Positions 1 to 64,000 of a stretch of DNA of 64,000 bases are shown here, piece after piece. Position 1 is the stretch's first letter, and each line of letters opens with the position of its first letter. Under the pieces are notes generated by a model. That model was not told the origin of the DNA, did no database searches, and was given only the letters and a program-made list of their open reading frames with translations. A program made the translations under genes and the position numbers. Source of the stretch: Lepisosteus oculatus (Eukaryota; Chordata; Actinopteri; Semionotiformes; Lepisosteidae); NCBI RefSeq assembly GCF_040954835.1, contig NC_090699.1, forward strand, positions 15,307,817 through 15,371,816. Direction: 5' to 3'.

Positions 1-454
1 TTTTTACAGTTTTGTCAGTTCTTCCCCCCCCCGACTTCAACTCATCTCATCTGATTTTTCGAATCATTCAACCTGACCTCAAAGAAAAGTGCCTAATGTG
101 ACACCTCAAAACTTCGCATTGCAAAGTAATAGTCCTGTCTTATAGAGTGGTTTCAAAGACGGTGTCATCGGGTGATGGGATAATGGGCTGTTAAAACGAA
201 GCTTGTTGAACTGACCATTTTTCCCCCCACTCTGTGGACTATGAGCCGCCTGCACCAGTGTCTACATCAGACCCTGCATGCTGCCTAAGGACAGGGTTCC
301 AGATCCCGATATGGGTTTGAGTCTCGTCCTTTTTGTGCCCCGTGCTGTGTCGCATGGATATGGCCGTAGCGGAAGTGAAGGTTTCAGGAGGGGGGGGTCC
401 CGCCCGTCCTGTCCTCACCCCTGACCCCTGTTGATCTGGGTTGTCTCCCCTCAG

Positions 455-3400
455 GTATGAAGCGAGACCTGCAGGCGCTGAGGGACGAGATCAAGATGAG
501 TGCCAGCCACATTCAGAAGAAGCTGAAGAGTAAGTCTGCCGCCACAGCCGTCCTCCCTCCCTCCCTCCCTCGGGGCGGCAGGGCTGGGTGCCATGCGCGT
601 GCCCCCTGTCGGGTGAGTAACCCCTGCCCTCGTGTGCCGGGGTCGACGCTGGCAGAGGCCCGTGTCTTTTCGCGGTGGCGGACAAACCCGTCGCCCTCAC
701 GTCGGGCTCGGAAGGGTTTAAAAAACAAAACAAAAACAAATCCCGGCGCGGGGAGAAGGAACTCGCTTCTGGGGCCCGTCGGCGGCGGTGTGGTTATTCC
801 AGTTTTGCGGCTGGGTGGAGCTTCGGCTCTACAGAAGCCGACTGGGAACAGACCTCTTTTTCCCTGGATTAGAAGGGTTGGTTTTGACTGGGGCTGGCAT
901 GGCGGTGCATGGCTAACATGGTGCCGGGGCCCCGGGTTCGATTCTGCACCTGGGGTGCTATCTGTGTAGAGTTTGCATGCTCTCTCCGTGTTCAAGCGTG
1001 CTGATATGTTAATGTGGGTGTCCTGTGATGGACTGGTGTCCTGTCCAGGGTGTGTGAGAGTGTGTGTCTGTGTGTGTCCTGTGATGGACTGGTGTCCTGC
1101 CCAGGGTGTGTGTGAGAGTGTGTGTCTGTGTGTGTCCTGTGATGGACTGGTGTCCTGCCCAGGGTGTGTGTGAGAGTGTGTGTCTGTGTGTGTCCTGTGA
1201 TGGACTGGTGTCCTGCCCAGGGTATGTGTGAGAGTGTGTGTCTGTGTGTGTCCTGTGATGGACTGGTGTCCTGCCCAGGGTATGTGTGAGAGTGTGTGTC
1301 TGTGTGTGTCCTGTGATGGACTGGTGTCCTGCCCAGGGTGTGTGTGAGAGTGTGTGTCTGTGTGTGTCCTGTGATGGACTGGTGTCCTGCCCAGGGTGTG
1401 TGTGAGAGTGTGTGTCTGTGTGTGTCCTGTGATGGACTGGTGTCCTGCCCAGGGTGTGTGTGAGAGTGTGTGTCTGTGTGTGTCCTGTGATGGACTGGTG
1501 TCCTGTCCAGGGTGTGTGAGAGTGTGTGTCCTGTGACGGAATGGTGTCCTGTCCAGGTGTACCCCACCATGCGCTTGTTGCTTGCTGGGATAGACTCCAG
1601 CTCCCCCATGACCCTGTACTGGATAAAGGGGATGGATTATTTTGATTGGTTGGAGTCTGATGCAGGGGTAAAGGCCCTCTTACTCTGGCAGAGGATGGTT
1701 TACCTAGGACATCCCAGTTCTTTGAGAAAAAACAAACAAGATGTTGTTGTTTTTTAGTTTAAAACCCGTAAGGCTGAGAAAGACAGCAGTACAAATGTTA
1801 AGGGAAACACCCTGAACTACAGTTTTTAATCAAGGGAGAGTGACGCATAGTCTGTCTGACACATAGTGGTCAGATGTGCTACTGCACTGTGCTTCCCTGC
1901 AAACAGATCTCCGGGGATTTTCAGAGGAAAGTTCTCACCGGGCTGTGGCTATGTCACGGCACAAACTAACTAGTGTTTCGATAAAAGCATGCCCAAGAGC
2001 AGAACACACTGTGATCTCTGGAGAAGGAGGAACTTCAGTGACATAAAAACCTCATTATGTCATTTTGTTTGGATCTGTTAAAGCAGAGCTAGAAGAGTAT
2101 TGTGATATATAAAGCCTATTCTAGAATACATTCTGAGGCTGAAGGGAGTGTCCTACACTGATGGGCTGAAGGAAGCGAGTCTCTTTAGTCTGAAGGGAGT
2201 GTCCCATACTGAGAGGCTGCAGGAACCGAGTCTCTTTAGTCTTGAAGAGAGAATATTGCAAGGTGAATAAAATAAAAGTATTCAAAATCCTCAAAGACAT
2301 TGACAGACAGACGGCCTGTGATACACGAGCTAGAGGTTATGGGAGTGTGGAGAAAGCTGTAACGAGACTTGCTGGACCCAGACTTCTCTCAGGGAACAGC
2401 TCGATGAGATCCTGTGATCAATTAACCAAGAGCTTCCAAGCAGGCCAGACAGGCCGAATGGCTGCTCTCGTTTGTGACCCGGCTTGTGCTCTTATGTTCA
2501 TGTAACCGTGGTGACGTCTCCGCTGGTCAGTCAGGTCCTGCTTGCTGTGTGTGTCATGGTGTGTAAGGGTTACTCTGTGTTGCTGACAGCCGTTCATGGT
2601 TCACAGCTCCACAGATCTGCTTTGTTTAGACATCTGCTTAAACCTGTTCCTGCGCAGGCTGTGTCACTTGAGCTGGGGAACATGTGTTAACTCAGGCTGG
2701 TGTTAGTGGCTGTGATGCAGCATGACAGCAGAGTCATTTTTAAACACTTCGCATTTATGCCGGCTTCTACCGCCTGGCAAATTGATCAGAAAAAACTTGA
2801 GCCTTTTCCTTCTGCAGTTCGGTGGCCAGCTTGTGCTCAGAGTTTTGTAGAATCAGTCACAGCCCTGTTACTTGTGAAAGAATTGAATGGTTTATTAAGG
2901 AAGTAAAAACAGGCATCGTAATGGTGCAGTGGTGAGCATGGCTGCTTCGCAGCGCTGGAGCCCCGGGTTCAATTCTTGGGGTGCTGTCTGTGTGGAGTTC
3001 GCATGTTCTTCCCGTGTTCGTGTGGGTTTTCTCTGGGTGCTCTGGCTTCTTCCCAAAGACATGCTGGTAGGATAATTGGCTTCTGGAAAATTGTAAGTGT
3101 GTAAGTGTGTGTCTGTGTCAGTCTGCCCTGTGATGGACCGGTGTCCTGTCCAGAGTGTGTGTCTGTGTTTGTCCTGTGATGGACTGGTGTCCTGTCCAGG
3201 GTGTGTGAGAGTGTGTGTCCTGTGATGGACTGGTGTCCTGTCCGGGGTGTGTGAGAGTGTGTGTCCTGTGATGGGCTGGTGTCCTGTCCGGGGTGTGTGA
3301 GAGTGTGTGTCCTGTGATGGGCTGGTGTCCTGTCCGGGGTGTGTGAGAGTGTGTGTCCTGTGATGGGCTGGTGTCCTGTCCGGGGTGTGTGAGAGTGTGT

Positions 3401-6400
3401 GTCCTGTGATGGGCTGGTGTCCTGTCCGGGGTGTGTGAGAGTGTGTGTCTGTGTGTGTCCTGTGATGGACTGGTGTCCTGCCCAGGGTATGTGAGAGTGT
3501 GTGTCCTGTGATGGACTGGCGTCCTGTCCAGGGTGTGTGTGAGTGTGTGTCTGTGTGTGTCCTGTGATGGACTGGCGTCCTGTCCAGGGTGTGTGTCTGT
3601 GTGTGTCCTGTGATGGACTGGCGTCCTGTCCAGGGTGTGTGTGAGTGTGTGTCTGTGTGTCCTGTGATGGACTGGTGTCCTGTCCAGGGTGTGTGAGAGT
3701 GTGTGTCCTGTGATGGACTGGTGTCCTGTCCAGGGTGTGTGACAGTGTGTGTCTGTGTGTGTCCTGTGATGGACTGGTGTTCTGTCCAGGGTGTGTGAGA
3801 GTGTGTGTCCTGTGATGGACTGGTGTCCTGTCCAGGGTGTGTGTGAGAGTGTGTGTCTGTGTGTGTCCTGTGATGGACTGGTGTCCTGTCCAGGGTGTGT
3901 GACGGTGTGTGTCTGTGTGTGTCCTGTGATGGACTGGTGTTCTGTCCAGGGTGTGTGAGAGTGTGTGTCCTGTGATGGACTGGTGTCCTGTCCAGGGTGT
4001 GTGAGAGAGTGTGTCTGTGTGTCCTGTGATGGACTGGTGTTCTGTCCAGGGTGTGTGAGAGTGTGTGTCCTGTGATGGACTGGTGTCCTGTCCAGGGTGT
4101 GTGTGAGAGTGTGTCTGTGTGTGTCCTGTGATGGACTGGTGTCCTGTCCAGGGTGTGTGAGAGTGTGTGTCTGTATGTGTCGTGTGATGGACTGGTGTCC
4201 TCTCCAGGGTGTGTGAGAGTGTGTGTCTGTGTGTGTCCTGTGATGGACTGGTGTCCTGTCCAGGGTAAACCCTGCCTTGCACCCACTGCTTGCTCTTCCG
4301 TGACCCTGTACTGGATAAAGTGGTTTGAAAATGGGTGGATGGGATTAAAATCACCTTTGCCTTACAAAACAGGAGGAGTTACTGAACCAAGCTGGACAAA
4401 TGTTTTCCTAAGCGTCCAATCAACAGTTTTGTTTTGGCAGAGATGTACAGTGCCTTGCCTTGTGTTTACTGTGTTTTCTGTTTTTCAGGTATTGAACCCA
4501 AAAAGGAAGAGGAGGATGGGAAGTATGTGCCTGTCAACGTTAGGATGCAGAGAACACAGGTGAGCGGCCCTGCAGCAGGGCAGGCTGTCGCCCCGGTCCA
4601 CGCTCTTTCAGAGTTGATTGAATTGCCCCGTTCAGGGGAGCCCCAGGTCTGTCCGGGGGTGCCTGTGTGGCAGCAGTCAGATAGCAGTTTGAGCCACCTC
4701 AGGCCGGACCAGCTGGGCGCAGGTCTTGGGTGTGTGTGCAGCGTATCGGTCAGGCCCTGCAGTCACCCCTGGGAAGGTGGGGGCCAGCCGCCGTGCTGTG
4801 GCTGTTCCCCGGGGGTAGTGACCCCACATCCTCCACGGCCTGCCTTTAAAGGCCCCAAGGCAGACCCTGGGTGGACCGAGACTCCGCACTCGGTCTTGCT
4901 GGGAAGGCTGGGCCTCTGTAGAAGGAAGTGATCCAGGTGAGGAGGGAATGTGGCGCTGAGGCCTGCGCTCCAGAGCTCTGTGTCTGGTTAGAAAGTGGAG
5001 GAGACGTGCGCTTGGAGTTGACCTGTGTGCCAGAGCCCGTAACACCTGAAGTGCAACAAAGTGCCCTGCAAGATTTTGTCCCGAGCTCCCCCGTCTGTGT
5101 TGCTGACCGACGCTCTGTGCCCCCCGCAGCACGGGATCCTGTCGCGGGAGTTTGTGGAGCTGATGGGCAGATGCAACGCCGTGCAGTCGCAGTACAGGGA
5201 CCGCAACGTGGAGAGGATCCAGCGCCAGCTGAAGATCAGTGAGTCTGCGCCTCCCGCTCCCGCCGCAGGGCACTGGAGCGAGACACGGCACGCTCCTGCT
5301 CTCCGGGCAGGGCTCTGCGCTCTGTGACGGAGCTGACGGGCTGTGGAAATGGCGTCCTTGTCTTGTGCAGGGAAGGACCCTTTGATCTAGAACAGCGGCT
5401 GAGCTGTGTCCTTAGCTGACCTGGAATGGGGTTCCCTCAGTGGTGCCACGGAATTGGTGAGCTGGGCGGGTTTGTCCTTGGCTCTTGTGAACCTTGTGAG
5501 AAGCTCTCGCGGGCGGAGCGGTGGCTCTGTGGCTCGGGATCCCGCGGCCGGCAGAGGAATCCTACTCCATTAGGCCCCTGAGCGAGGCCCTTCACCCCAG
5601 CTGCTCCGGGGGTGCTGTATAAATGGCTGACCCTGCGCTCTGACCCCCAGCTTCTCTCTCCCTGTCTGTGTGTCTCATGGGGAGCAAGCTGGGGTCTGGG
5701 AAAAGACACATTCCTAATGCAAGAGATTGTATGTGGTGATCTTATCTTATCTGCATCAGGACTCTGATTGATGTCTTGTGCAGCTGTTGGTGCCATGGGG
5801 CTCAAAGTAGTAGTAATAATTCCTAACTCTTATATAGCGCTTTTCTGGACACTCCACTCTCTACCTCTTTACAGGTAATGGGGTCTCCCCTCCTGGATGA
5901 TGCTCCAGTCTGCTCACACACACCAGCTCTCAGTGGGGAGGAGAGCAGAGTGATGTAGCCAGTTCAGAGAGGGGGGTTATTAGGAGGCCATGGTACAATG
6001 ACAGACTAAAGCGAACAGTGGATTGGGCCAGGTTTTAACTGAGGCTGGGAACAAACAAAGTTAATCCCAGTGGTTTATGCCATAGAAATTAAAACAGATC
6101 CTTAAAGAGGACCTGCAGTCAGATTCTTAAGCCTCGGTAACAAAATAAATCCATTGACGGTACAGAAAAAAAATGTACAGATTTCAAGTGAAGCACAAAA
6201 TTGTGAACTTTGTGAAAATACTATGAGTCGCCATGGTGTCGCAAACTCACCTTCGAGTTCCCATGATTTGTCACCTGAAGCAGCCCTTCCTGCTCACTAG
6301 CCACTGTAATAACTAATGTAATTTACCAGCAAATTAGTATAGTTTGTGCAGGAGACATTTCACTGCAGAAACGCTCCAAGTTAACAAGCAAGTAGTATTT

Positions 6401-9400
6401 GTAGGCAAAACAGTCCCAAAGTGGAGAGTAATATTTCTTTTGGATTAAAAGAGTTCTATTCACAAGCCTGCTTGATTACAGTGTCACAGGGCTACACACA
6501 TCACCAGAAATTTCGTTACTGTGCTCTGAAACACAGAATATGAGGCTGCACATGCAGCACCTGGAAGTTTAATCTATTTTGTGGCGTAAATAGGAGGCAA
6601 CGCCGATTCTTTCTAACCCCGGGGGTATAAAAAGTAGCGGTGCAGTTCCCCTGCTCTGAAAGGACAGCAAAGTACAGGAAACTGAGGGGGGGGGTCTTCT
6701 ACAGAGCTCGTGGGTGAAGGGTCTTGTCCTAAACCTTTCTTCTGTTGTTTGTGCTCTCCCTGTGCCTCTCCACGCGCTCCAGGCGATCAGTAAGTTTTCC
6801 TTTTCTCCATGTCTTTCGTGCGTTTCGACCCAGCGTTCCTGGGTATCCCCTCTCCTGCACATACTGTCCAGCAGAGGGGTCCTTCAGAAAGCCTCGCTCC
6901 AGCAGATGAGCTGGGCAGCAGACCTGTTGCAGCAGGACGTGTTTGTGAAAATAGAGTAGAGTAGTCTTTTGACAATAGCGGGATGTAGTGATGTAGTGTA
7001 GACATGTACTGTATGCAACGACAGAACAAAATAAAGTGCCGAGGTGCAAGTAAAGACCTGTGTACTGTTAAACACATGTAGACGGCACCGCAAGAAAGTG
7101 TGTTCGTTTATTTTTTGTGCATTATATTTTGTGCCAGGCATTGGCCTATAGCAGTTGATGTGTCGGTGAGGCCCGGCTGTGTGTATCTCTCAGTACCCCA
7201 TGGTGCTGGTGTTCTGAATGTGTTGGTGAGGCCCGGTTGGCCCAGCTGTGTGTGTATCTCTCAGTACCCCATGGTGCTGGTGTTCTGAATGTGTCGGTGA
7301 GGCCCGGCTGGACACGGCTGTGTGTATCTCTCAGTACCTCATGGTGCTGGTGTTCTGAATGTGTTTGTATCTCTCAGTACCCCATGGTGCTGGTGTTCTG
7401 AATGTGTATGTATCTCTCAGTACCCCATGGTGCTGGTGTTCTGAATGTGTGTGTATCTCTCAGTACCTCATGGTGCTGGTGTTCTGAATGTGTTTGTATC
7501 TCTCAGTACCTCATGGTGCTGGTGTTTTGATTCTCAGCTGGGACCAACGTGACGGACGAAGAGCTGGACCAGATGCTGGAGAGTGGACAGACGGATGTCT
7601 TCACACAAAATGTTAGTGCTGTTGGAGAAATTTTTCCATCTCCCCATTAAAAGATAGTCAGGAGTCCATCTCAAAAGTTTTTTAAAAATCATGCACATGG
7701 AAGTGAAACACACAGAGATGCTTTGTGTGTTTTTCTCAAATTGATTTAATTAGAACAGTCCTTAAATATTTTTCTATTATCTATCACACTTCCCTGTGCT
7801 GATTCTAATACAATTGGTTAATTAGTTTTGTAGCCCAAATTTAATTAGTTCCCATATAATACAGTATAGAATTACTTAAGAATGTATTAATGTACTGGAG
7901 TGTCCAGTCAGTCAGTGTGTCTGTATGAACCCCTCTCTCTCAGTGCAGTGTTAATGTACTGGAGTGTCCAGTCAGTCAGTGTGTCTGTATGAACCCCTCT
8001 CTCTCAGTGCAGTGTTAATGTACTGGAGTGTCCAGTCAGTGTCACGAGAATATAGGATTATCCTATGTTTCTGGATAATCATTGGGCACCCTTCCCCACC
8101 TCTCTCTCAGATCCTAAGGGACACACATGCCACCAAGCAGGCCCTGAACGAGATCGAGACTAGGCACGAGGAGATCCTGAAGCTGGAGAGGAGTATACGA
8201 GACCTACACGAGATGTTCCAGTACCTGGCCATGGAGGTGGAGGCCCAGGTGAGCCAGCCCACCTTTCTCACACCAATCCCAGTGGTTAATTTTGTGAAAA
8301 ACAGACAAGAAGGTTTCCAAAAGCCATCCAGTTTTCCCCCCTGTGTGTAAAGTAGAGCCTCCTGTCCTGACTGGAGGATCTCATCCAGCTGTTTCTTGAG
8401 AGAGGTCAGGGTATCGGCTTCAACAACATGGCTGGGCAGCTTGTTCCACACTCCAGCCACCCTTTGTGTAAAGACGAGCTCCTGCTCCCAGTCCCCATTA
8501 GCGCCTTCCTGGGTGTTGCAGCCTGTGCGTCACCACTGCCCTCAGCCTCTCCCGGGCCGTTCTCCGCCCGTGCTCGTCCGCCCCCGGAGTCGGCACGCGC
8601 CAGCTGGGCCCTTGTCCTCTTGTCTCGGCAGGGCGAGATGGTGAACCGCATCGAGAGCAACATCCTGCAGTCGTCCAACTACGTGGAGAAAGCCACGGCT
8701 GACACGGAGAAGGCCAAGGAGTACCACGTGAAATCCCAGAAGGTGAGGGGGAGGAGGCTTCAGGGCTGGGGTGGCGAGCGAGCCCTTTAACAACCATCGC
8801 GTCCGGTTTTGCAAAGCCCGTCTCTGCAGCTGGGGGTAATGGGGCATCCTTTCTGTTAGTAGAGGGAGGTGTGAAGAGCAAGACTATGCCCTTTTTTCGC
8901 TCAAGGCATGGTCTCCTGATTGGAGGTGGGGGGGGTGGGGGGTGGGGGGTGGGGGGTCAGGGGTCAGAGGTCAGGGGTCAGGGGTCAACCTGGCGAGCGG
9001 CAGCAGGCAAAACCGGAATGCGGTCCCGGAACCACAGGCTGAACCCGGAGGGCACGAGCGAGCGAGAGCAGCGAAGGGAGAATCCGGTACCAGAAAGCAG
9101 GGAGTAGGAGCAAATCCGGGGAGCCGGGGAATCTCGGAGCGAGTACGAGAGCCGCGATCGGAGGACACCGTGACGAGCTCGGGGTGGTCGTGACGGAGCG
9201 GCTGGCGGGTCACGCGAGTGGGGCGGGTCATCTGCCCCAGCGGGTGGTAACGGAAGAGTCCGAGCGGGCAAGAGGGAGGGTGCCACCAACTCTTGACACA
9301 GGGCACAGGTGCCATGTTGAATGTTGCATTATGGGATTGGTCGTCTTCCTGGTTCGATGGTCCATACATACTACATACATGTAGTGATGCATGCATGAGC

Positions 9401-9730
9401 AAACGCACACTGGCACGTGTATCGGTGCTGACACGCTAGCGCTTAAACTAAAACAGGATACTTGTTTTAGATGTTCAGGATCGTTTTGGGGCAACTCGGG
9501 ATCGCAGTGGTTAGCCCTGTCCTGTGAGGGGCAGTTGAGATTAAATACTTCTCCTCAACATGGTGGCACGTTGTGCTGCCCGTCTCCGCCTTGTGCAAAG
9601 ACGCGTGTCGGTGTCAGGCTGGACTGACTTGCCACCTGTGTTCTTGCAGAAGAAGCTGTGCATCGCGGTGTGCGTGATCGTCCTCATCCTTGTCATCATC
9701 GCCATCTTGGCCGGCACGTTCGCCAGCTGA
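455..9730 (+). CDS. STX4: Syntaxin-4, last seven coding exons (5' part outside window)
   Basis: Plasma-membrane Qa-SNARE that pairs with SNAP-23 and VAMP in regulated exocytosis. Coding exons read as 455-529, 4489-4559, 5130-5238, 7538-7611, 8111-8248, 8632-8742 and 9650-9730. All have AG/GT borders and matching phases. The first exon gives the end of the Habc region ([18 protein letters not shown]). Next come [20 protein letters not shown] and [16 protein letters not shown]. The SNARE motif spans 8111-8742 and includes [20 protein letters not shown]. The zero-layer glutamine lies in [12 protein letters not shown], with the exon junction directly after Q. The final exon encodes [20 protein letters not shown], a C-terminal membrane anchor, then a short tail ending FAS and TGA at 9728-9730. 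The pattern matches STX4 better than STX1 or STX3, especially IEPKKEE and NVRM before HGILS. The N-terminal exons lie before base 1. The frame is intact throughout what is visible. Confidence 0.95.
880..1640 (+). mobile_element. V-SINE/DANA-like SINE with an expanded internal minisatellite
   Basis: The head (tRNA-like gggttcgattctg, then a gtgtagagtttgcatgctct core) lies at about 893-985. The tail (cttgctgggatagactccag ... gtactggataaag) lies at about 1575-1630. Between them, 1021-1555, the internal segment 'gatggactggtgtcctg' is tandemly repeated about nine times with a period of 56-58 bp and gtgtgt spacers. It sits in the STX4 intron before exon 4489. Confidence 0.8.
1641..2900. other. Intronic sequence of STX4, mostly without recognised features
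   Basis: No coding exon is visible. Positions 2125-2250 hold two or three ~60-bp units (ctgaagggagtgtcc ... gagtctctttagt). These are the reverse complement of the 48.75-49.03 kb minisatellite unit, so both belong to one dispersed family. Confidence 0.5.
2915..4330 (+). mobile_element. V-SINE/DANA-like SINE with a ~1.15-kb internal minisatellite
   Basis: The SINE head and core (gggttcaattcttggggtgc, gtgtggagttcgcatgttct, caaagacatgctggtaggat) are at about 2918-3095. The tail (ccctgccttgcacccactg ... gtactggataaagtgg) is at 4266-4325. Positions 3110-4265 hold over 20 copies of the 'gtgatggactggtgtcctgt' segment with variable spacer length (about 37-58 bp). Long minus-strand open frames here (up to 463 codons) are by-products of the repeat. 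Confidence 0.85.
5505..5790 (+). mobile_element. tRNA-type SINE (second family), copy 1
   Basis: Shares a long block with 35885-36165: 'cccgcggccggcagaggaat', 'cctgagcgaggcccttcacc', 'tgctgtataaatggctgacc', and a tail related to tcttatcttatct. Copy 2 retains a tRNA-like promoter head (ggttgctggttccaatccc). Confidence 0.7.
5805..6010 (-). mobile_element. SINE3-type 3' body fragment
   Basis: On the minus strand this reads '...ccccattacctgtaaag...gtggagtgtccagaaaagcg ctatataag', the same tail as the 5S-derived element at 14.79-15.24 kb. The 5S head is absent here. Confidence 0.6.
6011..7165. other. STX4 intronic sequence, no feature recognised
   Basis: AT-rich at first and then mixed. No exon, RNA gene or named repeat was identified by eye. 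Short open frames at 6569-7141 have no recognisable domain. Confidence 0.4.
7168..7530 (+). repeat. Minisatellite of ~43-60-bp units abutting an STX4 3' splice site
   Basis: Seven or eight units contain 'tatctctcagtaccccatgg' and 'tgctggtgttctgaatgtg'. The longer first units also carry 'ggtgaggcccggctg'. The array ends a few bases before the acceptor ttgattctcag at 7537. Each unit carries its own tctctcag. Confidence 0.85.
7885..8045 (+). repeat. ~63-bp minisatellite (splice-site-linked family), STX4 locus
   Basis: About 2.5 units of 'gtactggagtgtccagtcag' plus 'gaacccctctctctcagtgc'. The array lies about 65 bp before the STX4 acceptor at 8110. The same unit makes large arrays in BCKDK and QPRT introns. 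Confidence 0.85.
8340..8475 (+). repeat. Unclassified dispersed repeat, copy 1
   Basis: Contains 'atctcatccagctgtttctt', 'cggcttcaacaacatggctg' and 'gcttgttccacactccagcc'. The same block occurs at 41285-41405 and 62040-62215, so it is an interspersed repeat and not a gene part. Confidence 0.6.
8920..8990 (+). promoter_or_regulatory. G-rich tract followed by a GGGTCA/AGGTCA direct-repeat cluster
   Basis: A run of ggggtgggg blocks (about 8925-8955) leads into four spaced hexamers of the RGGTCA type (ggggtcagaggtcaggggtc...). The spacing is one or two bases, like nuclear-receptor DR1/DR2 sites. It lies in the last STX4 coding intron. A function is only possible, not shown. Confidence 0.3.
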
Positions 9731-10374
9731 CGGAGGCCCTGCCTGCCTCACGCCTCCTCCTCCTGGTGCCTTCTCCCGGTGAGTGTCTCCTCTTCCCTCT
9801 CTCTGGCCGTCTGTCTACCTCTCCAATTCAGGTACAGCGAGCTTTATTGGCACTAAAGACATCGGTCGCCCATTCCTAACCTCCAAGCTGGCTTTCATGT
9901 AATAGATCTTGCAGTGGAGTTGTGCGGGTAATTTAGGATATCAGCAGTAACGGTCGTCTTCAGCAGTTCAGTGGATGTGGGTCAGTTGATCATATTTATC
10001 CCTCTGTGTTGTTTGGGGAGGGATTCCGTGCTTGAGAAGCATTCAGTTTCCACACGCTGTTTTGGACTCCCTGCAGGCAGTTTGAGTCATTTGATTTTTA
10101 TTGGCTGGCGTGGGAAAGAATAGGGTACTGTGGGTTGGAGGAATCTGTCGTCTTTTCACACCAAGGCACAGAGAGGCAGGCAGCTTTGATAGGATGCCCC
10201 CTACCGGGCGGGCAGGGTATTGCAGCTGTCTGAGCCATCGCCCACGTGCTTGGTGTTTGTGGCTGCTCAGTGCTGAAACACCAGGCAAAACAGTAGCTGC
10301 TCTTGACACAGCTGGGCTGTTACTCTAGTGGAGCACAAACAGGCGTTTTAAAAAAATGTGCAGCAACATCCAAC

Positions 10375-10690
10375 CTTCCATCTGTTTTCTAACGACATCA
10401 TCCAATTCAGGATCGCAGGGAGCCGGAGTCTATGCCAGCAAGCAGCAGACAAGGCAGGATACACCCCGGGCAGGACACCAGTCCGTTGTAGTGCAGACCG
10501 ACACACACACTCACACCAGGGCCAGTTTTCCCAGAAGCCAATTCACCACCCAGCATGTCTCTGGACTGCGGGTGGAAACCCTTGTGAATGGGGGGGGGGG
10601 GGACATGCGAACTCCCCACACACAGCACCTCAGATGCTGTGGATTGGACACCGGGGCCGTAGCGCTGCCTCCCCTGTGCCACTCTGGATG
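10375..10690 (-). mobile_element. V-SINE/DANA-like SINE
   Basis: On the minus strand it has the core (ggtttccacccgcagtccag type), the 'ggccctggtgtgagtgtgtg' segment, and the tail (gcttgctggcatagactccg). A 12-base poly-G run interrupts the head at about 10590. Confidence 0.75.
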
Positions 10691-11489
10691 ATCACCCTTA
10701 TCTCGGATCTTTCCGGTGGGATGAACACAAGGAAGCAAAAGCTGCTGAGAAACCGCAAGGCAGTCCTCTTACACAAGGGCTTTCCTGGGATAAGAGAGCT
10801 CCACAGTGCGCCCCTGTGGATCTAGACTAGATCACAGGCTCTCGTTTAAGACCTGATTGTGTCCCCCCCTCTCTCTCTCTCTTTCCAGTGTGATCCTGCT
10901 TTCTGCGTCTTCATCCCTGTGCAGTCCTCACCTGACTCGGAGGAACAAGTCGGCCCAGCACTGAGCAAATTCCGGACCTGCGGAGGCGTCGTCCGCCCAG
11001 ACTCCGTCGTCGCCTTGGCCCTCTTGTGGCTTGCCTGAGCCGCGACGATAATACCATGGTCTTCACCCCCCCAGGGCTGTTGGCGTGAGTGCGCGTGTGC
11101 GTGCGCGGATGGGTGTGCGCTTGTCTGTCTGTGCGAGAGCAAGCCTCCGCGTCGTGTGTGCGGCCCCTTCCCAGCAGGCCCCGGCTCGGCAGACTGTGTT
11201 CCGTGTGCGTCTGGGGTCGGCGATCGCGCCGGTGACCCACGCCGCTCCAGTCGCGCGGGAATTTGAAAACATATGACCTACTTCGGATTGGAACAGCAAA
11301 AGTGTCTGTTACGCGTTTGAAATTATTGCGATTTATTTTACTTTGTGTGCAGCTATTTATAGTGAACACATTTTTGTGAGGCGGTTTTAAAATATTTCCA
11401 CACATTTTTCTTAACGGTTTAATTATCAGATGTTACTGTAGTTGTCCCAGGATTAACCCTTACATTAACTGAGTTCTGGCATGATGGGA

Positions 11490-11715
11490 TGGGTGTGGCA
11501 AGGTGGCGCAGTGGTTGACGTTGCTGCCTGGCAGCGCTGGGGCCCTGGGTTCAATTCCTGGGGTGCTGTCTGTGTGGAGTCTGCATGCTCTCCCCATGCT
11601 CCCATGGGCTTCGGGTGCTCTGGTTTCTTCCTTGCACCTGTTGCTTGCTGGGATAGACTGGCTCCCTCATGACCCTGTACTGGATGAAGCTGTCAGAACA
11701 TGGCTGGATGGATAC
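11490..11715 (+). mobile_element. V-SINE/DANA-like SINE, internally deleted
   Basis: tRNA-like head 'ggtggcgcagtggttgacgt' and 'cctgggttcaattcctgggg', core 'gtgtggagtctgcatgctct', then directly the tail 'cttgctgggatagactggct'. The segment that forms minisatellites elsewhere is missing. Confidence 0.8.
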
Positions 11716-12589
11716 TGTAATTGGACTTCGGGGAATATTAACATTTCAGTCATTTTAGTCTTATTTAAATACCTCTGTGTATCATTTATGTTCTGCCAGT
11801 GATGTTTAAATTTGCTGCCTTATTTGCTCTGCAGAAACGGGATATTTGAATCTTGTTCAGTTTCTCAAATTCTCAAAAAGAATACAAATTCTTCAGTATT
11901 CCCTCAAGGAGAAGAGGCTCCCGTTTCCAGGCATGAGGTGTGTGTGTGTGTGTGTGTGTGTCTGCTGTTCCGCTGTTCTGTGTGCGTGTCGTACGTGCGC
12001 CCCGGCCGTGCGTGCGCTCTGAAGCCGAAGGGTTTGAAATGGGCGTCGTGTTGAGCTCCTCGGCGGTCTGTTAAGTCGTTTCGCACCGCCTGTGCCGACC
12101 TGACGCGGGATGTGCCTCCTCGCAGGTCCCGAGCCGGCGCTCGAGCTCAGGACAGGGACGCGCTGGCGTCCGAGCACTGCCAGATCAAAATGAGCACCCA
12201 CCCACCCCCCCCTTTACGACATAGGTGGCCGGGTTCTAAAGGTATTAGCGTCTGTGTCCTGCCCTACCTGGCATGCAGCATCCTCCTGCTGTGTTGGAGG
12301 CCTGGAGTGGAGAGCGGGCTCGGCTCTGAGCGTGTGGTTTGTGCCTCGTCCTTGAGGTGAATTCTGTTTGCCGACACTTTCATTGTACACTAAAATATAA
12401 CCTGCTTATACTGACATTCAAGGTGTTTTTATAAAATAAAATGATATTAATATTGCGTACTGCGTACTGGTTTACTTCACTTCTCCTTCTAGATATGCTT
12501 GATTCTTGGGAACAGATCTTAAAAACGAAATTACAGCTTACCCCAGTAGCCGCACATATACAATACAGCTGATACACACAACGACACTG

Positions 12590-12970
12590 GAACTACTCTA
12601 CACACAGCTGCACTGCGGTACAGTGTGACGGTGGGGTTGATGCGCACACCGCCGCGATGAGGTACAGTATGACTGTGGAGTGACACACACACACACACAC
12701 ACACAGCTGCGGTGCAGTACAGTGTGACGGTGGGGTGATATACACACACACACACACACACAGCCGCGGTGCGGTACAGTGTGACGGTGGGGTGACACAC
12801 ACACACACACACACACACACAGCCACGATGCGGTACAGTGTGACGGTGGGGTGATACACACACACACACACAGCCGCGGTGCGGTACAGTGTGATGGTGG
12901 GGTGATACACACACACAGCTGCGGTGCGGTACAGTGTGACGGTGGGGTTGCTGCGGTGCGGTACAGTGTG
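12590..12970 (+). repeat. Minisatellite with embedded (CA)n
   Basis: About eight units of 'gcggtgcggtacagtgtgac' + 'ggtggggtgatacacacaca'. The (CA)n part varies in length from unit to unit, so this is a compound mini/microsatellite. Confidence 0.85.
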
Positions 12971-13089
12971 ATAGTTGACACAGTCATGACACAGTCATGT
13001 GCAGATTCAGCCTTTATTGAGCTCAGCACAGCACAGGGTCTGCCGCACACAACAGAGAGCTGCCGGAGTTATCTAACCCCTTCGCACAG

Positions 13090-14790
13090 CACACATTAGT
13101 ACAAGAGGGCTTGGTTCCTTCCAGACTCAGGCGGTCTGGGACAGCGACCTCGGGAGACTGTGCAGCGGGCCAGCGAAGACCGCCCTGCTGGCTCTGGGTG
13201 GGTGGCACAGCTAGGGAGGGCACGAGCTCCAGTGTCTTTCTGCTTTCATGTCTTCTGTGTCACCCTGACAAGCAAGGCGCCCAGGGGAAGGACTCAAACC
13301 TCCGGCTCAGAAAGAGCAACACCCCCTGTATGTAGCAGCGTCCACTGTATTCATTATATCATACGGAATATGAGTACGAGTAATCATGACTAAAGATTAA
13401 GGAGAATGAATAGATACACACTGTATAGTGTGAAAACAAATCAGGGCACATGAATATATGTGAATTAAAAGAAATATAGCTGATCTCAACTACGTGAAAG
13501 TTAATGGTTATCAAGCAAGATATGGTGCTTTTACCGGGTTTATATGCAGTATGTGGTGCATACATAAAAATGCTTATGACATCTTTCACTACATGATCTC
13601 ACTAGATTTCACTACATTGCAAGGCAGGGCATAAAATAAATGTTGAACATTTATCCAGAAATGTAAAATTCATGATATGAAGTATAATGTTGGTGGTTGA
13701 GTCCTTTTTACTGCACTGGCCCGACAATGAATGAATGTTTTCCTAGGCTTCGATTGGGTTTTTGCGGGGTTAACTGGTGTCTCTAACCTGTGCCTCTGTG
13801 CGTCCTGCAGTGGACTAGTATCCCACGCAGGGTGTGTTCCTGCCTTGAGCCCCAGTCTAATGGGATGGGCTCCTGTTTGCTATGATCCTTACCAGGAAAA
13901 CGTGGGATCCCGCTTAAGGATTCTTCATCATAGACCACACAAACCTTCAAAGGGATCCAGTCAATTAAACTTATGTTCTAGTGTTCTGCTATTTTGGATT
14001 TCTTCTGTAAAGCTTTGCTGGAGTATGTTTGCATTGCGGAGCGCAGTTAATTGAGAACAGTTGTGCCATGCAGTGGAATTCACCCCTTGCCTATCTGAAA
14101 AGAATTCTCAGCAGCGCATATCCTACAGCACCCACAACACTGACAGAAACAGCCAACTGAGAACCTTCAACCACCTGTAATAAAGAAGACAGAAAAGGAT
14201 ATTATTCGTGTCATATCATCAAACACAAGCTGAGTACTGAGGCGGCCTGTAATTTGCAAAGCCGGAAAGGAGGAGGGCACCAGATTTTCAGGAAGGCCTG
14301 AGAAGTCAGAGGGGCAGAAGACAAACATGCCGTAAAATGAGCCTTGAGCATAAAAAACACTTTTTACTGACGCATTATACTAGTCACCCTGGCAGTTAGT
14401 GTTTTTGTGACGGTGGCATTTGCTAATTTTTTGTGCGTTTCTCTTTTAAAAAATCTGCGCCTGCCAGTTGTGTTTGGGTCTGGTTCGGCCCACGGTCGCT
14501 GTGGTACCTAGTCCTACTCGTGCTGCTGTTTCCCCATCCACTCGTCCCCGGGATCAAGTCTGAGGGGCACCGTCATGTGGAACGAGTGAGTTCGACTGTC
14601 CCTCTTCCGCTGTTCCATTCTTACCCCAAGCTGTCCTCCAACGACAAGGACCTTGAGGGACTGGTCCCTGGTCCGAAAAAGACTGAGAAACACACCCGGT
14701 GCCGGGTGTTACCCCCACAGGCACAGGGTGGGGAGCGACACCTGCTCTCGCACTGCTGTTTAATCTGTCCCTTTAACAGAGCAGCTGTTA
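13090..14790. other. Intergenic, no gene recognised
   Basis: A decayed plus-strand SINE 3' half is visible at about 13770-13890 (cctgcagtggactagtatcc, then a gcctt/ctgtttgc tail). The rest shows no exon or known repeat by eye. Confidence 0.4.
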
Positions 14791-15240
14791 GCAGCCATAT
14801 CACCCTGCAACTCACAACTGACAGCCCACTGAAGCTAAACAGGTGTGAGCCTGGTCAGTACCTGGATGGGAGACCTCCTGGGAAAAACTAAGGTTGCTGC
14901 TGGAAGAGGTGTTAGTGACACTCTGTGGTCATTAAAAATCCCAGGGTGTTTCTTGAAAAGAGTAGGGGTGTAACCCCGGCGTCCTGGCCAAATTTCCCAT
15001 TGGCCCTTACTAATCATGGCCTCCTGATAATCCCCCTCTATGAATCGGCTTCATTACTCTGTTCTCCTCCCCACTGATAGCTGATGTGTGGTGAGCGTTC
15101 TGGTGCACTATGGCTGCCGTCGCATCATCCAGGTGGGGCTGCACATTGGTGGTGGTGGAGGGGATCCCCAATACCTGTAAAGCGCTGTGAGTGGAGTGTC
15201 CAGAAAAACGCTATATAAGCAATTATTATTAAATTATTAT
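14790..15240 (+). mobile_element. 5S-rRNA-derived SINE (SINE3 type), full length
   Basis: The head resembles 5S rRNA, including the internal promoter: 'gaagctaaacaggtgtgagc', 'ctggtcagtacctggatggg', 'agacctcctgggaaaaacta'. It is followed by a body and the tail 'aatacctgtaaagcgctgtg', 'agtggagtgtccagaaaaac', 'gctatataagcaattatta'. Another 5S head lies at 61.67-61.81 kb. Confidence 0.8.
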
Positions 15241-16860
15241 TATTAAAGAGGAGGAGGGCTGCAGCTCTATTCAAGCATCTCTCCTCCCAGGGCTTCAGAA
15301 GCAGGAGAATCAAACGTTTTCTTTTCTCACCTGGTGAGGACTCAAATTGTGCCCTAACTGTGCTTAGCAACTATAGCCTAAAAGGTTTGAGAAAAAAAAG
15401 ACAATTCAGACTGTAGTTAACAAAAGACAGCCATTTGTCTACAAATAAGGAAAATAAAGGAGTTACTAGGAAACTGGTTAATAATAGACAAGAGGGGGTG
15501 TGACTTATTGAATAAAGAAGGGGTTAAATTATAACCAAGATGAGCTCCTGACACAAGTTTGCACTCAAGCAAATTAATAAAAAGTTAATTACACTTCATG
15601 GAATTACACGTTTTCCTAGTTTCTTTAGTGACGGCTAAGTAGCAAAAGTTTTAAAAGGACAGATATTTACACAGAGAACGTACACAACTCACAACATCAG
15701 GGACCAATTTGTACAGATATTTCCAGTACTGTGAGCAACAGGTTTTTTCCCTAGAGACACGGAAAAACATGACTTACGCTCTGACCAATACACAAATACT
15801 GTGTATTGGATCTAATAAGGATCTAATAAGGATCTTCTTTTAAATAGAGCTCCTACTCGGGAATAAACGTCTCACTAAAATGAAATCTAAATAAATGAGG
15901 ATCTTTTTTCCCTATTCCAAATAATGCATCGGTAAACAAAAGAGATGTCTCAGTAGTCTCTTGGATAAGACAAATAGAAAATGTGTATTTCCAGAATTGT
16001 AAGGCAGTGGTCCCTTACTTGAAGCCTATAGTAGGTCTCTTTAGTTCTCAAATACCTGTCTCTGATTTGTCAAAAGGATGTGCTCTCTCGTAGTCTCTTC
16101 TCCTGTCTTGTTCTGTGTTGTGACTTCTTCCATGGGATCTTTTTGATCTTGTCCTCTCTATCTATCCTCTTGAAGGCTGCGTTACTGCTTTAACTGCAAT
16201 TGGTTGAGTTTTAGCTAAAAACTAGGACAGATGTTTGGTCAGCTAGATCTTTGAGCAGTGTGGCAGTTGACCACTTGAGCAGCCTCAAGTGACAAAATGA
16301 GATAAGGGTCCAGTTTCTGCCTACATCCCAGCTCTGCCCATTGTTTTACCTTTAAAGGCTGGGGCACTGCGATGTGTAGAAACCCCCTTGTGTAATACCC
16401 CTTGACACACAACAATATCGAATGCATCATATCGCAAACGCCAGATAATAAAAACTCAGTTATGCATAGGGGGATAAATCAAATGGACTGATAAAAACCT
16501 ATTTGGGCCGAGGAGCAAATTAACTGGCCTTGCATAAATGGAGTACAATCCGAATATCTAGAACAGTGAGGACACCAACGGAGCTGTGTTCATCGTGAGG
16601 TGAGGGGTAAAACCTGGATGAGCCCGAATGAAGGCCACTTCACAAGAGTGACTAGAGAACAGGGGAGGGAGAGAAGACACCTCCATCCATCCTTACAGGG
16701 GCTCGGAGGAGCCGGACACGATCCCCACGAGCTAGTTATGGACGCCAGTCCATCAGAGCTTTTGACAGCTCACCGGCACCGTCACGAGGGCTGTGGGTTT
16801 GGAAGGGACCGGCAGCTGCTCCTGTCCACCTGGGAGAATTTTCCACTGTCAGTACAGAGG
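15241..16860. other. Intergenic / 3' flank of the PLAAT locus, no feature recognised
   Basis: The final membrane-anchor exon expected for a PLAAT gene was looked for on the minus strand and was not found here. No other gene or repeat was recognised. Confidence 0.4.
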
Positions 16861-16871
16861 AGAACACTGAC

Positions 16872-17830
16872 CTGCGCGGAGAAACCGCGGCCGTATCTCA
16901 GCTCCGTGACGAAGTGCTCGCAGTTGCGGGAGGGGAAGGAGTACCCCACGACCGTACCGATCTTCGCCTCGGCCTCCTGCATGATAGCGTCGACCGGGAG
17001 GGGTGGGTGGATCTGATCCTTGTTCTGGACTCTGTAATCGAGCCCGGGCCCGGCTACGTCCTTCAGCAGCTCCTTCAGGACGTGGGCATGGGACGACGTC
17101 GCGGAGGAGAAATAGCCAGACAAGACCCTGCCGCCGCCCCCGCCTGGAGGACAGAGGAACACAAATGCACACGTGCAGCTTTCTGAGGACGCCCGCCGAC
17201 CTGTGCCATAGGGCTTAACCAGCTCCAGAACGCTCAGGCCGGTCAGATTGGGCCGCGTCTGTCGCTGTGCTTGGAGATTTTGTCATCACGTCACTTTCAA
17301 GAACCACTTTTCCAATTCAGGGTCACAGTGACGTGGGAGCCTGACGTGGGAAGCACGGGGCACGGGACAGATCCTCACAGAAACACACACTCGCACCAGG
17401 GCCAATATTCCCAGAAGCCAATTAACCCACCAACCTACACATCTTCGGACTGTGGGGAGAAACCAGAGCACCCAGAGGAAACCCACATGAATACGGGAGA
17501 ACATACAAACTCCACCCCCAAAGAATTGAACCCGGGACTCCTGCGCTGTGAGGCGGTAATGCTCCCCACTGGGCCTCCATGCTGTCCATAATAGTTTCTC
17601 TCTGTTTCAATAGTTCACTTTTGTGCCCATAACACACCATGACCTCTGCAATACTCGGTTCTACCGTCCTTCCTACTGGCAGAGGCTGTGGTTCAGTTCC
17701 GAAAGAACCTGAGCAGTGATTCACCTATGGGTGCCAAGTGAATCACGTAGCCATCGCCCATGTACAAGCCCCAGTGAGTGAATCTATCCCTGGGGAACTC
17801 CAGGAGGTCTCCTCGGTGCGGCTCGGGGAA
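16872..17830 (-). CDS. PLAAT/HRASLS-like phospholipase-acyltransferase, unit B
   Basis: A second LRAT-like unit directly downstream of unit A on the same strand, in exons 17725-17830 (106 nt) and 16872-17143 (272 nt). These are nearly the same sizes as the matching unit A exons (106 and 269 nt), with the same phases (0 in, 1 inside, 0 out). Exon one has [29 protein letters not shown]. Exon two has [37 protein letters not shown] and [18 protein letters not shown]. The His, His and Cys expected for catalysis are all present. No ATG exon of its own was found between 17831 and 18564, and no C-terminal anchor exon was found below 16872. It is either a separate tandem paralogue or the second half of one two-domain protein with unit A. 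Confidence 0.75.
17300..17590 (-). mobile_element. V-SINE/DANA-like SINE between PLAAT unit B exons
   Basis: The minus strand carries the core (gggtttcctctgggtgctct) and head (cccgggttcaattctttggg). It lies between exons 16872-17143 and 17725-17830, so it is intronic in unit B. Confidence 0.8.
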
Positions 17831-18114
17831 CTGGAAAACACACCGGAAGTGGGAGCCGTCAGTTCAAATCTTTCCTGCGATCATGGCGTTATCAAGAAGA
17901 CCCTCCCCTTATTCCCCGGCAGTGCGTGGCTCAGGAGAGTAGTACAGGAGAGCCTTGATTTTGAAGGAATCTGAAGCCGGTTCCTTCAAGCTGTTCGACA
18001 AAAGCGATTCGGGGCTCAAGGGATCACTGCTGTCTGAGCGGACAGGACGAGTCGAACTGTGACCCTCCTTACATTTCTATCAGGTGATAACTGCAGTGAT
18101 AGCTGATAACATAC

Positions 18115-18355
18115 ATCCTTTTCCTAACGCCTTTATCCAGTGCAGGGTCATGGTGGAGCTCGGTCGTATCCCTTCAGGATAGGGGACGGGCCCTAGCCCA
18201 TCACAGTACACACACTAGGGCCCATTTCCCCTCAGCCAATTAACCTAAAAGCATGTCTTCAGACTGCGGGGAGGAAACTGGAGCACCCGCATGCAAGCCA
18301 TACACAAACAGCACCCCAGCGTCCCAGCACTGTAAAGCAGCAATGCTGACTTCTC
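18115..18355 (-). mobile_element. V-SINE/DANA-like SINE, diverged
   Basis: Minus-strand core (ccagtttcctccccgcagtc), aattggctgaggggaaatgg, and the tail near 18120 (gcgttaggaaaaggatg). It lies between PLAAT units A and B. Confidence 0.65.
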
Positions 18356-18564
18356 TACTTTTCTCTGTTGCTTTTTATGCGAAGCCTCCCTGAACCACAG
18401 AAACCCCAGCAGTCCTTGCAAGGTGGCAGTGTAAAGGTCCACATCGGGTGCTGGATATTTCAAGCTTGCTAACTGGCTCCTCCTTTGCGCGGGACAAATT
18501 ACTCACGAGCCCACCGTTTACTGCGAGACCGAGGAAACGGGGGAGTCGTTCTGGCTTCTCTGAC

Positions 18565-21500
18565 CTGGTCGGTGAAAGGCATGTTGTATCTCAGCGCGGC
18601 CACGAAGCGCTCGCAGGTTTTGGGCGTCACGGGGTAGGGCAGGACCTCATCTACCATCTTCTCTGCTTCTCTGATGATGTCACCGCCAGGCCGCGGGCGA
18701 TACCTGCTGTCGTATTTGTTGTTGACGCGGACTCGTGAGAACCCAGGTATGAACTCCAGCCTCTCCTTCTTAACCATAGTTTTGACGTCGCCAGACGAGG
18801 CGAAGAAGCTTCCTGAGCCAGCCGTATTCTTGGCTGGGCAGACAGGAGGGAAGAGCAAGGATGGCAGACGGTTAATGTTAAGCTAGTCACAGACTGTGCT
18901 AATACACACCCCCTTAACGCAACTGGAGAGAACTTCTGCAGGGGTCCTCTTGATCTAGGGGGGCTTCTGCATATGACAGCGGGTGGGGAGGCACTTCAGA
19001 GGAGGAAGAAACAAGTTAGGTTCTCTGAGATCCTGTGGGATGAAAACTGCTACAGATGACAGCAACTATTACTGAGCTACTGTACTCATCATGCCAAGAG
19101 TACTGTGTATATACTGTACATGCTGTCCTGTACACTCCATACTGACAGTGCTGCTCATCCCATGGTTACTGTCACTGCACACCACATAGTGAGAGTACTG
19201 TACACCCCATACTGTAGTGACAGAGATTACTGACATGAGCTGCTATTACTATTTATCTAAAACAACCCTCAGATCAATGAACACAGTGTGCCTCTGTGCA
19301 GGCCAGTTATAGTCAGCAGACAGGAAGACTCCACATACTGGAATGAGCGAGATGGACCACATATCCTTTGCCGGTGTACAGCACCCAGTGGTGGGCAACA
19401 TCCCGAAGAATCTCTATAATGTCTCCGTTCCGTAGTGTGGCATACTAAAAAGAACAAAAGAAAAAGAAAAATGAATCAGTGTCTTTTTGTCATCTTTGTG
19501 GACTGGATGTTACTGAAATACGATCTTTGAGCTAGTGGGAAACCGACATGCTGTTTTCCCAGTGTTACACTGGCTCTCCTGGTCATGGAATCTCACATCG
19601 TTGTCCTCTGGCCATCCTTTGACCTTGCTGTTCCTGGTCTTACCAGGAACTTACTTTCCAGCCACGCTTACTGATCACTGCTACACCCACTGATCACAGC
19701 CTCACCTACTGATCACTGCCACGCTTACTGATCACTGCCACACTTACTGATCACTGCTACATCTACTGATCACAGCCACGCTTACTGATCACTGCTACAC
19801 CTACTGATCACAGCCACGCTTACTGATCACTGCTACACCTACTGATCACAGGCTCACTTACTGATCACTGCTACACCCACTGATCACAGCCTCACTTACT
19901 GATCACTGCTACACTTACTGATCACTGCTACACCTACTGATCACAGCCACGCTTACTGATCACTGCTACACCCACTGATCACAGCCTCACTTACTGATCA
20001 CTGCTACACCCACTGATCACTGCTACACCTACTGATCACTGCTACACCCACTGATCACAGCCTCACTTACTGATCACTGCTACACCCACTGATCACAGCC
20101 ACGCTTACTGATCACTGCTACACTTACTGATCACTGCCACACCCACTGATCACAGCCTCACTTACTGATCACTGCCACGCCTATTGATCACTGCCACGCT
20201 TACTGATCACTGCTACACTTACTGATCACTGCTACACCCACTGATCACAGCCTCACTTACTGATCACTGCTACACCCACTGATCACAGCCTCACTTACTG
20301 ATCACAGCCTCACTTACTGATCACTGCCACGCTTACTGATCATTGCTACACCCACTGATCACAGCCTCACTTACTGATCACAGACTCACTTACTGATCAC
20401 TGATACACCCACTGATCACAGCCTCACTTACTGATCACAGACTCACTTACTGATCACTGCTACACCTACTGATCACAGCCTCACTTACTGATCACTGCTA
20501 CACCTACTGATCACAGCCTCACTTACTGATCACTGCTACACCTACTGATCACAGCCTCACTTACTGATCACTGCTACACCCACTGATCACAGCCTCACTT
20601 ACTGATCACTGATACACCCACTGATCACAGCCTCACTTACTGATCACTGCTACACCCACTGATCACAGCCTCACTTACTGATCACTGCTACACCCACTGA
20701 TCACAGCCTCACTTACTGATCACTGCTACACCTACTGATCACTGCCACGCTTACTGATCACTGCCACACTTACTGATCACTGCTATACTTACTGATCACT
20801 GTCATACTTACTGATCACTGCTACACCCACTGATCACAGCCTCACTTACTGATCATTGCTACACCCACTGATCACAGCCTCACTTACTGATCACAGCCTC
20901 ACTTACTGATCACTGCCACGCTTACTGATCACTGCCACGCTTACTGATCACTGCTACACCTACTGATCACAGCCTCACTTACTGATCACTGCTACACCTA
21001 CTGATCACAGCCTCACTTACTGATCACTGCTACACCTACTGATCACTGCCACGCTTACTGATCACTGCCACACTTACTGATCACTGCTATACTTACTGAT
21101 CACTGTCATACTTATTGATCACTGCTACACTTACTGATCACAGCCTCACTTACTGATCACTGATACACTTACTTACCACTGCTACACTTACTGCTTACTG
21201 ATATACTCACTGATCACTGCCAGACATATGTGCAAAATGTGGCTAGTTTTCAAAACTACACCTGGCTGTGCACAATGCGCACAGACCATATAAAATCCTC
21301 AAGATTTGTACTGGCCATTTTCAAGAAATCTACCACATTGTCTTGCATGCCTTAAAACAAGCACCAGGGCCTGACGGGTTAAGGAGGAAAGTGCCAAATG
21401 TCTGAATTGGGCAACTTCCAAAGGTATTTTACCCCACTTTCTCAGCTTGTGCTCAATGTCCATACTGTGCCAGACGTAGGGAAGGCATCTACTTTTGTAC

Positions 21501-24500
21501 CTTTTCCCAAAAGGCAGGAGGCTTAATCATTTAAAGACTTTAGACCTTTAGCTCTCAGTAATGTTATCAGTAATGGACGTTTTGGATCCTTTACCATTTG
21601 CTGACAGAGCACACAGAGAGACAGAGGATGCAACACTTACTTTAGTTGAGTTCAGAGCCAAGCATCTCCAGCATCCAAATTCTTTGGTGCAGGCCCTTTT
21701 TTATTGATTTTAGCTCTGCTTTCAGTACTATGCAAGTTCATTTATTTTACAATGCCTCTTTGCCTTGCATGTGGATGGGAGTATTCTACACTGGATTGGA
21801 GACTTAGTAGCAGCAGTGAGTAGAGGAGTTTATTGTCATATGGAATTCTTCACCACGCTGATCTCCCGGGACATACACAGAACAACAGACAACACCACAC
21901 ATTGTAGACCACAGGGACAAGAAGTATGTTGTGGAAAAATAAATAAACATGTAGTAGTGAGACCCCAAAAAATGGTAGACTCTAAAAAATTCCGCAGTGC
22001 AGATGTGCATGAAGGCACTGCAGTTGGCGGACTGCAGTGGGACAGAAGCTGTTCTGGACTTCTTCACAGATAGACCTCAGGGAGTCCACATGAACAGTGT
22101 GTTCTCAGATGAATTGGTTTTTAAATGCAGGTGCTCCCCAAGGTTGTGTGCCGTCACCCCTCCTGTTCTCCATATATTGTTATATTGTAGCGCCCTCATC
22201 AGGCAGCCATGGGGCACAGAGCAGACAAGCAGTCCCTGGGAGAGCACGCTGGGATAGTGGGGAACTTGTCTGGGATAGTTAGGAACTATCAGGAACATTC
22301 CTAACACCTAGGACTTGGGGGGAAGGACAGGAGTTTGTGTACATGGGGTGGAAGACTATGTGTGTGGCTGTCCCATGTTTCCCCATCTGAGTCCGTGACC
22401 TCAGGTTCCCACCCTGACCTGCCTGGCCTTTGTCAGTCAGGACGCTCACCTTCACCAAAACCTACCCTTCTTCTTTTGGTGGTTGGGGGGAGTGATCTTT
22501 TATGGAAATCACGTGTTTCATTGAGGAGACTCTGGAGCACCTGTTCTGGAGCTGCCCCTTCGCCAAGGCAGTGTGGGGCAGGATGGACAAAACTCTTCAG
22601 CTCCTGGGACTGGTAACTCAGTTACCAGTGCATCCTGCTGGGGCTGGCACTGACCACACTGGACAAGGGGACACAGCTCCTGCTCCTGATAGAACACGGA
22701 CTGTGGACGACGAGGTACACTCTCATCCGGCACGACACAGAGTGGGGAGCGAGGGAGCTGGAGGAGAGGATCCTGGCGGACCTCAGAGGGAGGATGTGAT
22801 GAGTGATGTCATCAGGTGAGGCTTCTCCACAGTGAGGGAGCGCTGGAGGGGACTGTGGGACTGTACAGGGATTAAAGAGGAAATCCCTGTGCTCTGAGCT
22901 CCTGCTCCGCAGTTCCAGAGCCGGGACAGGGAGAAAGGCAAGGACGACAGCAGGAGGCAGGGCCTGGAGGGACTCTGTTTGTGCCAATCCAGCCCCAGCA
23001 ACCACTTGCACAGATTTAAAAAGGACAATCAGCCTTTAAGAATAACATTTGTTATTTTAGTAGAGATTGCATGGTTTTGTTAGAGTGTGTAGTCACTGTA
23101 AGATGTCTGTTGTGAAGTTTATTTTGTTAGAAAAAAAATGTCTTTAGACTGTGGGAGTTAACCCATGTGAACAAGGGGAGAGCATACAAACTCCACACAG
23201 ACAGCACCCCAGAAGTTAATCCAGGTCCCAGTGCTGTGAGGCAGCAATGCTGACCACTGTGCCACTCTGATAATGTATCAATTACTGCAATTATTACTTT
23301 TAACCTATGTGAAAATAACTGAGTAAAAGTGTGATACTGAGAACACAGTGTGCCCCTGACTTCTATGATAGCCTATAGGTCCTTGAAGGCCCTTAACAGT
23401 GTGTCTGCAGCGGGGCTGTCCAGTCCTGGTCCTGGAGGGGTCAGTCAGTGTGTCTGCAGCGGGGCTGTCCAGTCCTGGTCCTGGAGGGGTCAGTCAGTGT
23501 GTCTGTAGGGCTGTCCAGTCCTGGTCCTGGAGGGGTCAGTCAGTGTGTCTGCAGCAGGGCTGTCCAGTCCTGGTCCTGGAGGGGTCAGTCAGTGTGTCTG
23601 CAGCAGGGCTGTCCAGTCCTGGTCCTGGAGGGGTCAGTCAGTGTGTCTGTAGGGCTGTCCAGTCCTGGTCCTGGAGGGGTCAGTCAGTGTGTCTGCAGCA
23701 GGGCTGTCCAGTCCTGGTCCTGGAGGGGTCAGTCAGTGTGTCTGCAGCGGGGCTGTCCAGTCCTGGTCCTGGAGGGGTCAGTCAGTGTGTCTGAAGCAGG
23801 GCTGTCCAGTCCTGGTCCTGGAGGGGTCAGTCAGTGTGTCTGTAGGGCTGTCCAGTCCTGGTCCTGGAGGGGTCAGTCAGTGTGTCTGCAGCAGGGCTGT
23901 CCAGTCCTGGTCCTGGAGGGGTCAGTCAGTGTGTCTGAAGCAGGGCTGTCCAGTCCTGGTCCTGGAGGGGTCAGTCAGTGTGTCTGTAGGGCTGTCCAGT
24001 CCTGGTCCTGGAGGGGTCAGTCAGTGTGTCTGCAGCGGGGCTGTCCAGTCCTGGTCCTGGAGGGGTCAGTGAGTGTGTCTGCAGCAGGGCTGTCCAGTCC
24101 TGGTCCTGGAGGGGTCAGTCAGTGTGTCTGCAACAGGGCTGTCCAGTCCTGGTCCTGGAGGGGTCAGTGAGTGTGTCTGCAGCAGGGCTGTCCAGTCCTG
24201 GTCCTGGAGGGGTCAGTCAGTGTGTCTGCAGCAGGGCTGTCCAGTCCTGGTCCTGGAGGGGTCAGTCAGTGTGTCTGCAGCAGGGCTGTCCAGTCCTGGT
24301 CCTGGAGGGGTCAGTCAGTGTGTCTGCAGCGGGGCTGTCCAGTCCTGGTCCTGGAGGGGTCAATCAGTGTGTCTGCAGCAGGGCTGTCCAGTCCTGGTCC
24401 TGGAGGGGTCAGTCAGTATATTTGCAAGTTTTCCAGGTCTCAGCGGCAGCATATGGAGAAACATATGCGGACGAAATGTTGTATCTTCTTTCTTTCCTTT

Positions 24501-25738
24501 TCAGCATGGAATAAACCTATGACTTTCTAATATATATATTTGTCTCTGTGGTGCAGAAACCTTTAAATGTACGGTGTCTCGAACCGTGTGCCATTAACGG
24601 TGGAATAAATAACAAATCGTACTGTACTGTATGTGTCGCAGGATGTGGGCCACTGAGGCAGTAGCAGGCTGGGATTGATTGGGTTATGTTGATTTCCAAG
24701 GTGGCGTTTCCTCACTCAAGGGTGGCGACTGCAGTTGTTCTAATGAATACCGTCTAGCAGGAGCAGTCAGTAACAACGGTCAAACCCAAGTCGTTCAGGG
24801 ACCAATTAGGTATCGATACTTGGAGGTGTGAGGAGTCGCCGAGCCAGTTTTATCCAGACCAAGGGAGGAGGAGGGAGAGCCGGAGAGTGAACAGGTGATA
24901 AGGGCCCATAACACCTCGCTCGGGACTCCCACACCCCTCAAACAACGCGAGCTTCCTCCTGGGAAATTACTGGGCGAACCCGATTCTGCCAGGGACTGTG
25001 GAAAATTCCCTGAGAAGGGATTGGCTAAGGAGAGGGGTAAAAACACCTGAGACAGAACAGAGGGAGCCCCCCGATTCCCTCTGGATCCTGGAGACGACAC
25101 AGGCGGCACCAGGGAAGCTGCAGAGTGCGAGACCACGGAGAACCTGTGCCGAGACTTCTAATACCTAGAGGCGAGGAACAAGGAAACTGGCCCAGCTAGC
25201 CGATTCAAACTGATACCCCTCTCCTTCAAGTGGGCCATAAGAGACTACAGGTGCTAAGAAGAAACGTTCGAGTGGCCTCTCTTCAGTATTTTACAGGGAA
25301 GACTGCTGCCCCTCTGTATTCATTATTCATGATGTGTTATGTATTCATTATGTATGTATTCTGTATTCATTATTCACCCTGGGAAGGATCTTTTGCTGCT
25401 GCGAATACCGTTTTCGTTGTGTTTTGGGGTGATAGTGAATGTAAACGTGGTTGGAAAATAAAAAGGGCACTTATGCAATACAAACGCCTGTCGCTGGTCT
25501 GTGTGTGCATTGGTGATTCTGGGAGATAAAGAGGACCTGTGGTAATGTAGAGGGCCCATAGCACCCCGTTTGTATTGCTAGGTGGCGTAGTCGTACACGA
25601 GGCAGGAACATTCCTCGCCCATAGGGCTCCCCTTACTGTGACATATGTAACGGCATTTTATGCACCTTCGGGAAATAAATGAAGACAACCGTATTTAAAA
25701 CAATAGAAAGAAACGACACTTACGTTGAAATCGCCCAT
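18565..25738 (-). CDS. PLAAT/HRASLS-like phospholipase-acyltransferase, unit A
   Basis: Members of this LRAT-like thiol family act on phospholipids as phospholipase A1/A2 and N-acyltransferases, usually at membranes. Three exons are read: a short first coding exon 25724-25738 (MGDFN, followed by gtaagtg), 19339-19444 and 18565-18833. Phases match throughout (0, then 1). Exon two has NGDIIEILRD, HHWVLYTGKGYVVHLAH. Exon three has VNNKYDSRYRPRP, then TCERFVAALRYN and FTDQ before the donor. The catalytic His-His-Cys set of the family appears present (HHW, VVHLAH, TCERF), although the usual NCEHF is TCERF. The family normally continues after '..DQ' into an exon with a hydrophobic C-terminal anchor. 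None was found before unit B, whose first exon has the same phase. The MGDFN exon rests on the ATG, donor and phase only. Confidence 0.75.
19665..21215. repeat. 19-bp minisatellite, ~1.5 kb (TGATCA in nearly every unit)
   Basis: About 80 units of 'actgatcactgctacaccc' / 'actgatcacagcctcactt'. The two variants often alternate as a 38-bp dimer. A ~350-bp higher-order block seems duplicated (compare 20730-20870 with 21020-21150). It lies in the long first intron of PLAAT unit A. Confidence 0.9.
21345..22200 (+). mobile_element. Decayed LINE reverse-transcriptase fragment with an inserted repeat
   Basis: Translates with frameshifts into non-LTR RT landmarks: APGPDG near 21365, RPVAL-like and DPLPFADRAHRETEDA near 21545-21630, ALFIDFSSAFSTMQ near 21695-21735, and GAPQGCVPSPLLFSIY at 22133-22180. 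A separate repeat (about 21800-22090) interrupts it. Type resembles the CR1/Rex/L2 group. Not functional. Confidence 0.75.
22380..23130 (+). mobile_element. 5'-truncated LINE 3' end, copy 1
   Basis: Encodes EETLEHLFWSCPFAKAVWGR, which fits the C-terminal zinc-binding tail of some LINE ORF2 proteins. The rest matches 33373-33960 closely ('ggctggcactgaccacactg', 'gagggagctggaggagagga'). Frames are broken. Confidence 0.7.
23130..23275 (-). mobile_element. V-SINE head fragment
   Basis: Minus-strand 'gtggagtttgtatgctctcc' core and 'agcattgctgcctcacagca' head, joined directly to the LINE tail before it. Confidence 0.6.
23398..24420 (+). repeat. ~45-49-bp minisatellite, array 1
   Basis: About 21 units of 'gtgtctgcagcagggctgtc' + 'cagtcctggtcctggagggg' + tcagtca. 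A shorter 'gtgtctgtagggctg' variant recurs at a regular interval, which indicates a multi-unit higher-order repeat. The same unit makes array 2 at 35.25-35.61 kb. Confidence 0.9.
24630..25600 (+). mobile_element. Possible solo LTR or LTR-element remnant
   Basis: An unrepeated ~1-kb block with a promoter-like middle and an AATAAA at about 25457, followed by a GT-rich stretch (tctgtgtgtgcattggtgat). This resembles retroviral or Ty3-type LTR layout. No flanking target duplication or internal gene was identified, so the call is weak. Confidence 0.25.
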
Positions 25739-25739
25739 C

Positions 25740-27480
25740 TCCCCGGTGTTGTCCTGATGTGTTCCCGAGAGTGTGACACGGCTCCGACTCACGAGTCACT
25801 CACTGACGGTTTTCACCACAACCGAGTTAAGTTTCGATTTCCTGGACACTTATATCGGTGTGCGTGGCAGACTTGTTTGGTTAGGTCAGGAACGAGACTG
25901 TTCCGTGTCCGTGCCAATTGAGCAACAGAAATGATAAAACAAAATATCATCAGCCTTAGCAAAGACGCAAATCTGGCTAAACCAAGGTGCTTTTCCGTTA
26001 GTTCTGGGTCTGGACATTAGATTTAATCTATTTTTTTTTGGGGAGGGGGAGAAAAATCTGGTTTAGTCAGAAATGGGACTCGGTCCTGTCGGGCACTGCA
26101 CTGCCGTGTATCAGCGTGTCTAGGGATGATCCGCAAAGACGCCAAGCTGAACGAAGAAGAGTGATTTGCTATTGAGGGTCTCGACTTCGTCTGTCACTCC
26201 ATTTTCGATGGTGTAAACATTTTATTTGTTAGTTGTTGTTGTTTTTTTTTGCCTGCACAAAGTAAAAAAAAAACCAACGGGTCTTGGCGGAGGGGGGATT
26301 TGTCTGACGCCCTAATAAAGACGAACAATTTGGCGCACAAAACAAGGAAGTGGTCCAAGAAACTGTTCTTCCACTTGATTGCCATTGCTGGGGTGAACAG
26401 TCTCTTGCTCCACTCGGACCTCTCGGGCTCTGACGCATAACGCCTTCAGAAAGGAGCACCAGCGTGGGGGTCGAGGCGGAGCGAGCACACGGGTCCGATG
26501 TGTTTGCCTTCTGCGATCACCGAGGGCCAGGTGCTGGACCCCTCCCAGAAAGCTTCGTGAAGTTGCCCCCCTACAGACAGCACAAACGATGAAGCCCACC
26601 TCATTCCCTAGTGCTACGTTTGTGCCGTTGAAAGTAGCGTTTGTGCTGCTCTCGTTCCCGAGATATAGCGCCTTGTGTTTCCGGTGATCACGTGACCACA
26701 GGCGGTGCCTTTGACCTCCAGTGACCCCGTCTGCCGAGTTCAAGCGCTGTGCCGCTGGTGCGAGAGGAACTGTTCTGCAGTTCTGTTCCTCTGTTTGCCC
26801 GGGTGTGGGATGGCGGTGGATTTTGCATTTAATAGCAGTATCTTCTGTGTGTTTGTGTGAACAGAAAAATTACATTTGTCTCCAATATCATACCCGAATC
26901 AGGAGAGTTGCGAGTGAAGCCTTAAAAAGCGAACAACTGCATGTTCTTACACAGAGGCTTTAAGGAGCACGTCGTAATAACTCGTAGCGGTGTCCTTTTT
27001 TAAATATCCGAAGAAGTAAAAGGTTTCGCATTGTCTCCCTTCTTAAATAAACACAGGAATCAAGGGACGTGTGAAGATTCGACCTGTCTGTCGAGCCACG
27101 TATTTTAAAAGACGTGTTTTTATTCAAAGCACATACGCCAACGTGAAAACGGGCACTATGTACAAAGTTTACACAGTTCATAACACATCAGAGAAACAAG
27201 AGTCTACTTAAATAATCTTGTCCCCGGCAGGTCCTCGAGGTGGAGAAGAGCAACAGGAAGGAAACTGATTAGTTCTGCGTGAGAAAAGCAGTCATCTGGG
27301 AGAGACCGAGTGGAAGGTGGAAACTTCGACCACTTCTTTGTGGGGAATTCCTCTGAAATAAGACCGATGCTATTGAACGGAATTGAGGAGTAGTATTTAA
27401 TGAATGACACTGCTGATAGTTTTGTGCTTGCATGCAGTAGACAAGCTCTGCTTGCTGGGCTATATACTGTACCTGCCACC
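25740..27480. other. Upstream region of the PLAAT locus, no further gene recognised
   Basis: It lies 5' of the MGDFN exon on the minus strand and may hold its promoter and 5' untranslated region (CpGs and a cgagagtgtgacacggctcc stretch next to 25760-25800). No other exon or named repeat was seen. Confidence 0.35.
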
Positions 27481-27489
27481 CATGCACTA

Positions 27490-27770
27490 TTATCCTACCG
27501 AGGCCTGTGGAAAAACACAGCCTATCCCACAGCGTACAGTGTGAACCCCCTGGATGGGACACTAGCCCATCACATGGCTGGGAACACAGGGACAACCCGG
27601 AGGAGTCAACTGTACCTTCCCAGCAAGCCTTTCAGGAGGAGGAGGGGGGGGGGCAGAACTCCATCAAGCGCCCAGCGAAAGCCCACACAAACCCAGGGAG
27701 AACATGCAAACTCCTCACGCTGAACCCAGCACTCTGCTGCCCTTTAACAACGACGAGAGCTCCTGCAGTC
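27490..27770 (-). mobile_element. V-SINE/DANA-like SINE, diverged
   Basis: The minus strand shows 'gtttgcatgttctccctggg', 'gtttgtgtgggctttcgctg' and a 'gtgatgggctagtgtcccat' segment. A poly-G run breaks it at 27645. Confidence 0.65.
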
Positions 27771-28489
27771 AGTTAATAAAAACTTTGAATACGGCCACGG
27801 TCAAGACGCGCTGATGAAAATTCCTCTCGTCTCCGCCGCCGAGGACGGCGGTATCTCTCCTCATCCCCACTCCCAAGCATGCCTGGCGCGTCTTCCCGAG
27901 CTAACATCAACAGGAAGGACACGGCCCACCTTCCTCACTGTCTGGGTGTAGGGATGCAAGGAGTCACATGAGTTTCATTGTAATGAAAATGGCCACTTCG
28001 GGAGAACACTGAAGGCCACAGACATGCGAGGTGCATTTCCCATAGTGCCCTGAATTGCCACCAGTTTACAGAGGTTTTTATAGTCTGAGTCCAGCCCCGT
28101 TATTACCATGAACGGGGGTTTGAGAGTCCACATTCTCCTGATGGTCCAGGGGCTGCTTTTGATGATGTTGTCCCGCCTTTCAGCTGTCTCTGTGGCGTCA
28201 CCTACAACAGCAGATGTCTGTTCCAAACCTCTCTGGAGCCCGGTCAGGAGAGCAGGTCAGTGACCTCAGGCCACAGCCCGATGTCTACATGTGCTACACG
28301 TTCTGCCCCTGGGGCGCCCTCCCACACCTCACCCTCACTCCAGGACCCCCGCCGGCCCCTCGCACCGGCCTGCGGACCCCTGTCCTTGCCCGCTGCTGCT
28401 TTCACCTTCCCTTGGAGAATGATGTGTGCTCCATTCTAAAGGCAGTCCCCGGTAGATTGGCTGCACAGGTTGGAGGGAATTCATAATGG

Positions 28490-28800
28490 GATGCGAGTGG
28501 TTTTGTGGCACAGCGCTGGGGCCCTGGGTTCAATTCCTGGAGCGCCACGTGTGTGGAGTTTGCACGCTCTCCCCAGGTTCACGGGGGTCTCCTTCTCCAG
28601 GGGCTCCAGTTTCCCTCCCGCAGTCCAAAAGACAGGCTGGGAGGGGACTTGTCTTCTGGGAAAACTGGCCCTGGTGTGTGCTAGTGTGTGTCTGTCTCTG
28701 TGGGTGCACCCCGCCTTGAGCCCGTGGCTTGCTGGGATAGACTCCGGCTCCCCTGCGACCCCGACCCGGAAGAAGCGAGGAGCAAATGGATGGATGGAAT
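28490..28800 (+). mobile_element. V-SINE/DANA-like SINE, nearly complete
   Basis: Head 'ggggccctgggttcaattcc', core 'gtgtggagtttgcacgctct', middle 'ggccctggtgtgtgctagtg', tail 'cttgctgggatagactccgg' ending in atggatggatgg. Confidence 0.85.
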
Positions 28801-29034
28801 AACAGAATTCCCCTGGTGGGATGAGGATGGACAATAAGGTGGCAAAACACACAAATCAAAGACCAATGATCAGAGGCCCCGAGGACAGAATAAGCATTCT
28901 TTATAAAACCTTTGAACAAAATAGCAAAGGACTTAGTATAAGAGTATAAAAACAATTACAGTGGTACTGTAAATAAATAAAAAAGGAGAGAAATGTACAA
29001 GTGTAATACCGAAGTCTTGAATCATAACTCTTCA

Positions 29035-29240
29035 GGCACACTCCCACCCTCCCCAGACCCGAGGAGAATGTGCAAACTCCCCACAGAGTGTGCTCCCAGG
29101 TCCCACATCAACAGGCCGCAAGAGCAGAGGGGAATTGAACACCACTCCCCCCCTGAAGAGTACCCAGGAAAAGAAACAGCAAAAAAAAGGCAAGAAACGT
29201 AGGACAATTCTGGGAAGCAAAAGTTCGGAACGTGGGTTTT
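29035..29240. repeat. Left copy of ~200-bp direct repeat flanking ZBED exon 4
   Basis: Contains a minus-strand SINE head/core fragment (gaatgtgcaaactccccaca) followed by 'ccctgaagagtacccaggaa' and a-rich 'ggcaagaaacgtaggacaat'. Pairs in the same orientation with 30950-31160. Confidence 0.75.
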
Positions 29241-29287
29241 TAAAAGCCGGCCCCTCTGCCGAAGAATGCACCCCGAGCGCCCCGAGG

Positions 29288-32200
29288 CTAACGGAGGAGC
29301 CCGCCTCCCGAGGCGTTGTGGTTCAGGAACAACACCTGCTGCACGGCGCCGCTCCTCAGCCGGCTCCTCCGCGCCCGCAGGACATCCCCGGACTTGGAGA
29401 AGACCTGGTGGCCCGGCACGGCCGCCGCCGGCAGGCCGAGGTACTTGTAGGCCAGGCGGGCCAGGCCGGGGTACTTGGCGGAGTTGGCGGCCCAGTAGCC
29501 GAGCGGGTCGGCCGCGCGGGCGAGGTAGGCGTCGCCGACGTAGCGCTGCATCTCCACGGCGGCCTCGGCGGCGGCGCTGCCGCGCGCCCTCTGCGTCTCC
29601 CGCACCCTGGAGTCGAACTCCTCCCACAGGCTGGGGCCCGCGGCGGCGGCGGCGGGGGGGGCCGGGGCCGGCGGGGGGGCGCCCGCCCGCGAGCAGCACT
29701 CGCCCACCAGGAGCCGCACGGCCTCCTGGGCGCTGTCGGAGCTCCCGAAGGCCAGGACCTTGAAGCGGGGGTCCAGCAGGGTGCTGGCGGCCAGCGGGCG
29801 GGCCCGCTCGGCCTCCGCCCCCCGGCTCCGCACGCCGGCCTCCAGCTCCGCCAGCAGCGCGGCGGCCGCGCGGTGGCTGACGCGCCGGCGCCGCTGCTCC
29901 AGGGCGCGCTGCAGCATCTTGGTGAGCGGGATGACCTTGGAGGCGGCGACGCGGGGCTCCGAGGCCAGCTCGGCGGCCGCCGTGTGGAAGGGCTCCAGGA
30001 CGCCCAGGCACTGCCCCGCCAGGTCGCACTCGGGGGCCGTCAGCGGGCCCACGTCCGCGCGCAGGGCGGCCAGCGCGGCCGCGACGCCCTCCTTCTGCGC
30101 CAGCAGGCCCCGCAGCATCTCGTAGGTGCTGCCCCACCTGGCCCCCGCCTCCTTCGGCAGCTTGAGCCGCGGCCCGCCCAGCTGCCCCTGGATCCGGGCC
30201 AGCTTCTCCCGGGCGGCGGGACAGGCCCGGAAGAGGCCCACGATGGCCCTCGCCTTGGCCCGGACGGCGTCCAGCTCGGGCGCGTGCCGCAGGGCGCCGG
30301 CCACCAGCGAGTCGAGGGCGCGGGCGAAACAGGGCAGGTGGGGGAGGTCCAGGCGCCGGGCCGCCGCCGGCACCACCTCGGCGTCGCCCGTGACGACGGC
30401 GGTGACCTTCCCGCGGAGATCCCAGGCAGCCAGCACGCCGCCCAGGGCCTCGGAGACGTGGGCGGACGTCGGGGGGCTGGGGAAATGGAGGATGTCCAAT
30501 AAATAGGTGGCGAGCCGGGCATCCTGGGAGACAAAGTGGCCCGTCACCGCGAGGTAGGCGTCCTCGCGGGCGGACGCCCACATGTCCGTGCTCAGGCTGA
30601 CGTGTTGGGCCGCCCGCACCTCCGCCATGACCCGGTCCCTGTGCAGGGCGTACCGGCCGGCTGCCATGCTCTTGAGGGTCTTCCTGCTGGGGAGGGCGTA
30701 CCGGGGATCCAGTAGCGTCACGAAGTTCCTGAAGCCTTCGTCCTCCACGAGGGAGAAGGGCTGGCAGTCCCCGGTGATGACGTCCAGCAGCGCCTCGTCC
30801 AGCGTCCTCTTCCTCGCCGCCCTGGCTGCACACAGGAAATCAACGCTCAGAAGCCGTAATCGGAAAACACGGGTCTTAATGGGGGGGGGGGGGGGATTCA
30901 TACAGACAGGGGACTCGTCTCTGGGCTGCGAGAGGAAGCCCCAGTACTCCGAGATCAACCCCCTCCAGACCCGAGGAGAACATGCAAACTCCCCACAGAG
31001 CGTGCCCCCAGATCCCCAGTCGAACAGGACCCGAGGGCTGTGAGGCAATTAAACACCACTCCGCCCCTGAAGAGTATTCAGGAAAAAAAAAAATTAAAAA
31101 AAAAAGGCAAGAAATTTAGGAAAATTATCAGCAGCAAAAATTCTGAACGTTCCAAAAATCAATGGGACTTCCTGGAGGGAAGGGTGCACGTTTTTGTCCT
31201 GAATAATATACGATATTCCCTGGCCGGGCGGACAGTAAGTTTGCCAAACAACAGAAGACCACTGCTCCCTGCCCTAGAGGAAAGAACAATAATTATTTTT
31301 AGGACATCTTGCACCAAATATGAAAGGCCTACTGAAGCGGTATTTTTAACGAACCCCTTTCAAAAAACAAGCCTGTTGTGAGAGGCAGTCTCAGGGCGTG
31401 CACAGCTGCTGGTATTGTCCGCAGGGCCGAGGGCACTGCAGCCTGGAGGAGTGCTCAGAGCAGTCTTCAACCGCCCTCGCCACATCTTACAGGTGCGCTA
31501 TGGAGAGTGTGCTCCCGTGCGGGATCACAGTGTGGTTGGGCAGCAGCTCGTCGTCTGAGCGGAAGGCTGTTCCAGGGGGCGATCGGGTCGGCCCGGCCCC
31601 TCACTGCAGTACAGCTCCCCTCTGTTTCAGACATTTCTACAACTCGCTGTCTCAGGAGGGCTGGCAGTATGGCTAAGGACACCAGTCAGCCTGGTTCCTC
31701 ACTGTTCTGCCCCCTTCCCTCTGGTGGGCGTGACAGGAGTATAAAGGCAGGAACCTCCGGATTCAGAGACCAATTCGTCCTGCAAGCTGTCAGATTACTG
31801 AACCCGACCCCGACCACTGGCGCACACTGATGTGTTTTTTCCCCACACTGCTTCTCTGACTTTCCTTTAACGTTATTTAACTTGTTGTTGTTGCTGCTGC
31901 TGTTATGAGTTTATGTTTTTTGGCGATTCCTTTAATGTCTCTGTTATAGGAGCCGCACGTGCAAATAAGCAGTTCCTTGCACTTGTGTGTCTGACAATCA
32001 ACCAAACTCCGAACTCTCAGAACCTCACGGCGCGGTTCACCTGGATCGCCGGGCGCCGGGCGCGCGGCTCCGTCGCCATCCGGCGCCGCGTCGTACTGCT
32101 CGGCGTGCTTGACGCGCAGGTGCCGGACCATCCCGGAAGTGTTCTTGTGGTAGGACAGCACGGTCCCACACAGCGAGCACATCAGCTTGTTGTTGGCAAA

Positions 32201-34976
32201 CAGGGTGAACACCTCCCAGACCCGGGAGTGTTTCTGGTTCCCTGCTGACACACTGAAGGGAAGCGACTCGTTAGGGTTAGGGTTTGAATGGGCAGACACA
32301 TCCATCCCGTTTCCCCCAGCATCCTCCACGAGAGGGCGGCCAGGGCCTATCCCAGCATGCAATGGGCATAAGGCGGGGGATACGCCCCTGGATGGGAGGC
32401 ACAGCAGCCAGACACAAACACCGGCACACGCTCACTCACACCGGGGGCCAGTCTTCCCAGAAGCCAATGAAGCTTCCAACATGTCCGCGGACGGCGGGGA
32501 GGAAACTGGAGCGCCCCCCTGCAGGAAACCCACGCCAACATGCAGACTCCACACAGACAGCAAACCAGGGCCTCAGCGCTTCGAGGCCCGAACGGACACG
32601 TTAACTGCCACCTTGCTGCCCGTGGAAATCCAAATTGCCACATAAAAAAAAGGAATTTTATTTCACAGAAAAGAACACACAGGCAGTCCTCTAACTTAGT
32701 TCGAACAATTGATGCCCTAACCTCAAAAGTAACATAACTCATATTATTTATGTTAGATTATGTTATTGTGATTAGGTGTGATAATTATGAAGGCTTGGGA
32801 AAGAAAAAACGTTCCTCTCCAGGAGCAGAAATAACCAGACGGTAGCTGAAGTAGTGAAAAAAGATCATTTATTCGGCACTGGGAGGTACCCTGTCTGACG
32901 AGAGAGGCGCACCAGAGTTTCTTAAGAGCCGGAACATTTCAGAACACTTGTATACAGACTGCTGGGTGAACTTGAGGAGAAAAGACCCCATGTAGCAAAC
33001 TGTAAAACTTTTTATTCTCGGCATCTTCTTTCGTGTCGCCACCATAGGTAACTCTCCCAGGCTGGCCCCAAGTTCACACCTTGCCTTTATGTTATTTAAC
33101 AGACAAAAAACAACCCAGGATTCCTTTTGCCAATGCGCACCTGAGGTTAGAAAAGCAGTCTGATTATTTTGCTCATGCACAGAAACATCTGCCCTCCTTC
33201 AATTTCTTGGGTCACGGTTTTGTCACCCTGCTTACCAATGAGCACCACACTAACAACCCTCCAGCCCCAGGGCGCCTCCCCTTGACCAACGGTGTCCTGG
33301 GTCACTGAACACGTCAATGAAATCAGAGTCTGTCGCCTCCCCCAGTAAAATAAGACATGACTAAAAGGAAACAGAGCTGCCCCTTCACCCAAGCAGTGTG
33401 GGATAGAACGGAAGCACTATGCAGCTCCTGGGATGGGGAGTGGTGCTCAGTTACCAGTGCGTTCTGCTGGGGCTGGCACTGACCACACTGGACAAGGGGA
33501 CACAGCTCCTGCTCCTGACAGAACACGGACTGTGGAAGATGAGGTACACTCTCATCCGGCACAACACAGAGTGGGGAGCGAGGGAGCTGGAGGAGAGGAT
33601 CCTGGCGGACCTCAGAGGGAGGATGAAGAGTGATGTTGCCAGGTGAGGCTTCTCCACAGTGAGGGAGCGCTGGAGGGGACTGTGGGACTGTACAGGGATT
33701 AAAGAGGAAATCCCTGTGCTCTGAGCTCCTGCTCCGCAGTTCCAGAGCCGGGACAGGGAGAAAGGCAAGGACGACAGCAGGAGGCAGGGCCTGGAGGGAC
33801 TCTGTTTGTGCCAATCCAGCAACAGTTGCGCAGGGAACGGGCTGAAAAAAGCACAATCACCTTTTTAAGAACTCTTTTAAGAACTTTTTTTAGTGGAGAT
33901 GTTTTGTTAGAGCACACACTCATTGTAAGATGAATGGATACTGTGCAATAAAGCTGATCCCTCGCATCTGTTACCAGGAGACCGTGTCCGACAGAAAGGG
34001 AATTCCAATCCTTCTCACCTCGGATCGGGGGCGAAGGGGTCCTCTTTCACCACGACGAGCCGGCCCACGGAGTGGTCGTAGTCTGCAGACAGGCGGCCGG
34101 AGCTGGGGGCCGGGGATGCGTCTCTCTCCAGCTTGACCCTGAGACAACACACGCGGACACAGGCCACCCGTCACAGACACACTCTCACACACCCTGGACA
34201 GGACACCAGTCCATCACAGGACACCCACTCTCACACACCCTGGACAGGACACCAGTCCATCACAGGACACACACAGACACCCACTCACAACAGGGCCAAT
34301 TTTCAGGAGGAAACCAGAGCACTCGGAGAAAACCCACACAAACACGGGAAGAACATGCAAACTCCACACAGATGGCGCACCACTGAGCTGCCCAAAAGAC
34401 ACTTAGAGATGCCACCAAGTGGGTGGCAATGTCTTAGGCGTACGTGTGTTACAGGCTCCGGGGGAGTGCCAACCCCCTCTCTTCTCACGCCACACGTACG
34501 GTTTCAAACGAAGTACAGTAGTTCTGCATACGAGCCCTCTTCAAAACACCCACAGCGCTGCAGCCCTGAACAGTGTCAGAGAGAGCAAACAGAGCACAGC
34601 AACCCCACCCGGCACAAGCAATGTTCAGACTATACTGTTACAGTTACAGGAAAGTTACAGGAAAAGCACTGCTCCCACGATGAGAGTTGTTTTCCTGCAA
34701 CTGGCTGGCTGGTTGCAATTTAATTTAATTACTGAAGGGCTCATTTCGGCAGACAGCTCAGTGGCAGGTGTGGGGGTCCCCCAGGAGCCGGACTGGGAAC
34801 CCCTGATTTGGGGCATTGACATGCCATCGGGCCTGTCACAGGAGGGAGTCAGGGCCTCGCACACACAAACACAGCTCCTCTCACCTCTTGAGATCGGGGC
34901 TCGCAGCAGCGCAGGGCGCCCCAGGATCCCTGCAGAGGGGCGTTTCATGGCCAGGCTCCCCCTCTTCGGAGGTCAT
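29288..34976 (-). CDS. ZBED-type gene: BED zinc finger plus domesticated hAT transposase
   Basis: Proteins of this type are nuclear DNA-binding factors derived from hAT transposases. Four coding exons with matching phases: 34885-34976 (ATG at 34976), 34019-34138, 32041-32252 and 29288-30825, giving about 653 residues with no stop. The N-terminal exons are acidic and carry VKLERD and VVKEDPF. Exon three has the BED finger: SRVWEVFTLFANNKLMCSLC, then HKNTSGMVRHLRVKH. Exon four has LSTDMWASAREDAYLAVTGH, LKLPKEAGARWGSTYEMLRG, STLLDPRFK, and the hAT dimerisation end (YPGLARLAYKYLGLPAAAVP, FSKSGDVLRARRSRLRSGAV). Only the first transposase Asp motif looks intact. The second is VVTGDAEV where VTDNA is usual, the CFAH motif is CFAR, and SERVFS is GHQVFS. 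Exon four is exceptionally GC-rich. I cannot match it to a particular ZBED number. Confidence 0.85.
30950..31160. repeat. Right copy of ~200-bp direct repeat flanking ZBED exon 4
   Basis: Contains 'gaacatgcaaactccccaca', 'ccctgaagagtattcaggaa' and 'ggcaagaaatttaggaaaat'. It aligns with 29035-29240 over its whole length, including the non-SINE A-rich part. Confidence 0.75.
31380..32035 (+). mobile_element. 5'-truncated LINE 3' end in ZBED intron 3
   Basis: Encodes MAKDTSQPGSSLFCPLPSGG and FRDQFVLQAVRLLNP, the usual end of CR1/Rex/L2-type ORF2. A 3' tail follows, ending 'cttgtgtgtctgacaatcaa'. It is antisense to ZBED and ends almost at the ZBED exon 3 donor. A second copy lies at 36.56-36.93 kb. 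Confidence 0.7.
32300..32640 (-). mobile_element. V-SINE/DANA-like SINE in ZBED intron 2
   Basis: Minus strand: core 'gcgtgggtttcctgcagggg'-type, 'ggaagactggccc' and the tail 'catgctgggataggccctgg'. It starts about 50 bp upstream of ZBED exon 3. Confidence 0.75.
32641..33372. other. ZBED intron 2, no feature recognised
   Basis: Mixed-composition sequence with short open frames only. No exon or named repeat was recognised by eye. Confidence 0.4.
33373..33960 (+). mobile_element. 5'-truncated LINE 3' end, copy 2 (ZBED intron 2)
   Basis: Matches 22540-23130 closely. It contains 'gctgccccttcacccaagca', 'ggctggcactgaccacactg' and a 3' tail ending 'gtgcaataaagctgatccc'. It ends about 60 bp from ZBED exon 2. 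Confidence 0.7.
34170..34400 (-). mobile_element. V-SINE/DANA-like SINE with a short minisatellite
   Basis: Two or three 'accagtccatcacaggacac' units at 34205-34275, then 'gggccaattttcaggaggaa' and 'gaagaacatgcaaactccac'. It lies just upstream of ZBED exon 2, in intron 1. Confidence 0.7.
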
Positions 34977-35249
34977 GGCCGGGGCTGACCGGGGGCAGCC
35001 AGGCAGCGCTCAGTGGACCTGTCGAAACACACGCACCCAGACACACGAGGAGTAAGAGACAGGCTCCCATCTGCCATCTGCATGTCAGCAGCAGCAGCAG
35101 CACAGATCAATGAACTTCCTTCATTACAGCCCTGCAGGGTAACGTCCACCACTACCCACAGGTGCTGTTTACTATTTCACCTGCTAGTAGCACCCAGTGA
35201 GGAGTCCACAGGCAGAGAGAGAAACAGCAACAAAATACAGTCACAGTGG

Positions 35250-35615
35250 TCTGTGTGTCTGCACCCAGGCTGTCCAGTCCTGGTCCTGGAGGGGTCAGTC
35301 AGTGTGTCTGTAGGGCTGTCCAGTCCTGGTCCTGGAGGGGTCAGTCAGTGTGTCTGCAGCAGGGCTGTCCAGTCCTGGTCCTGGAAGGGTCAATCAGTGT
35401 GTCTGCAGCGGGGCTGTCCAGTCCTGGTCCTGGAGGGGTCAGTGTGTCTGCAGTAGGGCTGTCCAGTCCTAGTCCTGGAGGGGTCAGTCAGTGTGTCTGC
35501 AGCAGGGCTGTCCAGTCCTGGTCCTGGAGGGGTCAGTCAGTGTGTCTGCAGCAGGGCTGTCCAGTCCTGGTCCTGGAGGGCTGGTCAGTGTGTCTGCAGC
35601 AGGAGAAGCTGTTCA
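35250..35615 (+). repeat. ~45-49-bp minisatellite, array 2
   Basis: Seven or eight units of 'gtgtctgcagcagggctgtc' + 'cagtcctggtcctggagggg', identical in type to 23398-24420. It lies 12 kb away. Confidence 0.9.
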
Positions 35616-35884
35616 GCTGGTCTAATTAATCCAAGAATGAGCTGGATCAGGTCGTTATGAGCTCAGCCAGACTAGAGGTCATGGACACAACAGCCCTCCA
35701 GGATCAGGAAAGAGTGACCCTAAGTTTCTCTGTTTGATAGCAGTTTTCAGCCCAGACCTGGGGGATGCCTGTGTCTTCTGGAGTGCAACCCAGCCATGTT
35801 CTCTTTCACAGTTTTAAAGGTTGTAAAAGGCATCAGCTCTACCAGTTTCTCCAGTCCAGTACTGCCCTTATTCCTTATTCGGGC

Positions 35885-36165
35885 AGAGCAGTGGCACTGC
35901 GGCTAAGGATCTGTGACTGTGGCTGGAAGGTTGCTGGTTCCAATCCCGCGGCCGGCAGAGGAATCCTACCCTGCTGGGCCCCTGAGCGAGGCCCTTAACC
36001 CCAGCTGCTCCAGGGGTGCTGTATAAATGGCTGACCCTGTGCTCTGACCCCCAGCTTCTCTCCCTGTCTGTGTGTCTCATGGAGAGCAAGTTGGGGTCTG
36101 AGAAAAGACAAATTCCTAATGCATGTATATGACCAATAAAGTGATCTGATCTTATCTTATTCAGA
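35885..36165 (+). mobile_element. tRNA-type SINE (second family), copy 2, complete
   Basis: Promoter-like head 'cagtggcactgcggctaagg' with B-box-like 'ggttgctggttccaatcccg', body 'cctgagcgaggcccttaacc', 'tgctgtataaatggctgacc', and the tail 'tgaccaataaagtgatctga' + tcttatcttat. Confidence 0.8.
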
Positions 36166-36224
36166 TGCGAAATGTCACTAACAGGACCTGTGCACAGAGA
36201 AAATACAATGCTCCTTAAGGAAAC

Positions 36225-36430
36225 ATGTGGCACACGGTCAGGGGCACCCTGGTGGTGCAGCACTGGGGCCCTGGGTTCAATTCCAGACCTGGAGTGCTGT
36301 CTGTGTGGTGTTTGCGTGTCCTCCTCATGTTCACTCGGGTTCCCTCCCAAAGTCCAGAGACATGCTGGTAGAATAACTAGCTTCAGGGAAACATGGCCCT
36401 GGTGTGAGTGTGTGCGTGTAACACGTGACA
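36225..36430 (+). mobile_element. V-SINE/DANA-like SINE, 3' truncated
   Basis: Head 'ggggccctgggttcaattcc', core 'gtgtggtgtttgcgtgtcct', 'gacatgctggtagaataact', 'ggccctggtgtgagtgtgtg', then unrelated sequence. Confidence 0.75.
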
Positions 36431-36554
36431 CATGGATGGCCACACTGTCAGGCCCATCAGAAACGTGCCCGCTCACAGGCAGAGGGTCTCCTGTTCAAAA
36501 GCTCTTCCACAGAGATCGCTCTGTGTTCTGCTTCCTGAAGTTGTATGACTGAAG

Positions 36555-36940
36555 ATGAACATTTTGAAAGAACTCGCTGTCTCGGGACGGCTGGGGTTAC
36601 TGCCAAGGATAACAATTGTCCTGGTTTCCTCAATTTTGTCTCCCCTGCCCTCTGGTAAGCACTACAGGAGCATAAAGGCACAAACCCCATCATTCAGAGA
36701 CAGCTTCTTCCCACAAGCTCTTTGTACCACTGACTCACACTGATGTTTTTTTTCTTGACACAGCTTGTGCCGAGTTGTGTTTGAATGTTATTTAACGTTG
36801 TTTACTTTGTTTGCTGCTGTTCTCCGTTTCAGTTGGCGTTTCCTTAATGCCTTCCTATTGCAGCACACATACAAATAAGCATTTCACTTCATGGCACTTG
36901 TGCGTATGGCAAACAAACTGAACTCTGAAACCCTGGACTG
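36555..36940 (+). mobile_element. 5'-truncated LINE 3' end
   Basis: Encodes LPSGKHYRSIKAQTPSFRDS and FFPQAL (the ORF2 end of CR1/Rex/L2-like LINEs), with a stop and a 3' tail matching 31.7-32.0 kb ('cttgtgcgtatggcaaacaa'). Confidence 0.7.
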
Positions 36941-38740
36941 GGCGCAAGAATCGATTAAAAGGTGGATTGGAAGCACTGAGCTCAGAGGCTCCATCGCACT
37001 GAAAAGCAATAGAGCCAGTGAGACCCCGCGATAGCTCAGGGGGCCGGTGGAATCAGCCCCGCTGCTCGGGGAGGCGGGGAGTTAAAGAGTTAAAGCCTTT
37101 CCGCTTGCTGCCAGACGTCATATCCTGTCCGCTCTCAAAAGCAGCCCGGTGGCTGGGCGGCGTAACCGCATCATTCCCTGTGTGTTGGTTTACGAAAGTA
37201 ATTTGAAAAGCGACATCGCTTTGAGATTCCAAACCTCATCTCCCTTGTCTGTTACACCCCTACGGGGGGGGACAAAACGTGCAACAGAGAAACAATCTGA
37301 CAAGGCAAGCGTAAAAGATCAAGTTCTCCTCCGACTTCTGAACCGAGTAATGACGCCTCTCAGCGAAGAGCTCTGAATTTAGTTTTATAACACGAAAGCT
37401 GTAGTTATGGGGCCGCCAGATTGGTCTTTTTCGTGTAAACGGACAACGACGAGTTAGGACGCTTGCACTGCAGTCAATGGGGAGATATCCCGGGGGTCAT
37501 ACCCAAGGGAGTAGTTCGCCAAGAAACTTATCCATATAACGCACTCTTATCCTGAAGATTACCGTGAAAAAAAAAATCTACAGTTGAAATATAAAACAAG
37601 GGATTTATTAGGGAGTCTCGAATCGCGGGTTTTGTCGAGCTTGGTTAGAAAGGACAGTATCGGTTTTTCTGCGAAGAACGGGGGGTTATCGATTCTGATC
37701 ACGTCAGATGATCGATAGAGACTTAGTAATTGTACTCAGGCACCTGCTGTGCTAGAACATTTTATCAGCTGCGTCTTGCTTTAACTACTTCGGCAGAGGA
37801 TGTCTGATGTCCGTCTGGCCAGCCTGGCTACAAAGCCCCCCCCACACCCACCGGCCCCCTTACTGCGCTCACGCCTCAGTGGCTGACCGGTCCGTTACAC
37901 ACGAACCACTCACCGTCCTCAAGAGCCGGGCCCGCCTGCGAGTCGCTGTCGGTGACGACAAGGATATCGGGGCTGTGCGGTCGGCGGTCGGGCCGCACTT
38001 GTCTTTCTGGTTTTGGCCGCGAGAAACTTCGGTGAATCGGATGAGTCGATCCCCGCGCGATTCGTTCGTTTGATTCATCAAGTCATTGGGTTCAGTCGGG
38101 CGAGTCGAGCACCGAGCAGATCGAGTCGAAAGGGGAAGGGACTCGAGTCAAAACGCGAAGCAGTCGCAAGGTGTCAAACTCCTCTAATCAAGGCTTTGAG
38201 AATAATGGATGTTGACGGCTCCATTGATATGACTTTAGTATATACTATTGAAGAGAGGAATTCATAATTTTGTCTCATTGATGTACATGCAAAATATTTT
38301 AAATAGGTGATCGGCTTTGGGATCTCAATTTAAATTAATTAGCATAGAAAATTGTATGTATATGTACTGTAGAAAAACAAAGACGACTACAACTTATCTG
38401 CTTCATGTACAGTTGAATGAATATATAGCAACTGCAGTTAAAATACATCAACACATATAACTCAGATTACATTTAGTCGATTTGTTGGCATCAAAACTCT
38501 TTAAGTGACTTAAGTGTCGAATATTAAAAATACACTATAAACAATAAATTATCAGAAACTTTAAAAGTAGTCGGCACCTGCACTACACAATGCGCCCCTT
38601 ATTAATGCAAATAATAATCAGACTTAATATTTGAAAATACAAATGAGCTTTACTGGCGTAACGTGAAAATAAATTTAAATGCTCATTCAAAATACTCAAA
38701 ACTGTAACACCAAAAGGAGGCCGGCTCTGCATTTGTGTTA
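36941..38740. other. Intergenic between ZBED and BCKDK, CpG-bearing, no exon placed
   Basis: CpG-rich patches lie at about 37020-37120 and 37800-38170. One of them could be the ZBED promoter, which would fire on the minus strand. 38260-38700 is AT-rich with no recognised feature. Confidence 0.35.
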
Positions 38741-38744
38741 ACCC

Positions 38745-39110
38745 TCTACCAACATGGCGCACAGCTGGCCTCGACCTTTGACCCCAGCGGGAGGGGCGGT
38801 CCTGCACGGCCGCGTCACCCGTGTTTGTGTTTTGTACGTTCGTGTGTCAACGCACGTCTACCACGGCAGAAAGCAGAGGAGAAGGGGGAGAAAAAAATAA
38901 CGGAAAACGGACTTTTCTTTCATGGTTCCGTGGATCCCGGCAGGTTCCGACGGCGAGGGCGACGCGACGGCGGAGACACCCCTGTTCCGGGCGAGGATGA
39001 GAGACGGCAGCCCGGTCGATACCGGCTCCATCATGGCGACCCGTCGCGGTGCGCTGTCGCAGGGGGACGCGGCGTTCCCCGACAAGGAAGCTTGACGTTT
39101 TCGGCCTGTT
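38745..39110 (+). promoter_or_regulatory. CpG-rich candidate promoter/5' UTR upstream of BCKDK
   Basis: Locally CpG-rich. It holds two YY1-like ATGGCG motifs, 'ccaacatggcgcac' near 38750 and 'catcatggcgacccgtcg' near 39032. It lies 0.5-0.8 kb before the BCKDK start codon. Promoter use is inferred. Confidence 0.35.
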
Positions 39111-39591
39111 GGATTGACACCAGCCCCGGAGTAAAACCCCGGTCCTGAAAACCGCAGGACCCAGCGAGGGACAGATCCCGTCTTCCCCAGGAATCGGACT
39201 CCTGCCACACGTTGGTGCAGCCTCATGAAGACAATGGAGAACGTCTCATTGCATTTAAAGCCGTGGGAGATGTGAATTACACATTAACTGCACACACGAA
39301 AAACAAATTAGGCTGCTATTACGACAAAAGCAACGGTTGCGCAGGGCGTGCCAGGGATTGAAGTTCTTTTTTTGTTTTGCGACAATATTGCAGCCGTGCG
39401 CATAACCGCCTCCATTTAATTGCGATTTAATCAGAGCTGATTGGTGGTGTCTGTGTTCTGCCGTCTAGTTTCTGAGCAGGTAGTTAAAGTGAAGGCTTTA
39501 AGGGGGGCTTTTATTCAGAATGACTGAAGTCTTAACGTTAAGTTAGGACGTCAGATTGTTTTTAAGCAGCTGCGAGGGGACGGCCGCCGTG

Positions 39592-46338
<6,747 letters not shown>

Positions 46339-46444
46339 GCCCTGTCCTTGCTCTGTTCACACTAGACATCAGAGCCACCCTAGACCCTACACAGCGGTGC
46401 ACACCACATGCTCCCTTCCATACACGCTGGCGACACTGCCCAGC

Positions 46445-47290
46445 TCCTCTTGCACATGCCCAGACAGACCTACAGGACGGGACACAGCCGGAGCAGGACC
46501 TCCCTGACGCCCAGACTGTCCTACAGGACGGGACACAGCCGGATCAGACCTGAGCAGGACCTCCCTGACGCCCAGACTGTCCTATAGGACGGGACACAGC
46601 CGGATCAGACCTGAGCAGGATTTCCCCCACGCCCAGACTGTCCTACAGGACGGGACACAGCCGGATCAGACCTGAGCAGGACCTCCCTGACGCCCAGACT
46701 GTCCTACAGGACGGGACACAGCCGGATCAGACCTGAGCAGGACTTCCCCCACGCCCAGACTGTCCTATAGGACGGGACACAGCTGGATCAGACCTGAGCA
46801 GGACTTCCCCCACGCCCAGACTGTCCTATAGGACGGGACACAGCCGGATCAGACCTGAGCAGGACTTCCCCGACGCCCAGACTGTCCTACAGGACGGGAC
46901 ACAGCCGGATCAGACCTGAGCAGGACCTCCCTGACGCCCAGACTGTCCTACAGGACGGGACACAGCCGGATCAGACCTGAGCAGGACCTCCCCGACGCCC
47001 AGACTGTCCTACAGGACGGGACACAGCCGGATCAGACCTGAGCAGGACTTCCCCGACGCCCAGACTGTCCTACAGGACGGGACACAGCCGGATCAGACCT
47101 GAGCAGGACCTCCCTGACGCCCAGACTGTCCTACAGGACGGGACACAGCCGGATCAGACCTGAGCAGGACCTCCCTGACGCCCAGACTGTCCTATAGGAC
47201 GGGACACAGCCGGATCAGACCTGAGCAGGACTTCCCCGACGCCCAGACAGACCTACAGGACGGGACACAGCTGGATCAGACCTGAGTGTC
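46445..47290 (+). repeat. ~61-bp minisatellite in the BCKDK 3' flank/3'UTR
   Basis: About 13 units of 'gacgggacacagccggatca' + 'gacctgagcaggacctccct' + 'gacgcccagactgtcctaca'. It begins about 105 bp after the BCKDK stop, so it probably lies in the 3' UTR. Several units hold the perfect 12-base palindrome GTCCTATAGGAC. Confidence 0.9.
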
Positions 47291-48745
47291 AGATGTGCAT
47301 TTAGGCGCAGAGCCTGTGAAAGGAGGACAGCTCTTTAAAAAGAGGAATTCCAGTTGTTCTGGGGAGATCACGCCCGAGCTGTGCTGGTGGTGTTGTCTGG
47401 TGATCTCCGAGCTGCTGTGCAGCAGAGACCTGTTTTGCCTCTTCTCGTGACGAACTCGAGACTCGCAGAGACCGTTCCTCGCACATTCACGAAGAAGGAC
47501 ATTGACACTGACGTGAAGAACTAAATTATGTAACTGGTGCTCTCTGCTGGCCAGGCTTGGTGTATCTAGGAGGGCAGCGGCTACAACCCTGCTGAAGTTT
47601 TTTTCTGATGAGGTCTGGGAGACCGTTTGCCTGCAGTCCTTGTGTGTGATCCATGTCTTTCATCACTGCAGTTAGCGCTGGACCACAGGATACAGTTTCT
47701 CACAATTGCATCACCCCGGGGCTGGGACCAGATGGGTTGGCCCTCCCATCTGGTTTTTAACCCTTTCAGAGCAAGTTGCCTTTGCCCGTTTGTCCGTCAT
47801 CTCATTAAAATCCCGTTCTGCGAGGACAGCAAGCTGCTATTGCTGTTAACTGAAAAGGCCGAAAGGCTAAAACCCGTGAGCGGGATCGCTGGGAAGCTGC
47901 CGTTTCTTTTCCGACCGCGACCCTCTCTGCCTGTCCAGCTGGAAGATGGAACGCGATGGGGTACGGCCGCCTGGTCGCCCCAGGCCGCAGCAGCTGGGCC
48001 AGTCCGGGGGTCTCTCTTCCCAGGGGTGTGGGCTGAGCTCCGCAGCCTGGATCCGATCCGATCTAATGAGTGCTGGGGGACCCGAGTTCGGCACAGCGGG
48101 CTGGGTTGCGGCCCGCAGGGACGGACAAGTCCAAGCACGCACACCCGCGGTTAGGGATTAAAGGAGCCTGCCGTGGGGCGGAGCGCAGGTGTGGCTCTGC
48201 TGGGGACTGGGCGGGGGGTCCCCCTTTTTTTCCGCGAGGAGGAGGTCTGGGAGGGGAGCTCTCAGCTGTAGAGGATGTAGGAGCAAGTGTTGGTCACAGT
48301 TTCCAGTGGTGGAAAGAAAGGTGCTGGACTTTGCTTTTCCGCTGTGTTCTGCTGTCGGGGGGTCGGCCGGGTTCCCTGCGGAATTCCTCAGGAACAGAAT
48401 TTTACCTGGAAACTAAGCTGCTCGATGAAATCCTCAGACTCAGGCTTTCAGCCCCGGACCCGCGTTCCCCTGAAGTGTGAACCTCTTCTCAGTCTTAACC
48501 GCTCGCTGTGCTGGACGGCTCCCATCCCCCCTCAGGCCACTCCGCACGCACCTCGGGGAAGCACTGGTGAACTGCTAGAAGTAGAATAAACTGTGGTGGA
48601 GAAACGTGCTGGTTTGTCTTGTATACTTGATTTCTCATTTCACTGTAGTTTCCACTCATTTCCCCTGCTTTCTGCTTCACTCCTGAGTCTGAAGAAATCC
48701 TGGGTCAATGTACTTGTATCAGGTTACCGTATCGTCTTCTCTTTT
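47291..48745. other. BCKDK 3' flank, no gene recognised
   Basis: GC-rich around 47900-48200, with several overlapping open frames but no recognisable domain. An 'agaataaactg' (AATAAA) at about 48584 could be a polyA signal for BCKDK. Confidence 0.35.
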
Positions 48746-48749
48746 CAAG

Positions 48750-49035
48750 ACTAAGGAGACTCAGGTCCTCCAGCCTGTCAGTGTAGTACACTCCAGACTA
48801 AAGAGACTCAGTTCCTTCAGTCTGTCGGTGTGGGACACTCCCTTCAGACTAAAGAGACTCAGTTCCTCTAGCCTCTCAGTGTGGGACACTCCCCTCAAGA
48901 CTAAAGAGACTCAGTTCCTTCAGCCTGTCAGGGTGGGACACTCCCTTCAGACTAAAAAGACAGTTCCTTCAGTCTGACAGTGTATGACTCGCCCTTCAGA
49001 CTAAAGAGACTCAGTCCCTTCAGTCTGTCAGTCTG
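48750..49035 (+). repeat. ~48-bp minisatellite
   Basis: Five or six units of 'actaaagagactcagttcct' + 'tcagcctgtcagtgtgggac' + actccc. The reverse complement of the unit appears at 2125-2250. Confidence 0.85.
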
Positions 49036-49039
49036 AAGT

Positions 49040-49776
49040 CAACACATGAACAGTAATCTGGTGTCAAGAACAGGATGTCAGGTTTAGGTATGATAGGTAT
49101 ACCCCAAGCTCCTTGGGGTTCCCGCCCCAGGTAATGTGTAGAGGGAGCTCAAGCAGGCAGCAGATCAGTGGGAAGTGAGCCTCTGTACTGGGGGCTACAG
49201 GTGTCAAGTGGGTGCAGCTCAGAGGCACACAAAACAGCTTTGCTCCACAACCAAACCCACTTTCACAAGAAAGCACAGCCATACAAACGCATTAGGAAAA
49301 AAACATAAGGAAACATTCCACCGCCCAGATTGAAACAGCCCTCATCCTTTTCGTCGGGTGCGTTATGTCTCTTCCAGTAGGCAAGCTCAACGGGCAGGAC
49401 CCCAGAACGCAGACAGCAGTACAGCATAAAACTTTATCTACCGTGTGAGGTAAAAGATCAAACCAAACAGAAGCCTAAACTCATCTTTGAGTCAATTAAC
49501 TGGACATCTTCAGATGTTCACCAGCTTCTCAGAAACTAGGGGTCAGCTGGGGACTCATCTCTAAAACTCTCATCTCACCCAGACTCAGTCCCACACAAGG
49601 TCTTCTCTCTCTTCCCAGAAGATTCAGCTTCCTGGTTTTAAAATGTCACATGACCAATTTATTGTCTCCCAATTGGTCAGGGCATTCCCCTCCCAAAGCT
49701 TTCTGGGAAATGTAGTTCAAGCTGCCAGCCTCACACTGCATGTACAGGTGAAATCTGTGGGTTTAATGTCATTTTT
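49040..49776. other. Intergenic between BCKDK and QPRT 3' ends, no gene recognised
   Basis: The two genes converge here. No exon, RNA or named repeat was seen. It presumably includes the QPRT 3' UTR on the minus strand. Confidence 0.4.
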
Positions 49777-52700
49777 TTAAAAGGCAAAGTCCCTGCGAGA
49801 CATTGGAGAGCTTAAGGTGGTGATGATGTCGTTGCTGGGGCTGCTGCCACGGTCTCCGGGGCTGGTGGCACCGTTGGTGTGGGGAAGGAGACCGTCTCTG
49901 GGCGCACTGGGCCCGGCGCCAGGGGGACGCGGGACCTTGAGGGAGAAGTCGACCACAGGGCAGCCCTGGGTGATGCAGCCCAGAGAGATGACGTCGACGT
50001 TCGGGGAGAGAAATTGAGAGAGGGAGTCCGGGGTCACTCCTCCGCTGGCCTCGATCAGCAACAAGGGGAACTGCTGCTTCAGAGAGCGAGCCGCAGCATG
50101 GAGAGCCTGAGAGAGACAGGGCCCATACTGAATCACTCCAGTACATTAACACTGCACTGAGAGAGAGGGGTTCATACAGACACACTGACTGGACACTCCA
50201 GTACATTAACACTGTACTGAGAGAGAGGGGTTCATACAGACACACTGACTGACTGGACACTCCAGTACATTAACACTGCACTGAGAGAGAGGGGTTAATA
50301 AACACACTGACTGACTAGACACTCCAGTACATTAACACTGCACTGAGAGAGAGGGGTTCATACAGACACACTGACTGACTGGACACTCCAGTACATTAAC
50401 ACTGCACTGAGAGAGAGGGGTTCATACAGACACACTGACTGACTGGACACTCCAGTACATTAACACTGCACTGAGAGAGAGGGGTTCATACAGACACACT
50501 GACTGACTGGACACTCCAGTACATTAACACTGCACTGAGAGAGAGGGGTTCATACAGACACACTGACTGACTGGACACTCCAGTACATTAACACTGCACT
50601 GAGAGAGAGGGGTTCATACAGACACACTGACTGACTGGACACTCCAGTACATTAACACTGCACTGAGAGAGAGGGGTTCATACAGACACACTGACTGACT
50701 GGACACTCCAGTACATTAACACTGCACTGAGAGAGAGGGGTTCATACAGACACACTGACTGGACACTCCAGTACATTAACACTGCACTGAGAGAGAGGGG
50801 TTCATACAGACACACTGACTGACTGGACACTCCAGGACATTAACACTGCACTGAGAGAGAGGGGTTCATACAGACACACTGACTGACTGGACACTCCAGG
50901 ACATTAACACTGCACTGAGAGAGAGGGGTTAATAGACACACTGACTGACTGGACACTCCAGTACATTAACACTGCACTGAGAGAGAGGGGTTCATACAGA
51001 CACACTGACTGACTGGACACTCCAGGACATTAACACTGCACTGAGAGAGAGGGGTTCATACAGACACACTGACTGACTGGACACTCCAGGACATTAACAC
51101 TGCACTGAGAGAGAGGGGTTCATACAGACACACTGACTGACTGGACACTCCAGTACATTAACACTGCACTGAGAGAGAGGGGTTCATACAGACACACTGA
51201 CTGACTGGACACTCCAGTACATTAACACTGCACTGAGAGAGAGGGGTTCATACAGACACACTGACTGACTGGACACTCCAGTACATTAACACTGCACTGA
51301 GAGAGAGGGGTTCATACAGACACACTGACTGGACACTCCAGTACATTAACACTGCACTGAGAGAGAGGGGTTCATACAGACACACTGACTGACTGGACAC
51401 TCCAGTACATTAACACTGCACATGAAGCAGACTCAAACACTCGCTGACAGGAAGCTGCAGTCCAACAGACCCAAGACGAAGCTCCTACTGTGCAGGGGCT
51501 CGCAATGAGAAGTATGTTTTGGCCGGTAGTTTTATTGACCACACTTCCCCCTGGGGGAGAAGCAGTAGGAGACTCCCAACTCTAAAGATTCGATGTTTTT
51601 TCCTGTTCAGTTTGAGAAATCTGCCTGCACACTCCAGAGCTTTTTTTTCAGCCTGGAGCGTGACAACACCCTGCGCCTCCCCGATGCCCCGGGAACAGGC
51701 CTGGAGCTCCGCCTGGTGTTCCAGGTCAAGGGTGAGAGAGAGACCCCGCGCACCCCAGAGAAGAAGCGCTGGGTCAGCAGCCATGGACGCACAGAGGAGA
51801 GTGTGCGACTCCAAGCTTGCTCGGCCACATTCGCCCACCCATTTTCTAACAGCTTTATCCAGGCCAGTCCAGTCTATCCCAGTGAGGGAGCTGGTTCAGG
51901 GCAGGGTACACCCTGGATGGGACGCCAGTCCATCGTGGGGCAGACACAGACACACACCAGGGCCAGTCTGGTGTATTAACATGGGGAGAACATACAAACT
52001 CCACACAGACAGCACCCCAGGAATGGTGCCCAGGGCCCCAGTGCTGGCATGCTCACCACTGTGCAACAGTGCCACCCAAAATGAACCCACTTTAGCTGGA
52101 ACAGAGATGGAACCTGAGCCACGCTCTCCATGTGGGCCGTTATCCAAAACCATTCTTGGGAAGCCCCACGGGTAAATAAGTGTGTTTGGGTCCACACTGG
52201 TTCCCTGTATGACTCGAGAGGAGCTCCACAACCCCTGACCTCTGACCCCTGACCTGTGGCTTGAAGTTGTCCAGCATGACAATGTCTGCCCCAGCGAGCG
52301 CAGCCTCTCTGCCCTCCTCCTCGCTGCCGCACTCCACCTCGATCTTGCTGGAGAACCCGCACACTGCGCGCGCGTCTCTCACTGCCTGCGGGACAGGGAC
52401 AGGGACAGGGAGAGGGACAGGTCACCGCAGACATCTCTTCTCTCCAGTAGTGCCTTCTTCTTGGGCTTTCCTCAACCTCCTGTCACCCCACTGACCACCT
52501 TCTCACCCGAGTGACCCGAGTGACGCTCCCACAGGCCCACAGCTGAGCTTGAACCCCGACCGGCCCCCCACTGTGTCTCTACCCACCCGAGTGACGCTCC
52601 CACAGGCCCACAGACCCCGACAGGCCCCCCACTGTGTCTCTACCCACCTGGGTGACGCTCCCACAGGCCCACACGTGGTTGTCCTTCAGCATGACCATTC

Positions 52701-54327
52701 CACTCAGGTCGCTGCGGTGCGTGGCCACGCCGCCCACCAGCATGGCGTACTTCTCCACGATGCGGAAGCCCGGCGTGGTCTTGCGCGTGCCGGCCAGAGT
52801 GCCCTTCCAGCCCGCCGTGCCGGCGGTGTCCAGGAGGTGGCGGCAGCGGGTGGCGATGCCTGAGGCGCGCGCCAGGGCGTTGAGGGCACTGCGCTCCCCC
52901 AGCAGCACGCACCTGGCTGGGCCTCGTACCCGCGCCACCTGGGTGACCTGCTCTGATCCTGGAGGCACAAACACGCTGCAGCTACAGCACAGGCGACGGC
53001 CGAAACAATCGGTTCATCTATCTGCACATCCATCCATTCTCTAACAACTCCATCTGGTACAGGGTCACGGGGGAGCTGGAGTCTATCACAGGACAAACAC
53101 AGACACACTCTCACACACCCTGGACAGGACACCAGTCCATCACAGGACACACACAGACACACACTGTCACACACCCTGGACAGGACACCAGTCCATCACA
53201 GGACACACACAGACACACACTCACACACACCCTGGACAGGACACCAGTCCATCACAGGACACACACAGACACACACTCTCACACACCCTGAACACCAGTC
53301 CATCACAGGACACACACAGACACACACTCTCACACACCCTGGACAGGACACCAGTCCATCACAGGACACACACAGACACACACTCTCACACACCCTGGAC
53401 AGGACACCAGTCCATCACAGGACACACACAGACACACACTGTCACACACCCTGGACAGGACACCAGTCCATCACAGGACACACACAGACACACACTCACA
53501 CACACCCTGGACAGGACACCAGTCCATCACAGGACACACACAGACACACACTCTCACACACCCTGAACACCAGTCCATCACAGGACACACACAGACACAC
53601 ACTCTCACACACCCTGGACAGGACACCAGTCCATCACAGGACACACACAGACACACACTCTCACACACCCTGGACAGGACACCAGTCCATCACAGGACAC
53701 ACACAGACACTCTCTCATACACCCTGAACACCAGTCCATCACAGGACACACCCAGACACAACACACCAGGGCCAATTAACCCACCAGCATGTCTTTAGTC
53801 TGTGGGAGGAAAGCAGAGCACCTGGGGAAACCCACATGAACTAAGGGGAGAACATGCAAACTCCACACAGATAGCACCTCAGGAACTGAACCCAGGGCCC
53901 GGAGCTGTGAGGCAGCAATGCGCCATCTTGCCAGCCCTGACTGATTTATCCATGTAATAAATCTTCCCGTCCTCCTAGGTGCAAACTGTGTATCGTCACG
54001 CCTGAACATGGCGGTTCTCCTTTCTGTTGGACACTGGGGCATCGGCACCTAATTAAACGTCCCCCCCTCCTCACCCAGGCTGGCCCCCTCCGGGAAGAGC
54101 CACTCCACCCTGCAGCCCAGCTCGGCGAAGACGGCGGCGAAGAACGGGGTCCCCGCCAGCACGCTGCCGGGGCTCTTGCACAGCAGCGTGGCCGTGACCT
54201 CCCTGCTCCCCACGCACGCCCCCGCCGGGTCGAACTGCGGCACGTCCTCCGCCAGCCAATCGCGAGCCAGCTGCGCCAGCCGGGGAGGCGGGAGGACTGC
54301 CGATAGGTCCAGGGCTGGTGATGTCAT
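49777..54327 (-). CDS. QPRT: Nicotinate-nucleotide pyrophosphorylase (quinolinate phosphoribosyltransferase), complete
   Basis: Makes nicotinate mononucleotide from quinolinate and PRPP, the step that joins tryptophan breakdown to NAD synthesis in the cytosol. Four coding exons, 54075-54327, 52648-52958, 52254-52385 and 49777-50106, have matching phases and total 341 residues (human about 297). Exon one starts [20 protein letters not shown] and has [15 protein letters not shown]. Exon two has [20 protein letters not shown], the active-site [20 protein letters not shown] and VMLKDNH. Exon three has [11 protein letters not shown] and [13 protein letters not shown]. Exon four has [20 protein letters not shown] and VVDFSLK. 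The normal protein ends soon after DFSLK, but this frame runs on about 50 more residues, rich in Pro, Gly and Ser, to TAA at 49777. The extension could be real, or a missed splice could hide the usual end. Confidence 0.93.
50134..51420 (-). repeat. ~63-bp minisatellite in QPRT last intron, abutting exon 4
   Basis: About 20 units. In the QPRT sense direction they read 'gtactggagtgtccagtcag' ... 'gaacccctctctctcagtgc'. The array ends about 25 bp before the QPRT exon 4 acceptor (ccctgtctctctcag). The unit is the same as in BCKDK and STX4 introns. Confidence 0.95.
51835..52075 (-). mobile_element. V-SINE/DANA-like SINE in QPRT intron 3
   Basis: Minus strand: 'gtgtggagtttgtatgttct' core, 'ggcgtcccatccagggtgta' and the tail 'actgggatagactggactgg'. 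The core is partly deleted. Confidence 0.8.
53030..53945 (-). mobile_element. V-SINE/DANA-like SINE with ~650-bp internal minisatellite (QPRT intron 1)
   Basis: Minus strand: head and core at 53765-53940 (gtttgcatgttctcccctta, caattcctg equivalent), tail at 53030-53085 (gatagactccagctcccccg). Between them, 53090-53760, are 'caccagtccatcacaggaca' units with cacaca spacers. A ~275-bp block (53193-53393 vs 53468-53668) is duplicated nearly perfectly. Confidence 0.9.
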
Positions 54328-54399
54328 AGTGGAGGGGCGGGGCCGTGTGCTGCAAAAAAAAGAAAAAGGCTCACATTGCAGGTCAGTGTTAGACAGAGG

Positions 54400-54840
54400 A
54401 GATTATCAGCCGTACGTACTGCTACCATTATACATGTACAAGAGATAACCACACAATAAAGACAGTACATTACAAAACAGGAAATAATAAACAGTGACAG
54501 TATAAGCAAATAAACAGACGGGACAATGAATACATGGCAGTCAAAATTAAAAGAGTGTTGAGTCCTGAGGCCCTGCAGTGGGATAGAAGCTGTTCTGGAG
54601 TCCAGTGGATCTTGTTTGAACAGCGCGGTACCGCTTGCCAGAGCACAGGGGGGAGAACAGTTTGTTCCGGATGGCTGGGATCCTGAATGACTTTATTGTG
54701 CTTTATTATATCAGGCGTTATTGTGACAGCGGATGGTGTGGATCTCATTGATTGATGGGAAACCACATCCTGTGATCCTCTGTGCCGTTGCCACAGCCCT
54801 GTGTAGAGCTTCTCTCTACACAGCACTACATGGCGCAGGA
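54400..54840 (+). repeat. Unclassified dispersed repeat (also at 21800-22090)
   Basis: Shares 'ctgcagtgggatagaagctg' + 'ttctggagtcc' and a preceding A-rich 'aacaataaa'-like region with 21930-22065. Probably a LINE 3' end family. Lies just upstream of QPRT. Confidence 0.5.
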
Positions 54841-55199
54841 CAGATTAGTGCACCGTTAAGAGGACAGCTAACAAACTTCCCGCGTTCCAAAAAAGCCACT
54901 GTTACGCAGAAAGCACGAGGACACGCGTCCACTTTCTGGACTGCTGTCCCATCAGGAGGAGCCCATGGGAAGGGCAGCAGTGCCTAAACAGCAGAGTATC
55001 CTGCAGTCTGGAGCCACCACCAGCCTATCTCATTCTTGGAGGGCCGGAAATAATTCAGCATTCGCCGACTTCGACAAGAAAACACACCGCAGAACTCCAC
55101 GCGATCTCGTAGATTGTCGTAGTTGAATTCAGGAAGGACCGCAGACCAGCAGGGATGATCACAGCCGAGTTCTCAGAAACGCAAGCCAATCGGGACCTC

Positions 55200-56240
55200 T
55201 GTATCTGTGCTGTATAGAGAGCTGGAAGACCCCAGCAGTGTGTCTGTCCAGCAGGGCTGTCCCAGTGACCAGTCTGCACAAGGCCTGTATCACACGTGTA
55301 TCTGTGCTGTATAGAGAGCTGGGAGACCCCAGCAGTGTGTCTGTCCAGCAGGGCTGTCCCAGTGACCAGTCTGCACAAGGCCTGTATCACACGTGTATCT
55401 GTGCTGTATAGAGAGCTGGGAGACCCCAGCAGTGTGTCTGTCCAGCAGGGCTGTCCCAGTGACCAGTCTGCACAAGGCCTGTATCACACGTGTATCTGTG
55501 CTGTATAGAGAGCTGGGAGACCCCAGCAGTGTGTCTGTCCTGCAGAGCTGTCCCAGTGACCAGTCTGCACAAGGCCTGTATCACACGTGTATCTGTGCTG
55601 TATAGAGAGCTGGCAGACCCCAGCAGTGTGTCTGTCCTGCAGGGCTGTCCCAGTGACCAGTCTGCACAAGGCCTGTATCACACGTGTATCTGTGCTGTAT
55701 AGAGAGCTGGGAGACCCCAGCAGTGTGTCTGTCCTGCAGGGCTGTCCCAGTGACCAGTCTGCACAAGGCCTGTATCACATGTGTATCTGTGCTGTATAGA
55801 GAGCTGGGAGACCCCAGCAGTGTGTCTGTCCTGCAGGGCTGTCCCAGTGACCAGTCTGCACAAGGCCTGTATCACACGTGTATCTGTGCTGTATAGAGAG
55901 CTGGGAGACCCCAGCAGTGTGTCTGTCCTGCAGGGCTGTCCCAGTGACCAGTCTGCACAAGGCCTGTATCACACGTGTATCTGTGCTGTATAGAGAGCTG
56001 GGAGACCCCAGCAGTGTGTCTGTCCTGCAGGGCTGTCCCAGTGACCAGTCTGCACAAGGCCTGTATCACACGTGTATCTGTGCTGTATAGAGAGCTGGCA
56101 GACCCCAGCAGTGTGTCTGTCCTGCAGGGCTGTCCCAGTGACCAGTCTGCACAAGGCCTGTATCACACGTGTATCTGTGCTGTATAGAGAGCTGGGAGAC
56201 CCCAGCAGTGTGTCTGTCCTGCAGGGCTGTCCCAGTGCTG
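55200..56240 (+). repeat. 97-bp minisatellite, ~10.7 copies
   Basis: The unit contains 'tgtatctgtgctgtatagag', 'agctgggagaccccagcagt' and 'ccagtctgcacaaggcctgt' + 'atcacacg'. Copies are highly uniform. Because 97 is not a multiple of three, the same short peptide appears open in successive frames, which is a by-product. Nearly every unit boundary makes acacgtgt. Confidence 0.95.
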
Positions 56241-56733
56241 TGTGGCTGCGTGTGTTCAGCTCAATAAGTGATGAATCTGCACAAGGCCGTGCCGTGCTCG
56301 AGAATGTACCATACAACAAGCACGAGTGGGCTAGCTAGCAGAGCTCGCACACTTCCAGATGCCAGAGAACCAGCCTGGCAGAGCCCAGCGGTCACCAGCA
56401 CCTCTAAGCCGTCACGGTATTTTCCCCCAGTCTATTGTGCAAGACGTGTCCAGAAATCACACTTCCTTACAACACGGGGAACAGAAAGATCACGGCAGCC
56501 TCTACTCTGGGTGGTAGAGCAGAATGTTGCTCATATTCATCCAATGACAGAATTCCTGCTCGCGGAGAGATCCTTGTGAAAACTCACCTTTCACTGTCGG
56601 GGGCCGACTGATCTGTATCGTCAGGGAGTCGCCTTCTGTCCAAGCAGACTCAGACTGAGGCCATATGGAAGTGAAATAATAAGTAATAATATTTCAGGAA
56701 GTGGAATTCATTCTGGCCGGGGCTGTACCTCAC

Positions 56734-56858
56734 CGCCGTGATGTCAGATGAACTACAAGTGTCTGCCTGTATTTCTCCCGTACGGTTATCGGTATGGTAG
56801 AGGGGCTGTCCCAGTTCAAACCAACTAGATCCGGGACAATTCCCACCTCCATTCCTCT
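56734..56858 (-). pseudogene. Isolated exon, inverted copy of 59574-59698
   Basis: A 125-nt segment with an acceptor (gtgtgcag|agagg) and a donor (cggcg|gtgagg). It reads MEVGIVPDLVGLNWDSPSTI and PITVREKYRQTLVVHLTSR without a stop. The inverted copy at 59574-59698 is the same length, but its frame has a TGA. No partner exons were found on this strand. Product not recognised. Confidence 0.5.
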
Positions 56859-56979
56859 CTGCACACATTCTCACACGCAAGGAAGGTACCAGGTCAGGCG
56901 TGACTCCAGGCTAGTCAGCCAGGCTGAGGGCCTTCTGACTTGAAATGTGTCTCCGGAGCAGTTCGGAGGACCTGAGTTT

Positions 56980-57200
56980 ATCCATCCATCCATTTTCTAA
57001 CTGCTTCATCTGGTACATGGTTGTGAGGGAGCTGGACCCTATCCCAGCAAGCGATGGGTGCAAGGCAGGGCGCACCCTGGATGGGACGCCACTCCATCAC
57101 GGGGCAGACAGACACAAACAGGCTTGCATGCACTCACACCACAGCCAGTTTTCCCAGTAGCCAGTTCTCCCCCTAGCCCGTCTTCAGAGTAGCGTGAAGC
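56980..57200 (-). mobile_element. V-SINE/DANA-like SINE, 3' half
   Basis: 'ccatccattttctaactgct' end, 'gcaaggcagggcgcaccctg', 'cactcacaccacagccagtt'. Minus orientation, with the head missing. Confidence 0.75.
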
Positions 57201-57922
57201 TGGGAACATTTAGCAACAGAATGAACTAGAAGTGTTTGTTTCGCAAACAGACGAATTTCAAAGTTGAGTCCTCCAGCTGCAACAGTATCATGAGAAGAGC
57301 AAAGTAACATTAAGCAAGGCAGCTGGCTGCTAAGTCATTTTATCCAGGTTACTTGTAATTCCTTGAAAACTCTGCCAACTCTGTATAAAGCCTTTATTTC
57401 CTATTGCAGGTCACCTCCATCGATCCCTACGGTTGACAAATCTAAGCTTGGCAGTTTGAATTAATTCTGCAACATGTTTCTTTGATTTATACTCTTGTAC
57501 ATTGTCACTCCTTGAAAACTGGTTTTCTTGTACACTATTTTTTTCTATTCGATGCAAAGTGATCTGAGCTGTAAGCTTTTAAAGAAGCTGTAGAAAATAT
57601 TTTGACTGCAATTAAAAAACGTTTCTTGTACTTTGATACAATCACCATAATCACTGACAAACACAAACTTCCTGTGAGAAGTTCCTTCTCCTTATTTTGG
57701 AGAGGGAGGGGTCTTTGATATCCTGATCTCAATCATCACATCCCAGTCGTCATCACAGAAGAATTCTGCTTAATTCAATTCATTGTAATCTAATGAGATT
57801 CTGAACCACAGCTCACATGCCCTCCATCACCAATTGACAATCAGATAGGAAACCACCGAGCCAATCAGTGATGAGTCTCACCTGCTGCTCTGACAAACTG
57901 GGGAGTGGATAAGCCTTTAAAA
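57201..57922. other. Upstream region with promoter-like boxes, otherwise unrecognised
   Basis: Near the ATG of the decayed gene are 'gagccaatcag' (CCAAT box, about 57858) and a TATA-like 'cctttaaaaatg' (about 57914). Nothing else was recognised. Confidence 0.35.
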
Positions 57923-59698
57923 ATGGAGGTTGGAATCAGGAAGCTGGTGCATTTCTCTTTGAGCTTCATAGTCTTTTTGGTCTCTGGACAAGTTGTCTTT
58001 GTATAAACAGGATTCTGTTGAGTTACACCTTGATCTATGGAAATGAGACCTGGCTGGGCTGGTGCTACAGATTGTGATTCTGTGCAGTGCTCCACAAATA
58101 TGGTGAGTCTGTTTCTTTACTTTGCGGTTTCTTTGTTTGGAGTTGTTTCTGTGTGCATGTTATCTCCTGATTATTCACATTCTGCAATATGGTCACTTTT
58201 TTAATGTGAAGTTTTGCAATTGAAAGCAAGTTAACCTTGGTTAAAACTCTTTTTTTCCATGCCAAGATCTCTGTAAGCACTGTTAAAGCTGATTGGTAAT
58301 TTACAAGGGTGTAATCTGTGCCTCTGTCAAAGATGCTATTCAACTAGGGCTTGCAAAAAGTAGTGGATGCTATTCTCAAGACTACAAAACTGAGGTCCTT
58401 GTCCCCTACAAAACCAGATCCCATCCAATTAAAATAACTGACCCTTTTGATCACTAAATGCTATAAATACTATTTTATAAGGTTTGTGTCCTTAAACTGC
58501 ATTTGATGGAGTACTTCCATGGTGCTGGATGTCATTACTGAGTTCTTGTTTGCCAAGTGGCCTAGTCGCCACAACCAGACAGTCTTTCCTGATGTTATGG
58601 CAGGCAAGAAAGTAAATACCCAGACTCCCTCGGACTCAGAATGGCTCTTCAAATGTTCTATACATGAATGACCACTCCTGTTTTTTTTTTTTTTTTTTTA
58701 CACTGTGTGCTTACTGCAGGAGAATCTTGCCTATGAAGCCCTGGTGATGGCCATTACTTCATGCTAGAAGGCTGCCCTCTGAGGGCAAATGCAGATGTTC
58801 TCCAGCAGGAAGTCCTGGGAGTTCACATTCCTCAAACCACAGAGGCTGACTGCCTTCAGAAGAGCCACACAATCTGGAAAGGGCTGTCAGGCTTGTTCAA
58901 AGCCACTATGTGGCTATGAGTGAGCCACAAAAATAGCTGTTCTTTAAAAGAACTTCTGTTTCAACAGCTGAACACCTCCATTGATGATTTTCAATACTTA
59001 CTTTAGTGAACTATTGCAAGGGAAGGCTTTTTTTATTAAATTCAAATGGGAATGTTTTTTCTGCAAATGTTATTGAGTTGAACCCATAGTGTGCTCTGGT
59101 GTTTCAAGTCCCATGGTTTTAGCAGTAGATGTTCCAAGAAACCCTGTCTGAAAAGTGTGGCTACTGTGGTCATGAGTTGTGTAACATGACTAATCACTCT
59201 TGAAACCCAGAAATGTCTGACCATTTCAGGTTCTCTACAGAAGGCAGGTAGACCATTCAGAAAACCTAAATGACAGGATTGAGAAGTAATAACGAACCCT
59301 AAAAGTTTTATATAATCTTTTAGTAAAGGCAGATATCTTTAGCTGCTTTCAATTAAATGGGTATGGGCTCATCTGCTCTTCAAAAAAACTAAACTTGAAC
59401 ATTTAGTGGGTACTGAGAGAGTAACTGCACTTGGTTTTGAAACCTACAGCAGGAGTGGGGCTAAAACCAGGAAATGCGAAAAGATTTGTACAAATTATAC
59501 AAGCTGCACCTTTTAAAATGGGCATGTTTCACCAAATCAGGTATTGGATTGTGACATGTACCACCCCCAGCAGAGAGGAACGGAGGTGGGAGTTGTCCCA
59601 GATCTGGTTGGTTTGAACTGAGACAGCCCATCTACCATACCGATACCTGTATGGGAGAAATACATGCAGACACTTGTAGTTCATCTGACATCATGGGG
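57923..59698 (+). pseudogene. Decayed gene of unknown product, secreted-type first exon
   Basis: ATG 57923 opens MEVGIRKLVHFSLSFIVFLV, a good signal-peptide shape, followed by SGQVVFV and then TAA. Beyond it, TGFC, SMEMRPGWAGATDCDSVQCS continues in the same frame, with two further TGA codons, up to a strong donor (atg|gtgagtc, exon end 58102). This exon would be 180 nt and phase 0. A later 125-nt exon (59574-59698) has a phase-0 acceptor and a gtgagg donor and reads VGVVPDLVGLN, then a TGA. Stretches near 58480-58670 and 58725-58920 may be further exons. The three stops in exon one argue for a pseudogene. I could not identify the family. Confidence 0.4.
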
Positions 59699-59889
59699 GT
59701 GAGGTACAGCCCTAGCCACAATGAATTCTGCTTCCTGAAATATTATTTCCTTGCAGATAAGGAGGTTTTTCCTTCCCCCTTGGTGCTGTGCAGCATATTT
59801 TTATAAATCCAAAGCATAATCCAGATATTTAAAGCAGCAGAATACCTCTTGAGTATTTCAATAAACCGCAGTGGGGAAAAGATACAAAA

Positions 59890-60045
59890 GTTTAGGGTTG
59901 CTGGGGAGCCGGATTCTATCCCAACAAACAATGGGTGCAAGGCAAGATATGTCCGGGATAGGATACCAGTCTGTCCCTGGACACACACGGGCACATACTC
60001 ACACCAGGGTCAGTTTTCCCAGAAGCCACTTAACCTACCAGTAGA
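59890..60045 (-). mobile_element. V-SINE/DANA-like SINE, 3' half
   Basis: 'gctggggagccggattctat', 'caatgggtgcaaggcaagat', 'gggcacatactcacaccagg', 'cagttttcccagaagccact'. Head missing. Confidence 0.7.
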
Positions 60046-60179
60046 TGGTATGACTGAAGGTGGTGGGGTTTATAAGCGGTTCTCTAGATTTGATCTGGAG
60101 GAATAAAACTTGATCCATTTCTGAAGGCTGGGCCTGGTTGAAGCTGTATATAATTCCTTATGAAAATGACTTTCCGCAT

Positions 60180-60295
60180 GCTTTATTCCTACCACTAGGT
60201 GATGGTAGAGGGGATCCCCATTACCTGTAAAGCGCTTTGCGTGGACTGTCCAGAAAAGCGCAATATAAGTGTAAGGAATTTGTTAATTACGATCA
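60180..60295 (+). mobile_element. SINE3-type 3' tail fragment
   Basis: 'ggatccccattacctgtaaa', 'gcgctttgcgtggactgtcc', 'agaaaagcgcaatataagtg'. This is the same tail as the 14.79-15.24 kb element. Confidence 0.65.
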
Positions 60296-61660
60296 TTACT
60301 ATTCAGGTGAGCCCTAGGGTTTAATCCTGAGGCTATGAAGATGTAGAGCTCCCTCGTGTGGTTAACGCCTGCAAGTCCAACAGTGTGGAGATGTGATTTG
60401 TCTCTGGGTTAATATTAACCAGTGCGTGGTAAAGTCCACAGTACACAGCGGAGATCAATTTTGCTTTTCTACTCGTTAGTCTCAACATGCTATAAAAAAT
60501 ATGACGAAGTATAACGGTATTCGCTGAACAATACTGCACATCGACGCGACGCTTTCACACAGACAATTGCGTTTACTATACAAATGTGCTAGACGTACAA
60601 GTGCTAATAACTGACAACGTATTAATCTATTCACCCGGACGGAGAGAAACAGAGCCATAAAGATGCCATTTGGAGTCGGACTGGTATTTTTAATACGTGG
60701 ATGTTAAAAAAACTCGAGGATACTTAAAGGTTGCGTTGTTTTTTTTTTTTAACAATGACACACACACCACAGTACCACAGGAAAACTAACCCCACTATAT
60801 TTAAGCATATTGGGTATTTAAGTAAAACTGTAATAAACCACTGTTATCTACAAGATGCTAATTACGTTTTTTTTACTACATCAGTGAACTGACATACCTT
60901 TATCATAGGTAAGTTGCTATTAACCACAAGACACTTTTACTCTTTGAAAATACCTTCCCCTGTACTCAAGGAGCGCCCGGTTCTGTAATTCAGTGTCAGA
61001 CAGCAGACAGTCCAATATCTCGTAGCTAATTTTGCATGATGGGTAGGTATCAAAGATTCATACCTGTATCGGTAAATTGTGGCTGAGATTCTTGTGCAGA
61101 AGTGGAGATTTAAGCGTCTGCTTTACAATCAGTCTTGTCCGACTCCTCACCTAATAGCTGAAAAGTTGTGCAAACTTTCTTGTTAAATACCCGTACGGGC
61201 CGACCGAAAGCAGCACAGAGTTCCTGTGTGAAACACGTGGGCGGTACAATCTCTTGCCATGGGAAGAGGCAGGGGCTCTTCTGCGCTGAATGATGTAGTT
61301 GCATCGATCAGTCCCCTCGCTAGGCCACATTTTGCGAAACACCGACCCAAACGATTTGCTTTTACACGCTCAAAACATCGACTCATTTTCCGAGTGGTCA
61401 GCAAAATACAGTGCTGAGTCTGTGTGTTGAGAAAAATGGAAAAACAAGTAAAATTATTGATTTTGACACATAAATCGGCTCCTGTTTGAGCAGATCACAA
61501 AGGATATTGCCTTCAGAGAATTTCCCCAGTGTAGAGTTTTGAAAAATATCTGCATTACATATACAAAAGTAGTTTTCTATACAAATGTATCTATAAAATA
61601 CATGTTTTAAGCAGTGTCCCCCATCACTGCTTAAATTAGGACTCACATGGACCACAGGGT
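60296..61660. other. Intergenic, no feature recognised
   Basis: AT-rich, with a poly-T run at 60738. Short open frames at 61110-61404 show no known domain. Confidence 0.4.
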
Positions 61661-61664
61661 GAGC

Positions 61665-61815
61665 ACCCACTCCTGGCCCTACTTACACCTCTTCCAGCAG
61701 CAACCTTAGTTCTTCCCAGGAGGTCTTCCATCCAGGTAATGACCAAGCTCACACCTGCTTAGCTTCAGTTGGTTGCTAGTTGCGATATGGCTACTGGCCA
61801 GTAATATAGCTGCTA
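61665..61815 (-). mobile_element. 5S-rRNA-derived SINE head (SINE3 type)
   Basis: The minus strand reads 'gaagctaagcaggtgtgagc', 'ttggtcattacctggatgga', 'agacctcctgggaagaacta', the 5S-like promoter region. It continues into 'ggttgctgctggaagaggtg' as in the full element. Confidence 0.75.
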
Positions 61816-62039
61816 GCTAGCTCTTGCGAAACTGCTCAGAAACAGGTTATCTACCGCAATCGACTCCAGATGAGCTTGACGTGCTGTTATGTGTCTGTAC
61901 TGTACCAACCACAAATACCATTGCTCCTTGCATTTTGTACCTCTTCCAGTCTGTGGAACTTGCCAGCCTCATTTTCTCCTTTCACCTTGAACACAGAACT
62001 GTTTCTCCAGCGTCTGTCTGCTGTGAGGGTCTTCAATCA

Positions 62040-62215
62040 GCCTCCACAACATAGCTGGGCAGCATGTTCCCCACTCCCACCACTCTGTGTGTAAAGTAGA
62101 CCCTCCTGTCCTGACTGGAAGATCTCATCCAGCTGTTGCGTGAGAGAGGTCAGGGTATCGGCTTCAACAGTATGGTTGGCAGCCTGTTCCACCCTCCCAC
62201 CACCCTTTGTGTAGA
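62040..62215 (+). repeat. Unclassified dispersed repeat, copy 3 (two overlapping units)
   Basis: 'cacaacatagctgggcagca', 'gatctcatccagctgttgcg', 'ggcttcaacagtatggttgg'. Matches 8340-8475 and 41285-41405. Confidence 0.6.
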
Positions 62216-62990
62216 GAGCGTGCCCCCTGTTCTCAATTTGAAATGAACCTCCTTGGATTTTCTCTTAGAAATTATGTCCTCCGTGGTTAACGAGTATATA
62301 TCTCGAGGAAATCTCCTGGTACCCCCCCAATTCATTGGTCTAGGGGTTCCCAAAATACCATGGTTCTGACATTTTGTGAACAACCGAGAAGGACTTCAGA
62401 AGGTTCCGCAGAATGTCCGCAAAAAGTAAAGAGCACACAGAGGTTCTGTAGGCTTCACGACAAGGTTAGGCTATACGTTCTGCACAGCAATAACACATTT
62501 CTTTTGTACAAATACAAGAAGAAAACTACTTCAGTTCCAGGGGTGTAAGAGCATACTTTGGCCACAACAGCGGTCCCGAGACTCACAATTAGATAACCTT
62601 CTCTCGCTGAACCTGTTTGCTTTTAAACCCAAAAGGTTTATTTTCCACCAGTGGAAGTGCAGGTGTACAACCCAGTATCTCCTCTCCGACAAAAACATCA
62701 CAGCGTTAAGTCAGAATTCACAGCAGGTCCAATGTGAGCTCCCGTGATCATAACCTCACGCTGGAGTGACAACGCACACAGGAACAGACCGAGAACAGAC
62801 AGCTGAGCTCCGAAGAGGAGTCACGCTGACATTACAGAAGGAGCGCTTTGCAGAGCGGAAACCAGGCACGAAATAATCCTCACCCATAATACCGAGCTGC
62901 CCCCAACCCAACCCAAACCGGACAGCAAAGAGACTAACTCCTCTTGGATCCCTGCGCTACACACACATGACAGGACAGGACAGGCACGAC
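62216..62990. other. Intergenic, no feature recognised
   Basis: No exon, RNA gene or named repeat seen. Open frames are short. Confidence 0.4.
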
Positions 62991-62999
62991 ACGGCACGG

Positions 63000-63260
63000 C
63001 ACACACTCATACCAGGGCCGGTTATCTCAGAAGTCAATTAATGTCTGTAGATCTTATTTTGCTTTTATTTTTTGTTTTGTTTCATGTGAATTTCATTATT
63101 TTATTTGCTTTGGCAACACTGATTGTACCCATCGGTCATGCTAATAAAGCACCTTGAATTGAATTGATAACCCACCAGCATGTCTTTGGACTGTGAGAGG
63201 AAACGGGGCACCAGCGCGACCTGGAAGCAATGCTCGCCACTGCACCACCATGCCAAACCC
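63000..63260 (-). mobile_element. V-SINE split by a later A/T-rich LINE-like insertion
   Basis: The SINE pieces are 63000-63040 (cataccagggccggttatct, cagaagtcaatta) and 63168-63258 (acccaccagcatgtctttgg, then head). The intervening ~125 bp (ttttgcttttattttttg ... 'aataaagcaccttgaattga') is a different 3' end. Confidence 0.65.
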
Positions 63261-63780
63261 CGCTTATTTCTGCTCAAAAAGCGATTCTTCCTTGTACGTC
63301 AATGATGAATTCAACCTAGAGCTCTAAGCGTAAAAAGGTCTAAAGAATTTTAAACCTATAAGCCAAAGCACGCAAGTGACTTCACTGACACCTATTACCA
63401 CTTACAGTGCCGAATTTATTCGTAATATAATAAACCCTTCTGTTTACACCCTGTGATTATTGGTTCCCTAAAATCGTTTTTTACTTTAACTGTCCAATTA
63501 CTTTCCTTACCTTTATTCTTCCTATTTACCCTTCATTTTGCACTTTACTATTACTCTGTTGATGTTTTCATGAAATCACTAGTGACATTGCTTGTGAAGT
63601 TAAAACAGATCAATGTAAACTCGTCTTTGGATAACACTACAACAAGCTCCAGACAATGTATCTATAAACTGTACTAATTCATTAATTGCTTATTTCCACT
63701 GACACATTAAAAGTGTTAATGAAAGAAAGTGCAGACTATTTTGATTTGTACTTGACGTGCAGTTCTCGTACTAAATATTT
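63261..63780. other. Intergenic, AT-rich, no feature recognised
   Basis: No coding or repeat signal was recognised by eye. Confidence 0.4.
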
Positions 63781-63789
63781 CAGAACCAA

Positions 63790-64000
63790 TAGGAGCCGGA
63801 GAAGAGCCTACAGAATGATGTCACAACACCACCGCCCACCCTCCCCGGTGCTGCATTCCGATTGGTTATCTTAACGGAGTCGTGTTCACTCATTGGCTGC
63901 GTGAACCGCCCCTTCCTGCTGAGCAACCGGAAGAGAAGCCGAATGGCATTGGCGGGAGTTTGACGCGTGCAGCAGGACTCGCAGGGGAATACGTAATCGC
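63790..64000 (+). promoter_or_regulatory. Candidate promoter at window end
   Basis: A dense cluster: CRE-like 'aatgatgtcaca' (about 63815), two inverted CCAAT boxes (cgattggtta about 63859, cattggctg about 63891), ETS-like 'aaccggaag' (about 63924) and E2F-like 'ttggcgggag' (about 63950), with rising CpG content. This is the layout of a housekeeping promoter. The gene would start past base 64000, or run leftward without a visible exon. Confidence 0.45.

Follow-up and report, generated by a model that had tools for sequence, protein, structure and literature searches.

A predicted two-domain PLAAT gene in the spotted gar with a diverged first catalytic-type domain

Introduction

PLAAT proteins (HRASLS; PLAAT1-5 in human), typically phospholipases A1/2 and acyltransferases, combine an LRAT/NlpC-P60 fold and a Cys-His-His or Cys-His-Asn catalytic set with a C-terminal hydrophobic stretch. 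A recent review describes the human members as built from a proline-rich stretch, a single catalytic domain and a hydrophobic domain; PLAATs break down lens organelles and serve as N-acyltransferases (PMC11989323, in part). On the minus strand of a 64,000-nucleotide stretch of spotted gar DNA (Lepisosteus oculatus; this whole stretch is what we analysed and is hereafter called the window), two exon pairs, A and B, each encode a PLAAT-type catalytic unit, one after the other. An earlier note on this DNA raised the question of whether the two units are spliced into one tandem-domain enzyme, or instead belong to two tandem genes of which small exons had been missed. Here we ask which reading the locus supports, and what each of the two units would do.

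Results and Discussion

Gene layout and predicted product

The five exons proposed in the earlier note (A1, A2, A3, B2 and B3) were all found at their positions, flanked by GT/AG intron ends, and the DNA confirmed its reading of the phases, with both exon pairs entering and leaving in phase 0. Its report of a missing C-terminal anchor exon was correct for the region between A3 and B2, where a minus-strand scan of the 734-nt intron revealed no anchor-like exon, but an anchor exon exists past B. The features of the locus are as follows.

25724..25738, minus strand: exon 1 (A1), start-codon exon, 15 nt, encoding MGDFN, donor GTAAGT; the bowfin protein has an identical MGDFN
19339..19444, minus strand: exon 2 (A2), 106 nt, first part of domain 1 with His24 and His36
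18565..18833, minus strand: exon 3 (A3), 269 nt, remainder of domain 1 with Cys114 within TCERF
17831..18564, minus strand: intron A3-B2 separating units A and B (734 nt), in part repeat-like, within about 18130-18295
17725..17830, minus strand: exon 4 (B2), 106 nt, first part of domain 2 with His149 and His161
16872..17143, minus strand: exon 5 (B3), 272 nt, remainder of domain 2 with Cys240 within NCEHF
14091..14174, minus strand: exon 6, C-terminal anchor VVEGSQLAVSVSVVGAVGYALLRILFR and stop TAG, entered in phase 0 and contained in the identical NCBI model
13013..13018, minus strand: AATAAA, putative poly(A) signal, the sole AATAAA/ATTAAA on this strand between 14090 and 12500

Joined, the six exons encode 283 residues. 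Pfam found an LRAT-type circularly permuted NlpC/P60 domain in both units (LRAT E values: unit A, 7.3e-23; unit B together with the anchor, 3.8e-28), and human PLAAT2, PLAAT3 and PLAAT4 were the top PDB sequence matches for both, which argues that the exon observation is not due to chance. The gap between the two domain-matched stretches is 2 residues, leaving almost no linker. Having two domains, the gar model departs from the pattern of one catalytic domain per protein in the PLAAT family, a pattern that is itself not firm. It further differs from the family in pairing its two catalytic-type domains with a single anchor and in carrying TCERF in domain 1.

We also considered lecithin retinol acyltransferase (LRAT proper) as an identity for the units. 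An LRAT-specific insertion of about 30 residues lies inside the domain of that enzyme (PMC5133064, in part); both gar domains are without such an insertion and align to human PLAAT2/3 with single-residue gaps only, and this candidate was rejected.

In a structure model of the full protein, whose pTM of 0.62 makes the domain packing uncertain, human PLAATs were the best structure matches for both domains. The anchor appears as a helix at residues 255-281 with low confidence (pLDDT block means 51-58). Exon 14174-14091 thus supplies the C-terminal hydrophobic helix typical of PLAAT1-4, as a low-confidence helix of moderate hydrophobicity (best 17-residue mean 1.9).

The best explanation of this layout would be one six-exon minus-strand gene running from 25738 to 14091, in which a symmetric exon pair coding for a whole PLAAT domain is present twice. 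Its 283-aa product would comprise domain 1, domain 2 directly after it and one C-terminal membrane helix, and we infer an mRNA spanning all six exons.

Gene models and the junction between the domains

The exon join is identical (100% identity, 100% coverage) to the NCBI model 'phospholipase A and acyltransferase 3-like isoform X2 [Lepisosteus oculatus]' (P0001). The FTDQ-to-FPEP join (18565 to 17830), which the earlier note had put forward as a possible splice, is the exact junction of this 283-aa model; as a model, the protein was thus already known from the NCBI prediction. The label 'isoform X2' implies that further isoforms exist, and the P0001 cluster holds 5 member sequences, one of which was used for the comparison. 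Two other gar records lend the full protein no support. The older gar model P0008 begins inside A3, crosses the A3-B2 junction and then leaves the B3 frame, and the Ensembl model W5M4K7 (P0004) contains unit B only, preceded by six intron-derived residues, without a start Met and with a tail that differs from the anchor exon. As far as these predicted sequences go, the Met-less P0004 fits a unit B that has no start exon of its own, while its tail gives the anchor exon no support. Between B3 and 9000 our anchor scan gave two matches, one of them the exon at 14174. It was unselective, with 6 minus-strand and 11 plus-strand matches across the whole window, and the anchor exon at 14174 therefore rests on the NCBI model and not on the scan.

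A full-length relative is present in the bowfin, Amia ocellicauda ('phospholipase A and acyltransferase 3 isoform X2', P0002, 280 aa), with 160 of 284 aligned columns (56%) identical to the gar protein over its full length. As in gar, the bowfin protein has an MGDFN start, two domains and one C-terminal hydrophobic tail, and its junction, FTEE followed by FPEP, falls at the same position as FTDQ/FPEP in gar. These models, P0008 included, look like automatic predictions, and the two from NCBI could have been drawn from each other.

If A and B were instead two separate tandem genes with small missed exons, the arrangement would be a familiar one. Vertebrates commonly carry PLAAT genes in tandem, as at human 11q12. 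More than 30 duplications of plaat3 are reported for a shrew (PMC10760033, in part), and the Ensembl model likewise holds unit B alone. The 734 nt between the units are, however, partly repeat-like and contain neither AATAAA/ATTAAA nor an anchor-like exon on the minus strand (scan), and the bowfin protein has the same junction. For a start exon in this intron, seven in-frame ATG-to-GT candidates were judged by eye, none of them convincing; those at 18225 and 18151 have a good start context, yet their donors are poor and they lie inside the repeat-like part. An anchor exon belonging to A, or an ATG exon of B's own within 17831-18564, had been named in the earlier note as evidence that would speak against a join; both were sought in the DNA, which gave no anchor-like exon and no convincing ATG exon. 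We regard two separate genes as very improbable.

The exon phases also bear on whether the two pairs could be used as mutually exclusive cassettes, in which common start and anchor exons are spliced via either A2-A3 or B2-B3 to give two alternative single-domain PLAATs. The phases permit this, since the A1-B2 and A3-anchor joins are both in frame, and either product would be a normal-sized PLAAT. On the other hand, the gar and bowfin models each contain both domains, P0008 also joins A3 to B2, and neither an A1-B2 nor an A3-anchor join occurs in P0001, P0004 and P0008, the only gar records among the best 120 of 344 and the best 120 of 422 matches, which makes alternative cassettes very unlikely.

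The equal phases of A and B carry little weight by themselves, because a single-domain PLAAT3-like gene elsewhere in this genome, on contig C18 (L009), likewise shows 0-1-0 phases, together with a phase-0 anchor exon candidate. This ordinary gar gene resembles the A/B gene in its exon phases and anchor exon layout, but one domain was found in it as against two (among five queries, the best match to its exon 3 was the teleost PLAAT3-like protein P0191). Judging from these phases, a PLAAT exon 3 would generally join a PLAAT exon 2 in frame. The exon pair for the PLAAT domain is a symmetric module, entered and left in phase 0, so that its doubling leaves the frame unbroken, and this symmetry would be a simple explanation should doubling have recurred.

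Altogether, the sequences compared here favour the tandem-domain reading over its rivals, and we consider it quite likely that A and B form one gene encoding two domains, of which domain 2 would be an enzyme. A reading in which both domains are active, discussed below, shares this gene structure, and the likelihoods that we attach to the two overlap.

Catalytic residues of the two domains

Gar domain 1 keeps His24, His36 and Cys114, which correspond to His23, His35 and Cys113 in human PLAAT3 numbering, and gar domain 2 has His149, His161 and Cys240 within the motif NCEHFV. The earlier claim that both His-His-Cys sets are kept thus holds for the two gar units, but the motif around the Cys of unit A is altered, with TCERF for NCEHF. 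NCEHF(V) is accordingly found in gar domain 2 and is absent from domain 1 (TCERF in gar, TCERW in bowfin). Gar and bowfin also differ at the first catalytic His of domain 1, which gar retains; in bowfin the His23 position is occupied by Thr (Thr24), the catalytic base is lost and the Cys-His-His set is incomplete. Among the 192 relatives listed below, His23 and NCEHF are kept in 161 of 161 single-domain proteins, a set of top matches that is biased to conserved sequences.

In PLAAT3, substitution of any triad residue abolishes activity (PMC11989323, in part), and Cys113 is activated by His23 acting as the base (PMC4624172, in part). Given these findings and the changes in motif and base, bowfin domain 1 is predicted to be inactive, and the activity of gar domain 1 is doubtful. 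Gar domain 1 may nevertheless be active, as His, His and Cys all remain. A true tandem enzyme, with both gar domains catalytic and cooperating, e.g., with one deacylating and the other transferring, would draw on the same retention of His24, His36 and Cys114. It is at odds with TCERF in gar domain 1, where all 161 listed single-domain relatives have NCEHF, and with the bowfin counterpart, which is without the base. In addition, a PLAAT4 NC-motif double mutant, in which the Cys was changed too, had a weaker cell-killing effect (PMC2656461, in part). Taken together, two cooperating active domains are unlikely, with perhaps a minor share of the probability.

Under the preferred reading of one gene with a catalytic domain 2, this domain, located beside the anchor and carrying the full Cys-His-His set and NCEHF, would likely be a phospholipase A/acyltransferase. 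Cys240, activated by His149, which in turn would be oriented by His161, would remove an acyl chain from a phospholipid of the membrane and then transfer it to water or to an acceptor. Domain 1 would retain the fold and serve in folding, in pairing with domain 2, in membrane or substrate contact or in targeting, perhaps with a regulatory role. As bowfin domain 1 has no catalytic base, the role shared by the two species is probably not catalysis. The distinction between domain 1 and an ordinary PLAAT domain, as read from the predicted proteins, is a new observation here.

Multi-domain PLAATs among relatives

The earlier note had called a two-domain protein unusual for the family, which turned out to be half right, since at least two domains occur in 30 of the 192 listed relatives (19 with two and 11 with three). 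The 192 proteins combine two sets of matches, the best 120 of 344 and the best 120 of 422, the second drawn from 7,986 scored candidates; the query contained the diverged domain 1, and 1 of the 192 was dropped because no domain covered 70% of the model. The multi-domain proteins, all predicted, come from sources that include gar, bowfin, toad, squamates (lizards and snakes), songbirds, bats, shrew, desman and elephant. Some of these models may be annotation fusions, e.g., P0123 and P0015, which have a hydrophobic or long linker.

Of the 30 last domains, 28 retain His23, Cys113 and NCEHF, against 15 of 41 upstream domains. These counts come from related and therefore not independent proteins, and the Fisher value computed from them, which takes the proteins as independent, does not serve as a probability. 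Both last domains outside this pattern belong to proteins whose tail is not strongly hydrophobic (P0003 and P0025). Conversely, in P0005, P0009, P0121 and P0126 an intact last domain is followed by a short or weakly hydrophobic tail, so that an intact last domain and an anchor go together only loosely.

We built a first tree from the full set of 71 domains in the 30 multi-domain proteins and from 24 of the 161 single-domain proteins. On this tree, the label 'upstream' requires at least 14 changes and the label 'last' at least 12 (13 and 9, respectively, forced by starred branches). A clade uniting squamate domains with gar/bowfin domain 1 or with gar/bowfin domain 2 was weakly rejected (p-AU 0.027 and 0.040). 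Based on these change counts and rejections, several origins of multi-domain PLAATs are likely. The squamate two-domain PLAAT-like proteins (P0016, P0018-P0021 and P0125) have two domains, with 3 residues between the matched stretches, and one hydrophobic tail, like the gar protein, but apparently stem from a separate duplication.

Age of the two-domain form and constraint on domain 1

In the first tree, gar and bowfin domain 1 form one clade (support 100/100) and gar and bowfin domain 2 another (99/92); the same two clades were recovered in a second tree that included the gar C18 gene (100/100 and 100/97). These separate clades suggest that the two-domain form is older than the gar/bowfin split, provided that the models are right, an argument about an ancestor that is made from two predicted proteins. 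The two lineages separated much more than 100 million years ago. The alignment comprises 123 columns only, so many deep forks are poorly supported. A within-gene duplication, with gar/bowfin domains 1 and 2 as closest kin, was neither established nor rejected (p-AU 0.413), and a placement of gar/bowfin domain 2 beside the ordinary C18 gene of gar was not rejected either (p-AU 0.433).

Gar-bowfin identity is 59.3% (73/123) in domain 1 and 56.6% (69/122) in domain 2. Domain 1 is thus conserved on a par with domain 2, which does not look like decay. At 0.93 changes per column, the stem of domain 1 is long compared with that of domain 2 (0.23), and the position of domain 1 in the tree is for this reason unsure. 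As judged from the sequences, domain 1 reads as having been reshaped early and then held, i.e., it would have changed ahead of the parting of gar and bowfin and stayed under similar constraint ever since. When we looked for single-domain proteins related to domain 1, requiring shared 5-residue words and covering proteins of about 72 to 227 aa, we obtained 37 candidates, among which two matched at E 1e-6, namely P0008 and a frog PLAAT2-like protein (40%).

This pattern also helps to judge whether unit A is a decaying relic that predictors have spliced onto a working single-domain gene B. The altered NCEHF of unit A and the loss of the catalytic His from bowfin domain 1 are what a relic might show, and upstream domains are often degenerate among the listed, related proteins (15/41 intact vs 28/30 last domains). 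Nevertheless, in gar the reading frame, the splice sites and the MGDFN start are intact, bowfin domain 1 is full-length with the same start, domain 1 is conserved no less than domain 2 (59% vs 57%), and our scan gave unit B no convincing start. A relic is therefore highly improbable.

We tentatively propose, as a possible rather than an established course of events, that vertebrates, owing to its symmetry, doubled or tripled the PLAAT exon pair repeatedly, with the anchor-side domain generally staying an enzyme and the upstream copies turning into pseudoenzyme modules. Holostean domain 1 would then have been reshaped early, with loss of NCEHF and, in bowfin, of the base, and fixed under constraint with a function other than catalysis, for instance the control or targeting of the active domain. 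In two-domain APOBEC3 deaminases, whose fold and chemistry are unrelated to those of PLAAT, one half is often not catalytic. There, too, a catalytic domain has been doubled repeatedly (PMC2612020, in part), an analogy only.

In the top-ranked matches of long literature result lists, which include few subscription journals, we found no account of two-domain PLAATs, and the sole match to 'two LRAT domains' refers to the two protomers of a dimer. The words 'tandem' and 'bowfin' are absent from the available main text of a study of plaat1 and plaat3 evolution (PMC10760033, in part). A doubled form in both holostean lineages, with domain 1 likely non-catalytic, would offer a natural experiment on the cis regulation of a membrane phospholipase, and the pattern among the listed relatives makes the repeated birth of tandem pseudoenzymes testable with public RNA-seq.

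Other open reading frames of the window

Further open reading frames of the window were also searched. One gave no match in the PDB. In a Pfam scan of 10 others, nine matched no family and one matched hAT (E 0.001). A Pfam scan of 5 further frames left two without a match and returned weak Syntaxin/SNARE matches in three.

Apparent variation in the probable two-domain PLAAT gene

In the predicted two-domain relative from bowfin (Amia ocellicauda; P0002), residue 24, within domain 1, is Thr, a position at which all 161 single-domain relatives among the matches listed (192 proteins from the best 120 of 344 and the best 120 of 422) carry the catalytic base His. Despite this Thr, the conservation of domain 1 is equal to that of domain 2.

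The gar records also differ from one another. Compared with the protein encoded in the window, which is identical to the NCBI model (P0001), the Ensembl model W5M4K7 (P0004) carries G167R, A180V and H186N, and an older gar model (P0008) carries S73P and R86H; the two-domain gene therefore looks polymorphic, or different between gar assemblies, as judged from these predicted proteins.

Other LRAT/PLAAT-type loci in the gar genome

The same gar genome carries three further loci:

L003 (contig C13), 1459-2215: PLAAT1-like gene
L009 (contig C18), 1289-5221: ordinary single-domain PLAAT3-like gene with NCEHF
L010 (contig C17), about 5074-4473, minus strand: a further LRAT-type exon pair

The PLAAT3-like gene has a candidate phase-0 anchor exon at 5111, and the exon pair of L010 carries the odd motif YNCQSF where NCEHF is expected. 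The PLAAT1-like match contains two stops, both of which appear to fall inside a short intron past a GT donor, and thus this gene is probably not broken.

Surroundings of the PLAAT gene

19660-21240 and 23395-24410 (both approximate): short tandem repeats in two long arrays, recognised by reading the sequence itself
29291-31048, minus strand: open frame of 586 aa matching Pfam PF05699, the hAT family C-terminal dimerisation region (E 3.3e-12)
5043-9730, plus strand: exons of a syntaxin-like gene, with weak Pfam matches

Both arrays are situated inside the 6.3-kb first intron of the two-domain gene. The hAT-type open frame is probably a transposase-derived copy. About 4 kb past the PLAAT anchor exon, on the opposite strand, are the syntaxin-like exons, with Pfam matches to Syntaxin in two ORFs and to SNARE in one, all weak and under the curated cut-offs; a strongly hydrophobic ORF, ending at 9730, follows.
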